A DNA stretch of 64,000 bases from assembly GCA_019044685.2 (NCBI GenBank), contig JAGTXX020000002.1, positions 558,001 through 622,000 on the forward strand. Direction: 5' to 3'. The position numbers and the translations under genes were made by a program. This DNA is from Nannochloris sp. 'desiccata'. Taxonomy: Eukaryota > Chlorophyta > Trebouxiophyceae > Chlorellales > Chlorellaceae. Shown here piece after piece: positions 1-64,000 of this stretch. The number at the start of each line of letters is the position of its first letter. Within the stretch, counting starts at the first letter, position 1. Under the pieces are notes generated by a model. That model searched no databases and had not been told where the DNA came from. It saw only the letters and a program-made list of their open reading frames with translations.

Positions 1-33
1 ATACGTAAGTAATGAAGATTTAGTGAAGAAACC

Positions 34-594
34 CTATACCATTTGCTTTTGAATTGCTTGGTTGTATGCTTGTTGCAACGCTTTTTTCTTTAGCCGCATT
101 GTCGGATTGAGCCCTCCTTCGAGCTCCTGCTCTAGATCTAGAATTTCTTTAAGTTGCTGCCGAAGAGCTGCTGGATCAGATCTGCAAGGGAAGAGACTTA
201 ATTAAAAAGTAATGGCACTGGAAACAAGAAGAAGAGGCCACAACCGCTATTAAAAGGAAAGAGTATTTTAATTTTTTTAACTGGTCTTTCTTACGTGTGC
301 TGCGCAGCTTCACGCTGCAACTGGCGACCCTTCTTGTTTTTTGAAACTTGTTTTGCCCGCTCTGCCTTCCTGCAAGCATCAAAGTAAAGGAGACAAGGCA
401 TTCAGAGTTATTTTCAAGCGAGATGACCGGGAGGGAAAACTTAAAAGGAAAAGAATTACCTGAAGGCATCCATCGGATTAAGATCCCTTCCACCCTTTTT
501 CTTGACCTGCATTGTATGTAAATTCTAGCATTAGAACCGGGTACCACGTTCCTAAGTGCTGAGCTGCCAGGATTGTTAAGCTGTCTCTTACCAT
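34..594 (-). CDS. WBP11-like (Wbp11 N-terminal domain) small basic protein, 4 exons
   Basis: Exons on the minus strand are 594-592 (only the ATG), 506-460, 369-295 and 181-34; all junctions are GT-AG and in phase, giving about 90 aa. The protein starts MVKKKGGRDLNPMDAFRKAE and continues with KNKKGRQLQREAAQ, a charged helix, and ends in KQMV. The pattern NP-x-D-x-x-RK-x-ER-x-K-x-x-KNKK resembles the N-terminus of WW-domain-binding protein 11, a nuclear splicing-associated factor. Family members are normally several hundred residues, so this is either a short paralogue or the last codons before another donor: GTATAG overlaps the stop at 34-36, so the gene could continue left of the window. Its 5' end faces mitoferrin across the inserted palindrome. 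Identification rests on motif likeness only. Confidence 0.55.
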
Positions 595-739
595 TGTTGA
601 AGGATGCACACTCAAAGGCACAATACAACGATAGATCAAGGATGTGGAAATGCGTTTCAATATTTTATGTATTTAATTATCACCGTTTTCGCTGAGTTTC
701 TGGTTGTTGAGGGAGAACAGTCTGAACAGTCTGCTGGGC

Positions 740-3732
740 CAAATTCTGCCTCATATACCCTGCTGGGAGAGGGTGGGAGCAGGCAACCAAAACGGAGTTT
801 GAAGAATTATATATCCCAGAAATATAGCTCTCCCAGAGATATAGTCAATATTGCAGTTACAAGGAGCCCTGATATTTGACTTCAAAGCGATTCAGTGATT
901 CTGATCAGAATCTTTACAGTCTGGTTCCTGACATTTATAACAGCTCTAATCTTTATATGCATTTACAATGGAGCTTTACTGTCGATATGTAACAGATCAT
1001 CGTCATTTTTTATAGTTAAAGCAGCTTTGGGAATCCAGCCGCCAGCATGATCAGCGTCACCAGCCGAATGGAGCAGCTCCCTCCAGCTGCGAACTTCTGG
1101 ATTACAACGGATGTACTGAGAGTAGGTGGTGCCACTCCAGAGGTAATCAGCGCATCCGCACCCACTAAACTCCGGCATGTTCAGCCTCAGCCCATTGCAC
1201 CGCCGGCCACCCCGTCGTCGCCTCCCAGTGAGCATCCAGCATGTTCTTCAGGTCCAGCTTGGTTACTTTTGACCGTCCTTTGATAGTGTTCTGCAACTTT
1301 TGCACGTCTGTTGCGTTGACGGCCCCTTGCAGCGCCTCAATGAACGTGGAAATACTGTTGCCTGCTCCCCCGCCAAGTGACCGCTCCTTGGCATCGAACT
1401 CCTCCAAGACCCCCTACAGAGCTTGAATACCATTCTGCAGGCTGCCTTTCTCCTGAACAAGCCTCTCAATAACCCTCACGACCGCTTCCAGTCTGCCCTT
1501 CTGAATCGTGAGACTGTGCGCCTGTTTGGCGTCGGATCTCTCAATGATGTTGTTTATGACCGGTCTCTCTTGCTCCCACAGGCGCCAGAGGTCAGCACAG
1601 GTCTTGCAGTCGCGGAATGCAATCGAGTGGCTGGCGTAGACCCTGGTGGAGGCCTTGGGAACCTCCACAACGACTCTGAGGGGAGCATCATGGGCGCTTC
1701 TGTCTTTGTTTTCAATTTTCTCAATTGCCCGCCGCTCCTTGTCCAGCACTTCCTCAGCAAATTTTTTGTACTCGATTATCTGCATGATGCCATTGATCCC
1801 TCTCAGGTGAACTAGCGTATAACGGTCTTGGTACCGGCGGCATTTCAAGGGGAGGTTCTGCCAAAACACAGTCCCCAAATACAACAATATTTGTAAGAAA
1901 GTCTCGGCGCCTATCTCCTTCTCATGACACTTCAGCCCTTGGTATTGCTCCAAAAGCTTCTTCAGGGCATGTCTCACCCCTGGCATGACTGTATCGACCC
2001 ATGCGTCAGGCACGTGCACCTCAGCACGCCCCAAGTAGTAGTCAAACGACCCCTTGAACCCGGCAAGGGCTAGATGTGCACCCAAGGCCGACGACTGGCT
2101 TTTTGAGAGGTATGAATTGGCACACGTGCTGCCACCTGATTTCCACTCTGCGAGCAGTTCTACGATGTCCACAGAGGTGTGGGCACCTGCCCGAATGGCG
2201 GCGGTGTTGCGCATGAGATGCGTCAAGCGGTTGGTTGTATTTCTCAGCCCAGCCTTGCTGAGTTGGTTGCTGAACAAGGTGGTCAATCCATCAGCATACA
2301 CGGCATTATCTTGATGGAAGAGTGCCCAGCATGAACTCGCGGACAGCGGCACCGAGGTCAGGGAGGCCTGGGATAGCAAGAGCAGAGAGGTCGTCGTGCT
2401 CCTCCTCCTGCTGTTGCTGCTGCTGCTGCATAGCTTGGACCTCTGCAACACGCTTCTTCACAGGGCGTCCTCTTACAGGCTGGATAACGGTGTAGTCGGA
2501 GAATGAGGCAGGGGTTTTATCTCCCCTGCGAGGTCTTGCCGTCCCTGCAACAACACCAATAAGGTCAACTAAAAGTATGATCAAAGTATCGCTAACGGAG
2601 AATATAAACAACATATGCGTTCATCAGAAGACGAATGTGCTTTAGAAGACTCTCCAACAGGATCAGAGGGCCTTGGATGGGGTTCAGTTAGACCCCGGGC
2701 TGAGATTCAACACCAGCAGTTGCTGCTGCAGGCTCCATGCTGCTCAAGGAGGAAGCTGCTATGCGTCAAACTTTGAATCAGCGTGGTCAGTGGAACCTAG
2801 CCTGTTTAATTACATTGCAGGTTTAGCGCGCGTGGCAGCTCCTTCATGGTTGGAAGCTGCTGCAGCACCGGCCAAGAAAGGTGCCAGATGATGCTTTGCC
2901 TTGAAGAAGTGGTGATATAAAGACAGTGTAGCTACGTGCTAGCAGGAGGATTTGATACGTACGGGTGTTCCATCAACAGTTGAAAGAGTAGCACTGGTTT
3001 CTCGAGCTTCCTGCATCCGCTGCTGCTAGTAGACAGGCTGGCAGCAATGGTGGCGAGACGGCGGTGGGTGCGGCGACGAGAAACAGGCTGGATTTTCTCA
3101 AGGCAGCAGCGACTCAGCCAAAGGGGCAACGAGCGCAGTTGGGTATTCAATGGGCTGATGCCGATGCTTTGATATGGTGGGTGCTACCAATCAGGGGTGC
3201 AGACGCAGCAGGTGATCAGGAATCCTGAGCGATCATCAACATTGTGATCAGCGCAGTATTAATGGAGAGCAGGCTGCTGCAGCTTCTCCCTGGGATGTGT
3301 TGTTCATTTTCTCTTTGCAGGAATTGCTCTGAACGGCATTTAAAATGCTAGTTCCCAGCTCTCTGCCGGCTCCCAGCCCTTCTCCCAGCCTGAGGCGCCG
3401 ACTATAATAGTAGTTTTGGCCTTAACCTCATTCTCGTTTCATATTATTCATTTCCAGTATCCTGTAATTATGGGGAATTTATTTTCCGCTGATTCCACGC
3501 CGTCCACGGCGCGGTTCTATGAGGGAATCACATTGCTTTTTGCCAATCCTAACAGGGAATTTCCTCAGGATTTTGATCCTAAGCGCCCCCACAAGACAGT
3601 GTCGCTGAGAAGAGTTTCGCGAGCGAGCTTCGTCGACTTCGTGAACGGTAGAAATGGCCCCTCGCGAGTTGTTCTTCTTGACGATAAAATTCTTGAAGAT
3701 CCTACAAAGTTCAAGCTTGAGCTGGAATCGCC
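740..3732 (+). repeat. Left arm of the giant palindrome
   Basis: Reverse complement of 3771-6763. The outer edge begins CAAATTCTGCCTCATATACC; the inner edge ends GCTGGAATCGCC. The two arms are close to identical, implying recent duplication or gene conversion. Confidence 0.9.
1165..2544 (-). pseudogene. Crypton/Ndc10-like tyrosine recombinase remnant (left arm)
   Basis: Mirror image of the right-arm copy at 4959-6338, reading outwards from the palindrome centre. The main open stretch is 2451-1414, closed by TAG at 1416-1414; the same frame continues open to 1165. Catalytic-looking residues (H, R, W, Y) and the frame change near 2310 are the same as in the other arm, so both copies share the same lesions. 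Confidence 0.6.
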
Positions 3733-3745
3733 AATGGAGCAATAA
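3470..3745 (+). CDS. Hypothetical ORF reading into the palindrome centre
   Basis: ATG at 3470 opens 91 codons starting MGNLFSADSTPSTARFYEG and crossing into the spacer, where it stops. The mirror copy on the minus strand starts at 4033 and, because the spacer differs by strand, runs through it and continues antisense into the left arm to 3479 (184 codons). No family recognised. It may be an exon fragment of the same element or chance. Confidence 0.25.
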   Translation: MGNLFSADSTPSTARFYEGITLLFANPNREFPQDFDPKRPHKTVSLRRVSRASFVDFVNGRNGPSRVVLLDDKILEDPTKFKLELESPMEQ

Positions 3746-3770
3746 TGCGACTTCCAGGTCGACCGCCAGC

Positions 3771-6763
3771 GGCGATTCCAGCTCAAGCTTGAACTTTGTA
3801 GGATCTTCAAGAATTTTATCGTCAAGAAGAACAACTCGCGAAGGGCCATTTCTACCGTTCACGAAGTCGACGAAGCTCGCTCGCGAAACTCTTCTCAGCG
3901 ACACTGTCTTGTGGGGGCGCTTAGGATCAAAATCCTGAGGAAATTCCCTGTTAGGATTGGCAAAAAGCAATGTGATTCCCTCATAGAACCGCGCCGTGGA
4001 CGGCGTGGAATCAGCGGAAAATAAATTCCCCATAATTACAGGATACTGGAAATGAATAATATGAAACGAGAATGAGGTTAAGGCCAAAACTACTATTATA
4101 GTCGGCGCCTCAGGCTGGGAGAAGGGCTGGGAGCCGGCAGAGAGCTGGGAACTAGCATTTTAAATGCCGTTCAGAGCAATTCCTGCAAAGAGAAAATGAA
4201 CAACACATCCCAGGGAGAAGCTGCAGCAGCCTGCTCTCCATTAATACTGCGCTGATCACAATGTTGATGATCGCTCAGGATTCCTGATCACCTGCTGCGT
4301 CTGCACCCCTGATTGGTAGCACCCACCATATCAAAGCATCGGCATCAGCCCATTGAATACCCAACTGCGCTCGTTGCCCCTTTGGCTGAGTCGCTGCTGC
4401 CTTGAGAAAATCCAGCCTGTTTCTCGTCGCCGCACCCACCGCCGTCTCGCCACCATTGCTGCCAGCCTGTCTACTAGCAGCAGCGGATGCAGGAAGCTCG
4501 AGAAACCAGTGCTACTCTTTCAACTGTTGATGGAACACCCGTACGTATCAAATCCTCCTGCTAGCACGTAGCTACACTGTCTTTATATCACCACTTCTTC
4601 AAGGCAAAGCATCATCTGGCACCTTTCTTGGCCGGTGCTGCAGCAGCTTCCAACCATGAAGGAGCTGCCACGCGCGCTAAACCTGCAATGTAATTAAACA
4701 GGCTAGGTTCCACTGACCACGCTGATTCAAAGTTTGACGCATAGCAGCTTCCTCCTTGAGCAGCATGGAGCCTGCAGCAGCAACTGCTGGTGTTGAATCT
4801 CAGCCCGGGGTCTAACTGAACCCCATCCAAGGCCCTCTGATCCTGTTGGAGAGTCTTCTAAAGCACATTCGTCTTCTGATGAACGCATATGTTGTTTATA
4901 TTCTCCGTTAGCGATACTTTGATCATACTTTTAGTTGACCTTATTGGTGTTGTTGCAGGGACGGCAAGACCTCGCAGGGGAGATAAAACCCCTGCCTCAT
5001 TCTCCGACTACACCGTTATCCAGCCTGTAAGAGGACGCCCTGTGAAGAAGCGTGTTGCAGAGGTCCAAGCTATGCAGCAGCAGCAGCAACAGCAGGAGGA
5101 GGAGCACGACGACCTCTCTGCTCTTGCTATCCCAGGCCTCCCTGACCTCGGTGCCGCTGTCCGCGAGTTCATGCTGGGCACTCTTCCATCAAGATAATGC
5201 CGTGTATGCTGATGGATTGACCACCTTGTTCAGCAACCAACTCAGCAAGGCTGGGCTGAGAAATACAACCAACCGCTTGACGCATCTCATGCGCAACACC
5301 GCCGCCATTCGGGCAGGTGCCCACACCTCTGTGGACATCGTAGAACTGCTCGCAGAGTGGAAATCAGGTGGCAGCACGTGTGCCAATTCATACCTCTCAA
5401 AAAGCCAGTCGTCGGCCTTGGGTGCACATCTAGCCCTTGCCGGGTTCAAGGGGTCGTTTGACTACTACTTGGGGCGTGCTGAGGTGCACGTGCCTGACGC
5501 ATGGGTCGATACAGTCATGCCAGGGGTGAGACATGCCCTGAAGAAGCTTTTGGAGCAATACCAAGGGCTGAAGTGTCATGAGAAGGAGATAGGCGCCGAG
5601 ACTTTCTTACAAATATTGTTGTATTTGGGGACTGTGTTTTGGCAGAACCTCCCCTTGAAATGCCGCCGGTACCAAGACCGTTATACGCTAGTTCACCTGA
5701 GAGGGATCAATGGCATCATGCAGATAATCGAGTACAAAAAATTTGCTGAGGAAGTGCTGGACAAGGAGCGGCGGGCAATTGAGAAAATTGAAAACAAAGA
5801 CAGAAGCGCCCATGATGCTCCCCTCAGAGTCGTTGTGGAGGTTCCCAAGGCCTCCACCAGGGTCTACGCCAGCCACTCGATTGCATTCCGCGACTGCAAG
5901 ACCTGTGCTGACCTCTGGCGCCTGTGGGAGCAAGAGAGACCGGTCATAAACAACATCATTGAGAGATCCGACGCCAAACAGGCGCACAGTCTCACGATTC
6001 AGAAGGGCAGACTGGAAGCGGTCGTGAGGGTTATTGAGAGGCTTGTTCAGGAGAAAGGCAGCCTGCAGAATGGTATTCAAGCTCTGTAGGGGGTCTTGGA
6101 GGAGTTCGATGCCAAGGAGCGGTCACTTGGCGGGGGAGCAGGCAACAGTATTTCCACGTTCATTGAGGCGCTGCAAGGGGCCGTCAACGCAACAGACGTG
6201 CAAAAGTTGCAGAACACTATCAAAGGACGGTCAAAAGTAACCAAGCTGGACCTGAAGAACATGCTGGATGCTCACTGGGAGGCGACGACGGGGTGGCCGG
6301 CGGTGCAATGGGCTGAGGCTGAACATGCCGGAGTTTAGTGGGTGCGGATGCGCTGATTACCTCTGGAGTGGCACCACCTACTCTCAGTACATCCGTTGTA
6401 ATCCAGAAGTTCGCAGCTGGAGGGAGCTGCTCCATTCGGCTGGTGACGCTGATCATGCTGGCGGCTGGATTCCCAAAGCTGCTTTAACTATAAAAAATGA
6501 CGATGATCTGTTAAATATCGACAGTAAAGCTCCATTGTAAATGCATATAAAGATTAGAGCTGTTATAAATGTCAGGAACCAGACTGTAAAGATTCTGATC
6601 AGAATCACTGAATCGCTTTGAAGTCAAATATCAGGGCTCCTTGTAACTGCAATATTGACTATATCTCTGGGAGAGCTATATTTCTGGGATATATAATTCT
6701 TCAAACTCCGTTTTGGTTGCCTGCTCCCACCCTCTCCCAGCAGGGTATATGAGGCAGAATTTG
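3771..6763 (-). repeat. Right arm of the giant palindrome
   Basis: Reverse complement of 740-3732. Its outer edge (6763) lies only about 60 bp before the mitoferrin start codon, so the arm is directly upstream of that gene. Confidence 0.9.
4959..6338 (+). pseudogene. Crypton/Ndc10-like tyrosine recombinase remnant (right arm)
   Basis: After an acceptor TTGTTGCAG (ends 4958) comes a stretch with GRPVKKR and poly-Q. The frame then changes near 5190 to an ORF holding THLMRNTAAIRAG (about 5280-5318) and, 25 residues after the His, a Trp (EWKSGG), then a Tyr 11 further on (CANSYL, about 5391). HxxR-W-Y with this spacing matches box II of tyrosine recombinases (in Cre, H289-R292-W315-Y324). The following stretch, AGF then R and a proline-rich P-x-x-x-x-P region, resembles the Ndc10 second domain. 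The conserved N-terminal Arg and Lys were not found. An in-frame TAG at 6087-6089 interrupts a frame that stays open to 6338. TAG is an ordinary stop in neighbouring genes, so I read this as inactive. Confidence 0.6.
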
Positions 6764-6821
6764 TATTCAAGTAGGAGGACCCACAAGGCAGTGCTGCGTT
6801 TCTTATTAAGTATTTGCAGCG

Positions 6822-8341
6822 ATGGGGGACCCTTGTTGTACAGCAAGCATGGATGTCCCATCGGCGGACCCAGCCAATTACGATGGGCTTACATTTTATG
6901 GGGTTCGTGATTTTCAAATGATCAAAACTTTCTACAATAAAACACCATTTTCAGAGCCTCTAACTCCTTTTTCTCTATTCATGCAGCACATGGTAGCCGG
7001 AGCGATGGCAGGCATGGGTGAACACCTTGCCATGTACCCAGTCGATACTGTCAAAACTCGCATGCAAGCGTTGGCTCATCCTGGACAGCAGGCAAGTCTT
7101 TATTTCTTCTTTTTATTTCACCATGCCCTTCTTTACCTTGCAGTAAACCTTACCCGCAGTGTGCCAATGTCCTTCTTTGCAGCTACATACCTCCCTTGTG
7201 AGAGCAATGTCGGGAGTTCTGAGGCGGGAAGGCGTGCCCGGTTTTTACAGAGGAGCCACGGCAATGGCAATCGGAGCTGGGTAAGCTATTATTTCCTTAA
7301 TTTTACATTAATTTCTTGCTCAATTGATATTTTATTTTGCAACGGAACAAGAAATCAACCATATCTAAGAGTACGTTGAATAACCTGTTAATCTGCTAAA
7401 GTTTACCCATCCCGTCTTTTTCCAAAAATATAATCCAGACCTAGCCATGCTCTATATTTCGCTGCTTATGAAGCTGCAAAAGATATTTATGGAGGATCAG
7501 AACCTGGACATCACCCACTAGCAACAGCAGCAGCAGGTAAGATTTTACTAATAGCTCTTAATTTAGTGGTTTCGTTAATATTCACCACTGAAGTCGTTCC
7601 TGCCTTTTTCTTTAGGTGCGACTGCGACAATTGTTAACGATGGTTGCATGACCCCTTGGGATGTAATTAAACAACGAATGCAAGTATCACATAGCCCATT
7701 TCGTAGTCTAGGGCACTGCATAGCAGAAACGTGGAGGCAAGGCGGTCTCTCGGCGTTTTATAAATCTTATTGGACGACGGTAAGTTTGAAACAAAAAATT
7801 ACCTGCATATTTTCTATTTAATAAATATTACAAATCTGTTTATTTTCTAAACTCTCTTCTTAATGCAGTTAATGATGAATATCCCCTACACAGCTATTCA
7901 CTTTGCCACGTATGAGAGCTCAAAAACATATTTTGGCAATGGGTATGATGAAACTCTTGGAATGCAGTTGGGTGCTGGTGGAATAGCCGGAGGGTTGGCT
8001 GCAGCAGCTACAACACCGATGGATGTAGTGAAAACGAGACTACAGTTAGAAGGGCTAGGGAGCGCGACCAAATACAATACAATATCAATGGTAAGACTGA
8101 TAAAGAGATATGTCTCAGAGTCTACTTTTTTTTTGTTTATATTTTTTTTGCGACATTTTCCACATTTTAACTCACTTTCTATTTACTTTTTCAGGGCCCA
8201 ATTATGCGTAGAATATTGAATGAAGAAGGTGTGTCGGGACTTCTACGTGGCTGGCAACCGAGAGTTTTGTTCCACGTTCCCTCTGCTGCTATCTGTTGGG
8301 GTATTTATGAAACATGCAAAGAGTATATTGCATCACAATGA
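6822..8341 (+). CDS. SLC25A28/37-like: Mitoferrin, mitochondrial iron carrier (SLC25), 6 exons
   Basis: Exons 6822-7091, 7183-7280, 7439-7536, 7616-7779, 7869-8090 and 8195-8341 join in phase to 332 aa. The three SLC25 repeats are visible: YPVDTVKTRMQ in the first, TPWDVIKQRMQ in the second, TPMDVVKTRLQ in the third. The first is preceded by GAMAGMGEHLAMYPVD, the Glu-His signature of mitoferrin (Mrs3/Mrs4), and IPYTAIHFATYE follows the second repeat. These carriers import ferrous iron across the inner mitochondrial membrane for heme and Fe-S cluster synthesis. Intron 1 starts with GC (CAG|GCAAGT), the usual context of GC-AG introns. TGTAA lies right after the stop. The giant palindrome ends about 60 bp upstream, so it may have displaced or supplied the promoter. 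Confidence 0.92.
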
Positions 8342-8580
8342 ATATGTAAAAATGAGAGAATTGCTGAGGTGCTAATTGTTCGCTAATTGCTCGCGGGATC
8401 GCTCTTAGTGTCCTATGGGGAGGCTCAATCCCACTATAAACAAAACAAAACAAAATAGGGTGACTTAAGGGATCGAGAGAAGCACCGAGCTTCAGGCCAC
8501 CCCTATTTAAAATAACTCTTCAAATCAGCCGACACCAGTTGGGGTTAATAATTTAGAGCGAAGTATAAAATATTTGCCCT
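8342..8580. other. Intergenic region downstream of mitoferrin
   Basis: No ORF of note. It contains AAAACAAAACAAAAC-type simple sequence near 8440. I see no RNA gene that I can support. Confidence 0.4.
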
Positions 8581-8643
8581 GCAATGCAACAGTATAATAA
8601 TAATATCTAGACCCTGGATTCTTTCTTCTATCTTGACTTGACT
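8581..8643 (+). repeat. Left fragment of a dispersed repeat split by the retroelement
   Basis: About 60 bp (GCAACAGTATA, then ATCTAGACCCTGGATTC, then CTTGACTTGACT) closely match 18238-18292. In the 18238 copy the sequence continues directly into ACTATAAATTCCC, which here occurs only at 13602. So 8644-13601 looks like an insertion into one repeat copy, with ACT present at both junctions. Confidence 0.6.
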
Positions 8644-8843
8644 GTTGCAAACGTTGATATTCACTAGCTTCAAGGAAGCGGCCTAAAAGGTATTTACTGT
8701 AATCAGTAATTTCTATTGCAGGAATTATATTTATAATATATTATTAGAATTTCAGAATCTGCGTGGAAACTGAAATATAAAGAATCAGAGAAATAGATAG
8801 TCAAAAGGTGGGCTAAGTTTGGGCGCAAAGCAGCGCTCTGTAC

Positions 8844-9237
8844 TAGAGGGGAAAATACACAAGTGCAAGTAAAAACTGAGAGCGAGAAAAAACAGCATAT
8901 CAAGAAAAAATAAATAAAAACTTACCCTAGAAATCGTTGCTGATCAACGCTGGCTATTCCCAATCTATAGTATACCCCTCTCCCCTCAAAAATAAGAATG
9001 TCTTTGCAAAAATTACCTGTATAGAGCACGGTGAAAACCAGAAGAATGATGTCAGTAATTGCATCTAAGAGCAATAACAAGTGATATTGCCCTCCCAAGA
9101 GTCCCTAGCCAGCGTGATAATTAATTATTTTATGACAAATTTGTTGTATGTCGGCGGAGCGGAAGAGCGACAATAAATTAATTGATTTTTCGCAAGGCTG
9201 CAGAGGGGAAAGATTGCTGGCATTGTTTCTTTAAAAG
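8844..9237 (-). repeat. Pseudo-LTR, 3' copy of the Penelope-like element
   Basis: 394 bp, direct repeat of 13202-13595 at constant offset 4358. No differences were seen on reading both by eye. Starts TAGAGGGGAAAATACAC and ends GTTTCTTTAAAAG on the plus strand. Confidence 0.92.
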
Positions 9238-9413
9238 AAACTAAGAGATGATAGGCACGGCTCGGAAGCAAGGTAGACGGTAGACGAGCTTCCAGAGTCC
9301 CACGCGCCAAGGCCCACCTCGGGCGACAAGCCTGAGGCACTGTATCATCACCATCAGCCTTAAAAATTCAGCAATTAGACATCATCTCCATAATAACAGT
9401 AGCCACTGTATTT

Positions 9414-12400
9414 TCATACGGTAGTATCAGTCCTATAGACGTGATAAAACGCCTCATAAGCGTCCCCAATTTTGATATCCTTAGCAGCTCGCCGTGAAGC
9501 AGAAAAAAGGCATAGTAAGCAAAAGAACGTAGATTCAATAGTCCTACGTAAATTTTCTTGCGATGGCTGGCCATAACTATTAGTTGCATCAGAGAAACAG
9601 CAGTTCTTGAGCAAGCGGAGAAGCTTTTTCTGATTATAATTCTTAACCTTGACCATGAAGAAGAGGAGGAAAGCCATTTCAGCGACAAAATTTCCAAAAT
9701 CGGTAATGATTCTATTATATCTTCTAAACTGGCTCGTCAAGATACCATACTTGGAACCTGCTGCTAAATCACTAAAAACTTCAGGAAATTTTGCAAAATC
9801 TATATTAGCGTATCTTGGGCCTCTTCTTTTATCAAAAAGGTGGGTGACAAGGTAGCCAGCGGGCTGAACAGCGCCGGTGGCTGTATTGTAGACTGTTGGG
9901 CTGCTGTGGAGGATAGTCACATCAAGAAAATCGACAGAAAAACCATCATCTGTTTTTTCAAGCTGTAGCGTAGGTGGATAAAGTCCATGGAAACCATAAA
10001 TACTATGTTGATCCTCGGTAGTACCCAGAGAGGCTAACACAGTACCCGCTATTCTGAGAATATCATCAATGTAACGTTTTGATTTCGACAAAGCAACCAA
10101 TAAAACCAAAGCAAAAGCTCTCTTTTCGCAAGCCAGTGTAGTAAAGGACGTTGGGGTTGCTTGAGAGCGATCTAAACAAGTAGCAAGCTGTCGTAGGAAC
10201 TTTAATTCGTAGCAAAAAAGGTAGAGATTTGCAAGATTGACAGCAGCGTTGTGACCCATAGGGAGACCATCTCCTTGCTGGTGAACACGTGTCGCTACTT
10301 GAATATAAGACAGCCTAACACTACATTGGAGTAGTTTAATAGCATCTGCTTTGGTAAAAATTGGAGCGGAACTTCTTCGTGTGCTAGCTGCAATCGCCAT
10401 CGCAACTGGCACCCATTCAAAAACTAGTCCCGAAACTTTAAGGCATTCACCAACTGGCCATAGTTCGTGGATCAGCTCTGTAAGTTTAGCAATAAGATCT
10501 TCTTGGTCCAGATTGGTATAAAGTCTAGTGATATCAAACGTTTCCATATGAACTGGGGCGGCATGGAAGCTCCGGGACCGACAACGCTTGTCATGTTGAA
10601 AAAGGAAATCAGGAATATCAGAACTGGAAGTAATGATAAGATGTTGTAGGGATGCCATATTTTTCTTTTCATTGGGCCTGATTCTATCTAATTCTCTTTT
10701 CCAAAGGTCACCAATTTTCTCACCCAGTGCATTGAGCACGACGTTCAGCTTCACCGCCATTGGTGTTCCTGCTGTGTGGTAGGCAAGAGTTAGATATCTA
10801 AAACCAATAGGATCCTTATGTAGCTTGATAGTCAGAGCATACTTTGGAAGTCTGTAGAAAGGTGCAGGACCAGTAACCGGTACTGGTTGAGAAAGACCTT
10901 CTGCAAACTCAGGTGGAGCTGGCCGTGGCGGAATTTTAATATTCAAAGAGCTCGTCGCTTCAAGTATTTCGTTGACAGCTTGCTCTGCAGAGATATCTGG
11001 CTTGAATTGGAAGACAGGCCTCCCACTAAAAGCATTGGTAGCACCTAAATCATCAATTATCTTCTGGGCCACATAGTGCTTGCAAACAAAACCTGCTGTG
11101 TTGGGCAATTTATCGACCTCCGTGACGACAAAACGATTTTGCAAAGTAACACAATCAGCTTTCAGGTTTCGTGGAATGTACGGAGCAGTACTGGGTACGA
11201 GTAGGGTACCGTCTGCTACAGCATCTAATCGTTCTTTAGCTAAATTCAGAATACTATGTTTTTGGGGCTGAAAAATAACGATTGGTTGCGAGAAACTTGC
11301 TGATAATTTTTCATAGTATTTATTCAAAGCAATCTCGATATCCGCAAGGTGGGAAGCCTTTAAAGAAGCCGTAAGAACCCTATGCCTGGCTGGCCGATGA
11401 GACATAGATAAAGAAAACGCTTTCCCAAAATCTGGACCCACAACAGCTTCAATAAGCTTAGGATCAGCAGTAACCACATGATCATGTCCCGGCGGGCAGA
11501 AAACAAGAAAACGTGTTTTGCAGTCACATCCAGCCGTTGCTGACACTTCATAATCTTGCAATAGATCTTCATAGGTGGCATTATTGTAGAAAGTATTATG
11601 ATTCAAAAGCTGGCAGCGAAGTGGTAGTTTATGTTTGGCGACAACACGCGGATTAATTTTTCTTCTCAATGCTGCAGGTAGAGCAGCAACCACATTCGCA
11701 TCTTCAAAGATACCTGGAAGATTTATTATATCATAGGCCTGAGAATCATAGTAATATACCATAAGACACGTTTTCTTTTCTCTAGTAGGTGGACTTGTGC
11801 TAATATTATTAACGACATTCAACAACAATTCCGCCAACAACGCCTGCTTCTGCTCCGAGAAGTGTGGGTTAGGAGGAGTAGTATCCACGTTCAAAGGAGT
11901 CCTTGTTAATAGAAAAAACATGCGTAGTATGTGTTTTAGTCGCATTTGCATACCGTATGTGGTTTGCATCAGATGATTAACGACACCAACAGCACCATGT
12001 TGCTGCAAAAAACCTAACAAAAAACGAATACGTCGAACGTAGTTTCGACTAAGATGAGTATTTCGATATTCGTTGGGCTCCAATTGAAATTCAGTTTGCA
12101 AAGAAACTAAATGGAGATTGTTGCCTAGGCGCTGATAAGGAATATATGGATTCCTAGCCATCGAGGTGACGTATGCGGCAGGATCCCAAAACGGCAGTTG
12201 CATGAAGCAATAGTGTACGCCCGCAGGGACCTTGTTTGGCATCTTCAAATTAAAACCGTGTCCTAGCCTGTAATGAGTATTAAGCCTACGAATCCATCTT
12301 GTCTCAAGCTCATCAGCAGCATATCCTCTGAAGATTGGAGGAAAGAAACCGTTTTCCACGTCAGAATCACAGGGGATTCTCATAATTGGGAGGATGTAAC

Positions 12401-12899
12401 AGTCTTGAATGGAACCATTTTGCCTGATGAAATTATGTAGGGATCTAGGATGTAGATTCGTATTGTTGACATCATTACAATGCCCTTGATACCGACAAAA
12501 AGCTGAATTCTTCGTCTGCCCTACATATAGTCGGGTTTCACCTTTCCTCTGGAAGAAGATAACATAGATAACTCCTTTATCGTCTAAGGAGGGTAAGTTT
12601 AACTTAACACCCTCGAAATTTTCATTACGAGTTAATTGTGTGCTATAAGTCTTTATCAGACGGAGAAGTCGGAGGATATGTTTATGTTGCACGAAAACGT
12701 GAGCATGCGGGCCCGTCGGGGACATAATGTTCTTCTCCGACTTGACGAAGGCTAGTACTTGCAAATAGAAACGCATCAGGCGACCTTTATGTTTATTCCA
12801 ATCCACATTACGACCGTGACCAGGTAGACCAATGGCAGGTAGACGAGCTTGATTTGCCATGACTGTGGAGAAGGAAGAAATATTTTTGCAGAAGAACAT
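9414..12899 (-). CDS. GIY-YIG endonuclease-reverse transcriptase of a Penelope-like element
   Basis: A single uninterrupted ORF of 1,161 aa; a second in-frame Met at residue 14 (MANQARL) could be the start. GIY-YIG nuclease: GVIYV at 109-113, YVG at 125-127, likely catalytic Arg 136 and Glu 199 (DELETRWI). No Cys-Cys-His-His set lies between GIY and YIG. The linker carries GCDCK (CDC at 458-460). Reverse transcriptase: basic LPKYALTIKLHKDPIGFRYL near 684-703, motif A FDITRLYTNL with Asp 789, QGDGLPMGHN at 875-884, and catalytic YIDD at 943-946 (nucleotides 10073-10062). The enzyme would nick target DNA and prime cDNA synthesis from the nick. Lack of the CCHH motif points to the Chlamys subgroup of green algae. 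The ORF has no stop or frameshift, so the copy may be recent and active. Confidence 0.9.
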   Translation of the reverse strand: MFFCKNISSFSTVMANQARLPAIGLPGHGRNVDWNKHKGRLMRFYLQVLAFVKSEKNIMSPTGPHAHVFVQHKHILRLLRLIKTYSTQLTRNENFEGVKLNLPSLDDKGVIYVIFFQRKGETRLYVGQTKNSAFCRYQGHCNDVNNTNLHPRSLHNFIRQNGSIQDCYILPIMRIPCDSDVENGFFPPIFRGYAADELETRWIRRLNTHYRLGHGFNLKMPNKVPAGVHYCFMQLPFWDPAAYVTSMARNPYIPYQRLGNNLHLVSLQTEFQLEPNEYRNTHLSRNYVRRIRFLLGFLQQHGAVGVVNHLMQTTYGMQMRLKHILRMFFLLTRTPLNVDTTPPNPHFSEQKQALLAELLLNVVNNISTSPPTREKKTCLMVYYYDSQAYDIINLPGIFEDANVVAALPAALRRKINPRVVAKHKLPLRCQLLNHNTFYNNATYEDLLQDYEVSATAGCDCKTRFLVFCPPGHDHVVTADPKLIEAVVGPDFGKAFSLSMSHRPARHRVLTASLKASHLADIEIALNKYYEKLSASFSQPIVIFQPQKHSILNLAKERLDAVADGTLLVPSTAPYIPRNLKADCVTLQNRFVVTEVDKLPNTAGFVCKHYVAQKIIDDLGATNAFSGRPVFQFKPDISAEQAVNEILEATSSLNIKIPPRPAPPEFAEGLSQPVPVTGPAPFYRLPKYALTIKLHKDPIGFRYLTLAYHTAGTPMAVKLNVVLNALGEKIGDLWKRELDRIRPNEKKNMASLQHLIITSSSDIPDFLFQHDKRCRSRSFHAAPVHMETFDITRLYTNLDQEDLIAKLTELIHELWPVGECLKVSGLVFEWVPVAMAIAASTRRSSAPIFTKADAIKLLQCSVRLSYIQVATRVHQQGDGLPMGHNAAVNLANLYLFCYELKFLRQLATCLDRSQATPTSFTTLACEKRAFALVLLVALSKSKRYIDDILRIAGTVLASLGTTEDQHSIYGFHGLYPPTLQLEKTDDGFSVDFLDVTILHSSPTVYNTATGAVQPAGYLVTHLFDKRRGPRYANIDFAKFPEVFSDLAAGSKYGILTSQFRRYNRIITDFGNFVAEMAFLLFFMVKVKNYNQKKLLRLLKNCCFSDATNSYGQPSQENLRRTIESTFFCLLCLFSASRRAAKDIKIGDAYEAFYHVYRTDTTV

Positions 12900-13201
12900 G
12901 AAACTTAGTAATGAGAGGAGCTGGGCGTACTATAAACCCCCCCCCCCTCAGACCGTTCCTTTCCCGAAGAGTCTAGCAGGGAGCCACCCTCCTAGACTAC
13001 TTAGCTCTGTATGTGTGACTAAAACTCAAGTAGAAAAACATATGATAGAAAATTGATTGATAAGCGTGGATGGTGATCGCGACTACCTGCCGAAAGAGCT
13101 CCTAGAGATGTCGGAGGGGTCTTGACCTTCTGGGGGCTCGTCAAGAGTCTGCAGTTTGTCCAACTCCGAAGAGTAGACGTAACCCCCCAGAAATATAGGA
13201 A

Positions 13202-13595
13202 TAGAGGGGAAAATACACAAGTGCAAGTAAAAACTGAGAGCGAGAAAAAACAGCATATCAAGAAAAAATAAATAAAAACTTACCCTAGAAATCGTTGCTG
13301 ATCAACGCTGGCTATTCCCAATCTATAGTATACCCCTCTCCCCTCAAAAATAAGAATGTCTTTGCAAAAATTACCTGTATAGAGCACGGTGAAAACCAGA
13401 AGAATGATGTCAGTAATTGCATCTAAGAGCAATAACAAGTGATATTGCCCTCCCAAGAGTCCCTAGCCAGCGTGATAATTAATTATTTTATGACAAATTT
13501 GTTGTATGTCGGCGGAGCGGAAGAGCGACAATAAATTAATTGATTTTTCGCAAGGCTGCAGAGGGGAAAGATTGCTGGCATTGTTTCTTTAAAAG
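13202..13595 (-). repeat. Pseudo-LTR, 5' copy of the Penelope-like element
   Basis: 394-bp direct repeat of 8844-9237. I looked for a hammerhead ribozyme core (CTGATGA with GAAA) in this repeat on the element strand and did not find one, as expected for the N-terminal-endonuclease clade. Confidence 0.92.
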
Positions 13596-13947
13596 TAGTG
13601 TACTATAAATTCCCTCTTTCCATCTGTCTCTACATGTTTTCATATAATATGTAACACTGCTACGCCTACAAGGCTAACCCAGCACACCTTGTCTTACATT
13701 TTGGCACCCAAGGCCAAGGCGAATCTGCTCGCTCTCTAGATTGTCAAAAAAAAAACAGATCCCTAACACAACTTTTTTCACAACTTTTTTCACCAACCTC
13801 TTCTGTTGGCCTTAGTGATAAGTTATCGAGGTTTACCTAACCTATATACCTTGGCTAATCACCTTTGTAACTCTGTTTTGCTCCCAGCTGCAGATTTGCG
13901 ACCATTGATTTCTCAACATCGACTTTTTGTCTCCCCGTTGTGTAACA

Positions 13948-14133
13948 ATGCCTTCCAACCCTGTCTCTGGCACTGGCCATCTGGCACTGGCCAAGGCTCT
14001 GTTTGCACTTTGCCCAGCCCTGATGCCTTTTGAAAACGTTGATTTTAATGGGCGAGCAAGACTCGTCCCTGATCACCTTCAGATGGAGCTTACGGAATAT
14101 TTTAGATACCATATAAGACCATGCAGTTTCTAG
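13948..14133 (+). CDS. Hypothetical ORF in the second palindrome arm
   Basis: ATG at 13948 begins MPSNPVSGTGHLALAKALFA and ends HIRPCSF (61 aa); the mirror copy is on the minus strand, 15000-14815. A following frame near 14120 reads MQFLEAILSNDLYGSFRR, then frame 14226 reads MLAVLSTAGKKSLLDKGD. Together they look like one longer protein broken by frameshifts, but I recognise no family. Confidence 0.25.
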   Translation: MPSNPVSGTGHLALAKALFALCPALMPFENVDFNGRARLVPDHLQMELTEYFRYHIRPCSF

Positions 14134-14225
14134 AGGCCATCCTGAGTAATGATTTGTATGGAAGTTTCAGGAGAGCAGATGAGGCAAACAGGGGGCATAT
14201 TCCTCTGCTTGTAGAAGGTTAGACC

Positions 14226-14729
14226 ATGCTAGCTGTGTTGTCGACGGCGGGAAAAAAGTCACTATTAGACAAAGGGGATCGCAATACTTCATGGCTACGC
14301 CTGAAACTGCTTTCCAAGTTAGGATTTTCGCAGAAAACCGTGTATTTTAATAGCGAACGTGTGTATGCGTACGTCATTAATTTTTCTTCCCTACACGAAG
14401 AGCTGGCTGCGGCCATTGAAAACGTTTGGAACTTTAACAAAAGAGCTGATCTTGCAAAACACGGTCTATCGCCTCTTCAGAAAAAGGTAAAGAGTGGGAA
14501 TCTTGCGAAGTACCAAGACCAAACGTTTTCAATGGCCGCAGCCAGCTCTTCGTGTAGGGAAGAAAAATTAATGACGTACGCATACACACGTTCGCTATTA
14601 AAATACACGGTTTTCTGCGAAAATCCTAACTTGGAAAGCAGTTTCAGGCGTAGCCATGAAGTACTGCGATCCCCTTTGTCTAATAGTGACTTTTTTCCCG
14701 CCGTCGACAACACAGCTAGCATGGTCTAA
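14226..14729 (+). CDS. Hypothetical ORF spanning the centre of the second palindrome
   Basis: 167 codons from MLAVLSTAGKK run through the left arm, the spacer, and then antisense through the right arm. The first half (up to about 14500) is the only plausible protein. The second half is the complement of the same gene and is probably meaningless. Confidence 0.2.
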   Translation: MLAVLSTAGKKSLLDKGDRNTSWLRLKLLSKLGFSQKTVYFNSERVYAYVINFSSLHEELAAAIENVWNFNKRADLAKHGLSPLQKKVKSGNLAKYQDQTFSMAAASSSCREEKLMTYAYTRSLLKYTVFCENPNLESSFRRSHEVLRSPLSNSDFFPAVDNTASMV

Positions 14730-15346
14730 CCTTCTACAAGCAGAGGAATATGCCCCCTGTTTGCCTCATCTGCTCTCCTGAAACTTCCATACAAATCATT
14801 ACTCAGGATGGCCTCTAGAAACTGCATGGTCTTATATGGTATCTAAAATATTCCGTAAGCTCCATCTGAAGGTGATCAGGGACGAGTCTTGCTCGCCCAT
14901 TAAAATCAACGTTTTCAAAAGGCATCAGGGCTGGGCAAAGTGCAAACAGAGCCTTGGCCAGTGCCAGATGGCCAGTGCCAGAGACAGGGTTGGAAGGCAT
15001 TGTTACACAACGGGGAGACAAAAAGTCGATGTTGAGAAATCAATGGTCGCAAATCTGCAGCTGGGAGCAAAACAGAGTTACAAAGGTGATTAGCCAAGGT
15101 ATATAGGTTAGGTAAACCTCGATAACTTATCACTAAGGCCAACAGGAGAGGTTGGTGAAAAAAGTTGTGAAAAAAGTTGTGTTAGGGATCTGTTTTTTTT
15201 TTGACAATCTAGAGAGCGAGCAGATTCGCCTTGGCCTTGGGTGCCAAAATGTAAGACAAGGTGTGCTGGGTTAGCCTTGTAGGCGTAGCAGTGTTACATA
15301 TTATATGAAAACATGTAGAGACAGATGGAAAGAGGGAATTTATAGT

Positions 15347-15636
15347 CAAGTCAAGGTGGTCTTACATGCTAGGGCCCTGCTCTGAGCAGGCTGTGGCCGC
15401 CAGTCACTGCTGCGCGGATATCCACAGTGAAGCTTATTAATTTCTGTCTTTCTGTAGACCTTGTATCTACCCTGCTAACGCCTGAATCTTCCAGCCCTCT
15501 CAACAATCTTCGTCTTACATTTTGCACAGAATCTGACGGTGGGATCTTTCAAGCTCTCGACGCAACCGATTTCCCCCCCCCAAAAAAGCTGATCATCATT
15601 TAATAAATTCAATTATTTAAATACCGACGAGCTCCA
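15347..15636. other. Intergenic region upstream of the methyltransferase
   Basis: No ORF recognised. Contains CTTACATTTTG and GCTAACGCC words that recall the neighbouring repeat family, and a poly-C/poly-A stretch near 15570. Probably repeat debris plus promoter. Confidence 0.35.
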
Positions 15637-17180
15637 ATGAGGGGACTAAGATACCTTTCTGGAACAACATGGATAATTTTGTTGCTGGCATTTGCCCTAG
15701 TTTGGCTTCTAACGACGAGCTTGCACACTATTCAACCTTCGATGCCGTTGGTGACCCAGAGTAAGACCACTTCTTTGCTTCAAAACTAAATATATATAAT
15801 AGCGACATTGACTGTGACAATGGTAAATTCTGCAGATCTGCATGCAGAAAGTATTCTGAAACCGCACTTTTCTGGCGATTATGGCAACGCTGCACTGACC
15901 AACCTCTCTGTTTGGTCGTCGGGTTTATTTGCAAGGACTATGCATGCATACACTGAAGGGACAAAGAAGGAGTGTACATCGCCGTCCGGATGCTCTCAGG
16001 TATACTATAATATTCTATGTTCTTGCCAAGAGATATTCATTCTCAGCAGCTGACTGCTTGTTTATTAATTGTAGGCAATCGCCCACCGGCGGAGTGTTGA
16101 GCCTAAAGGTTTCGACAAATATGATCTCTTCAACCCATTCATATCATGCCCCGGTGGAAGTGCCATGCAACGTCTTGGTGGAAGTATTCAAGATGATGGG
16201 GGGAAATGGCTATGCACAGATCTCTTGACGACAGCCCCTTGCACAATTTTCTCTCTCGGTAGCAACGGTAATCTCCAATTCAAGCTGATCATTCATGTGG
16301 ATGTTACACTGCTGAAACTTGTATTGAATAGTTCAAATATATAATTTACAGGTGACTTTAGCTTTGAGAATGCCATGTTAGAAGCTACTCCCTGCAAAAT
16401 TTTCACATTTGACTGGTAAGTCGACGGTGGATTTTTGCCTATTATTTATTTTTTCTACATTTTCCCCAATAAAGACCTGAAATAAACATCTCATCTCGTC
16501 TTTACAGTACTGTGGATGGTAATAGTATTAATGAGAGGCATCAATATCATAAAAAATGCATCGGCACAGCAGCACGAGCAAACACTGATGCTGATCGGTT
16601 TATCACTTTGGACCAAGCTGCGCAATTAGTCGGTGTGCAAACCATAAATCTGCTCAAGATAGATATAGAAGGTTAGTTATGTCACCAAACCCCGTCGTTT
16701 CTATTAGAAACCTTTCTAATGTGTGAAATTTTGCAGGATTCGAATTTGACACACTGTCGTCTTGGAGCCAACTGGACAGATTTCTCCCAGAGCAAGTAGC
16801 CATTGAAATACACCACAGCGAGGTTATTTATCACGGGATATCTCAAAATGCGCAGGACGATTTCTCAAATCTTTTGTGTAAGTGCATGCGTTTTTAACTT
16901 TTCATGGGACTTAGATAAGTGACTGTTCAAAAACAAAAATATCATTGCCATACTTTCTACCGGTGTTGAGCTATTACCGTTTACTTGTTCTCTTAATGTT
17001 TTCTACTTCTTTCCCTTTCTTTCAGGGCCAATGCATGATTTGACACTTAGTGATTTGAGTTTATTCTTCCATCACTTGGCTTCTCTCGGTTATGGGGTGG
17101 TGTCTCGTGAAGATAACCTTCCTTATGGGCGCTGCTGCTCGGAATTCCTTTTGTTAAAAGTCGCTGACCATACAATATGA
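15637..17180 (+). CDS. METTL24-like: METTL24-like methyltransferase, membrane-anchored, 7 exons
   Basis: Exons 15637-15760, 15836-15999, 16075-16267, 16352-16415, 16508-16671, 16737-about 16877 and about 17026-17180 give about 325 aa. A cytoplasmic stub and a hydrophobic segment WIILLLAFALVWLL form a type II signal anchor. The catalytic region has a Gly-rich SAM-binding strand (TIFSLGSNGDFSFENAML), then CKIFTFDCTVDGN, then NLLKIDIEGFEFDTL, the acidic post-motif of the METTL24/FkbM-type family. The C-terminus GYGVVSREDN with a following CCSEF is also typical. The substrate is unknown; an endomembrane or Golgi location is inferred from the anchor. The last splice junction is uncertain by a base or two. 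Confidence 0.75.
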
Positions 17181-18237
17181 GTATTCAAACCCTGAAGATA
17201 CTATTTCAGAACGATTCTGGTAAATCGATCTATTATGTGGTTATCAATGTCAACGTTCTGGATAGTGGACGATGGTGTCTCGCGCAAGCTGCAGGCTCGA
17301 ATGTGTGCGTAGCTAAAGAAGCAGACGCTAAATTCAAATTAGAGGCTGTTCTATTTACGGTCTGATGATATTGCTTTTTATCTTCGATCTAGTGGACACT
17401 GTGCTCATAAGCAACTATTGTACAGCAAGCACTGCACGCACATTATGACAATATTGCAACTTTAACTCATTTCCATAGGATACCAGATTAACTTTGAATA
17501 AGTGTGGTACGAAAATACCTTGTAATATTATATTGATCACAGAACCTACCCATCAGACTCTTGATTAAAGCGATATGACTTCCCTAACTTTGGAAGCTCC
17601 ATTGACGTTGGAGCTCGTAAAACTTGATTTTCTTCTTTTAAAAAGGAGTTAATTACAAGTCCGTTTTGAAGATAGAAAACATACAAATTAACTAGTTAAA
17701 TTACAAAATAGAAAATAAAGGAGATATCTAAGGCAGCGGAGACACTAGATATGGTGCGAAGAATACGTATTGTATATATAGTGTACTACGACGTGCGGAC
17801 CAGTTCTAAAATATTTTTCATCCATGTATTAAGCAAGCTTCTTTTATCTGTTTCTCCTCATGAGTGGGCTTGCCATACTGTATACGTCTTGCGCTGCTTG
17901 TTGACGCAGTTCCCTAATGTAGGATGGCTTTGTGGAGGTATTTTCAAGATATTTTCAACCTATCAATTTAAAAGCCTGTTGGCACATGACCAAAATTGCG
18001 AATAAAGGGCGAAAGGTTAGTTTAATGGTTTTATTGTCTCCTCAATATTTCCCAGCTGGATATAACATCAGCAACCTATAGCTATACTTGCGCCGTAAAG
18101 ACGTTAAGTAGCAGTCCTTGCTACCAAAAACTCGACTCTTCAGCTCTCATTTTACTTGCACTTGTATAATTTCTCAAAGGTTCAGTTCTGGGATAAATGT
18201 TGAAAAAAATGGAAAGTGGCATCGTCCGACGATTGCT
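17181..18237. other. Gene-poor region after the methyltransferase
   Basis: Short ORFs at 17177-17365 and 17751-18005 lack splice context and recognisable motifs. TGTAA occurs at 17521, some 340 bp from the stop. Nothing else that I can support. Confidence 0.4.
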
Positions 18238-18880
18238 GCAACAGTATAAATATCTAGACCCTGGATTCTTTCCTTTTATCTCTTGACTTGACTATAAATT
18301 CCCTATTTCCATCTGTCTCTGTATCTTTTCATATAATATTGTAACACTGCTACGCCATCAAGCCCCCACACCCTGCCACGCACTAGCCCTCGATCACAGC
18401 AACGTATGGGCATTGCCCTTACTGAGGAATTGCTCCCTGGAGTTCCAAATGTTCGCCATTATACCGCCCCTGTTGGACCATATACAGGCCGACCCCGTGG
18501 TCGACCAAACCGTGGGCTGACAAGACCTTATCAGCCTACTGGCCGCCCACGTGGTAGGCCTCCTGGTTCAGGGCGCAGAGGCCGAAGTGTAAGGTCTAAT
18601 GTTGTTCTATGTCCTAGGTAGAACCCCAGGAGCTTTTCACATCTTTATGATGTATGTGATTGGTGGCGACGGGGGCACCGTTTTTTCTGGCCTTGGTGTT
18701 TTTTTGAGTTTTTACATATATTTTTCTTGATTATTTTCTTCCTGATTGCACCTGCGTTCTGTCATTTGTTCTCTTGTGATTGGCAGTAGAGCACATTCTC
18801 TGTGCTAAAGGCTGTAATTCTCTCTCTCTCTCTCACGCCATCAGGCTAACCCAGCACACCTCGTCTTCTTACAATTGCGT
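18238..18880 (+). repeat. Dispersed repeat related to the palindrome termini, with AT-hook ORF
   Basis: The left part (18238-18360) matches 8581-8643 followed by 13602-13672: CTAGACCCTGGATTC, CTTGACTTGACTATAAATTC, CATATAATATTGTAACACTG. The right part (about 18835-18880) has GCTAACCCAGCACACC as at 13675. The interior differs from the palindrome and holds a basic ORF. A CT-dinucleotide run is at 18819-18834. It looks like another member of the same element family, not in inverted form. Confidence 0.5.
18406..18621 (+). CDS. Small AT-hook protein encoded in a repeat
   Basis: 71 aa from ATG at 18406. Two AT-hook cores, GRPRGRPNRG and GRPRGRPPGSGRRGR, would bind the minor groove of AT-rich DNA. 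A possible donor GTAAGG lies within the last codons, so this could be a first exon. Being inside a dispersed repeat, it is probably a transposon-borne DNA-binding module, not a host gene. Confidence 0.45.
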   Translation: MGIALTEELLPGVPNVRHYTAPVGPYTGRPRGRPNRGLTRPYQPTGRPRGRPPGSGRRGRSVRSNVVLCPR

Positions 18881-18938
18881 CTTGCAATATTCGTTCTTCC
18901 GACAAAGGCTCACAATTCTTGGGCGCAAATTTATTTTC

Positions 18939-19118
18939 ATGGCAAGTTGCTACCCTAGACCGGGTCTTAGACCCGAAATGAATCTTCAAAATCGACAAAG
19001 CGGAGCCGTATACGTTACATCAATTCAAAGACTGGCGCTGATCACCTGTGCGTTGATTTACTTTACTTTACTAAATTGGCTTCAAAAGACTCTTCCTGTA
19101 AAATCCCGACTTGCTTGA
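18939..19118 (+). CDS. Hypothetical 59-aa protein with one membrane segment
   Basis: ATG at 18939; the protein starts MASCYPRPGLRPEMNLQNRQ and has a hydrophobic stretch LALITCALIYFTLLNWL near its end, followed by a basic tail. No family recognised. It sits between the repeat and the 3' end of RPS3, and may be chance. Confidence 0.25.
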   Translation: MASCYPRPGLRPEMNLQNRQSGAVYVTSIQRLALITCALIYFTLLNWLQKTLPVKSRLA

Positions 19119-19300
19119 GCATTTCCGTTCAGTAACTAGAGAGCTTCATCAAGGACATAGCATATTTACACCCATGGCGTTTACAACTAATACACTACAA
19201 ATTATTTAGTTTGCTAAAATCTATATAAAATACTCTACTTGCTATTGCTGGTTTCACTTTACCATTCTTTCTTCGGGAACCATTTCTTTGTTTTTACTGC

Positions 19301-20340
<1,040 letters not shown>

Positions 20341-20565
20341 ATTTGCAAATTATATGAGATAATCTAAGTTGGCAAGCTCTTTCTAAGCCCTTAGCGAGAG
20401 AAAGACTTATTTTTTGGCCAAATTCGACTTGATCCTGGCAAACTCTGTTTTAACGAAAAAAATGAATTTAGTTCAAAAAACTTCAATGTAAACAGCAGTT
20501 TTAGACTCCTGAATTCTGTGATCATCTGATTTAACACCTAGTTATCGCATTAAATTAGGTTTGCA
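20341..20565. promoter_or_regulatory. Shared upstream region of RPS3 and U1A/U2B''
   Basis: 225 bp between divergent start codons, AT-rich. It must hold both promoters and 5' UTRs. No specific element identified. Confidence 0.4.
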
Positions 20566-21887
20566 ATGGACATCCCACCAAATCAGACTCTATATTTGTC
20601 TAATTTATATGAAAAATTAAGAAAAGAAGGTACGTTGATATCTTCTACACTTTTTATAAGACCCAATTATTTGCTAGAATGAGATTTAAAGACGCTGATC
20701 GCTTCATTATATTGCAGAAATGAAAAAATGCCTCTATGGATTATTCAACCAATTCGGAAAAGTTGTTGACGTTGTATCTTTAAAAAGTGAAACCCTCCGT
20801 GGGCAAGCCTGGATAGTGTATGAAGACGTGACATCAGCGACAAATGCACTTAGAGCAATGCAGGATTTCCCCTTCTTTGGCAAAGAAATGGTGAGTTAAT
20901 TTAAAGAGAAAAAAGAAATTTACTATCGCTCTCCCCGCTTATACCCGCCTCGGCTTCTTTAGAACAAGTAATAGCTTTACTCACTAGTTATTGAAATTTT
21001 GATTAATTATTGGGTTTTTTGGTTTCTTTTGTGCTATTGCAGAGGGTAGAATATGCAAAAACGAAATCAGACGCTGCAGCAAAGCTTGACGGCAGCTGGC
21101 ATAGAGATAAGAGAACTAGAAAGATTACTCTCTCGGTAGCAGCAGAAGATAAAAATATTAGCAAAGAAGGTGAGAATTTATAGGACAATAAGACTGTATT
21201 CCACAGTCAAGTAACTCTCAAGTGCCACTGATCTTCAACATCTAAGGGCTGCAACTACCGGCACGGTGGTCTGGTTATTAATTGAGTATATAACAACGCA
21301 ATGTATCTATATACGTTGAAATTTTGTATTCAATTGAGTATCTGAGGGTAATTACATTAATTTGGGATTTTCTAACTTTTTTTGCAGAAGGCGGTGAAAA
21401 GCCAAAACCGTCAGCGGCAGCTTCTGCTTCAGATGTTGGAGAGCCTAATAGTATCCTCTTCTTGGAAAATTTACCTGAAGCAACGAATGAAGCTATGTTA
21501 GGAGTCCTCTTCCAGCAATTTCCAGGTAAGAAGAAACTTTTGATATACCGGTAGCTATTTGTATTCTTTTTACTTAGAAAGCCGGCCGACTGACCTCTAG
21601 TTTTTTTTTGTGTGCCCGATTATTGCAGGCTATAAAGAGGCTCGATTGGTTCCAGGGAAACCTGGTATCGCTTTTATTGAATTTGAATCTGAACTTCAGG
21701 TACGTTTCTTTTCTTTTCTGTGTTGTATATCGTCATTACTCCTTTAAAAATCTAGAAAATCTAACGCTCACCGTCCTGTGTCTTTTCTTCTTTCTGTTTC
21801 TCGCAGTCTGGAGTAGCTCTATCAGGGCTTCAAGGGTTTAAAATCACGCCACAACATTCTATGCGAATCATATATGCAAAACGTTAA
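20566..21887 (+). CDS. SNRPA/SNRPB2-like: U1A/U2B''-type snRNP protein, 6 exons
   Basis: Exons 20566-20629, 20718-20890, 21043-21169, 21388-21525, 21629-21699 and 21807-21887 give 217 aa. The first RRM starts [18 protein letters not shown] (RNP2) and has [10 protein letters not shown] (RNP1). A charged, Ala-rich linker [20 protein letters not shown] separates it from a second RRM with [20 protein letters not shown] and [11 protein letters not shown]. This two-RRM layout is that of U1A and U2B'' spliceosomal proteins, which bind snRNA loops; short lineages have one gene for both roles. Two TGTAA motifs follow the stop, at 21910 and 21919. The size is close to U2B'' (about 225 aa). Confidence 0.93.
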
Positions 21888-22741
21888 CTATTCTGTAGTA
21901 CATTCTCTATGTAACGAATGTAATATATGACCAAAAACCGACAGCGGCGGCAGAATTTTCCTTCCACTAACACCACAATATTTCCACTAAACGCCAATTT
22001 CCGGCGATACTAACTTTTCTCCACTTCATTCTACAACATCGTCTCTCCATTTCTCAAGCTATCAATCCCATTCACTTAATCTCTCTTCTTTCTGCTAATT
22101 TTTCAAACACATCTTTGATCGAAAATACTTTTTTCTTATTTTGATCCCTTCCCCACACTTCACCCCTTTTCCTAACAATAAAAAGTTTGTTCTTAGATTT
22201 CTTACATTTTTATCTATATCTTTTTCGCATTTTGCGTTTATTTTTGCTCTGACAACCTTAGCACCCTGAAAAGTGTGCTGTGCTGCTGACTGGGAGCACC
22301 CAATAGCACCTTCGACGACAACCCTGCAGCACCTATACACAGCCGAGTTCCTCCTACGATGGTCTACTAATCAAAACTCGTGCTAACTAACCTGGAATCA
22401 GTCCTCACCTCTTCCCAAGCCCCTCTGTAGGTACGTAAAACACTATACCTGCTGTCTGCATCCCATTTTTCTATTTTGCCCACTATCTCCTCTATGCTAG
22501 CGCGAGTTTTGGATTAGAGATTCAGTCGAATAAAGAATATATTACAAACCCACGCAGCTTGCTGCGTCAATCTTCAGTAAGTGTTTTCTCCTAGAGAAGC
22601 TCATTCTGTATGATAAGCGAATATATGACCAACTTTCAGAAAAGTAAGTCTTTTTCAGCAGAGAGAAATCTCGAGATCTCTAGAAACACGGGACGGGGCA
22701 GTTGCATTTCTTCTTTATCTTCTAAATTTTTAAACATATAA
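21888..22741. other. Intergenic region between convergent U1A and SPF30
   Basis: About 850 bp without a convincing ORF. AT-rich with pyrimidine runs; a small inverted repeat CGCAGCTTGCTGCG near 22554 could be a hairpin. I cannot assign an RNA gene. Confidence 0.35.
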
Positions 22742-24012
22742 CTACTCCTGCTGACCTTCTTGTTCTACATCAAACTCGTGCCTCTTCTTCTTTCCGTAGC
22801 CTGTCATCCCTTTCCCACTTCCCACCACTCCTACTTTCGCAGCAGTACCCTCGGCGACGCTAAACATACTTTGCTTTTTATTAACGCCTGCCAACCCGCC
22901 ACCTGATTTTTTCTTCTTCGTGCCCTTTTTATTAATAAAACTCTTCCAAGCATCGGCTTTTTCTTTTTGTACGGTATCCATTTGTTGAAATCGCTGCTTA
23001 TTTTTAAAACTCTTGATCAATTTTTTCTTTTTCAATCGAGTTTTTTCATCGTCTGTCGGCTGTATTTCCAACCACTTGGGCATCTCACCGAGCTGCTCTG
23101 GCTCTTCATTCACACTATTCCTCTTTGGAGCATCCACACCTGCATTCAAAAAGTTCACAATAATGTAACAATAGTAGAAAAGCGAAAATTTTCTCTAATT
23201 TTGTACGAGTTGAAAAGCTCCGTTTTCTAAATTTTTTGCCAAATATTTTTGTCTCGTGGTCTCCTCACCTTTGTAGTCTGCAATTGCAGCACCTCCAGCC
23301 TGAGCTGCCCCCGCTTTCTGTCTAATATCATGTCGTAGCACCACTTCTTGAATTCCATAAGCAGTAAAAGTAACAATAAAGTTGCCTTCTTCGTTAACTC
23401 CTGTGACAGAGGCATCATACCATAGACCGTCACCACTATACTTGGCTTGGACCTCTGCTCCAATAGCCCAGGCAGCAGAGCCATGCCCAGCTAAAGCAGC
23501 ACGTTGTTGAGCTAATTTGATCTGGTGTGCGACTGTGGGGGGTAAAGTAGAGGAAGAAGGCTGTGGTTCTGCGGCTGCTGCAGCTGCTACAGTCGGTGCG
23601 GCGGCAGAGGCAGAGGCAGTCGCGGCATCATGGTCTTGTTGTTCTGTTTCTGCAAGGAGCTCTTTCGTCAAATTTACAACCTGTAAATAATGATAAACAA
23701 GTTGACGTTTAGTTCGTTCGGTTCTGTTGCTCCTTTAGGGAGGAAATCATAGGGGAAACAACAAGTAATTTGTAACAAAACCAGCGGTTACCTGGACAAG
23801 ACCTCCATAGATGGATTGGTATTCTTCATTTTCAGGCTGGTCAAGAAGTAACGCTTCCACCTGCACGCGCAATAAATAGGTTAAATACAGATTATCCGAG
23901 AACGAGAATAGCACGGGCGCTTATCCCAGCATAACTGCATTACCTGTTTCATTTGATCCTCATACTCTTGAAGATTTGTGCGCAGCTCAGCTGCATCTAC
24001 TGCCTCTTCCAT
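22742..24012 (-). CDS. SMNDC1 (SPF30): Survival-of-motor-neuron-related splicing factor 30 (Tudor), 4 exons
   Basis: Exons 24012-23944, 23860-23792, 23680-23269 and 23139-22742 give 315 aa. The N-terminus is a coiled-coil-like segment (LRTNLQEYEDQMKQVEALL). A central Tudor domain reads WAIGAEVQAKYSGDGLWYDA then GNFIVTFTAYGIQEVV; in SPF30 this binds symmetric dimethylarginine. The C-terminus is Lys-rich (RLKKKKLIKSFKNKQRF, then KADAWKSFINKKGTKKKK), the usual SPF30 tail that contacts the U2/tri-snRNP. An Ala-rich low-complexity insertion precedes the Tudor domain. It is a nuclear factor needed for spliceosome maturation. Confidence 0.92.
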
Positions 24013-24328
24013 GCTATTGATGTGTAATTTGAAGCTTTTCAATATTCTGTTTATAATGTGGATGAACTGATTTAGGGATTTAGCACCTGAAGTTGGTTAA
24101 TGAAGTGGGGTCTTGTTACCTTTCCTCGGCAAAAAGCGACAGCAGCACTGGCAGGAAATTCATGAGAGAGCAGTGCTACTGTGCATGCCCTTAATTACCT
24201 ACAAAGGAACCCATTTCCCTCGCTGCTTCTCTATTTGTGTTTCTTGCCTTTTGTCAGAGAGAACCTCTCTATTTTTCACATTCTAATCTTTAGCGACCAA
24301 TTTTTACAGAACTAGTTAAAAAGCATAT
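24013..24328. other. Spacer between SPF30 and RPS25
   Basis: 316 bp holding the SPF30 promoter and the RPS25 3' end. On the minus strand TGTAA is at 24308-24304, about 20 bp past the RPS25 stop, a plausible poly(A) signal. Confidence 0.4.
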
Positions 24329-25010
24329 TTAAGCATCGACCTCCTTGGTGGCGCGAGTGTAAATTTGCTGCATGTTGCTCTTAGAGACCTCCTTGATCAA
24401 TCCCTGCTCGGCGAGATCCCTGATAGCGGCACGGGCCAAGCTACCGTTGATCCTCAATCTATCAGCGAGGACAGATGGAGTGATCATCTTGTACTTGGTA
24501 ACTTCACCAATGAGCTTCTCATAGGTGGGCTGTAAGAGTAGAGAGAAAAAGAGAAGAGTCGTAAGTGAATATTCCATTCAAGAAGATAATCAAGTTTTCA
24601 AACCAAGGTTGAGACGCTGTTGGCGGAGGAAATTTGAGCATAAATTATTCTTACCTTGTCGAAGAGGACCTGGTTGTTAACCTTCTCTTTCAGCTTTCCT
24701 TTTGACCATTTCTGCGGATAAAATAATGAAAAACAGCTGGTTAGATACAGGTCTCCGGCCTGATGCCTTTAAAGGCTGAATTTCGTTTTGCATTCAGCCC
24801 CGCAATCGAGTTTCCAAAGCAACGCAAAGTTATTATTTACCTTCTTCTTTCCCTTGCTAGAGTTCGCCGCAGCGATGGCCTTAGCCTCCTTTGACTTCTG
24901 TTCCTTGGGCGCCTGCACAAGCCATTAAAAACAAATTGCCATCAGTTCTCCGCCCAGCCAGACTCCGGCATAAACTCAAACACGCTCCTAAGCATCTCAT
25001 TACTCACCAT
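24329..25010 (-). CDS. RPS25: 40S ribosomal protein S25 (eS25), 4 exons
   Basis: Exons 25010-25008 (ATG only), 24912-24841, 24711-24655 and 24529-24329 give 110 aa, the normal size. After a Lys/Ala-rich N-terminus ([20 protein letters not shown]) come [19 protein letters not shown] and the winged-helix part [36 protein letters not shown], ending QQIYTRAT. This is a small-subunit head protein. The first coding exon is just the start codon followed directly by GTGAG. The gene is head-to-head with RPL30. Confidence 0.96.
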
Positions 25011-25370
25011 TTTGGTATCAAAAAGGACAGATGCTGGCTCTCTCCGGCAACATAAACCACAATGGGGTGCTTGAAACGAGGCCAGTCTGGCGACTTGATC
25101 CCGGAATCCATTTTCAAGTAAAAATTATACGCTTAAAGCTCGCCAAAACGTGCATGTTCAGCCCCTTTTCATCTTCTATCGACCATCTCTGGAGCTCAAA
25201 GTGAGTGTTCAATAAGAGAAGCATTGCTTGTAGCCGCATGCAATGCCTGTGTGCATCTTTAATTTAAAGTTTATAACCCAGCACAGCTTTCTTAGCTTTT
25301 TTTCATCGTTAACTCATAAATTCATCATATTTCAAATTGCAGGCTGAGAAGGAGGTGAGAAATAGCAATC
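25011..25370. promoter_or_regulatory. Bidirectional upstream region of RPS25 and RPL30
   Basis: 360 bp between two divergent ribosomal-protein start codons, so the two could be co-regulated from one region. A likely 5'-UTR intron acceptor (AAATTGCAG) lies at about 25334-25342, 30 bp before the RPL30 ATG. No specific binding site identified. Confidence 0.4.
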
Positions 25371-25837
25371 ATGGTGGCCTCCAAGAAAGTCAAAAAATCT
25401 CAGGAGAACATCAACTCGCGCTTGGCGCTTGTCATGAAGTCTGGCAAGTACACTCTTGGCTACAAGACTACTCTCAAGACCCTTCGTGCCGGAAAGGTAA
25501 GCTTTAAAATTATAAAGAAAAGCCAAATCTAAATTATTTGCAAATGCAAGCCCATTTCCGACGGCGGCAGCCCCCTCCTCTCCTCTCTTTTCTTTAAACT
25601 AACTAATTCTCGAATTTATGTTTTCTGCAGGCCAAGTTGGTCATCATCTCTAACAACTGCCCCTCCGTACGCAAGTCTGAGATTGAGTACTACGCCATGC
25701 TTTCTAAGACTGGTGTCCATCACTACACCGGTAACAATGTTGATCTTGGTACAGCCTGTGGTAAGCTTCATCGCGTGTCTGTGCTCACCATCACTGATGC
25801 TGGTGACTCTGACATTATCAAGACCACTACCGAGTAA
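25371..25837 (+). CDS. RPL30: 60S ribosomal protein L30 (eL30), 2 exons
   Basis: Exons 25371-25496 and 25631-25837 give 110 aa. The sequence [20 protein letters not shown], then [40 protein letters not shown] and [20 protein letters not shown] is unmistakable eL30 (L7Ae-fold protein). TGTAA is at 25867-25871, 30 bp past the stop. Convergent with haspin, 150 bp apart. Confidence 0.97.
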
Positions 25838-25987
25838 ATATGATGTTTCTCTTGAAGGTTGTATAATGTAAAAAATCTTGGTGAAATTATAATTATAACA
25901 GTTTCAGAAAAATACAGGACAGTCAGTCACTTTAAAGTTGTAGGTTAAAAGAGAATAGCTGATAATTATAATATAGCTCTATTAAAT

Positions 25988-28638
25988 CTACACTTTACTC
26001 TTGTTGCTACTACCACTAGTCCATTTACCAGCAAACAGATCGTGCCACACTAAATCTCCAGCCTTATTCGCCACCGCTGCCGCCTTTCGGAAATTTCGTA
26101 ACGACAGTTTATCTACATCACTGCACACAGTAGGGAGCTTATTTGCCAAGGTGATATCAGCCAAATAACGCATCCAGAAGGCGTTGGTGATAGGGATATA
26201 GCTCTGCCAATCGTTCTTTGTGGCCTTTTGCATCTTTCTATAAGTTTCAGCCTACAGATAAATGGAAAATAAGAAAGAAATTTCAACTTCTTATTTATAA
26301 ATAAAAGCAGCAAATTAATACAATATACTCTGATTCTATCTTACCTGCGCATCTCCCTTGGGTCCATTGAACAGCTCAGGATCAGCAGCAAGATCACAGA
26401 ATGCCACTTCTCCTTCAGGAGTACAAAGACGGGACAAGGTGAAATCGATAAGGGTCACACGCACACCGGCAGATTCAACAGTAATGTCCACATCTCTAAG
26501 ACGATAGGGGACGGATTCAGTTCCATCACGGGAGATGAGTAGATTGCCCCAATGGAGATCTCTATGTTCAAATTCACAGGCTTCCTCTGCTACAGCCAAG
26601 GTCATGGTTACCTGCAAAGGAAAGAGAAATAAGAAAATAAAAAAAATAAAAACGGGGGAAAGGTGAGCTATACCGGTGACATATACGGGCAATAAAATAG
26701 ATAGGTTAATTACGATAGTACATGCCTGCATGAGGATAGATTGAAGCTCTTCAAAGGAGCGAGGTTCAAAGTGCTCCAAATCCAGGCCACCATCAGCAAC
26801 CACAAACACCTGCATTGGTAAGAAACAAAAAAGAAAAATGTCAAAAAATTGCTGCCATTTCCTGTGGTATTTTAAGTCTTTGAATTATCAAATCCAACCA
26901 GTTAAAAGATACCCTACGTACCACAAACAGCTGATCATCTTCAAAGATATCTACAGAATCATTCTCGGATTTATTGAGTCTATCCCAATGATGCCATTCC
27001 TTGCACAAAGCTGAGGCATATCGTCCCCGGCAAATGCCAACACCGTGCGTTTCTACGAAACCAGACGTCACATTGGCCTTATTTTCTGCTTTACTATTGT
27101 TATAAACATCATTCTTATCATAATTATCATTGCTAGATTGGCGGAGGCCGGATAAGGTGAGCGTGATAGCCACTTCTGCAAGAATTTCTTCGGCTCGTTT
27201 TTGGGCTTCTCCATTGACCAGCAAGGTACCTTCCATAGGGACGATTTTAAGAACGAGATTTCCGGCTTTGAAAGCTTCACCAAAGGTACCTTCGCCGATC
27301 TTTTTGACTTTGGCAAGGTCGACGTGACGGCCGAGGAGTTCATCCATGGAAGGCAAGCTCTCCAATTCAGCCTGCAGCAATAACGGAAAATTTTATTCCA
27401 AAAAAATAAGAAAAATCAGTGGGACAAAGTTCTGCTAAAATAGATAAAATAACAACGGTAGCCTATTACGTACCTCTTGTCCGCAGAGTCTAAGAAGCTG
27501 TTCAAGAGGTGCCAGCTCAGAAAATTGAGGAGACGAATCTACTATTTCTTCTTTGTTGCCACCACCAAAGGTAAGTCGGGTCTCGAGCTCTTTGGCTAGA
27601 ATTGTGCCAGCACTAGCAGCACTCTTTACAAAAAGAGCTGTAGGGGTACTTGCTGTCTTCTCTTCTTCTTCTATAGTAAATATCTCTGCAGCTTTACTAG
27701 GTCTAATGGTAGCAGTAGTCTTCTTCTTGTCGTTCTCTTCTTCTTCTTCTTCCTCTTCGCCTTCCTCGACCGCGTGAAGTCCTTGCTCAGTTTCTTCCCC
27801 AAAGCCTGGCACACTGCTGCGCCTGCTCGACATCTTTCCAAGAGCATCAGAGATACGCAAGGATAGGCTGTTAAACATACGAGCAGCAGAGGATCTACGA
27901 GACTCTCCTGCAGTCAATACAGACGACCTGCGAGGAGGAGGAGGAGGATTTGCAGAGGTTGTAGCAGAAACAGCACTGCCTGTGCGTCTGCGGTTATTGA
28001 ATGTTGTAGCCCCATCCAAATTGAATTCAGGAATTTCTGGTAAAGTATGGAGGGATGCACGAGGTCCCATGCTGCTAATCCGCAGCGGGGAAGGAGAAGC
28101 CTTTGAGGTAGTTGAGAGGACCGACAAGCGGGGAATAGCCATGGCCGAGCGGCGGGATAAGCCAAGTGACATAGCTCGAGGTTTATCTGATGTTTGCCAG
28201 CCTCCGCCACGCTGCTGTCTCGCAATAAGCTTTCCAGGAGGTGTAGGGGTTTCTACAGCCAGCTCAAGAGCGTCTACTTCTGCAAAGAGGGCCTTCATGT
28301 CAGCTATGTACGCCTGCTGTTCAGCCTCTTGTCTTTGTTTTGCATTCGTAGGACCTCTATTACGCCTCCATCGGGCAGGGATTGCATCTTCTACGACCTC
28401 AGTAGGAGTCTGGAGGGCAGGTTTTGCCTCCTGGGCTTGCTCTGGGGTGAGCAGAGTCTGTGATTTTGGTGCTTTGGGAGTGACATTGCTCTTTTGTTCA
28501 GGAACTCGATCAGTTTTCTGTCAGAACACGTGGAATAATTAGAGAAAATTATGGAGATAGTGAAGGTCATGGTGCAACATATTGCCTCACCTTTTTGCGT
28601 CGAGCAAAAGTAATAATTTCAGGAGCAGGATCCTCCAT
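25988..28638 (-). CDS. HASPIN: Haspin-type histone H3 Thr3 kinase, 6 exons
   Basis: Exons 28638-28591, 28517-27474, 27371-26922, 26809-26726, 26611-26345 and 26251-25988 give 718 aa. A long disordered Ser/Pro-rich N-terminal half (with an acidic Glu run near 27740) precedes the kinase domain: KKIGEGTFGEAFKAG (glycine loop), LVLKIVPMEGT (Lys), a VFVVADGGLDLEHF hinge, FEHRDLHWGNLLI (catalytic loop) and TLIDFTLSRL in place of DFG. The HRDLHWGN plus D-x-T-x-SR pair is specific to haspin, which marks centromeric H3 for Aurora B recruitment in mitosis. Intron 4 appears to start with GC (CAG|GCATGT) on the minus strand. Confidence 0.93.
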
Positions 28639-28926
28639 TGTATAATTGCTATATAGGAACCGTTATGCATATACTAGCCACACGCGCAGCTAAAAATTTG
28701 CTTTGTGATCTACTATTATTGGTTTAGAATGTTGTTTTCATCGATCCTGAGAGATTTATGAGCAACAACTGAAAATTTAACGGTCAGCAGGCACTTCACG
28801 GCAGTTGAGCGATTCTTTAGCAATATTCTAGCATCTTAATTGCATAAATAATTTAGATTAATTTTAGAATTTGTCATAGGGAAGGCGGAAGCTCTTAAGA
28901 ACTTCAACTGTATCCCAGCGACTATC
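28639..28926. promoter_or_regulatory. Shared upstream region of haspin and the FHA gene
   Basis: 288 bp between divergent starts, AT-rich. No specific motif recognised. Confidence 0.35.
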
Positions 28927-29763
28927 ATGACAAAAACAGAAAAAATGCCCTATAGCACTCCTGCCTTTACACTTAATATCACATCAGGTCCCCTAGCAGG
29001 ACGACAAATTAATAATGAAGGCCATAGATTTAGAGTAGGACGCACAAAGGCGAGTAGTATCCAGATCAAGGATTCAGCGGTGTCTGAAAAGCATGCTGAA
29101 ATTGTCTTGAACAATAGAGAGTGGCAAATTCGCGATTTAGGGAGTAGTAATGGAACCATGCTAAATGGTAAAGAAGTCAAAGGTAAGCAGTATTTAGAAG
29201 AGAATTAAACGATTTTGTTATTAAACAGCAAGCGCAAGTCTTCTTAACCACCGCCACCGCCCATTTCATTTGCAGAGGAGTTTGTGACCTTTAAGAATGG
29301 AGATGAGCTTCGTTTTGGCACAGAAACTATCACTAAAGTAGAGGTAAGAAGATACTTATTAATATGTATCATCTTGTTTCCTTTTTTTCTAAGTTAAAAC
29401 TTAAGAATTTAATCTATGTTTTCCAATTTTTTTCTCCCACAGATTGCCCTTCCCGAGAAGGACGACTTGACTGTCCAACAATTCTTGGAAGCTGAGTGCG
29501 AAAGAATGGAGCAACACATTAGAGTACGTATAGTTTTTACTTTCTTACAAGTAAACAGACAGAAACTGATTTCATTTTAAGTATATACTTAATAGAGAAA
29601 AAATGTGTTTTTAATTTTTTATTTTCCTTGCAGCATTGCTCTATACATCTACTAAACCTAGTTCTACTTCTATACTACTGTGCAGAGCCATGCAGAGCAA
29701 CTTGGTAACAGTTTGCGGCGATCTTGGCAAGAAGAAAAGTCTGGGCTCATGCTCTTTGCATAA
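28927..29763 (+). CDS. Small FHA-domain protein, 4 exons
   Basis: Exons 28927-29182, 29276-29343, 29443-29523 and 29686-29763 give 160 aa. The FHA domain has FRVGRTKASSIQIKD (the GR of strand 3), SEKHAEIVL (the S-x-x-H phosphothreonine contact) and DLGSSNGTMLNG (the SSNGT loop), so all key phosphopeptide-binding residues are present. A short helical C-terminus (QQFLEAECERMEQHIR) follows. No catalytic domain. FHA proteins bind phosphothreonine in signalling or DNA-damage pathways; the partner is unknown. An alternative acceptor near 29634 would give a different C-terminus. Its head-to-head neighbour is the kinase haspin. Confidence 0.85.
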
Positions 29764-29879
29764 GATAGATGGATACTAGATAACTACATGGCGTTCTCTA
29801 TTTCATAAAGTCTATAAATGATAGTGAGCACTCTGTCCTTTCTTAAGCATATAAAACACTCGACAAACTGTCAGTCTTC

Positions 29880-30754
29880 TTACTCCAATACAATCTTGGC
29901 ACCAGCTGCAAGAAAGAAAGAAAAAAAAAATGACGACGGACAAAATGTAAATTATCTATTTCCTCCATTTGAAAAAATTTAAACAGATCTCTTAGAAAAA
30001 TAGGCACTAGACTAAAGTAACGTACCTGCTTCAAGTTTGGCCTTTATTTGCTCTGCCTCTTCCTTCTTTACACCCTTTCTAAGTACAGCAGGGGCTCCTT
30101 CTACAAGTTCCTTTGCCTCTTTAAGGCCGAGATCTGTGATGGCTCTAACCTCTTTGATTACTTTGATTTTAGAGGCAGCATCAAATCCATCAAGCTTAAT
30201 ATTGAAATCAGTCTTTTCTTCTGCAGGTGCTGCTGCTTCTGCCGCCGCTGGGGCGCCTGGAATGAAAGGAAATAGAGAATAAAATAAAGTCAGATACAGA
30301 AAGAGTCACTGAGAAACCTGGGGCGGAGAAGACAAGCAATTGTCTCTCAAGATTGACATTAAGAGAGCTAATTTTTTCATCAACTATGCTAGAAAAGATA
30401 CGTACCTGCTGCTGGTGCTGCTGCCATTGGCATACCGCCTGCAGGGAAGCCAAAGCCCATGCCTCCTGCAGGGGCTTGAATGTTGAGCCGCTTGCGTAAG
30501 ATTTCGGTCAGGTCGCTGACTTCAAGTAAGTTTAACTGCGTAATTTGCTCTGCAAGATCCAACACTTTAGGATTTGTGATAACTCGCTCCTCTTCCTCGC
30601 CAGCAGCCGAGCTGAAAGACCGGGCATGCCCAGAAGTTACTAATTTTCCATCAAGGAGGGGCAGGCAACGGAGTGCGGCCTGACTAAGCCCACCGATTTC
30701 TAGAGAAGCGCATTCAGATGCTTTCCAAAGACGATAAACCCCTGTTCTTAACAT
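29880..30754 (-). CDS. MRPL12: Mitochondrial ribosomal protein bL12m, 3 exons
   Basis: Exons 30754-30406, 30256-30026 and 29905-29880 give 201 aa. The N-terminal 50 or so residues ([13 protein letters not shown] to HARSFSSA) form a basic, Ser-rich mitochondrial presequence. The dimerisation part ([20 protein letters not shown]), an Ala/Gly hinge and the C-terminal domain [37 protein letters not shown] are those of bacterial-type L7/L12, which recruits translation factors at the stalk. Convergent with the FHA gene (116 bp) and divergent from FtsZ. Confidence 0.93.
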
Positions 30755-31004
30755 TTTATGTCGATGATGGGAATTAACAGGTTGCTATAAAAATCTAATA
30801 AAAGTTTGGGCAATCCGAATGGCCGAGCCTCTAAATTCTGCAAGAAGATATTTTAATAGATCAATTGGGAAATGATATGGATGCTGCCGTGCATAGGTTT
30901 AATGCAGGCGGCATGACCCGGGCTTGCTCTGCCAAAAACATTTGAATCTGAATCGAGGTAAAAGTGCTAGACTCCCCGAATTATTTCCATTTAGTTTTGT
31001 GAAA
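30755..31004. promoter_or_regulatory. Shared upstream region of bL12m and FtsZ
   Basis: 250 bp between divergent organelle-related genes (mitochondrial and plastid). No specific motif recognised. Confidence 0.35.
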
Positions 31005-32521
31005 ATGAAGACCCAATTATTCCAAGCTTTCACTGAGAGAGCAGCTCGCTTTGTGGTGCGCGCATCTCTCTTCCCACCCACCTCTGCCCTCACTGGATGG
31101 CACCACCCAACAACACGCAGCGATCGCACCCTTCGCCACGATGTGCGCATGTCCTCTGCTGCTGTCGATCAGATTGCTGAGGGGGAATCTAATGTCGAGG
31201 AAGTTGTATCTCAAGCTGAAAATCAAGTTTCCTCTTTGGACAGGATTGGCAAAGTAAGTTAGTTTAAAGTTTGAAGTTGCAGGCGTTCCCTACTACGCAG
31301 TCCTCCCCATAAGTTTGCTTAGTATATATTTACCCAATAGCCGGAGCGGTTGATGATAGTTTTGTTGTTTTGGGCTCCCTCTATTAATAATTAATTAATT
31401 TCTCCCGCCGTTGATCTTGTCCCACACTGCAGGCAACTATCAAGGTTCTTGGCGTCGGCGGTGGCGGTTCTAATGCCGTCAACAGAATGGTTGGCTCAGA
31501 TATCGACGAAGTCGAGTTCTTTGTCTTCAATACCGATGCTCAGGCCCTTCTCCAGTCCCCCGTCAAATCTGAGAACAAAGTGCAGCTCGGTGAAAAATCA
31601 ACTCGTGGACTTGGTGCTGGTGGCAACCCTGCAATTGGAGAGAAAGCTGCCCAGGAAAGCAGGGCAGCTATCCAAAACGTAGTAGAAGGCTCCGACATGA
31701 TTTTTATTACAGCTGGTATGGGAGGTGGTACGGGAAGTGGTGCTGCCCCTGAAGTGGCCAAAATCGCAAAATCGCTTGGTGTGCTTACCGTCGCCATTGT
31801 AACAACTCCCTTTGCCTTTGAAGGCCGTCTTCGCCGCCAGCAAGCCATCAACGCAGTTGAGGAACTCCGTAATATCGTTGATACGTTAATTATCATTGGA
31901 AATGATAAACTTTTGGAGGTTATGGACCCCAACGTGCCATTGTCAGACGCTTTTAAAGTTGCGGACAATATATTGCGTCAAGGTGTTCGTGGAATATCAG
32001 ACATTATCACCATTCCTGGCCTTGTAAATGTGGATTTTGCTGATGTGAGAGCGGTTATGCTGAATGCAGGCACCTCTCTTATGGGTGAAGGCAGAGCTTC
32101 TGGCAAAACTCGTGCTCGTGATGCCGCAATTGCGGCGGTGTCATCCCCTTTGCTTGATGTAGGTATCGATCGTGCTACCGGTATTGTATGGAATATTACT
32201 GGACCTCCTGATATGACATTATTTGAAGTGAATGAAGCTGCAGAGATCATTTATGATTTAGTCGATCCTACAGCCAATTTGATTTTCGGAGCCGTAGTAG
32301 ACCCAAATTTGAATAAAGAAGTGCAGATTACATTGATTGCTACTGGATTTGGTGGTGGTAGTAGCAATAATAAGCAACAATTGGTGCCTCAAGTTGATGA
32401 GTTGCCACGAGTTCCTGTGCAGAAAGCCCAGGAGGAGATACTTGTGGAGAGGACCAATGGTGCTGAGAGCACTGGAGGAGGAGGGATTGTGCCTAATTTC
32501 TTAAGGAGAAAGAAAAACTAA
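31005..32521 (+). CDS. FTSZ: Plastid division GTPase FtsZ, 2 exons
   Basis: Exons 31005-31253 and 31433-32521 give 445 aa. About 80 N-terminal residues before the core ([20 protein letters not shown] and on) look like a transit peptide. The core has [31 protein letters not shown], the tubulin signature [32 protein letters not shown] and the synergy loop region [15 protein letters not shown]. The wording is plastid/cyanobacterial, not mitochondrial. The C-terminus [15 protein letters not shown] keeps a bacterial-like terminal peptide used for partner binding, a feature of FtsZ2-class plant proteins. It would form the stromal division ring. A second paralogue is not in this window. Confidence 0.93.
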
Positions 32522-32829
32522 TCAGTCAATTTTTAGGAATGAAGTTTTGATTTACTATAGTGATACGTAAACCTGTTACAATTTTTACCACTCCAGCGGT
32601 GTTACTAGAAGAAATTTGCTGTAAATTAGAATAGACAATTTTCAAAGACCCGGAGTGGTCAAATAGAAAACCAAAAAAAAATGCGCAAGAGTTGACCTTG
32701 GTGCTGCCCACAGAAACCGGTGGCCAATGTCGCGCACGAGGCCCATTTAAATGGATTGATTAGATATTGTTGTTGATATAATTAAATATACTAACACCAT
32801 CTAGTTGTATAGCAGCTTTAATCGCTACA
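32522..32829. other. Spacer between FtsZ and the FAD oxidoreductase
   Basis: 308 bp with a poly-A run near 32670. Holds the FtsZ 3' UTR and the downstream promoter. No other feature seen. Confidence 0.4.
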
Positions 32830-35039
32830 ATGAAAACCCTTTCACTTGCCAATCGATCTGCACCACATTTGGCAATTACTCAATCTACTCGTAATTTGAG
32901 AATCAAGCCCAGGGTTTACACCTCTGTCTGTGTCAATTGTAAGCTTTCAACATCAACCCCAGACGTTGTTGTGGTTGGGGGTGGGATTGCGGGGCTGTTG
33001 GCAGCCAATGTCTTCTCCAAACAAGTGGACAAAGTGCTCTTGGTAGAGAAGGATGATATCAATGGCAGTGTAGAGAGTGAAACTTTCCAGCAGGTAAGAT
33101 TATTACTTTTGTGTTTTCTGTGTCTCTGAAATATAACAGTGCCTTGAAATGTATGCTGACTCTTCTGTTGAGATTTTTTTTTTGCAGACCGCTCGAAGAC
33201 GCCGAGGAGTTCCCCACATCGCTCAGCCTCATCAGCTTGTTATTGGAGCTGTGCAAGCTTTGGATACTTTGCTTCCTAATTTCCGTGCAGAGGTAAGAAC
33301 GGAGAGCTCAAAACTTTGAAGAGTCTGAATAAATCAAGGCTCTGACTCTTTAAGCATTCTACTCACTTCCCTAGAAATTTTCCCAATGTTGTGTTGCAGG
33401 CCATTGCAGCCGGAGGCCTTGACCTTGATCTTGGCAAGCATGTGTTTTACTATGATTATAATGGGTATTTCCCTCGAGAAGTGTCAGGCCTTAAGGTGAC
33501 AAAGAATTTCTGAATTGAGTTTGCTGCAGCCCTACTATAATTTGACGCCCCCTTCTAACAACAACTTTCTGTCGCGCTGCAGGGTCTTGGAGTCAGCAGA
33601 AGGTTTGTTGAAGAACGCATTCGCGACAGAGTGTTAAAAGAAGGCAAAGAATCTGGCACCTTGGAGGTCATTGGTGGCAAGGTGGAAAAGTTCCTTTGGG
33701 AAGGCAATGACGTCAAGGGTAAGCAGCATCACATTATGCCATTATATTGTATTTCTATCCTTGCTAATGGTTTCTCGAGCCTAAATTAAAACTATTTTTT
33801 TACTTGGCATCCCTACTTTCCAGGCGTAAAGTTATGTGAGAATAGAGAAATTCATATTTCACTTGTTGTCGATGCCACTGGTCGCTCCTCCGATACTGCC
33901 ACCAAGCTTGCCGAACACAATTTACCCAGACCTCGCTTGGTCTGCGTTAATCCCAACGTCGCATCTGCAAGTCGTATTGTAAAAATGCCCAAAGATTTTG
34001 AAAAGAATCATGACTGGTTGTTGTTGGTATGCAAAAGTCAGCCTAATGGTAAGCGAGGTGGTACTCTCCTCCCCACAGAAAATGGTCGCTGGCAGGTTAC
34101 TTTGGCGGAAATAGGAGGTGATGGTCCTGAAAATACCGATGAAGGGTTTCTGGAATTTGCAAAAAGCTTGCCTGATCAGACTATGTACAATATTTTGAAG
34201 CAATGCGAGCCAGTCACTCCTGGTAAGCCTTTAAAACTATGAATACTTAGAAAAAACTTGAATACATATTTTGCCACTGGGTCCACTTATATCTTATTTT
34301 AATTTCTTATCTTGTTTAAACTCTTGCAGTTATGAAGTACTTGGCTATGCGTAACGAGATGATTTGCTATCATGAAATCGATATGCCGCGTGGGCTGTTG
34401 GCCATCGGCGATAGCGTGATGCGCTTAAACGCCTTGTACGGTCAAGGTATCGGCGCCAGCTCTCAAAGCGTAGTCCTTCTCAAACAGACTTTATCTCGAG
34501 CTTTGAAAGACGCTACGAGCGAATCTGAGCGCAAACAAGTTTTAAACACTCTTGGTGCTACTTTCCAGCCTTTATTGGCTAAAAACTTAATGCCGGCTTG
34601 GAATCTGGCAACGAAAGCTGATCTCAAATATCCGACTACCACAACCAATGTGCCTTTAGACCCCCCTTCTTCGACTGATAAGCTCATTACAGATACTCTT
34701 TTGACTGCTGCGCAGTCAAATGCTATTGTTTATCACCGTTTATTGGAAGTAGCCCACTTGACTGCCCCTCCTTCAAAACTGTTTACTGATGCCCGCACTT
34801 GGGTGCCGCTGATGCGTACGTTTACAAAAAAAATCATTTTTTCCATATTCTTTTAAGTGTAAAATATGTCATTTAGCCGTTTATTACATGTGTTGTATAC
34901 CTGATTATTTGTTTAAACTGCTTAATCATGCTATAAATTTTTTACCTTCCACTTTAATTTATTAAATGCAGGGGCTGCCGCTCAGCAGGTCGCTTCCCCC
35001 GCCGATGCCAGTCGAATCGCAAAAACTACTGCCAAGTAA
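32830..35039 (+). CDS. FAD-dependent oxidoreductase, probably plastid-targeted, 7 exons
   Basis: Exons 32830-33093, 33188-33292, 33400-33495, 33583-33718, 33824-34222, 34330-34815 and 34972-35039 give 517 aa. A Ser/Arg-rich leader of about 45 residues precedes the Rossmann FAD motif DVVVVGGGIAGLLAANVFS with acidic end LLVEKDD. RRRRGVPHIAQPHQLV matches the G-x-P-x-x-x-x-x-H segment of a family of bacterial and algal FAD monooxygenase-like proteins; LVVDATGRSS and GLLAIGDSVMRLNALYGQG are the second and third FAD motifs (DG and GD-x-x-x-x-x-P-like). Substrate unknown; the group includes hydroxylases and geranylgeranyl-reductase relatives. Its stop codon is 20 bp from that of MTR4 on the other strand. 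Confidence 0.75.
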
Positions 35040-35059
35040 AGTTGGAAAAAAAAAAGAAA

Positions 35060-38000
35060 TTAGATGTACAATGAAGCTGCAAATGGCAGTCCACGACGTA
35101 GTGTCTCTCTTGATGCTTCAAATGACTCTGCTAATTGCTTGTCCCCTACTACGACAGCTGCTGCTTGAAGATTACTCATCAATTCGTCCAACCGGCGAAT
35201 AGCTCTGCACCATAAATAAAATGGAAAGAAATACAAAAATTAGATATATGTAAGCATAAATCAACAGATATATTCATCAAAAAGTGTTATGTATTGATTT
35301 ATGATTAGATCAGATAGTAATTACGCTCCATTTTTTAGAAAGCAAAAAAAACTGTAAAAGGAAACTAAAAACAAAAAGCACAAAGAAAACCCGTCGTGGT
35401 TTCCTTATCCTCCCTTTCTTAGCGTTAGCTTACTTACCTTATGATACTGCCTTCAAAGACATCTGTAATCTCACAAATAGCTTCAAAAGATGCTCCTTTA
35501 CTCCATTCATACACCACATTCATTAAAGTCGCCTTAAACTTCTCTACATACTCGTCAGCGTCCACTGGCAACTTGCATTCTGTACTCGTGTCTGCAATAT
35601 GCCTCGCGGTGTGTTGCAATTTGCCCAAAGCATTGGCTAGAGGTGCTTGTAACTGGATTTCCGAATTTGTGTTCTCAACAGGGACGAGACACGACACTAA
35701 TGCCGCTAATTGATGTTTATCTAACGATCCAAACGTGCCGTCAAACATCAACTCAGAGGTAAGAAGCTCATCAGCAGTGTCGATCGCACTTGCTGCTCTT
35801 CCTTTCAAGGTCACCATACCATCCCTGATATCTACGTGGCCTAGCTTTTTAAGAACCTCTAAACGGGATTTAGACTCTTCTTTGAAATGCGAGAGTTGAG
35901 ATTGCCGCATTTCTCGTTCAATAGAGTCTGCTTCCATTAGAAGCTGTGCTTTACGACGCAGCTCAGATTCATAGTCAACGGCAGCAGCTTCGATAGTAGT
36001 AGTTGTTGTTGCAGCAGTAGCAGTCTTCTTTTTGGCGCCATCACCACCATCAGAAGCACCTACAGTTACTTCACTATCTCCATTAGTATGATCACTTTGT
36101 GCTGCGTTCTTTGCTGCTGCTTTTGAACTACATTTAGTCAATTTTTTTAATATATTTTTCGCTTCTTTTTGCAACTCCACGGCTCTCACGACGGCCTCAT
36201 CACTGATTCCAATATCGCTAATCGGATCTAAATCGGGTAAAATACCACCAGGATACCTCGTCACTAACTCTTTCAACGTTGATCGCACCGTTTCACGTGC
36301 TGTGCTGTCCTTTAAATTACTTGGAATAGCAATACGCAGCGTACTCAGCATGCTCAGCAGGGGTAGCGGCACAGGGACCACCATCATCTCTCCCTCAGAG
36401 TCTTCTAAGGAACAGGGAGCAATTTCATCCTTCCCTATAAGTTTAGCACAGAGTAGAAGATCTACAGTGTAATTCTCAGCTGCATTCAAGGCATTCAACA
36501 TCTTACCGGCAGTAGAGACATCGCCGCCATCGCCGCCAGAAGCTCCATTACTCCTTCCCCCTCCTGCTGAAGAAGATTTCTTCTCATTGTTATCAACTCT
36601 CATAACACTGACGACCACTCCATACCCTAAATCTAAGCTTTCATTTTTGGCTTTGACGATTCTACCAGCACGTAGGAAGTGAATACACTTATCCGGTTGC
36701 AGCACAGCATTCATAATCACACGTTGTGCTGCTTCTACATCTTGCTGTGCAGATATAAACTTCGCCATTATAGTAGCAATTTCACCAGCGCCACCTTCAC
36801 CACTGGTCCCATTCCCAATGGTGATCTTCCCTGCTTCCCGCCGTAAAGAAGCGGCTTTCTCCATTCTTTCTGGCAATTCTTTTTCGTGTTGGAACTGACT
36901 AAAAGATTTAGAAATCACATATTCCATATCTCTGCCTTGCCCTTCAAGCCTTTTTAATAAATTTAGCAAAGTATAGTACGTGAGCTTAAACGATGACATC
37001 AATGGCGCAGCACTTCCTTTCACCATAGATCGACACGTAGGCTCATCTAATTTCTGATCTGCAAGCATAATAGCATACCCACGATCATCTTTACCACGTC
37101 GACCAGCTCTTCCACTCATTTGAATATATTCCCCGCTTTCTATAAACCTCGTTTCTTCTCCATCAAATTTTGTCAAGGTAGTGAATATGACCGTCTTGGC
37201 AGGCATATTGAGACCCATAGCAAACGTCTCTGTAGAAAAGAGGCATTTCACAAGTGTTTCTTGGAATAGAATTTCTACGAGTTCCTTTAAAATGGGTAAT
37301 AAGCCGGAATGGTGGACAGCAACGCCTCGTTGAAGCATCGGTAACATGGTCCTGATACACGGCAATTTTCTATCTTCTTCGCTTAAACACTCTATTGCGT
37401 TGTTAAAAATGTCTTCTACTGCTTTCTTCTCTTCGGCATTGTTAAAATCCAATGCCTCTACACGCGGTTGTCGTCTATTGTTGTTAGAACCACCGCCTTT
37501 GAAATTTTGTTTCTTTTTAGCGGCACCGGCAACACCTCCAACTAAATTTGCATACTGCTCGCATTCTCTGCGGTTGAAACTGAACACAATCACAGGTGCC
37601 AGGTCTTTATCTTTCAACAGATGCAATAATTTACCAAGTTCTTCTTCTACAGGGGGACCTTGTACCTTCTTTTCGTACTTTCGAGAATCTTTGTCGCCTC
37701 GCTTTTCTCTTTCTTTCTTCCCGCCTGTACTACTCCGACCATCACCACCTCCTTTAGAGAAAGCAGCACCACCAGGGGTAGTAGTAGTAGTAGTAGTATC
37801 ACCAACACCTCCCCCAGCAAGTCCTGATGCCGCCTGCTGTTCTTCTGAAGATTCTTTAAGTAGTGACACCATCTTATTAAAGTTCTCAGATTTGAAATTG
37901 CCTTTATCGTCCACTAACAAATACAGTCCCTTTCCGCCCAAAGGAAAAGCGTAATGCACGAGTGGTGTCGGTCGGTAGTCAGTTAATACCACATGACAAG

Positions 38001-39050
38001 GTGCACCATGCACAGCAGCAATCCATTCAGCAAATTGGAAAGAATTTGGTAGCGTCGCAGACAAGAAGACCATTCGTGCGTCTCTACACAACGAAAAGGA
38101 AGAAAATAAGAAAAGTTAGAAAATTAGTTTAAAATTATATATGAACAGAATTCTTTCTATTTCCCCAGTCGTTTCTTTCAATAAAATCAACCACTGACTC
38201 AATACTGTATCACTCTAGTTAATTAACCCCAAGTGAAATAGGACTGGTTGCAAACTTACTTTGGCATGAAGATGATGACTTCCTCCCAGACAACCCCCCT
38301 TTCTCTATCCTTCATATAGTGTACTTCATCAAATACCACCCAGGCTACCTCCCTTAGTAGCTCACTGCCCTTGTAAATCATCGACCGAAGAATTTCTGTG
38401 GTCATTACAATACAGGGAGCGTTTGGGTTGAGAGTAACGTCCCCGGTCATTAGACCCACGTCGGAGAATTCTTCAGTTAGTTCTCGATACTTCTGATTGC
38501 TGAGTGCTTTTAAAGGGGAAGTGTAGACGACACGTTGGTTGGCTTTAAGGGCCTTTGCGATAGCGTACTCTGCGACGGCGGTTTTACCGGCAGAGGTGTG
38601 TGCAGCGACAAGGACGGATTCGTTACGCTCTATGCATGCCACCGATGTGGCTTGGAAAGGATCGAGTTTAAATTCGTATTTTTTAGCCATTTCTCCATCC
38701 CATAACGGGTTTTCAATAGTTCCATAAATGACTGGGTCCATGTGAGGGACGTTGTAGCCCTTAGGGATGGCTACTTCATGTTGACAGGGGGTAACCGGGC
38801 GGGCTCTTTTGGGCGGTGGCGGCGGCTCTCCATGCTGAAAAACACAAATTAAGTTGGCGGGGTTAGATGAGCATATTCAGGTAACACATCGTAGGTATAA
38901 AAGTAGAAGAATAGATAATCATGCACAACAGAGGCAGGAGAGCAGTGCTATAGTGTTCTAACTTACTTCTAAATCGAGTAATCGTTTCTTCTCTTTTGCT
39001 GCTTCTCTTGTGGCTGCAGCGAAAGCAAGCCCTTCAGGTGTTTCCTCCAT
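35060..39050 (-). CDS. MTR4: MTR4-type exosome RNA helicase (Ski2-like), 4 exons
   Basis: Exons 39050-38967, 38834-38260, 38083-35438 and 35204-35060 give 1,149 aa. Helicase motifs: [16 protein letters not shown], Walker [41 protein letters not shown], then RecA2 with [36 protein letters not shown] and [17 protein letters not shown]-terminal rRNA-processing-arch/DSHCT region follows, ending in [13 protein letters not shown]. Mtr4 feeds RNA to the nuclear exosome, whose subunit RRP4 is also in this window. A Gly/Thr/Lys low-complexity insertion (about 37700-37860) separates the RecA domains, and another lies in the arch. The end overlaps the 3' side of the FAD gene. Confidence 0.92.
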
Positions 39051-40320
39051 ATGTAAGATAAAGGGATAATACCGTGGCGCTGGTATTTAATGTTTTTAGA
39101 AGATTTATATAATTAAAAGCAAAATTAGATTTGCTTTTCGACGATCACAAGATGTTATGACGGCGAGCAAGATACGGCTGCTACGCTGGTTCTAGAGTTA
39201 CTCTCCGTTATAACAACACTGGTTTTTTTTTACGATAAAAGAATTCCCTTCAGATGCACGTTAACGTGCCACGTTAATAACTTAGTAAGACTCCTCTTGA
39301 AGAGGTTATGGCCGTTTGGAAACAAATTTTGGAAATATGGGAAACGCTACCAGGAACAGGCTTATTCCCACCGTTTCCTACTCTGATGATGATTGCGGAT
39401 AAAATGCGATGCTTGGAATCCGCGATTATTGGGCGACATCGAGAAATGTGGGGCGGGGGCGGGGGCGGGGCATGGATGGAGGTCCATCCCGCAAGTGTAT
39501 GGTGGGGTTTCACAGCGCCCTTGGGACAGTAGTATGGTTACAAGAATAGAAGGCAAGCAAGAAGAAGAAAGGGATACCCGTTTTCGAGAGAAAGAAAGGG
39601 ATACCCAATTTGAGAGATCTTCCTGGCAGCGCCTTCAGATTAATCAGGGAGATGTCACCCAACATTTAACAACAAAGCAACGACATTGCTGTATCACTTT
39701 CAAAATTTGATAGATGTGGTGAAATCTCTCTTATTATATTGAACCCGCGTCTGACCATTATGGATTATGTTCTTCAACGGCACGGCCACCAGCACGGCAA
39801 GGTAGGGGCCCGGGTTGGCATTAAAGGCATATAAAGATTTGCCATGTCTATAGGATCGTAGGACTTCACTCCACTTAGCGTCTACACTATGACTATGACG
39901 CTGTCTAGCCATTCAAGCTGCTGAATCGGACTTCTGATGCAACGTGCACTATGCCGTGAGGATAAACTGGAGAACCCTGAAAAGATCAAGCCGGTAGCAA
40001 TAGCAAGAAAGGACCGACTTAATTTTCAATCCGGCGACGGGCCCACCAGGAAGAAGGTTATGCTTTTAGGGAAACAAAACAACACAATTTAATCATCACC
40101 GACCGAAAAATAAGTGTTTCCCATTCGGTCAACTTACTAAACGCTTTTGTTTCCTAAACATCAAAACCATGCTGGCCAGCACGCCGCCTACACGCCACGC
40201 AACTGACTTTAAAACCTTTGTAGAAGACTTGCCTCCTTAGAAACTACTGCTATACATAGAAATACATCACAGTAACTATTGCACAGAAATATACCTAAAA
40301 ATAAAGAATAAACAAACATA
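39051..40320. other. 1.27-kb intergenic region
   Basis: No recognisable gene. An ORF at 39308-39532 (MAVWKQILEIWETLPGTG) has no known motifs. A G-rich tract at 39450-39470, made of GGGGGC units, could form a quadruplex. A purine-rich GAAAGGGATACC repeat occurs twice near 39570-39610. Confidence 0.4.
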
Positions 40321-42233
40321 TCACGCAATCGCAGCTTTATCCTTTAGGTTTCTCGCAAAAATCACCGTCCTTGCTACCTGCGCAATGATTACAAAAGAAA
40401 AGGCAAATTTTCAAGAGCTATTTCTCCTATTGTTCACGGCAAGTAGTAGAATAAAATATCAGGGCCTCTCACCTTGGGTGCAGGAGCTGGCGACGCCCAT
40501 ACACTCCACAGAATAATACCATGCAACACTATAAACAATGCTGACGTCCATTCTCGAGGAGGAAAGATATTCATCATCACCTGTAGGCAATAAGAGAATA
40601 TTAAATTAATTTCACATTGATTGGGGTGAAAACTAAGTTATTGAGGTGATTAACTAACAGAATATATATCGTACCTCAATGCTTAAAAGCAAAATAACTG
40701 AAACATAGGCTGGTAGGCGCGTTCGAAGGAGTAAGAATGGAAGCGCATGGAAATACCAAGAATAAAACTGGTAATGCAGGCTTCTGGCACACATAATACC
40801 CACAAAATTTGAAGTGAAAAGGATCTTGAGTACAGTATCTTTGTACTCGAGCGAAGCGGCAGCAGCAGCAGCAGTTGTATTTCTTCTCTTCTCGTCACCA
40901 CTTCCTCTTTTAAAAAACTGAGTAAAAGCAGGAAGGATGCCACCTTCTTCTTTGAACCAATGATACTGTGCAAACGACCATAAAAGCCGCAAATGCAAGA
41001 ATAACAACAGCAAAGCAAATTTTTGAGACGTAAAAACATCTTCTGGCAAAAATTGCCAGTTGACCGACCACTTGAAAGTAAACACTCTAGAAAACTCAAA
41101 TGCTCTTAAGAGATAGGATTTTGGGTAGGTTGTAAGGAATGGAAGACCAAGAAGGCCTTGAAGAATGATTCCTGCGATAACTCCACGCAAGGCATCACCA
41201 ACGCGAGCTTCCTGTGTAAAATAAAAATCAAGTTGGAAATCACGTTGTTTGCCTTGTTAATAATAATCAATTTTCTAAAACAAATATGAGATTTGATGTT
41301 AAAAACGACTGCTTAATTTCGACCTGCTTTTACTCTACCCTGAAATAAGCATCAGTAAGTAAGTAGCATTACTATCAAATAAACTAACTAACCTTGATAA
41401 CTACTGCAAGAACACCAGGAGCAAATAACAAAACATTCATTTTAACCGACACCGCCAAACTAAATAAAAATATCGACAGTGGAAACTTCCTTTTTTGTAG
41501 CGCCCACGTGGCTACATAAGCAATACACATAGCCCAACAGTCATTAAATAACCTTAAAACAAATATAGAATGAAGTCTACGTGAAAGACAAAGAAGTACC
41601 AGTGACCAGGGGGGCATGGTGCAGCTAGTGATGTACAACGCCATGACGATAAATTGAGTGGCCAGGTACAAGGCTGCGAAAATATATTGAGCTGGTAGGA
41701 TTGCTCCGTGAGTGATACTACGGAGCCATGAAAAGAGGTAGACAAAGCCAGCAGGATAGACTAAAGGGCCAGTATCACCTTTGAGATTTATGTAATCTCG
41801 TTCACCCTGTAGCAAAACAAGTGAGGAAATTGAGAACGGTCGACGGGGGATCTAGTAGGGCAATAGAGTTTTGTATCCATCTTTGATTAATTAAAGGGAT
41901 CTAAGGAGGTCTATTTACCTTATCATATCCAGAAACTTCATCCATATACGCTATCCAATCAATTTCAGTATCTGCAATCAGAAGCTTAATTGAGAATAAA
42001 TTTCACTAGTGGTGGACGGTGGTGCATATTAAAACTTTAAAGATCAAATTGACATTTCCACTAAAATGGCGGTATTTTGGCGTACATGGCACTTTTGCAA
42101 TAATAACTAGACATAGTAGCGCTTCGAAAATTAATAGAATTGCCGCTATAGTCCATGAGATTGAGACATCGTGAGGATTGCAAATTCGGTTGATCACTCG
42201 CTCAATCCGGCTGGGTGCCTTCTTTCGCGGCAT
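40321..42233 (-). CDS. ALG3: ALG3 dolichyl-P-Man alpha-1,3-mannosyltransferase, 6 exons
   Basis: Exons 42233-42086, 41971-41919, 41806-41393, 41211-40675, 40580-40473 and 40377-40321 give 438 aa. Multi-pass ER protein: YTEIDWIAYMDEV (luminal loop with the Asp pair), DYINLKGDTGPLVYPAGF, LRLFNDCWAMCIAYVA, SVKMNVLLFAPG and CARSLHYQFYSWYFHALPFL are all ALG3 signatures. It adds the sixth mannose to Man5GlcNAc2-PP-dolichol in the ER lumen for N-glycosylation. A loop holds a Thr/Ala run. If the last intron (donor GTGAGA at 40472) is retained, translation would instead end at 40434; the spliced C-terminus ends NLKDKAAIA. Confidence 0.92.
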
Positions 42234-42538
42234 GGTGACTTCTGGGACGGTCCTGGTCAAATGTTTCAATCCTCTAACAACTTAAAATTAACTTGTGTGC
42301 ATTCAAAAATGCCTGTTTGTGCACTTTATCCTCAGTTTCCAGAGCACGCAAAAAAAAAGGCGCGGAGAGGACACAAGACCTGCAGTCGAACAATTTTGCG
42401 TGCCGAAAGTTCCACACTTGACGAATTTAAATTTAAAACCAACATATTCTACAGTGTGCAGATTAATACAATGCTGTTAGACGACAGAATAACATCGTGA
42501 AGGCCAGGACTACCTGATCTCTCGAAACACATCTTGCG
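42234..42538. promoter_or_regulatory. Shared upstream region of ALG3 and the wall glycoprotein
   Basis: 305 bp between divergent starts of an N-glycosylation gene and a secreted glycoprotein gene. No specific element recognised. Confidence 0.35.
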
Positions 42539-45500
42539 ATGGGTGCCGAGCACGGTAGCCTACATTTTGGAGCCATACTGCTGGTATTTGTGCTGATAAC
42601 AACAATACCCAGTGCACAAGCTGCTAAACCAGTGACGAGGCAGGTCAATAACACTTTAGTATGGAATATGGCCTCGTATGCTGTTCTATCGACATCAAGC
42701 ATCGTTGAAGATAGGTTGCCATTTGTTGGTTTAAGGTTCTTGGGACCAAATGTTCAAATATTTGATGATGTCAGCAGCCCTGCGTTTAAATATACATATT
42801 CTGGTAAGCATAGAGACGTGGAGTCACCTTTTTTTTCATTGCAGAGGCCATTAAAGACATTCTTTTAGGAAGAGCAGTCAAATTTCTAATTCAAATTCTA
42901 TCCCTTTGTTTCTGCAGTTGTTTCTCCATCCCCCTCGTTAACCGATAAGCCTTGGTATAAGTTTGCAATCAGTAACGCATCTATCCCTCAGTCTAGCGGC
43001 GGCAGTTTATATATGGGAAGCTTACTCTTGTTGAGAGGAGATCTCCCCGACACGGACACCGTTCAAACATATAATCTAACGCTGAGAGCTGCTGAAAAAG
43101 GTAATCTGACAAGCTACACAGATATTCTCATCGTGGCTCAAGTACCACCACCGGTACGTACTTCGAGGTATACTCTCAGTGTATCTGATCTTACAGCTCC
43201 TTTGGAAACGCAACAAGCAAGGATTGCAAATAAGTGGTTCGTTGATAGGTTCCCTCCTCAACAGTTTTACAATAATGGAGTTGTTTTAGGGAAAAAAGAC
43301 GTAAGTATATGATAGTAGCAACATTCTTATAAGGTCGCATATATATCTAGCTAAACTCTTCCTCTCTATTTGGTACAGGTCTTGGCTATCGAGGTTGGGT
43401 CATCTGGCCAGCCGTCTGCTCGGCAGCAGACTTTTGGCGACACAACCTTGGAAGCAGAGGAATATAATTTTCAAGGAAGACGTCACCAGGTAGCTGAATT
43501 CATCCCCGATGCAACCTCTACTACATTCACTGCGAGTCTGTACATCCCAGAGGACTGGATCGATGCCTATCCAGGGTCTTCACTGTGCAGTTCTCAAAAT
43601 CCAAGCAACCCCGATGCATGTGCACGGAAAACAGAGTTTGCAGTAGAATTTGCCGCGTCGGATGGTTCTACAGTGACACCTACAATTAATATCAGGGCTG
43701 GATTCGACAATAGAGACTCTACTAAAGTGGATGTAGGCCCAGCGCCATTTCTGTACTTGGCCTTCGACGGTCCAATTGTGGGGAACGCCGAGTGGAATTC
43801 GACTGTGTCAGGGAAAACAGGCAAGTATGCTGCATATTTCCCGTTAAAGAATCCTCTTTATGGTTGGGAGACAACAGAAACATACGTAAGGGATCAGATA
43901 GGGCAAAATATGCTACGCAGGAATGATTGGAATCAATTTTCTTTTACTGTGCGGAGATACCCTGGAGATCCTGTAGCATCTACTAGTCGATTATGCGCAG
44001 AAACATTCAACATCGAGTGGATGGTGAATGGTATCAAGCATTTTCTTGGCCCCAACACGACTATAGCGGCGTCTTTCTGCACTCGGTACCCTTCCGCCCT
44101 CGGAGGCGGGTACACGACTTTAAACACTAATTATGCGAGAGACATTATTGTTTCAGCATACAATCCACCGCAGAATGTTTCTACCGTGCAGCAATATACA
44201 GCGCTTTGGTCAGACCTGAATGTTTTTAGAGGCACGACAGATGTCAATGAACTCTTGGCAGCTCCACTACTGAGCCCGCCGCCGCCCTCACCACCACCAC
44301 CGAGCCCGCCGCCGCCTAGTCCTCCTCCAAGCCCGCCATCACCCTCACCACCACCACCAAGCCCCACTCCTCCTTTACCACCACCAAGCCCACCACCACC
44401 CTCACCACCACCGAGCCCGCCGCCGCCTAGTCCTCCTCCAAGCCCGCCGCCGCCCTCACCACCACCGAGCCCCCCTCCTCCTTTACCGCCACCAAGCCCG
44501 CCACCGCACTCACCCCCGCCAAGCCCGCCGCCTCATAGTCCTCCTCCAAGCCCGCCATCACCCTCACCACCACCACCAAGCCCCACTCCTCCTTTACCAC
44601 CACCAAGCCCACCACCGCCCTCACCACCACCGAGCCCGCCGCCGCCTAGTCCTCCTCCAAGCCCGCCGCCACCCTCACCCCCGCCAATCCCACCACCGTC
44701 CTCACCACCACCAAGCTCCGATCCTACTTTACAAGCGACAAGCTCGCCACCTCCTTCCCTCCCGCTACCCTCGCCACCACCAAGCCCCCCTCCTTCTTTA
44801 CCTCCTCCAAACTCACTTCCTCCTTCCCCACCTGCAAGCCCACCACCACCTTCCTCCCCTCCAGGCCCGCCGCCGCCATTACCTTCCCCAGTACTGAGCC
44901 CCCCTCCTCCCCCACCACGAAGCCTCGCTCCACTACCAAGTTCTATCCCTGTCCCTGCACCTTCCCCTTCCCCAGTACCATCACCTACGCCTATTCCTAT
45001 TGCTCAAGATCCAAATCCTTCCTCTTTACCTAGTTCCCCTAACGACTCTCCAGACTGGTCATTACCAATACAAGAACCTGTGCCCTCCCCCGGTCCTGAT
45101 GCCGGTGCAGCACAGGATACTGATATAGAAATTGTAGAGGATGGTAGTGTGCCACCGCCACCACCAAAAGCGCCAAACCAGAAGTCGTCGCCTCCACCAA
45201 AGAGAAAGCCGAAGCCACCCCCGCCAGTGAAGAAGCCAGTTAAAAGACCGCCTCCGCCAGTGAAAAAGCCAATTAAAAGACCAACCCCGCCAGTGAAGAA
45301 GCCAGTTAAAAGACCACCCCCGCCAGTGAAGAAGCCAATTAAAAGACCCCCTCCGCCAGTGAAGAAGCCAATTAAAAGACCACCTCCGCCAGCGAAGAAG
45401 CCAGTTACGAGACCACCTTCGCCAATGAGGAAACCAATTAAAAGACCCCCTCCGCCAGTGAAGAAGCCAGTTACAAGACCACCTCCGCCAATGAAGAAGC

Positions 45501-45721
45501 CAGTTACAAGACCACCTCCGCCAATGAAGAAACCGGTACGGAAGCCCCCACCTCCTTTAAAACAGAAAAGATCGCCACCACCCAAACAGGTTGCAAGGCG
45601 TCCGCCCCAAAGGAGACCGGTTGTATCTGTAGGAGGAAGATTTCCTGGTGTAGTAGGAGCTAAGAAATGGAGATTTGCTCAAGAAACGACTGCTAATCAC
45701 GCGTATCAGCAACCTGTTTAA
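42539..45721 (+). CDS. Secreted hydroxyproline-rich wall glycoprotein with a cationic repeat tail, 3 exons
   Basis: Exons 42539-42803, 42918-43300 and 43379-45721 give 996 aa. A signal peptide (FGAILLVFVLITTIPSAQA) leads a domain of about 500 residues with many N-glycosylation sequons and no family I recognise. Residues about 513-800 are Ser-Pro-rich (SPPPPSPPPP units), as in pherophorins, extensins and other algal wall proteins whose prolines are hydroxylated and glycosylated. Residues about 811-950 change to ten 11-residue units of type PPPPVKKPVKR, strongly basic. The end reads PPQRRPVVSVGG then a short non-repeat tail. Probably extracellular-matrix protein; the basic tail could bind acidic polysaccharide. 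The minus-strand Gly-rich ORFs here are shadows. Confidence 0.8.
44270..44960 (+). repeat. Ser-Pro-rich degenerate repeat coding for SPPPP units
   Basis: Codons for Ser-Pro and Pro runs (CCACCACCGAGCCCGCC-type) in imperfect tandem, including two near-identical blocks around 44325-44460 and 44557-44680, implying an internal duplication. Confidence 0.8.
45215..45544 (+). repeat. 33-bp tandem repeat, about 10 copies, coding for PPPPVKKPVKR units
   Basis: Ten in-frame units of 11 residues. Variants replace Val with Ala or Met and KR with TR. The DNA copies are similar enough to have spread by unequal exchange. Confidence 0.9.
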
Positions 45722-46169
45722 CAAACAAAGCCGATAACGTCGCTTCAATACCCTTACCGGCCGAGGCTCCCCTGCTAAAAAATCCTGGTATCATGGTGGA
45801 AACTGCAACGAGCAGTACGGAAAATGGTATTGCACCTTCATCGGAGGACAGCATTTAATAGAACAGAATAAAATTAATGAAAATAAAGTTTGAGTCTATG
45901 AATCGGCCGCAAGCGGTTAAAAACAAGACCCTCTGTCGGGTGCCTCCCTTGGCTTGTACAAAAGCCTGGGAAGGAAATATATTGTATATTACTGATTTAT
46001 ATTTGTTTAGAGCTTAATTAGTACCTTTAGTGCTTATAGACCACTTTTGCTGTCGAAATTTTTTCAAAACAAAAGTTGTAAAGAAACCCAATTTATTTGT
46101 GAGAAGCAGCATATCAGCCTAACTACGGTATTTCACCTTTCACACCTCATTTAGATATCAACACTGAAC
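45722..46169. other. Spacer between the wall glycoprotein and RRP4
   Basis: 448 bp without an ORF of note. Holds the glycoprotein 3' region (TGTAA near 46076) and the RRP4 promoter. Nothing else seen. Confidence 0.4.
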
Positions 46170-47565
46170 ATGAGGGTGGCAGACTTGGAAAAAGCAGCTC
46201 CACGACAAATTATCGCTGCACAACTTCAAGCAAGCAATAGCAATGGCCAATCAGCTGCATGCGTATGCGTTGGCGAAGAAATCGAAACCTTTGATGAGAA
46301 CACATTAAGGTACAACTATGCACAATTGCATGCAAATAGATTATTCCCTCTTCAAACCCCGTCTCCATTCCCAAATCACATCCCACATATTTGTAATACA
46401 ACGTCTCCTTGCACACCTACAAATACCTTAATGAACGTCTAAACCTAATGCAGAGGTCATGGTACACAAGTAGTTGAAGACAGACTTCAAGCAACCGTCT
46501 GTGGAGTTGTAGATAGAGTCAATAAGTTGGTGACGGTGCGGCCACTCCACCGCCGCTATGTTGCAGAAATAGGAGACGTCGTTGTAGGACGAGTAACAGA
46601 GGTGAGGACTACCGTTTTAGGGATTAAAAGGATAATAGAATAATACATATGTGTCCTTTTTGCATCATGAAGTAAAAATCAATCCCTTTACTTGCTTATT
46701 CAATAGATTTTCCTGAAAATTTTGCCCGCTGATTAAAAAACAATTTCAGGTTGTGGCTAAGAGGTGGCGAATAGATTTACAATCACGACAAGAAGCGCAT
46801 TTACTCCTCTCTGCAGTGAGTTTGCCTGGCGGTGTCCAGAGGCGCAGGACACAAGAGGATGAACTCAATATGCGTAGCGTATTTAAAGAAGGAGACCTGG
46901 TTTCGGTAAGTAGTCCAAAAATAAAAGTAAATAATTTTTGACGTCGGCATTGGTCTCCTTTTATAAATCTCTTTCGAACCCCGGTTCCTAGCGGAAAATT
47001 GCCTTTTTTTCATCTAGCAATCCTCTCTTATTTCTTTATTTTGATATTACAGGCTGAAGTTCAAGCTATTCATCACGATGGCACTGTAATGCTCCATACA
47101 AGGAGTTCTAAATATGGCCTTCTGTCTCAAGGCCGAGTCGTCCGTGTTCCGGCTGAATTAGTTAGGAGACAACGCCACCATTTCCAACAGCTAGAAAACG
47201 TAGATGTAGACATTATATTAGGGTGTAATGGTCTTGTTTGGATAACGCACCATGTGTTGGATGAACAAGAACAGCAGCAAGAACAACAAAAGCTGAATGA
47301 CGGCGACCTTGATAATTTAAAAACAGAAAGGCCAGAACCAAACGCCCAACAGCGCCAAGCAGTAGCTCGAGTTGCCCAGAGTGTGATTGCGTTGGCTCAA
47401 TTAGGTCTGGTTCTACAAGGAAATACGATTTCTAGAGTAGTACACTTGAGTTTAGAGAGGCATGTGGAACCGAAATCAATTTTAGAGCCGGAGTTTTTGA
47501 GCGAGATTGTTGCAGAGGAAGAGAAACTTAGACAAGAAGGTGAAGAAGCTGAATTGGCAACTTGA
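46170..47565 (+). CDS. RRP4 (EXOSC2): Exosome subunit RRP4, 4 exons
   Basis: Exons 46170-46309, 46454-46601, 46750-46905 and 47053-47565 give 318 aa. RGHGTQVV at the N-terminal domain start, then the S1 domain VCGVVDRVNKLVTVRPLHRR, VVAKRWRIDLQSRQEAHLLL, SAVSLPGGVQRRRTQEDELN and MRSVFKEGDLVSAEVQAIHH, HTRSSKYGLLSQG. The KH region follows (VDVDIILGCNGLVWI), with a Gln/Glu-rich loop (DEQEQQQEQQ). Rrp4 is one of the three S1/KH cap proteins of the RNA exosome. TGTAA is at 47608. MTR4, its helicase cofactor, is also in the window but not adjacent. Confidence 0.94.
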
Positions 47566-47885
47566 ATTTGATAATAATATTGTATATTTGTACTAGTAAA
47601 TCTTGTTTGTAAGGTGATTAAGCATTCAACGGGGTAGCTACGGTATGTGTGAATGGGGGGGAGGAGGGGGGGGGGGCAAAGCAGTCGGCGGGAAAGGGGG
47701 GGAAAATGTGCCGTTTAACACAAAATGCTGACTGCTAGTGTAAATTAAAAAATATCACTTTGGTTCACAAATAAAAATAGTGTCTAAACACGTGTTCCGA
47801 TGCTTTACTAATAAGAGTTATATTTTCTTTCGACGATTGCTGTCCATCGCATAATCAAATAGAGAGGTAGAAGAAATAAGCAACC
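47566..47885. other. Spacer with long G-run between RRP4 and the Kir gene
   Basis: 320 bp. A run of mostly G occupies 47655-47676, followed by another at 47695-47702. This may form a quadruplex near the Kir promoter or may be simple-sequence drift. Confidence 0.45.
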
Positions 47886-50800
47886 ATGCTATCGTTCATG
47901 AGACAAAGAGAGACGATGTCACGTATGGCAAAGGGGTCCCGAAAGTCTAGCCCCCTGCAATGGGTCCCATTGGAAGACAGGTATTTTTTTTATTCATTTT
48001 CAATCGAGGCAGTAAAATATTGAACAAATGCCTTTCCTTATCACAAGCCCTTTTAATTCTACTCCCATTCTAATAACTTTGCAGACAACGGAGCACTATA
48101 GAACGTGCCGAGTCAATAGCTTCACCTGAAATGGGAGAAAATCCACTAACTCAAGAAGAACGCCGAAAAGGCCGCCCTACCCTCGTTGATGCTGGAAGGT
48201 AGGATAGAAAAAAAGAAAAGATCTAAAGAATCTGCCTCTCCTCCTTGATTAAATTATGGCTAGAAAGCTAATTTTCCAGTTAAATAGTGTTTATAGCAAC
48301 TTTAAATACTTCTCTTCCCTGTCATTTTCATCCCGGCAGGAAAAATGGAGAGTCTCGTGTTATCTATAATGGACACAATATCCCTCTCCACCTTTTAACT
48401 CATGATTTCTTCACCTCTGTGGTCAATTTAGATACCTACCAAATCATGATTGGTGTCGCTGTTCTCTACCTTGTCGTTTTCTTTGTTTGGTCATTCATCT
48501 GGTGGCTTATTGTCCGCTTTTACCCGGGCTGTCTTTACGGCGCGAGCAACTACGTGGAATCCCTTGCCTTTGCTACAGTAACTCAAATGACGATTGGGTA
48601 TGGTAACACAGGGCCAGAACAATGTTGGGCAGCTACCTGGTTGATTATTATACAGTCTATCCTGGCAATAGTCTTAGAGGCCGTGGTATTGGGGGTGGTG
48701 TTTGCTCGTATTAGTCACCCTCATCAACGTTCTCGGTCGATTTTCATGTCGAATAAAGCTGTGGTTAGTAGAAGAGATGGTATTTTGAAGTTTATGTTCC
48801 GTGTAGCTGATATTAGAACAACACAAGTAGTCGAACCAAAGGTGAAAGCGTATTTGTATACTTGGGGTCAAGGTCGTATCACCGCTGAAGGGGAACGTAT
48901 CCCTGTCCGTGTAGAACCTCTCGAAGTCGATTACATTGACGGCATGCTTTTACTTCCTTTAATTATCGAGCACACAATTGATGAGCGTTCCCCATTGTGT
49001 GGTCACACCCACACCTCTCTGGTTGCGCTGAGCGCAGAGCTGGTGGTGACGTTTGAAGGTACCACTGAAATGGGGAATCCATTTATGGCGCGTAGATCAT
49101 ATATCCCTGAAGAGATCTACTGGGGACATCAATTTAAAAATGTAGTCATCCGTCCCGAAGAGGGCGCATCCTCTTCGGCGAGCTTTTATGAAGTGAATCT
49201 CGATCATTTCCATCAAGTTGAACGGCAGGAAAGTTTACCTAATGTCCATCCAATACAGCTTAGCCGTATTGTAGTGAACAGAGCCAAAAGAACGGTGCCA
49301 TATCCATTATTAGGTGAAAATACGCTTGTTTTATCTGACGTTTTGTGTATTTCTCCAAACGAGGATGGGGAATTAGTTCTTTGTTGTAGAGTCGGGGATA
49401 CCTATCCAAATCAAATGCTGGAAATAACTGCGAAAATGCTGTTATATCGATGGAAACAACAAGACGATCAACAGAAATCGTCTAGTTCTCTTCCTGGTGG
49501 TGTTTCCTCTGATCAAAGATCAAAAGAACAACAACAGCAGAATACTACAGCAGCACCGGAGGGCGAAGCTTTTGAGGAGTATTATCTCGAATGTGGCTAT
49601 GAAACTGGAACGGATAGGCTTCATTTGCGTTTACCTACGTTACTTACACATGTGATCGACGCAGATTCTCCATTAGCTGCGTGGAGAGAGCCTGGAGGGG
49701 TTGAACTAGATACTATGTCTGAAATTGTCGTGGTGGTAAGTTGGGAGTTGTTTTTATCTTTTTTATTCAGTTTTGTTTTGTTCCTCCAGTTCATTGGCTT
49801 TTCTTATTTTAAACTACTTTTTTTAGAATAGCTAACTAAATCTGAAGCATGTATTTATTTATTTCTGTTTTTTCCTCGCAGATAAATGCCTATATGAATG
49901 TGAATAACAAGAATGTTCTCCGACAACGCACCTACACTGTCAATCATCATGTCCGATTTGGTTGCGGGTTCATTCCCATCGTCAAACACCCCGCCCAATC
50001 TCGTGATGGGAAACCACGTGTCCGTTGGCAACACTTTCACGACGTCCAACGGGTACAAGGAATGGAAGCTTTCCCAGTTTCTAGAGGCATTACAAGTTTC
50101 GAAGGGGGCACCATGTTGATGTCCCAAGCTCCGGAATCGCATGCCAACATACGAGCCCATCAATCTATAATAGATATTCAAAACCCAAGCAGTATTCCAA
50201 GTGGTCCTATTGGGGGGCTGGCAAGTGCAGGACCCAGTCAAAGTGTCGCTGCGTATTTAGAGAACAACCCAATTTTCAATTTACCTAATAATGGTAATTA
50301 TGGAGCGGATTTGGAGAGGAACGATTTTACTGTTTTACCAATGGATTTGCAGAGGTACGCTGCAAATGTAGGTGGAGATGCATCTCAAGTGACTGGATCA
50401 CCCAAAGCATCGATTGGAATCTTATTTCCTGAAGTCATGCTCAAGTAAGTTGAAAGCATTTTGTTTTTTCTTGTTTTTTGTTTTTCTCTCGGGTCCATTC
50501 TTCATTTAATAATTTTGTTCTTCTCTTTATTTATCAAATTTCGTATGGGTTTATACGTTAATTATATTCTAATCGACTAGAATGTCCTCATTTTAACCCT
50601 CTTTTCCCTATTTAAATCCTTCTTTTGCAGTTATAGTGACGACTTTTTGGATGCAAGTACCTCGCTTCCTCATGCCGCTGCCCTGCACCCTTCGCTTCCC
50701 GGCCCAGATCGATTCAGACTCACTGATGCAGCCGAAGAAGCGAATGATTATACAGCAAATGCTGCGGATTTATCTAGATATAGTGCTGCTGTAGGGCACT

Positions 50801-51411
50801 CGGATTCTTTGCCTAAACAAGGAGGGGCTGGGAGGTTTGCCAGATTACCGTCGTATTTTCAGAAAACAGTGTCAACTCCTGGTCCAGAGGATGGTGCAGG
50901 TGGAAGCACTGCTAAACCCACGACAGTTACTACCGCTCCCACGCCTACAGTAGAAAGATTAGGAAAACGGCCTTCTAGTAGCCAAGATGGAGAGAGACCA
51001 GCAACAACAAAAACAGGATCAGCGGCACCGGAGCCTACAGAAGGAGCAGCTGCTGAAGGTCTCGAGCCCAGTGCGAGTATCAACGAACCTCAAGTGACTA
51101 TCGTAGCACCTGGAGAACAAAAGAATAAAGACGAAAAACAAGAAGAGGGTGCAAGAAGTGGCCCCTTATATGGCGTCCATCCTATCGAACGGAGTACTTC
51201 ATATGCCAAGGAAAGTGGTGGTGGGGAAGTTGAAGAAGAAGCAGGGCCAATGCATTTTGCGACATCTAAAGCTAGACAAGGTGCAAAGTCTCTTAAAGAG
51301 ATCTCTAGTTTGTTTAGTGGAGAAATAAATGATGATGAGGAGGAGGAGGATGGTTTGGGGGCAGAGGCGGGTGGTGGTGTTGGTGGTGCAGATATGCCAC
51401 CGTTAAATTGA
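47886..51411 (+). CDS. Inward-rectifier K+ channel (Kir) with two tandem cytoplasmic domains, 5 exons
   Basis: Exons 47886-47980, 48085-48198, 48340-49735, 49882-50444 and 50631-51411 give 982 aa, about twice a normal Kir. One pore unit is present: M1 (IMIGVAVLYLVVFFVW), selectivity filter TIGYG at about 154-158 within FATVTQMTIGYGNTGP, and M2 (AATWLIIIQSILAIVL). A first Kir cytoplasmic domain follows: FARISHPHQRSRSIFMS, AVVSRRDGILKFMFRVAD, PLIIEHTIDERSPL, SYIPEEIYWGHQF. A second, diverged one then starts near residue 395: LVLSDVLCISPNEDGELVLC, RVGDTYPNQML, THVIDADSPLAAW, VINAYMNVNNKNV, RQRTYTVNHHVRFG, ending near 592. The tail of about 390 residues is disordered and acidic/Ser-rich. Start chosen at the first ATG in phase. 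Confidence 0.85.
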
Positions 51412-51679
51412 AAAAGACAAAAAGATTGGTATAATAAGACGAAAATAAGAATTAAAGAGTATTCATTCGACCATTATCTGGTAAATTAAAGCAAGATTTC
51501 AATGACTTATCTCAATACCACTGACTGTATAGGATCTTACGTGTAACATTCATTCTTTCATTCTTTCTTTATAAAATTTTTAGTTCTAGGAAAGCACACG
51601 AGGAAGACGACAGGACAGAAATAATAAGTATCACATGTAAACAAAGTCTCTCCAAAAACTCTCTCTCCCTCTTCTTCCT
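51412..51679. other. Spacer between convergent Kir and SLC43-like genes
   Basis: 268 bp containing both 3' UTRs; TGTAA at 51542 serves the plus strand. Nothing else seen. Confidence 0.4.
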
Positions 51680-53602
51680 CTAATTTCCCTCAGTCGTACT
51701 ACTCATCCTTCTGTTCCCACCTCTCAAATGAGGCAACTCTATATGAGGCAAATGCATCTGTGGTAGTTGCGGCAACGCTTTTCTCTCTCTCGTGCCCATC
51801 ATATCAAGCGGCAGCTCTTCACCTTCCAATGGCCTAATAGGCACCAAATCCTCCCGTTCCCATTTTCCCATGTAATAACAAAATACAAATAGAGGTAATA
51901 GGACTAACACTTGTACGATATTGATTACCGTGAAATTTCCATCGAGGGCATGGATGCCTAGGTACGTCAATGGATATTGGAGCAACCCAAACAGACCATT
52001 GAATGTATTGTCAATCGCTACCAACCGACCAAAATTTCTAAATCCGAATAAACCACCAAAAATAGCGAAATAACTACTATACATGAAAAATCTTGCAACC
52101 ATCCAGACAATTAACGTCAGCGATTGGATCCACAACCAAGGCAAGGCTTGAAGGACACTGGTAAGCACAGCAAGAGCGTTAATACTCCCTAAAGTCCATC
52201 CATACCCTTTTTTATCTAACAACCAACCGATAACCGGTATAGCAACAAAGGCAAAGGCAACAACGACATTGCCAAAATTTGCATATGCATTGTTGTAATC
52301 CCCTTTGTAGTCTAGTTGTAATCGTTGCGTTCCTAGATAAAATTGCAAGAAGAACACATTTAGTGTATAGAACACACCCATTCCAAACGATTCGGCCGAT
52401 AAAAATTGTTCTTTGAACGACTTTTTGCGCAACTCAACAAAATGCCGGGCTTCAAACACAAGAGGGCCCCAAGAGACATCTGGAGGGAGTGGCATCGATT
52501 CTGGACCTACTGCTGATCCATCGAAACCCCCAAACTGTTGTTGATGATACTGCGTGGTAGGTGAAGAGCTCGCTTCTACGTCGTTGTTATGATGATCACT
52601 GTCGTAAGGGGTTTGTTGTTGTGAGTTTATACTCGTCGGCGTCATTGGTTGTCTACTATAACCACTTGTATTTGTGATAGAATTCATACCACCATTGGTG
52701 TTGTTAGCAGTATCTATGCCGTTGTTGATACCTCCCCATTGCTGTTGTTGTTGGCGTTGCCGCTGCCGTCTTTGCTCCTCTGCAGCATCACCACTGCTGG
52801 CTCCACCACCACCGCCGGAATGGTTCCATGCAGGATCGGAGCTATCTGGCATACTTCCACCAACCAAACCCACTCCTACATTACTGTGAGTATTATCTAG
52901 ATCCACATCTTCTCCATAAAGCGCAGCTGTCCCAGCAACAGCCCCATTTGTCCCGCCAGCCGCACTCGCTGCCGCCACAAAATCTTGTAAAGTAGTTGCT
53001 CTTCGATATTGTCTATCCATATCAGAGAGCTGTCTCACTTCAAATTTCCAATCATCTCTGAGTAAATACACCATTCCGATACGGAATGAGTCGTTTGGCA
53101 TCATCCAAGCTACTAAAGGGATCCATAACGCGCAAATGCCTGAATACCCGAGCAATACCGCTCTATAGGCATTCGTAGTTGAACCCGCGTTTTGGAATAT
53201 CAATAACAAAAAGTACATGATAATAGCAGATCCAGTGAATCCAGATACAAATATACTTGATATAAGACCACGTTTACGTGGAAATAAGGCGCTAATATGG
53301 AACTGAGCTAGATGGAAAGTAATGTTCCCAAGGCCGAGAATTATGGCAGCAGGGATGAAAGCATTGGTGCCGTTACTTGAGGACACAGCAAACAAGATCA
53401 AGCCCAGCATGTTGAGAAAGACACCTAGTATAGCAGCGAATTTAGGGCCTAGATAATCTAATACGAAGCCCATGAGCACAGGGCCACAATTTAGGGCAAA
53501 GATCCCAACGGTCCAGAGGACAGCCAGTTTACTCTCCTGCGATTTGCAGATTTCTGAAGCAGGGAGAGACTCAGCTGGAGCACCTGTAGAATAGAGAAAT
53601 AT

Positions 53603-53657
<55 letters not shown>

Positions 53658-54074
53658 TTAAGAGTGAACATGATTTTTGTTGTTATTGTTAGAAAGAAGG
53701 CGCAGTTTGAAAGAAGGGAGGACTTGACAAAGGGCAAAGGCGGGGGTGTTTTTTAACTAGTTCTTCTTACCTGGTATATCCGAGGGGTAATCTTGATAGC
53801 ATCCTTCGCTGTAGTTGCCTAGATCTTTGATCATGATGGAAAGAGCATTCCAACCGAAAAAGAGACCACCTGACAAAAGGGAGGATAACTAAAAATTAGT
53901 TTCAGCAGCACACAACTCTCCGGAGAATTGTTTGATGGTTAATTCATAAACGCGCCGTGTGAGGGAAACGCAAAAACAAATACCTTGCAACATTTCGCCA
54001 AGTACTGCTACAGTCATGATGGCATATCTAGCATCAGCCTTGAAGCCCGCAGGTAGCACAACAGTGTCTGCCAT
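51680..54074 (-). CDS. MFS transporter of the SLC43/FMP42 type, 3 exons
   Basis: Exons 54074-53984, 53869-53771 and 53583-51680 give 697 aa. N-terminal GGLFFGWNALSIMIKDLGNY is the SLC43-like first-helix signature (GW-x-x-L-x-x-x-x-K-x-x-G-x-Y). Further helices include VLMGFVLDYLGPKFAAILGV (the MFS D-x-x-G-x-K loop), FHLAQFHISALFPRKRGLIS and, in the second half, VFYTLNVFFLQFYLGTQRL and GWLLDKKGYGWTLG. The loop between halves (about 52480-53000) is long and low-complexity (Gln, Gly, Asn). SLC43 members carry large neutral amino acids; the substrate here is inferred only. Intron 2 holds a GA microsatellite. The promoter faces the Mutator-like element. Confidence 0.82.
53602..53657 (+). repeat. 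GA microsatellite in an intron of the SLC43-like gene
   Basis: Runs of AG with periodic AAAG interruptions, 56 bp, in a pyrimidine-rich position on the coding (minus) strand near the acceptor side. Confidence 0.9.
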
Positions 54075-54236
54075 CGGTGAAAAGTTTTGCTATTTAATTT
54101 GTTGTTTTTAAAAGTCTTATTAAACAAGAGTCCAAAGCATCTTCAAGATGTTTTCTGGTTAATGTCTGGGTATCAACGCAATAATCATAATGCTGTCTAC
54201 AAGTTGACAAGCAGTTGTTCAAGCTATTTTTCAGTT

Positions 54237-54949
54237 GCACCAGGGTAAACGCAACCTGGCCCCATATAAGGAGAGTAGGGGACCTACAGGCTATATTCTT
54301 GCCATTTCTTTTAATGATTACTTCACTTAGATAGTTTCGTTGTATGTAGTCTCCTTAGGTTCCTTCAAAATCACTGGTCCCTTTATAGTTAACATTTTAA
54401 CATTGAAATTCGAATCGAAACGAAAGCAACTCTCCTGTGGCTGCTGTTGTAGATCGCCGGTGCCATACGTTGTTTTGATTAATTATTTTGAATCATTTGC
54501 CAGATAAATATTGTTTATATCTGAACGTGGAGGTCTTCGATCACATTTAAAACTTGCAACAATGAATGCGACTGACAAGGACTTAAACGTTCAGAAAGTC
54601 CTCAAAACCACCGAGAAAAATTTTCCATCGACGTCTAAAGCCCTTGGCAACGTCGACCGCGCTTTTGATAATACCAAGAGGATGAAGACATCGTATGATG
54701 CCGACTCTCGTGTTCTGATGAGTGTGACGTTTAAATGTGCCCGTTCTGGGTGCCACGAGAGCTCTGGCGAAGCTAAACAACGGAGATCGAAGAAAGTAGG
54801 GTGTAACTATGAACTCGTATGTACCATTAGAAGGGATCAGCCTGACGTTGTTCATTATGAAGAACGGCATGGTCACTCTGGCCACGTTCCTGGCAGTACT
54901 GAGGACTTGAAGTATTTATCTTTGCATCCAGATATTGTTAAACTAGCTA
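54237..54949 (+). repeat. Left terminal inverted repeat, carries transposase exon 1
   Basis: 713 bp; reverse complement of 57008-57720. It contains the promoter, start codon and all but 5 bp of transposase exon 1, so each end of the element encodes the same N-terminal domain. Confidence 0.92.
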
Positions 54950-56921
54950 AAGAGGTGAGTGATGCTTGAGAATTGGTTTAAGTATGCAGTCATTCTATTA
55001 TAAATCTTTAAGTGCCGCTGCCAACCGCTACCAACTGATTATTGGGATAAACAATAATTTAGGGTCTCAATACTCATTCTAATGTACTATCTTCTTTCAT
55101 TTATTGCCCTGCAGTACTATATAAATGCTGGAATGTCGCCTCAGCAGATCCTGTACGCTCTGCAAGCTAATGGAAAGGTCAATGCTATTACTGACGGCAA
55201 GGTCTCCCGTCATTTCTTGCCTTCATTAAAAGATATCCAGAACATTGTCAAGCAATTGAAGGTAGAGAAGCAGTTCCACCCTAATGATCTCACTGCCTTA
55301 AATATGTTGGTCGAAACGCTAGAGACAAAATTACCCGGGACAGTTTTGCTCTATACGCCTCAAGTGCTCGATCAAGATAAGAATATCACTAATAACTTCA
55401 CTCTCATACTCAGTAGCCCTTTCGCAACGAGAATGCTGAAATGCTTTGGTGGTGATATGATTTTTCTTGATGCTGTGTATGGGTTGAGCGCTTATGGATA
55501 CCCAATTCTCACCGCCCTCGTCCGAGATGATTACGGCAATGGCTGCCCCGTTGCTTTTTGCATTGCTGACGGCGAGGAAGCAACTATCTGCTCCACATTC
55601 TTAAGTACTATTGCTGCTGCTGCTGAGATGGAGATCTCTCACGTCATGATGGACAAAAGCAAATCACAAATTGCTTCATGCAAGCAACTGGGCAAGTGGA
55701 GGGTATGTTCTCAGCGCAAATCGCATTGGAACAAGCTATAAGATATGTCTTGGAGATCTTTCTTGCGAATGTCGAGCGAATCAATATGGAATTTGCAAGC
55801 ATGTGGCTGCTGCTGCCAACGTCGTGCCAGTTACAGGCGGTGTATTGGAAAGAACTGCTAAATGCATTGAAACGAAGTGCTTAAAAGGTATGTACGCATA
55901 TTAAATTGGATGATGAACATTATTGACCCATCTATAGCTGTTGACGAAGCACAGAAATTGCTGACAATGCCATTATAGCAATTAAATGACTTTTCTTTCC
56001 TTCATTTTTTTTTTTAATTTTAAACTTTTAAATTTTCTTTCTGCAGATTCTACTTTCTTCACCCAACTGGAGGGCTCAGAACCTGATGAAAAGCTCTATG
56101 CATGCAAGCTTTTCTCTGACGAAGCTCGTAGTGCTATTATTAGCGGGTGGGATGGGGGCTGCTCCTGCAATTGCTATGAAATAGGGGGCATCTGTGCTCA
56201 TGTCATGGCTGCCGCTGCTTTGGAAAGTATTGATTTCTCTCCTGATCTCATCGAAGAGGATATCCCTGAGAATATAGATGTCCATTTACGGAAAAGAATA
56301 GGTGTTCTGCATGGCAGTGACCCTCTGAACGGTGTTGAATGTGCTCAAGCAGAGCTTGATTCCGTGAAGGCAGTGGCTTCGGTACAGCGAGAATATAGTG
56401 TGCCAAAAGAGAATAGAGAAGGCATGCAGGCATGCAATAAGCTGAAAAATGTTCTCAAAGAGCTTCCAGGTCCTGATGCCAGTTATCTCACTGCGGAAAT
56501 TAATAATCTATTTGAAAAAGCTAAAAGTAGACGACCATCATTGGCGCCAACGACCAAGGCAATGGATAAGAAAGAAACTAAGAAGCTGTCAAGGATGCCT
56601 AAAGATAGGGTAACGAGACCTTTGTATCCTGGTAGGAGTAAAAGTAAGAGAGAAGATGCCAATACTGTTGAGGCACCTGCTGTAGCACTTGACCATGCCG
56701 TGAGCGTTGCTGGCGCTGCTATGTTGCAGCCCTCTCAAGACCCTGGAATGGAAGATAATGGGGTCTCCCCACCCGCCCTAGTCAGGAGGAACGATATAGG
56801 TAGACCAAGGGAGCAAAAGCGAGGAATGGAGAATGAGGGTTTAGTTCGACACGGCAAAGCTGGGGGTCTCAGGACCCCTCGTAAGAGGCGGTATAAAAAA
56901 GACGACAATGAAGTTTTTTAA
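54562..56921 (+). pseudogene. Mutator-like transposase with SWIM zinc fingers, probably internally deleted
   Basis: Exon 1 (54562-54954) encodes 131 aa with FKCARSGCHESS, CNYELVCTI and HYEERHGHSGH, a C-C-H-H pattern like FAR1/WRKY-type DNA-binding modules. Exon 2 starts at 55115 (YYINAGMSPQQILYAL) and holds the catalytic strand GGDMIFLDAVYG (first Asp) and ISHVMMDKSKSQI (second Asp). Near 55700 the frame changes by one and the text jumps to a SWIM motif, SCECRANQYGICKHVAAAA, so the usual region with the third acidic residue is missing. Exon 3 ends at 55887 and exon 4 (56047-56921) has a second SWIM-like motif, GCSCNCYEIGGICAHVMAAA, and a basic tail. Likely a deletion derivative needing a helper enzyme. 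Confidence 0.75.
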
Positions 56922-57007
56922 GATTAAGACATTTATTTATTACATTAAAACAACTGTACCTGAGTTATTCTACGTTTATAATAATTATAATACATTCATT
57001 ATACCTA

Positions 57008-57720
57008 TAGCTAGTTTAACAATATCTGGATGCAAAGATAAATACTTCAAGTCCTCAGTACTGCCAGGAACGTGGCCAGAGTGACCATGCCGTTCTTCAT
57101 AATGAACAACGTCAGGCTGATCCCTTCTAATGGTACATACGAGTTCATAGTTACACCCTACTTTCTTCGATCTCCGTTGTTTAGCTTCGCCAGAGCTCTC
57201 GTGGCACCCAGAACGGGCACATTTAAACGTCACACTCATCAGAACACGAGAGTCGGCATCATACGATGTCTTCATCCTCTTGGTATTATCAAAAGCGCGG
57301 TCGACGTTGCCAAGGGCTTTAGACGTCGATGGAAAATTTTTCTCGGTGGTTTTGAGGACTTTCTGAACGTTTAAGTCCTTGTCAGTCGCATTCATTGTTG
57401 CAAGTTTTAAATGTGATCGAAGACCTCCACGTTCAGATATAAACAATATTTATCTGGCAAATGATTCAAAATAATTAATCAAAACAACGTATGGCACCGG
57501 CGATCTACAACAGCAGCCACAGGAGAGTTGCTTTCGTTTCGATTCGAATTTCAATGTTAAAATGTTAACTATAAAGGGACCAGTGATTTTGAAGGAACCT
57601 AAGGAGACTACATACAACGAAACTATCTAAGTGAAGTAATCATTAAAAGAAATGGCAAGAATATAGCCTGTAGGTCCCCTACTCTCCTTATATGGGGCCA
57701 GGTTGCGTTTACCCTGGTGC
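57008..57720 (-). repeat. Right terminal inverted repeat
   Basis: 713 bp. On the minus strand it opens the same ATG (57395) and N-terminal 129 residues, then leaves the repeat and stops after about seven further residues (IGIMNVL). Confidence 0.92.
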
Positions 57721-57905
57721 TTTTCAGTTGGACTGGAAGGGAGGAAAACAAGAAGAATTCAATATTAGTCGAGCACTAGACCATTTCTTACATAAAATAT
57801 ACTTACCATAGCTCTTGATAGTATGACCGAACGCAGGAATTCGTCCACCGAGGCACCAAGGTTGTGATCATACGATTGAGGTTGCCTTCTATTGAAAAAA
57901 TTTAG

Positions 57906-60900
57906 ATGCTGGGATCAAACCGTGAACCTGAGGCAGGCACGCGGACCTCTTTCGTGGAGCCTCGGGTAGTGCAGGACACATTCTTTAGAGTACCATCTGT
58001 TCCTCAAACGAATGGAAGCTCTGCTGGGCAAAATTCAGGGGTAGCATTTAATCCTGGCGTCGGACTTCCAAGGTCTTCCAAGAGGACACCTAGAAAAGCT
58101 CCCACCCCTTTTCAGCCAGCTCAGCCACAGCAGCAGCAACCGGTGTCGCCTCCTCTTCAAATGAAGCAACCTTTTGAACCGCCACAGCCTCAATTTTTTG
58201 TATTTAAAGCAGCAGGTAAGTTTCATAAAATATTTTTCCGTCAGAACCACTGCGTCTTTTTTTTTTTTTATCTATCTATTAAACAATGATCTAATTAAAC
58301 CGTACTCTTCCTATTTATGTTTCCAGATGAACAACCAAGGCGTACTCCTGGAATTCGTAAAGCCAAAGCACGCACTGCAGCAACCTCTTTCTCTGCCGGT
58401 ACTACCGCCACGAGTGGTTTTGCTGCTGCTGGGAGTGGTCAATCTCCAAAAAATGGCATTGGTTTAGATAATAACGAAGATGGAATGTCCTGGTCACCTT
58501 CCCATCCTATTGAAACAACAGGCCCAATACCCCAACAACAACAGCAGCAGAAACAACAAGCTCCTCCAGTTTCTTTCCTATTTACTTCCACTGATAAATC
58601 GAGCAGCAACAGCAGGGGGAGCCCCACAGTTGGAGGTGTTGCAAAGGAATTCACTACTCGGCTTAGAGTAGATGTTGAACAGCAGCAGAAGCAACCTGCA
58701 GTAAATCCATTTGCTGCTGCGGCTGCTGGCTTACCACCTACTGCTGCGCCGTTCATATTCAGTGCTGGATCTCCGCAGCAGCAAGCAAAATCAGCAGCAG
58801 CAGGATCTGCAGGTGGAGTGGAAGGGGGAAGGCGTCGAAGAAGAGGGACACCTCACCATCCTGCAGCTCCTGTGTTCCCAGATGCTGTTGCATCAGGCCC
58901 TCCGAGTTCTCCTGCCTTTGTATTTCAAGCAAAGCCTTCGCCAACAACACAGCAGGCGAAACCGCCGTCTGCAGCCGCAACCGTGCCAGGACCCCAACAA
59001 CCGCAGCAACAAGCTGAAGGGTTTATTAGTTTATCCCAATTTAGGGGTACCCCTGGCGCTCCTCTACGTAGAAGACCACGTACTAAAACCCAGCAGCAAC
59101 AACAACAACAGAAGAAGCAACCGAGTGCCACCTCTTCTCCTATTAATAAGACTACAAGTAGCGCTGGAGGACCACAACCACAAAATTTACACTGGAACGC
59201 CCCTGCTTCTGCTGGTGCGCTTAAATCTGGTACGACAGCCCCTCGTCAACAGTATCAACAGCACGATCAACACCCTGGTGTAACCAAACCAGCATTCGGA
59301 GCAACACAACAACAACAACAGAAGCCTCTATCGACTCCCGAACAACAAGCACAGATGGCAGCGGCAACTGCAGACAAGTATCGCATCTCTGGTAATGATC
59401 TCTTCCGTAAACAAAAGTACGAAGAGGCTTATAAAAAGTATACTCATGCTTTAAACACGTTGATGCCTTACCCCACTGTCCACACCCAGCTGTCGTTATT
59501 ACTTTCGAATCGCGCAGCAGCGGCGCTGGCTCTTTCTCGTCCTCGACAAGCTCTTCAAGACTGTAGAATGGGTTTACATCACGATAGGACCTTTCTTAAA
59601 TGTGCTACGCGAATGGCTACGTGTCATTGCCGATTAGGGGAGTATTCTCAAGCACAGAACGTGTTATTTCAAGTACGCAAAGGGCTTCAAATTTTCGATA
59701 GTGCCGGGTTGAAGGAATTGAAAGGGAAAGAAGTAGAGGTAAAAGAAAGCATGGCAATGATGATCGATATGCTGAGTGCGCTAGGGTATTCAAAAATACA
59801 ATCAAGAATTACACAATTGATAGAAGAAGAAGAAGCAGGTTCTTCTCGTAAAAGTACTTTTACAACAAGAACTAGTAATTTTTCCCGACAAGGAGAAGAA
59901 GAAGAAGAAGAAGATTTGACCTTTAAATTTCTTTCTTCCCTACCTGCTCCACCTCACCCCGCCCCCAAACGCGCATCTCTAGAAGACCTTTTACAGCATT
60001 TACAAACCCATGGCAGTTATTTCCCTCACTCTGAGATGTTTCATGCTGCAAAATCAGAAACTTTGCTTCGTTTAGGTCGGTACAAGGAAGCATTGACAGC
60101 GGTAGGACAGCCTCCTTATTTAGATGTACCTGCGTCACAGGCAGATGCGCCTTGGAGGACGTGGATTCGTACACAGATTGCGTTCTACCAAGGTCAAGCT
60201 GCACAGACACATCAACTACTCGACACTATAGACAAAATTGTAACAAGCAGCAGTGGTGGTGGTGAAGCAAGTAGGGAAAAACAACCAAAATCTGTCCATC
60301 CTCTTGAAGATTTAGATAGTATAGTCCCCTTACCTACTCACGAAGACATCCAGTCTATCCGGACAATTCTCGAAAAATCTGCAGAGCTCCGTCAAGCTGG
60401 TAATAAAGCCGTGAAAGAAAAAAGGTACCAGGCAGCTCTCGATGCCTATACAGAAGCTCTTTCGTCTGGTTCTCTCTCCCCAGCTCTTGCTGCAATTTTG
60501 TATTGTAACCGTGCTGCTGCACACCAAGGTTTAGAAAATAGAGCCCTTGCTGTAGCTGATTGTTGTCGGGCAAAGGCACTCCACCCGGGATATGCCAAAG
60601 CTCACTCTCGTCTTGCGGCTCTGCTAAGTGAGCTAGGTATGTATTCTGCAGCGGTTGATGAGCTGAATGCAGCTATAGCATCACACGAGAGCATCACCCC
60701 TGCTTCCAAAGCAGAGTATCAGAATAGATTACGGACTGCTAAAGAAGCTGCGATGCCAAGACGGACTTTTTACGGCACCACGATGAACCTGCCCCCAGCA
60801 AATCATTATAAAGTTTTAGGGCTTGAAAGAGGCTGTGCTGGTGATCAAGTGCGGAAGGTGTATAAAAAATTAGCTTTGCAGCTTCACCCTGATAAATCTA

Positions 60901-61373
60901 CCACTGCCTGTCGTGTTTCTTTTCAGATTTGTGGAAATCGAAGCAGCAGGGGCTCAGACTTGACAGGTCCAGCTGGAGAAACACAAAAAAGGCTAGAAGA
61001 TGGCGCATCTTGGGTATTTAAATGCCTCGGAGAAGCAAATGAAACGCTTAGTGCGCCTGAAAAGAGAAGAGAATTAGATGCGGAGCTCTCAGCCTGGGAA
61101 GACGGTACTACTAGTGGAGGTGGTGGTGGGAGAGGTGGCTTTACCGGTTTTGACTATGGTGGCGGTGGGCCTAGTTACCATTACTCAGGAGGAAATCACC
61201 ACCGTCAACAGCAACAACAACATCAGCATAGTGGGTATAGTGCCTATGGTGCGTATTATCGTCCTCATGCACAGCCTAGTTACAGTTTTAATAGAAACCA
61301 ATATGGTGGTGGTGGTGGTGGTGGTGGTGGTGGTGCGAGTGGCGGTGGTGGTGGCTACAGACATTACTGGTAA
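57906..61373 (+). CDS. TPR-DnaJ co-chaperone with Phe-motif N-terminus, 2 exons
   Basis: Exons 57906-58215 and 58327-61373 give 1,118 aa. The first 400 or so residues are Gln/Pro/Ala-rich with scattered F-x-F pieces (FFVFKAA, SFLFTST, PFIFSAGS, AFVFQAKPS). Then TPR units (ISGNDLFRKQKYEEAYKKYT), a second TPR block (RQAGNKAVKEKRYQAALDAY, YCNRAAAHQGLENRALAVAD) and a J domain: NHYKVLGLERGCAGDQVRK, KLALQLHPDKS with the HPD intact, an insertion, then LGEANETLSAPEKRRELDAE. The C-terminus is Gly-rich. Resembles DNAJC7 and plant TPR-J proteins; it would pair with Hsp70 (HPD) and possibly Hsp90 (TPR). Separate exons and intron phase agree. TGTAA at 61448. Confidence 0.88.
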
Positions 61374-61543
61374 ATAATAGTAATATAATAGAGTGAAATA
61401 ATAGTAGTAAATTGCATATACGTTGTTTTTAGTAATATACAGTTATTTGTAAGTACGTTCAACATCAACCAGTATCTACCCTTTATATCTTGATTACCAT
61501 ATATATATATCGAGATATGCAACACTTGATAAAAAAAATAAAT
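61374..61543. other. Spacer between convergent TPR-DnaJ and exportin-4-like genes
   Basis: 170 bp, with an AT-dinucleotide run near 61500. Only 3' UTR sequence expected. Confidence 0.4.
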
Positions 61544-64000
61544 TCAACGTTTTCTCAAGACACCTCGAACTTCAATAACAAATCGTCTAAAACAACCATT
61601 AAACTCTCTTCTACTGGCTCGATCCATCCCTGCAGCTGCAATGGCAGCTTTCCCGAGCTCTTGAAATGCAGCGGCAATAGTGGCTATCGATCCGTCATCA
61701 CCACCAAGTCGGCCAGCGACTAAACTCAACACGCCCTCTGCTGCAGCATGCTCTGCGAGCCATAAAGGCAATGCAGCTTCAGATGCATAATCAACAGCTT
61801 CAAAACCAGGATCATTAATTAAAACTCTTTCTAATAAAGCATGCAAAACCTCGCCAAGTGCGGTATTACTACTAGTAGTACTGCCAGCAGTACGGCTTGT
61901 ATTGCCATCTATAAAATTAAGCTGACCTAATCCTGCACCCCCATGTCTGATAGACATCACATGATACCTTGCCAACGCCCCTGCAGCTTCAAACACAGCT
62001 GCTTCGGTGTCTGTATCATCTTGCACCCCAATTCCAAAACACAAAGCCTTCATCAAGGCGGAAAAAGTTGGCGGCGGCAGTTCTCCTACTTTGCTAGAGT
62101 GCGCTTCAACCATATGGGCTATCAAACCGAAGAATGCACTTCGTAGTTTAGGGAATTTCAAGTGTTCCGATTGTATAGATGGCATAATACGATCAAGACC
62201 TTCAAACACAGCAGCAGCGACGTCACTTTCATCAGAGGCTTCTGCATTGGTTAGCTGTGTTAGTAATCGGAGCAAAGCACACAACGCAGCACGTTCTTCT
62301 TCTAATTGCAACGATGCAGCAGAAGTTGACAGCGTACGATGTGATGCATAGGTACCGACCAGTTGTACTGCCCAATGGAACAAAGCACGTGCTGTGGAAG
62401 CTTCCACCGTTGACGCATGATACTCGACAACATCTGCTGCTAATTTTAAGATTTGTCCATACACGCTCGGTTGACTTTGATAGGCGGTCAATAATTGTAC
62501 TAATGCAGGTTGAACACTTTCCAAATGAAGATACACGACCCCATGTGTGGCACCGTGATCGACTCCACGGGCAGCACCGCGTAGTGATTGAATCAAATTT
62601 AAAGATAAAAGTGCTTTATCAGCTTGTTGTAGAGTTTGAATGGGTAGTCTACTCACCTCTAGTAGAGTGTGGCTAAGCGGGTGTAAGAGAGTAGACACAT
62701 ATTCTGTAATCACTGTAGAATCGCCAACACCGATAGCAGCATGTATCAAACACTGCATTAATCGCCTTTGCACCCCTGCTTCTAATTGCTGAATACCTTC
62801 AGCTCTTGATGCTGAGGCAGCACACAGTTCACGCCATGCTGGGCAATGCACTGCCACAGCACAGGATGCTCTTCTACGTAACAATGGAGCCAGTAATTTC
62901 ATACATGCTGCCCTATGTAAGGTCTTATCACCTGGATATTGGGTTAAACTCGACATTGCTAACCGGATAAGACTTTCGGAGACTTCCGATGCTTTGTGTA
63001 CATCTGAAAACACAGAATAAATAGCTGGAATTGCTCCGGTATGAGTACGCGATGGTGCTGCAGTATGCATTCCTCCAATTTGTTGATGGACGTGAGTATT
63101 CATTGTATTATGTTGCCCTCCTCCACCTCCTGTAGAACTATCATTATGAATCAAAAATGAATTTTCACTAGCGTCTGGGAGTAAATAAGTTTCGGCCCAT
63201 CTGCCCAAAGCAACACATACTTCTTCCATTAATCTAGGACTGATCACTGCTTGTCCTGCATGTTGATGACACACAGCACCTAGAGCAAGTAATCTCTGTG
63301 CTAACGCCACAGCGGGATCTTCTTGTCCTGTGCTCGCTGCAGCTACACACGCTTCCGCAACTGAAATTGGAATTAAAGGTGTCTCGCCATCTCCAGCATC
63401 GGCCAATACTATTGAGCACATACGTACTACCCAGCATAACTGTTCTAATGCAGCACTAGGGTCTTCATTTCGATGCATACACGCTTCTAAATTTGTTTGA
63501 CATTCTTGTAATTGATGTGCGAGTGCTGGCAAAACGACAGCACACGCAGCACGGCCGATGGCGGCAAGTCCTGCCAACCAACTTTCAGAATGAGCTTCTT
63601 CTCCTCCTTCATACTCTTCTTCATCTTCCCACGCCATGGCAGCTGCACGGAGTAATTCCCTTCGCATTGTTGCTGAGAAAACAGCAGCTGCGGGTGCTAT
63701 TACGTGTTGATTTCCAGCTATTGCTCCTCTGCATGGGTCGACACACAGCTCACTCCACATCTCTAATAAAATATCCCCAGCTTCTTCAGCAGCTCCTTCC
63801 CCACCGCTACCACCTGCACCCATCATAGTCACAGTCAGCTCTGAGAGTATACTAAACAACGCAGGTGCACCACCTTCCATTTCTGTTGAGGCTTCTGAAA
63901 AACCCGAAAGACGATGCGCTGTTGCTGCAGCTAGCAATGCACGACAGGTATCTAAAACAGCTTCGTCGTCGTTGTTTCGATTTGAAGAGGAAGATGGAGA
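61544..64000 (-). CDS. XPO4-like: Exportin-4-like karyopherin, C-terminal part (cut by the window edge)
   Basis: One frame is open from the right edge (64000) to TGA at 61546-61544, at least 818 aa with no intron. It is a helical, HEAT-repeat-like protein. CWVVRMCSIVLADAGDGETP with LIP after it matches the exportin-4 segment around a conserved GETPLIP, and EMWSELCVD fits the preceding repeat. The C-terminus ends REFNGCFRRFVIEVRGVLRK. Exportin-4 carries eIF5A and some other cargo out of the nucleus with Ran-GTP; the Ran-binding N-terminus is outside the window. A linker with Gly/Gln/His runs lies near 63060-63160. Assignment to exportin-4 rather than another importin-beta relative is by motif memory only. 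Confidence 0.65.
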   Translation of the reverse strand, partial: SPSSSSNRNNDDEAVLDTCRALLAAATAHRLSGFSEASTEMEGGAPALFSILSELTVTMMGAGGSGGEGAAEEAGDILLEMWSELCVDPCRGAIAGNQHVIAPAAAVFSATMRRELLRAAAMAWEDEEEYEGGEEAHSESWLAGLAAIGRAACAVVLPALAHQLQECQTNLEACMHRNEDPSAALEQLCWVVRMCSIVLADAGDGETPLIPISVAEACVAAASTGQEDPAVALAQRLLALGAVCHQHAGQAVISPRLMEEVCVALGRWAETYLLPDASENSFLIHNDSSTGGGGGQHNTMNTHVHQQIGGMHTAAPSRTHTGAIPAIYSVFSDVHKASEVSESLIRLAMSSLTQYPGDKTLHRAACMKLLAPLLRRRASCAVAVHCPAWRELCAASASRAEGIQQLEAGVQRRLMQCLIHAAIGVGDSTVITEYVSTLLHPLSHTLLEVSRLPIQTLQQADKALLSLNLIQSLRGAARGVDHGATHGVVYLHLESVQPALVQLLTAYQSQPSVYGQILKLAADVVEYHASTVEASTARALFHWAVQLVGTYASHRTLSTSAASLQLEEERAALCALLRLLTQLTNAEASDESDVAAAVFEGLDRIMPSIQSEHLKFPKLRSAFFGLIAHMVEAHSSKVGELPPPTFSALMKALCFGIGVQDDTDTEAAVFEAAGALARYHVMSIRHGGAGLGQLNFIDGNTSRTAGSTTSSNTALGEVLHALLERVLINDPGFEAVDYASEAALPLWLAEHAAAEGVLSLVAGRLGGDDGSIATIAAAFQELGKAAIAAAGMDRASRREFNGCFRRFVIEVRGVLRKR

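Follow-up and report, generated by a model that had tools for sequence, protein, structure and literature searches.

The 64,000-nucleotide stretch of Nannochloris sp. 'desiccata' DNA that was analyzed (the window) contains a Penelope-like element (PLE), designated family A, on the minus strand at positions 8846 to 13598. The features of this sequence indicated that it is very probably a recently inserted and potentially autonomous N-terminal-endonuclease PLE with Chlamys-type features. The element, of 4,753 bp, was exactly bracketed by a 7-bp target-site duplication, TGTACTA, with a left copy at 8839 to 8845 on the element's 3' side and a right copy at 13599 to 13605 on its 5' side. This duplication was absent from the original prediction of an intact N-terminal-endonuclease PLE, with which it agrees, as do the domain order, the catalytic residues and the pseudo-LTRs. 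The latter (8844 to 9237 for the 3' pseudo-LTR and 13202 to 13595 for the 5' pseudo-LTR, both on the minus strand) had been described as 394 bp in length and apparently identical, and 394 of 394 bases matched. The first two plus-strand bases of the 3' pseudo-LTR are common to the duplication, and three extra bases (13596 to 13598, minus strand) are present between the 5' pseudo-LTR and the right duplication.

A single ORF of 1,161 codons, with no stop, was detected on the minus strand at 9414 to 12899. Met14, at 12860, is the likely start codon, in agreement with P0001, the deposited protein, and with the relatives in the alignment; the protein is present in public databases as 'hypothetical' (NADE_007717). 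An N-terminal GIY-YIG endonuclease domain was assigned to residues ~109 to 222 (12234 to 12575, minus strand) from Pfam PF01541 and the catalytic residues (G109, Y112, Y125, G127, R136, H140, E199 and W202). When residues 101 to 234 were searched alone, PF01541 matched the stretch 108 to 148 with 19.0 bits (E 0.0017), which is under the curated cutoff of 22.6 bits. The linker carries a CxC motif, CDC, at residues 458 to 460 (11520 to 11528, minus strand). The reverse transcriptase (RT) region, at residues ~586 to 1100 (9600 to 11144, minus strand), was delimited by conserved motifs in alignment A2 and by an hhalign comparison of a ten-row profile, A3, with the host TERT, and contains the catalytic YIDD at residues 943 to 946 (10062 to 10073, minus strand). 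The nuclease, the CDC and the YIDD were all found where they had been placed. The predicted lack of a CCHH set between GIY and YIG was borne out, as the 12 residues separating the two tyrosines include no Cys and no His. Naiad elements, the other N-terminal-nuclease branch, have a CCHH set at this position and are not known outside invertebrates. Domain order and the CxC linker agree with a Naiad-type element, but the missing CCHH set and the invertebrate hosts make this assignment highly improbable. EN-minus PLEs (Athena and Coprina) have no nuclease and a telomeric location; family A departs from this type in the presence of the nuclease and in its insertion at C2:566,846 of an 804,739-bp contig.

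The window protein is divergent and was overlooked by several general searches. No Pfam match was obtained for the full-length protein at E values up to 1, for the RT region or for the C-terminal 177 residues, and NCBIfam contained no match to the protein. Solved structures gave no match to the protein alone and, with a profile as the query, four matches (E 0.1 to 0.66), all to unrelated proteins. A genome-wide search for GIY-YIG, with E values of 1 or less, yielded a list of five places that included family B (see below) and neither of the two family A copies, while the window element and its near-identical copy on contig C5 were absent from the 135 matches listed in a genome-wide RVT_1 search. 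When the profile was compared with a host MSH1-like protein, no alignment was found in the GIY-YIG domain of the latter, the best match (E 0.45) being in another region. NADE_007717 was the sole match, with no named reference, in a protein search with the full-length protein and a two-family profile, and pattern scans of viral and prokaryote contigs confirmed no relative. Absence from the listed RVT_1 matches also argues against an LTR/Gypsy or LINE element. The direct repeats look superficially LTR-like, but they lack TG...CA ends, copies are 5' truncated, and three Gypsy proteins scored at the shuffled-sequence level against the PLE profile. A canonical PLE has a C-terminal nuclease, whereas the nuclease of family A is N-terminal and the last 177 residues are those without a Pfam match. 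Any of these identities has virtually no likelihood.

The genome-wide copy count proposed with the original prediction was run using the pseudo-LTR, and at least 41 matches were listed, including both pseudo-LTRs of four elements. The 3' end of the element (query base 1 or 2) was retained in 33 of the 41 matches listed, and 18 of these 33 ended within the pseudo-LTR, a pattern expected from target-primed reverse transcription. Duplications were scored for 29 copies or fragments, from 32 of the 41 places listed. The nine left out were C17:201946 (flanks shared with the copy at C17:458116), two tandem places on C15 (L061), two inverted places on C10 (L067), C10:61931 (a fragment), C8:82225 (without the 3' end), and C15:543734 and C15:715297 (identical flanks). 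Duplications of at least 5 bp were detected at 13 of the 29 copies and those of at least 6 bp at 9, compared to means of 1.05 (maximum, 5) and 0.29 (maximum, 3), respectively, in 1,000 rounds with re-paired flanks; a duplication of at least 5 bp was absent at 16 copies. The genome also contains tandem (L061) and head-to-head inverted (L067) family A arrangements. One of the 29 copies was within 40 bp of a microsatellite repeat of at least 10 nt, compared to 1.1% of 5,000 random positions from the window and six other loci, and no microsatellite insertion preference was seen in these 29 copies.

Identity between pseudo-LTRs was rejected as a dating clock because the two may derive from a single template, and copy-to-copy identity was used instead. 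The C5 copy, which is 5' truncated and has the site sequence TTACTTTA as the counterpart of TGTACTA, was 99.7% identical to the window element over 4,297 bp. Together with the pseudo-LTRs and the duplication, this second copy upheld the view of the element as a recent one. The C-terminal 20 residues of the two proteins are unlike due to a frameshift, and hence the full integrity of the window protein is not certain. The claim of a frame intact over 1,161 codons held with respect to stop codons and is less certain for these last 20 residues. The unlike tails of this near-identical pair would fit an immobile copy, defective at the C terminus or in another part, with the genomic copies deriving from another source. 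Such a reading would leave the identification of the element untouched but appears rather unlikely, given identical pseudo-LTRs, a frame that is open across the catalytic motifs and, upstream of the frameshift, point changes at five codons as the differences in the C5 copy.

A second N-terminal-nuclease PLE family, family B (L028), is present in the same genome. It shares with family A the domain order, the CxC linker, identical pseudo-LTRs (716 bp in family B) and a 7-bp duplication (GATTTTC in family B, read by eye), but differs in the length and sequence of the pseudo-LTRs and has 29% identity to family A in a three-row alignment. A solo, 5'-truncated family B pseudo-LTR lies in the window at 21933 to 22621 on the minus strand (99.7% over 689 of 716 bp), with GGTCATATA at both flanks, a duplication read by eye. 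A protein search with the family B RT part, in which the 7,990 candidates with the most words in common were scored, detected nine proteins, two of them from Nannochloris; deposited proteins NADE_009129 and KSW81_006103 matched at 100%. The N termini of relatives sharing this domain order gave Pfam GIY-YIG scores of 21.3 bits (L028), 18.7 to 24.3 bits (P0004 to P0007) and 16.6 bits (P0010). P0004 was the sole one above the 22.6-bit cutoff, and an unrelated KH-like model scored slightly higher than GIY-YIG for P0010 (19.3 bits). Weak matches to an NCBIfam group I intron endonuclease were found for L028 (E 0.027) and P0004 (E 0.014). Of the 11 rows in alignment A2, 10 have CxC, including the C5 copy; the remaining row (L033) is a fragment ending short of the linker.

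Chlamys elements are reportedly N-terminal EN+ PLEs with no CCHH in the nuclease and a CxC linker, and their RT is said to have a telomerase-like insertion in the fingers. The ten-row profile aligned in register with the host TERT across the stretch bounded by RT motifs A and B, with an hhalign score of 38.4 and a probability of 17.7%. Controls scored lower (at most 25.6 for 60 shuffles and 19.6 to 20.1 for the three Gypsy proteins), and the window protein alone, at 21.1, was within the shuffle range. The motif A-B interval, at residues ~810 to 875 (10275 to 10472, minus strand), is in register with the host TERT in the profile and is possibly the counterpart of the telomerase insertion-in-fingers domain.

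Chlamys elements are also said to have pseudo-LTRs and to be without a canonical hammerhead ribozyme, and their insertion bias for microsatellites is a clade tendency rather than a definition. No hammerhead was present among five Rfam matches (E up to 10) in the region 8700 to 13700, all of them weak and far below cutoffs. A scan of the element for the pattern CTGANGA...GAAA gave no occurrence on the element strand and one inside the ORF on the opposite strand. Family A has the Chlamys features of an N-terminal GIY-YIG without CCHH, a CxC linker, pseudo-LTRs, no hammerhead, and tandem or inverted insertions, as well as a C-terminal RT and a green-algal host. Unlike Chlamys PLEs, it has no microsatellite preference (29 copies) and is distant from the relatives found. 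The original assignment to the Chlamys branch agrees with the testable diagnostic features. The protein has 22 to 27% identity to the nine A2 proteins outside family A. This low identity suggests that family A may be a separate lineage, that is, a third N-terminal-nuclease PLE lineage with Chlamys features that branches outside both Chlamys and Naiad. The 29 copies without microsatellite bias fit this reading, as does a very long family A branch, of 5.4 to 5.9 changes per site, in a tree that lacked both a root and named references. Fast evolution inside Chlamys can also give long branches, however, and the program warned that placement of the long rows was unsure. Clade assignment from this tree, which has two very long branches, was rejected. 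A third lineage was considered distinctly unlikely; it would change the filing alone and leave the mechanism of the best explanation allowed. Overall, family A is a fresh example of an already described kind of element and not a new phenomenon. The description of the clade as rare was overstated, as Ectocarpus alone has three Chlamys families that together number 4,782 copies, including 27 intact ones, according to Table 1 of PMC12477816, a paper that uses the name 'Chlamys group of PLEs'.

The genomic footprints observed for the N-terminal-endonuclease PLE comprise domains, repeats, duplications, the truncation pattern and near-identical copies, and a cycle can be proposed. An RNA covering pseudo-LTR, ORF and pseudo-LTR would be translated, and the N-terminal GIY-YIG domain, which would have low sequence specificity, would nick host DNA. 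Priming at this nick, the RT would begin at a fixed 3' end of the RNA template and copy towards the 5' end, often halting early. A second-strand cut a few bases away would produce duplications, mostly of 5 to 8 bp, and tandem or partly tandem templates would give rise to pseudo-LTRs. The same enzymes may also mobilize N1, a young 1.36-kb internal-deletion derivative, which has perhaps been moved in trans. The 3'-terminal 50 bases of N1 and family A are identical (50/50), compared to 90% over the pseudo-LTRs as a whole. Bases 101 to 250 are also well kept (146/150), and the shared 3' end is therefore not uniquely conserved. A broader proposal, which seems distinctly unlikely, makes family A a third, deep-branching lineage of N-terminal-nuclease PLEs, outside Chlamys and Naiad, that has lost its targeting of microsatellites, cuts in nearly any place (mostly 5- to 8-bp duplications) and at present moves the partnerless N1 in trans through a common 3'-terminal recognition sequence.

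The nuclease of the Adineta vaga Penelope elements is C-terminal. These families resemble family A in having pLTRs, inverted pLTRs and an internal-deletion derivative but have an animal host, and PMC3846280 describes duplications of 8 to 10 bp, with none at some insertions, and integration in trans. Poseidon of Anolis carolinensis (PAc) shares with family A a PLE-type RT, a GIY-YIG and tandem pseudo-LTRs and, unlike family A, has a C-terminal nuclease and a hammerhead ribozyme, as described in PMC11167929. Tandem and head-to-head inverted PLE arrangements resembling L061 and L067 are described in these two papers. Cleavage and extension were demonstrated in vitro for PAc, and the in vitro PLE work presented in PMC11167929 concerns a canonical element with its nuclease at the C terminus. 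Annotation would gain from the identification of family A, as its protein is listed publicly as 'hypothetical'. The near-identical pair, the young deletion derivative and family B, in one 21.6-Mb algal genome, constitute a compact natural system in which target choice by N-terminal-nuclease PLEs, pseudo-LTR formation and the movement of partners in trans can be addressed.

An ORF of 1,161 codons without a stop was found at 9414-12899 (minus strand) in the Penelope-like element (PLE) at 8846-13598 of the window, a copy of family A, as the original prediction had stated. A GIY-YIG nuclease ahead of the reverse transcriptase (RT) had also been predicted; the Pfam GIY-YIG model matched residues 101-234 with 19.0 bits (E value of 0.0017), below its cut-off of 22.6, and YIDD was present at 943-946, with the CDC motif expected in the linker at 458-460. 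Residues Y112, Y125, G127, R136, H140 and E199 were in the expected register, which is that of homing nucleases. The full-length protein matched no Pfam family, and a genome-wide GIY-YIG search with E values up to 1 listed five places, including a second N-terminal-nuclease PLE family (family B) and not family A. A ten-row PLE profile missed the GIY-YIG domain in the host MSH1-like protein, and the nuclease assignment therefore rests on the Pfam match and the conserved residues. The best database match was hypothetical protein NADE_007717 (P0001) of Nannochloris sp. 'desiccata'.

The terminal direct repeats (pseudo-LTRs) at 8844-9237 (3') and 13202-13595 (5') agreed at 394/394 positions, bearing out their predicted identity, and the duplication TGTACTA was present on both sides of the element. 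A perfect inverted repeat at 13602-15346, with 828-bp arms (13602-14429 and 14519-15346) and an 89-bp loop, abutted the 5' end, its left edge lying within the target-site duplication. The arm had 15 matches in the genome, 6 of which were diverged copies (71 to 90%) starting at arm base 1, and locus L043 carried a 427-bp inverted repeat (99%) of its own. The likely reading is that the PLE landed in the edge of a terminal-inverted-repeat or foldback element. Elsewhere in the window, positions 44001-46000 had a GC fraction of 0.553 and a GC skew of -0.37; the other 2-kb steps had 0.39 to 0.52 GC.

Copies were counted genome-wide, as had been proposed, in the assembly of 21.55 Mb and 18 contigs; 21.6 Mb is listed for Nannochloris desiccata UTEX 2526 in PMC12636532. 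A protein search detected two copies with a nearly whole ORF, in the window and on contig C5, and a pseudo-LTR search detected at least 41 places. The C5 copy was 99.7% identical to the window copy over 4,297 bp, ended 62 bp short of the expected 5' pseudo-LTR start and had a separate duplication, TTACTTTA. The two ORFs differed by point changes at five codons up to residue 1136, four altering the amino acid, and their tails diverged from residue 1142 through a frameshift; either tail may be the native one. Among the 41 pseudo-LTR matches listed, 33 started at query base 1 or 2, the element 3' end; 18 of these stopped within the pseudo-LTR and 15 reached its far end. Such match ends form the pattern that 3'-primed copying leaves when it stops early. 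Locus L067 contained two diverged family A pseudo-LTR pieces, head to head and 6 bp apart.

For the target sites, 9 of the 41 places were dropped, and the 29 copies whose boundary could be defined were examined. Duplications of at least 5 bp were present in 13/29 copies and of at least 6 bp in 9/29; none of at least 5 bp was found in the other 16. Random re-pairing of left and right flanks (1,000 times), with the same small offsets permitted at either end as in the data, gave means of 1.05 (maximum, 5) and 0.29 (maximum, 3), respectively. A T was found one base outside the 3' end in 20/29 copies. A simple repeat of at least 10 nt lay within 40 bp of 1/29 copies, compared to 1.1% of random positions, and there was therefore no evidence for microsatellite targeting.

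A deletion derivative, N1, was present in locus L057; it was 1,363 bp long and carried a pair of 378-bp pseudo-LTRs. It lacked most of the ORF, as only 8844-9433 and 12777-13595 of family A were matched (∼90% identity). Identities to N1 were 99.8% for a C13 copy, 99.2% for a C15 tandem copy and 99.6% for truncated C17 copies; the two C17 copies had their flanks in common and are a single insertion that was duplicated. No autonomous element closer to N1 than family A was among the matches listed by the protein search or by a search with N1 DNA. Family A may plausibly mobilize N1 in trans. From the 3' end, the N1 and family A pseudo-LTRs agreed at 50/50 bases, then 39/50, 146/150 (bases 101-250), 40/51, 43/50 and 39/44, a patchiness that could also be a product of recombination.

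The full family B copy (locus L028) had an N-terminal GIY-YIG domain (21.3 bits; E value of 0.00033; Pfam), a linker with CxC, identical 716-bp pseudo-LTRs and, by eye, a 7-bp duplication, GATTTTC; other genome matches of its protein were partial. The domain order was common to database proteins P0004 to P0007 and P0010, with Pfam GIY-YIG scores of 16.6 to 24.3 bits (one of five above the cut-off); P0008 and P0009, both without the N-terminal part, had no Pfam match. A solo, 5'-truncated family B pseudo-LTR at 21933-22621 of the window was 99.7% identical to that of the full copy and was flanked on both sides by a 9-bp duplication, GGTCATATA. A further one at L028 1409-2124 (99.9%) was inverted, ∼200 bp from the full-length copy, with TCTAAGGTAT on either side by eye. 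Near-identical remnants of another PLE family, with 48 to 81% identity to family B by piece, lay ∼12 kb apart at C6:1176369-1177499 and C6:1188820-1189950 (G000).

For the reverse TRANSCRIPTASE of family A, no Pfam RT model gave a match, and neither family A nor the host telomerase was among the 135 matches listed in a genome-wide RVT_1 search. The telomerase was located in L087 by its RNA-binding domain (121 bits). The alignment of the ten-row PLE profile with it stayed in register across motif A, the telomerase insertion region and motif B, with a score of 38.4, an E value of 0.0014 for this single comparison and a probability of 17.7%; the scores of 60 telomerase shuffles did not exceed 25.6, and those of three Gypsy proteins were 19.6 to 20.1. 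With family A left out, the profile scored 32.1 along a shorter alignment, against a shuffle maximum of 24.6. As the family A protein by itself scored 21.1, no higher than shuffled sequence, the telomerase link rests on the PLE group and not on family A alone.

A 3' end that stays fixed while the 5' end varies, short duplications, and tandem and inverted arrangements, all seen in family A, are footprints also described for PLEs in PMC3846280 and PMC11167929. The canonical PLE protein of the latter, as described there, carries out DNA cleavage and reverse transcription in vitro; by analogy, family A would use the same chemistry, with the nuclease at the opposite end. Searches of open-licence literature found nothing pairing PLEs with Trebouxiophyceae, the class of Nannochloris, or Nannochloris with transposable elements and Penelope. 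The criteria for Chlamys, reportedly from Craig et al. in 2021, partly support filing family A there, as had been predicted: those examined agreed, apart from a telomerase-like insertion in the RT, for which family A has a possible counterpart, and a microsatellite bias, which is a tendency of Chlamys rather than part of its definition and did not show in the family A copies. Identities of 22 to 27% and a long branch lend modest support to family A being a third deep lineage of N-terminal-nuclease PLEs. The kind of element is already known, and family A is a further example of it.
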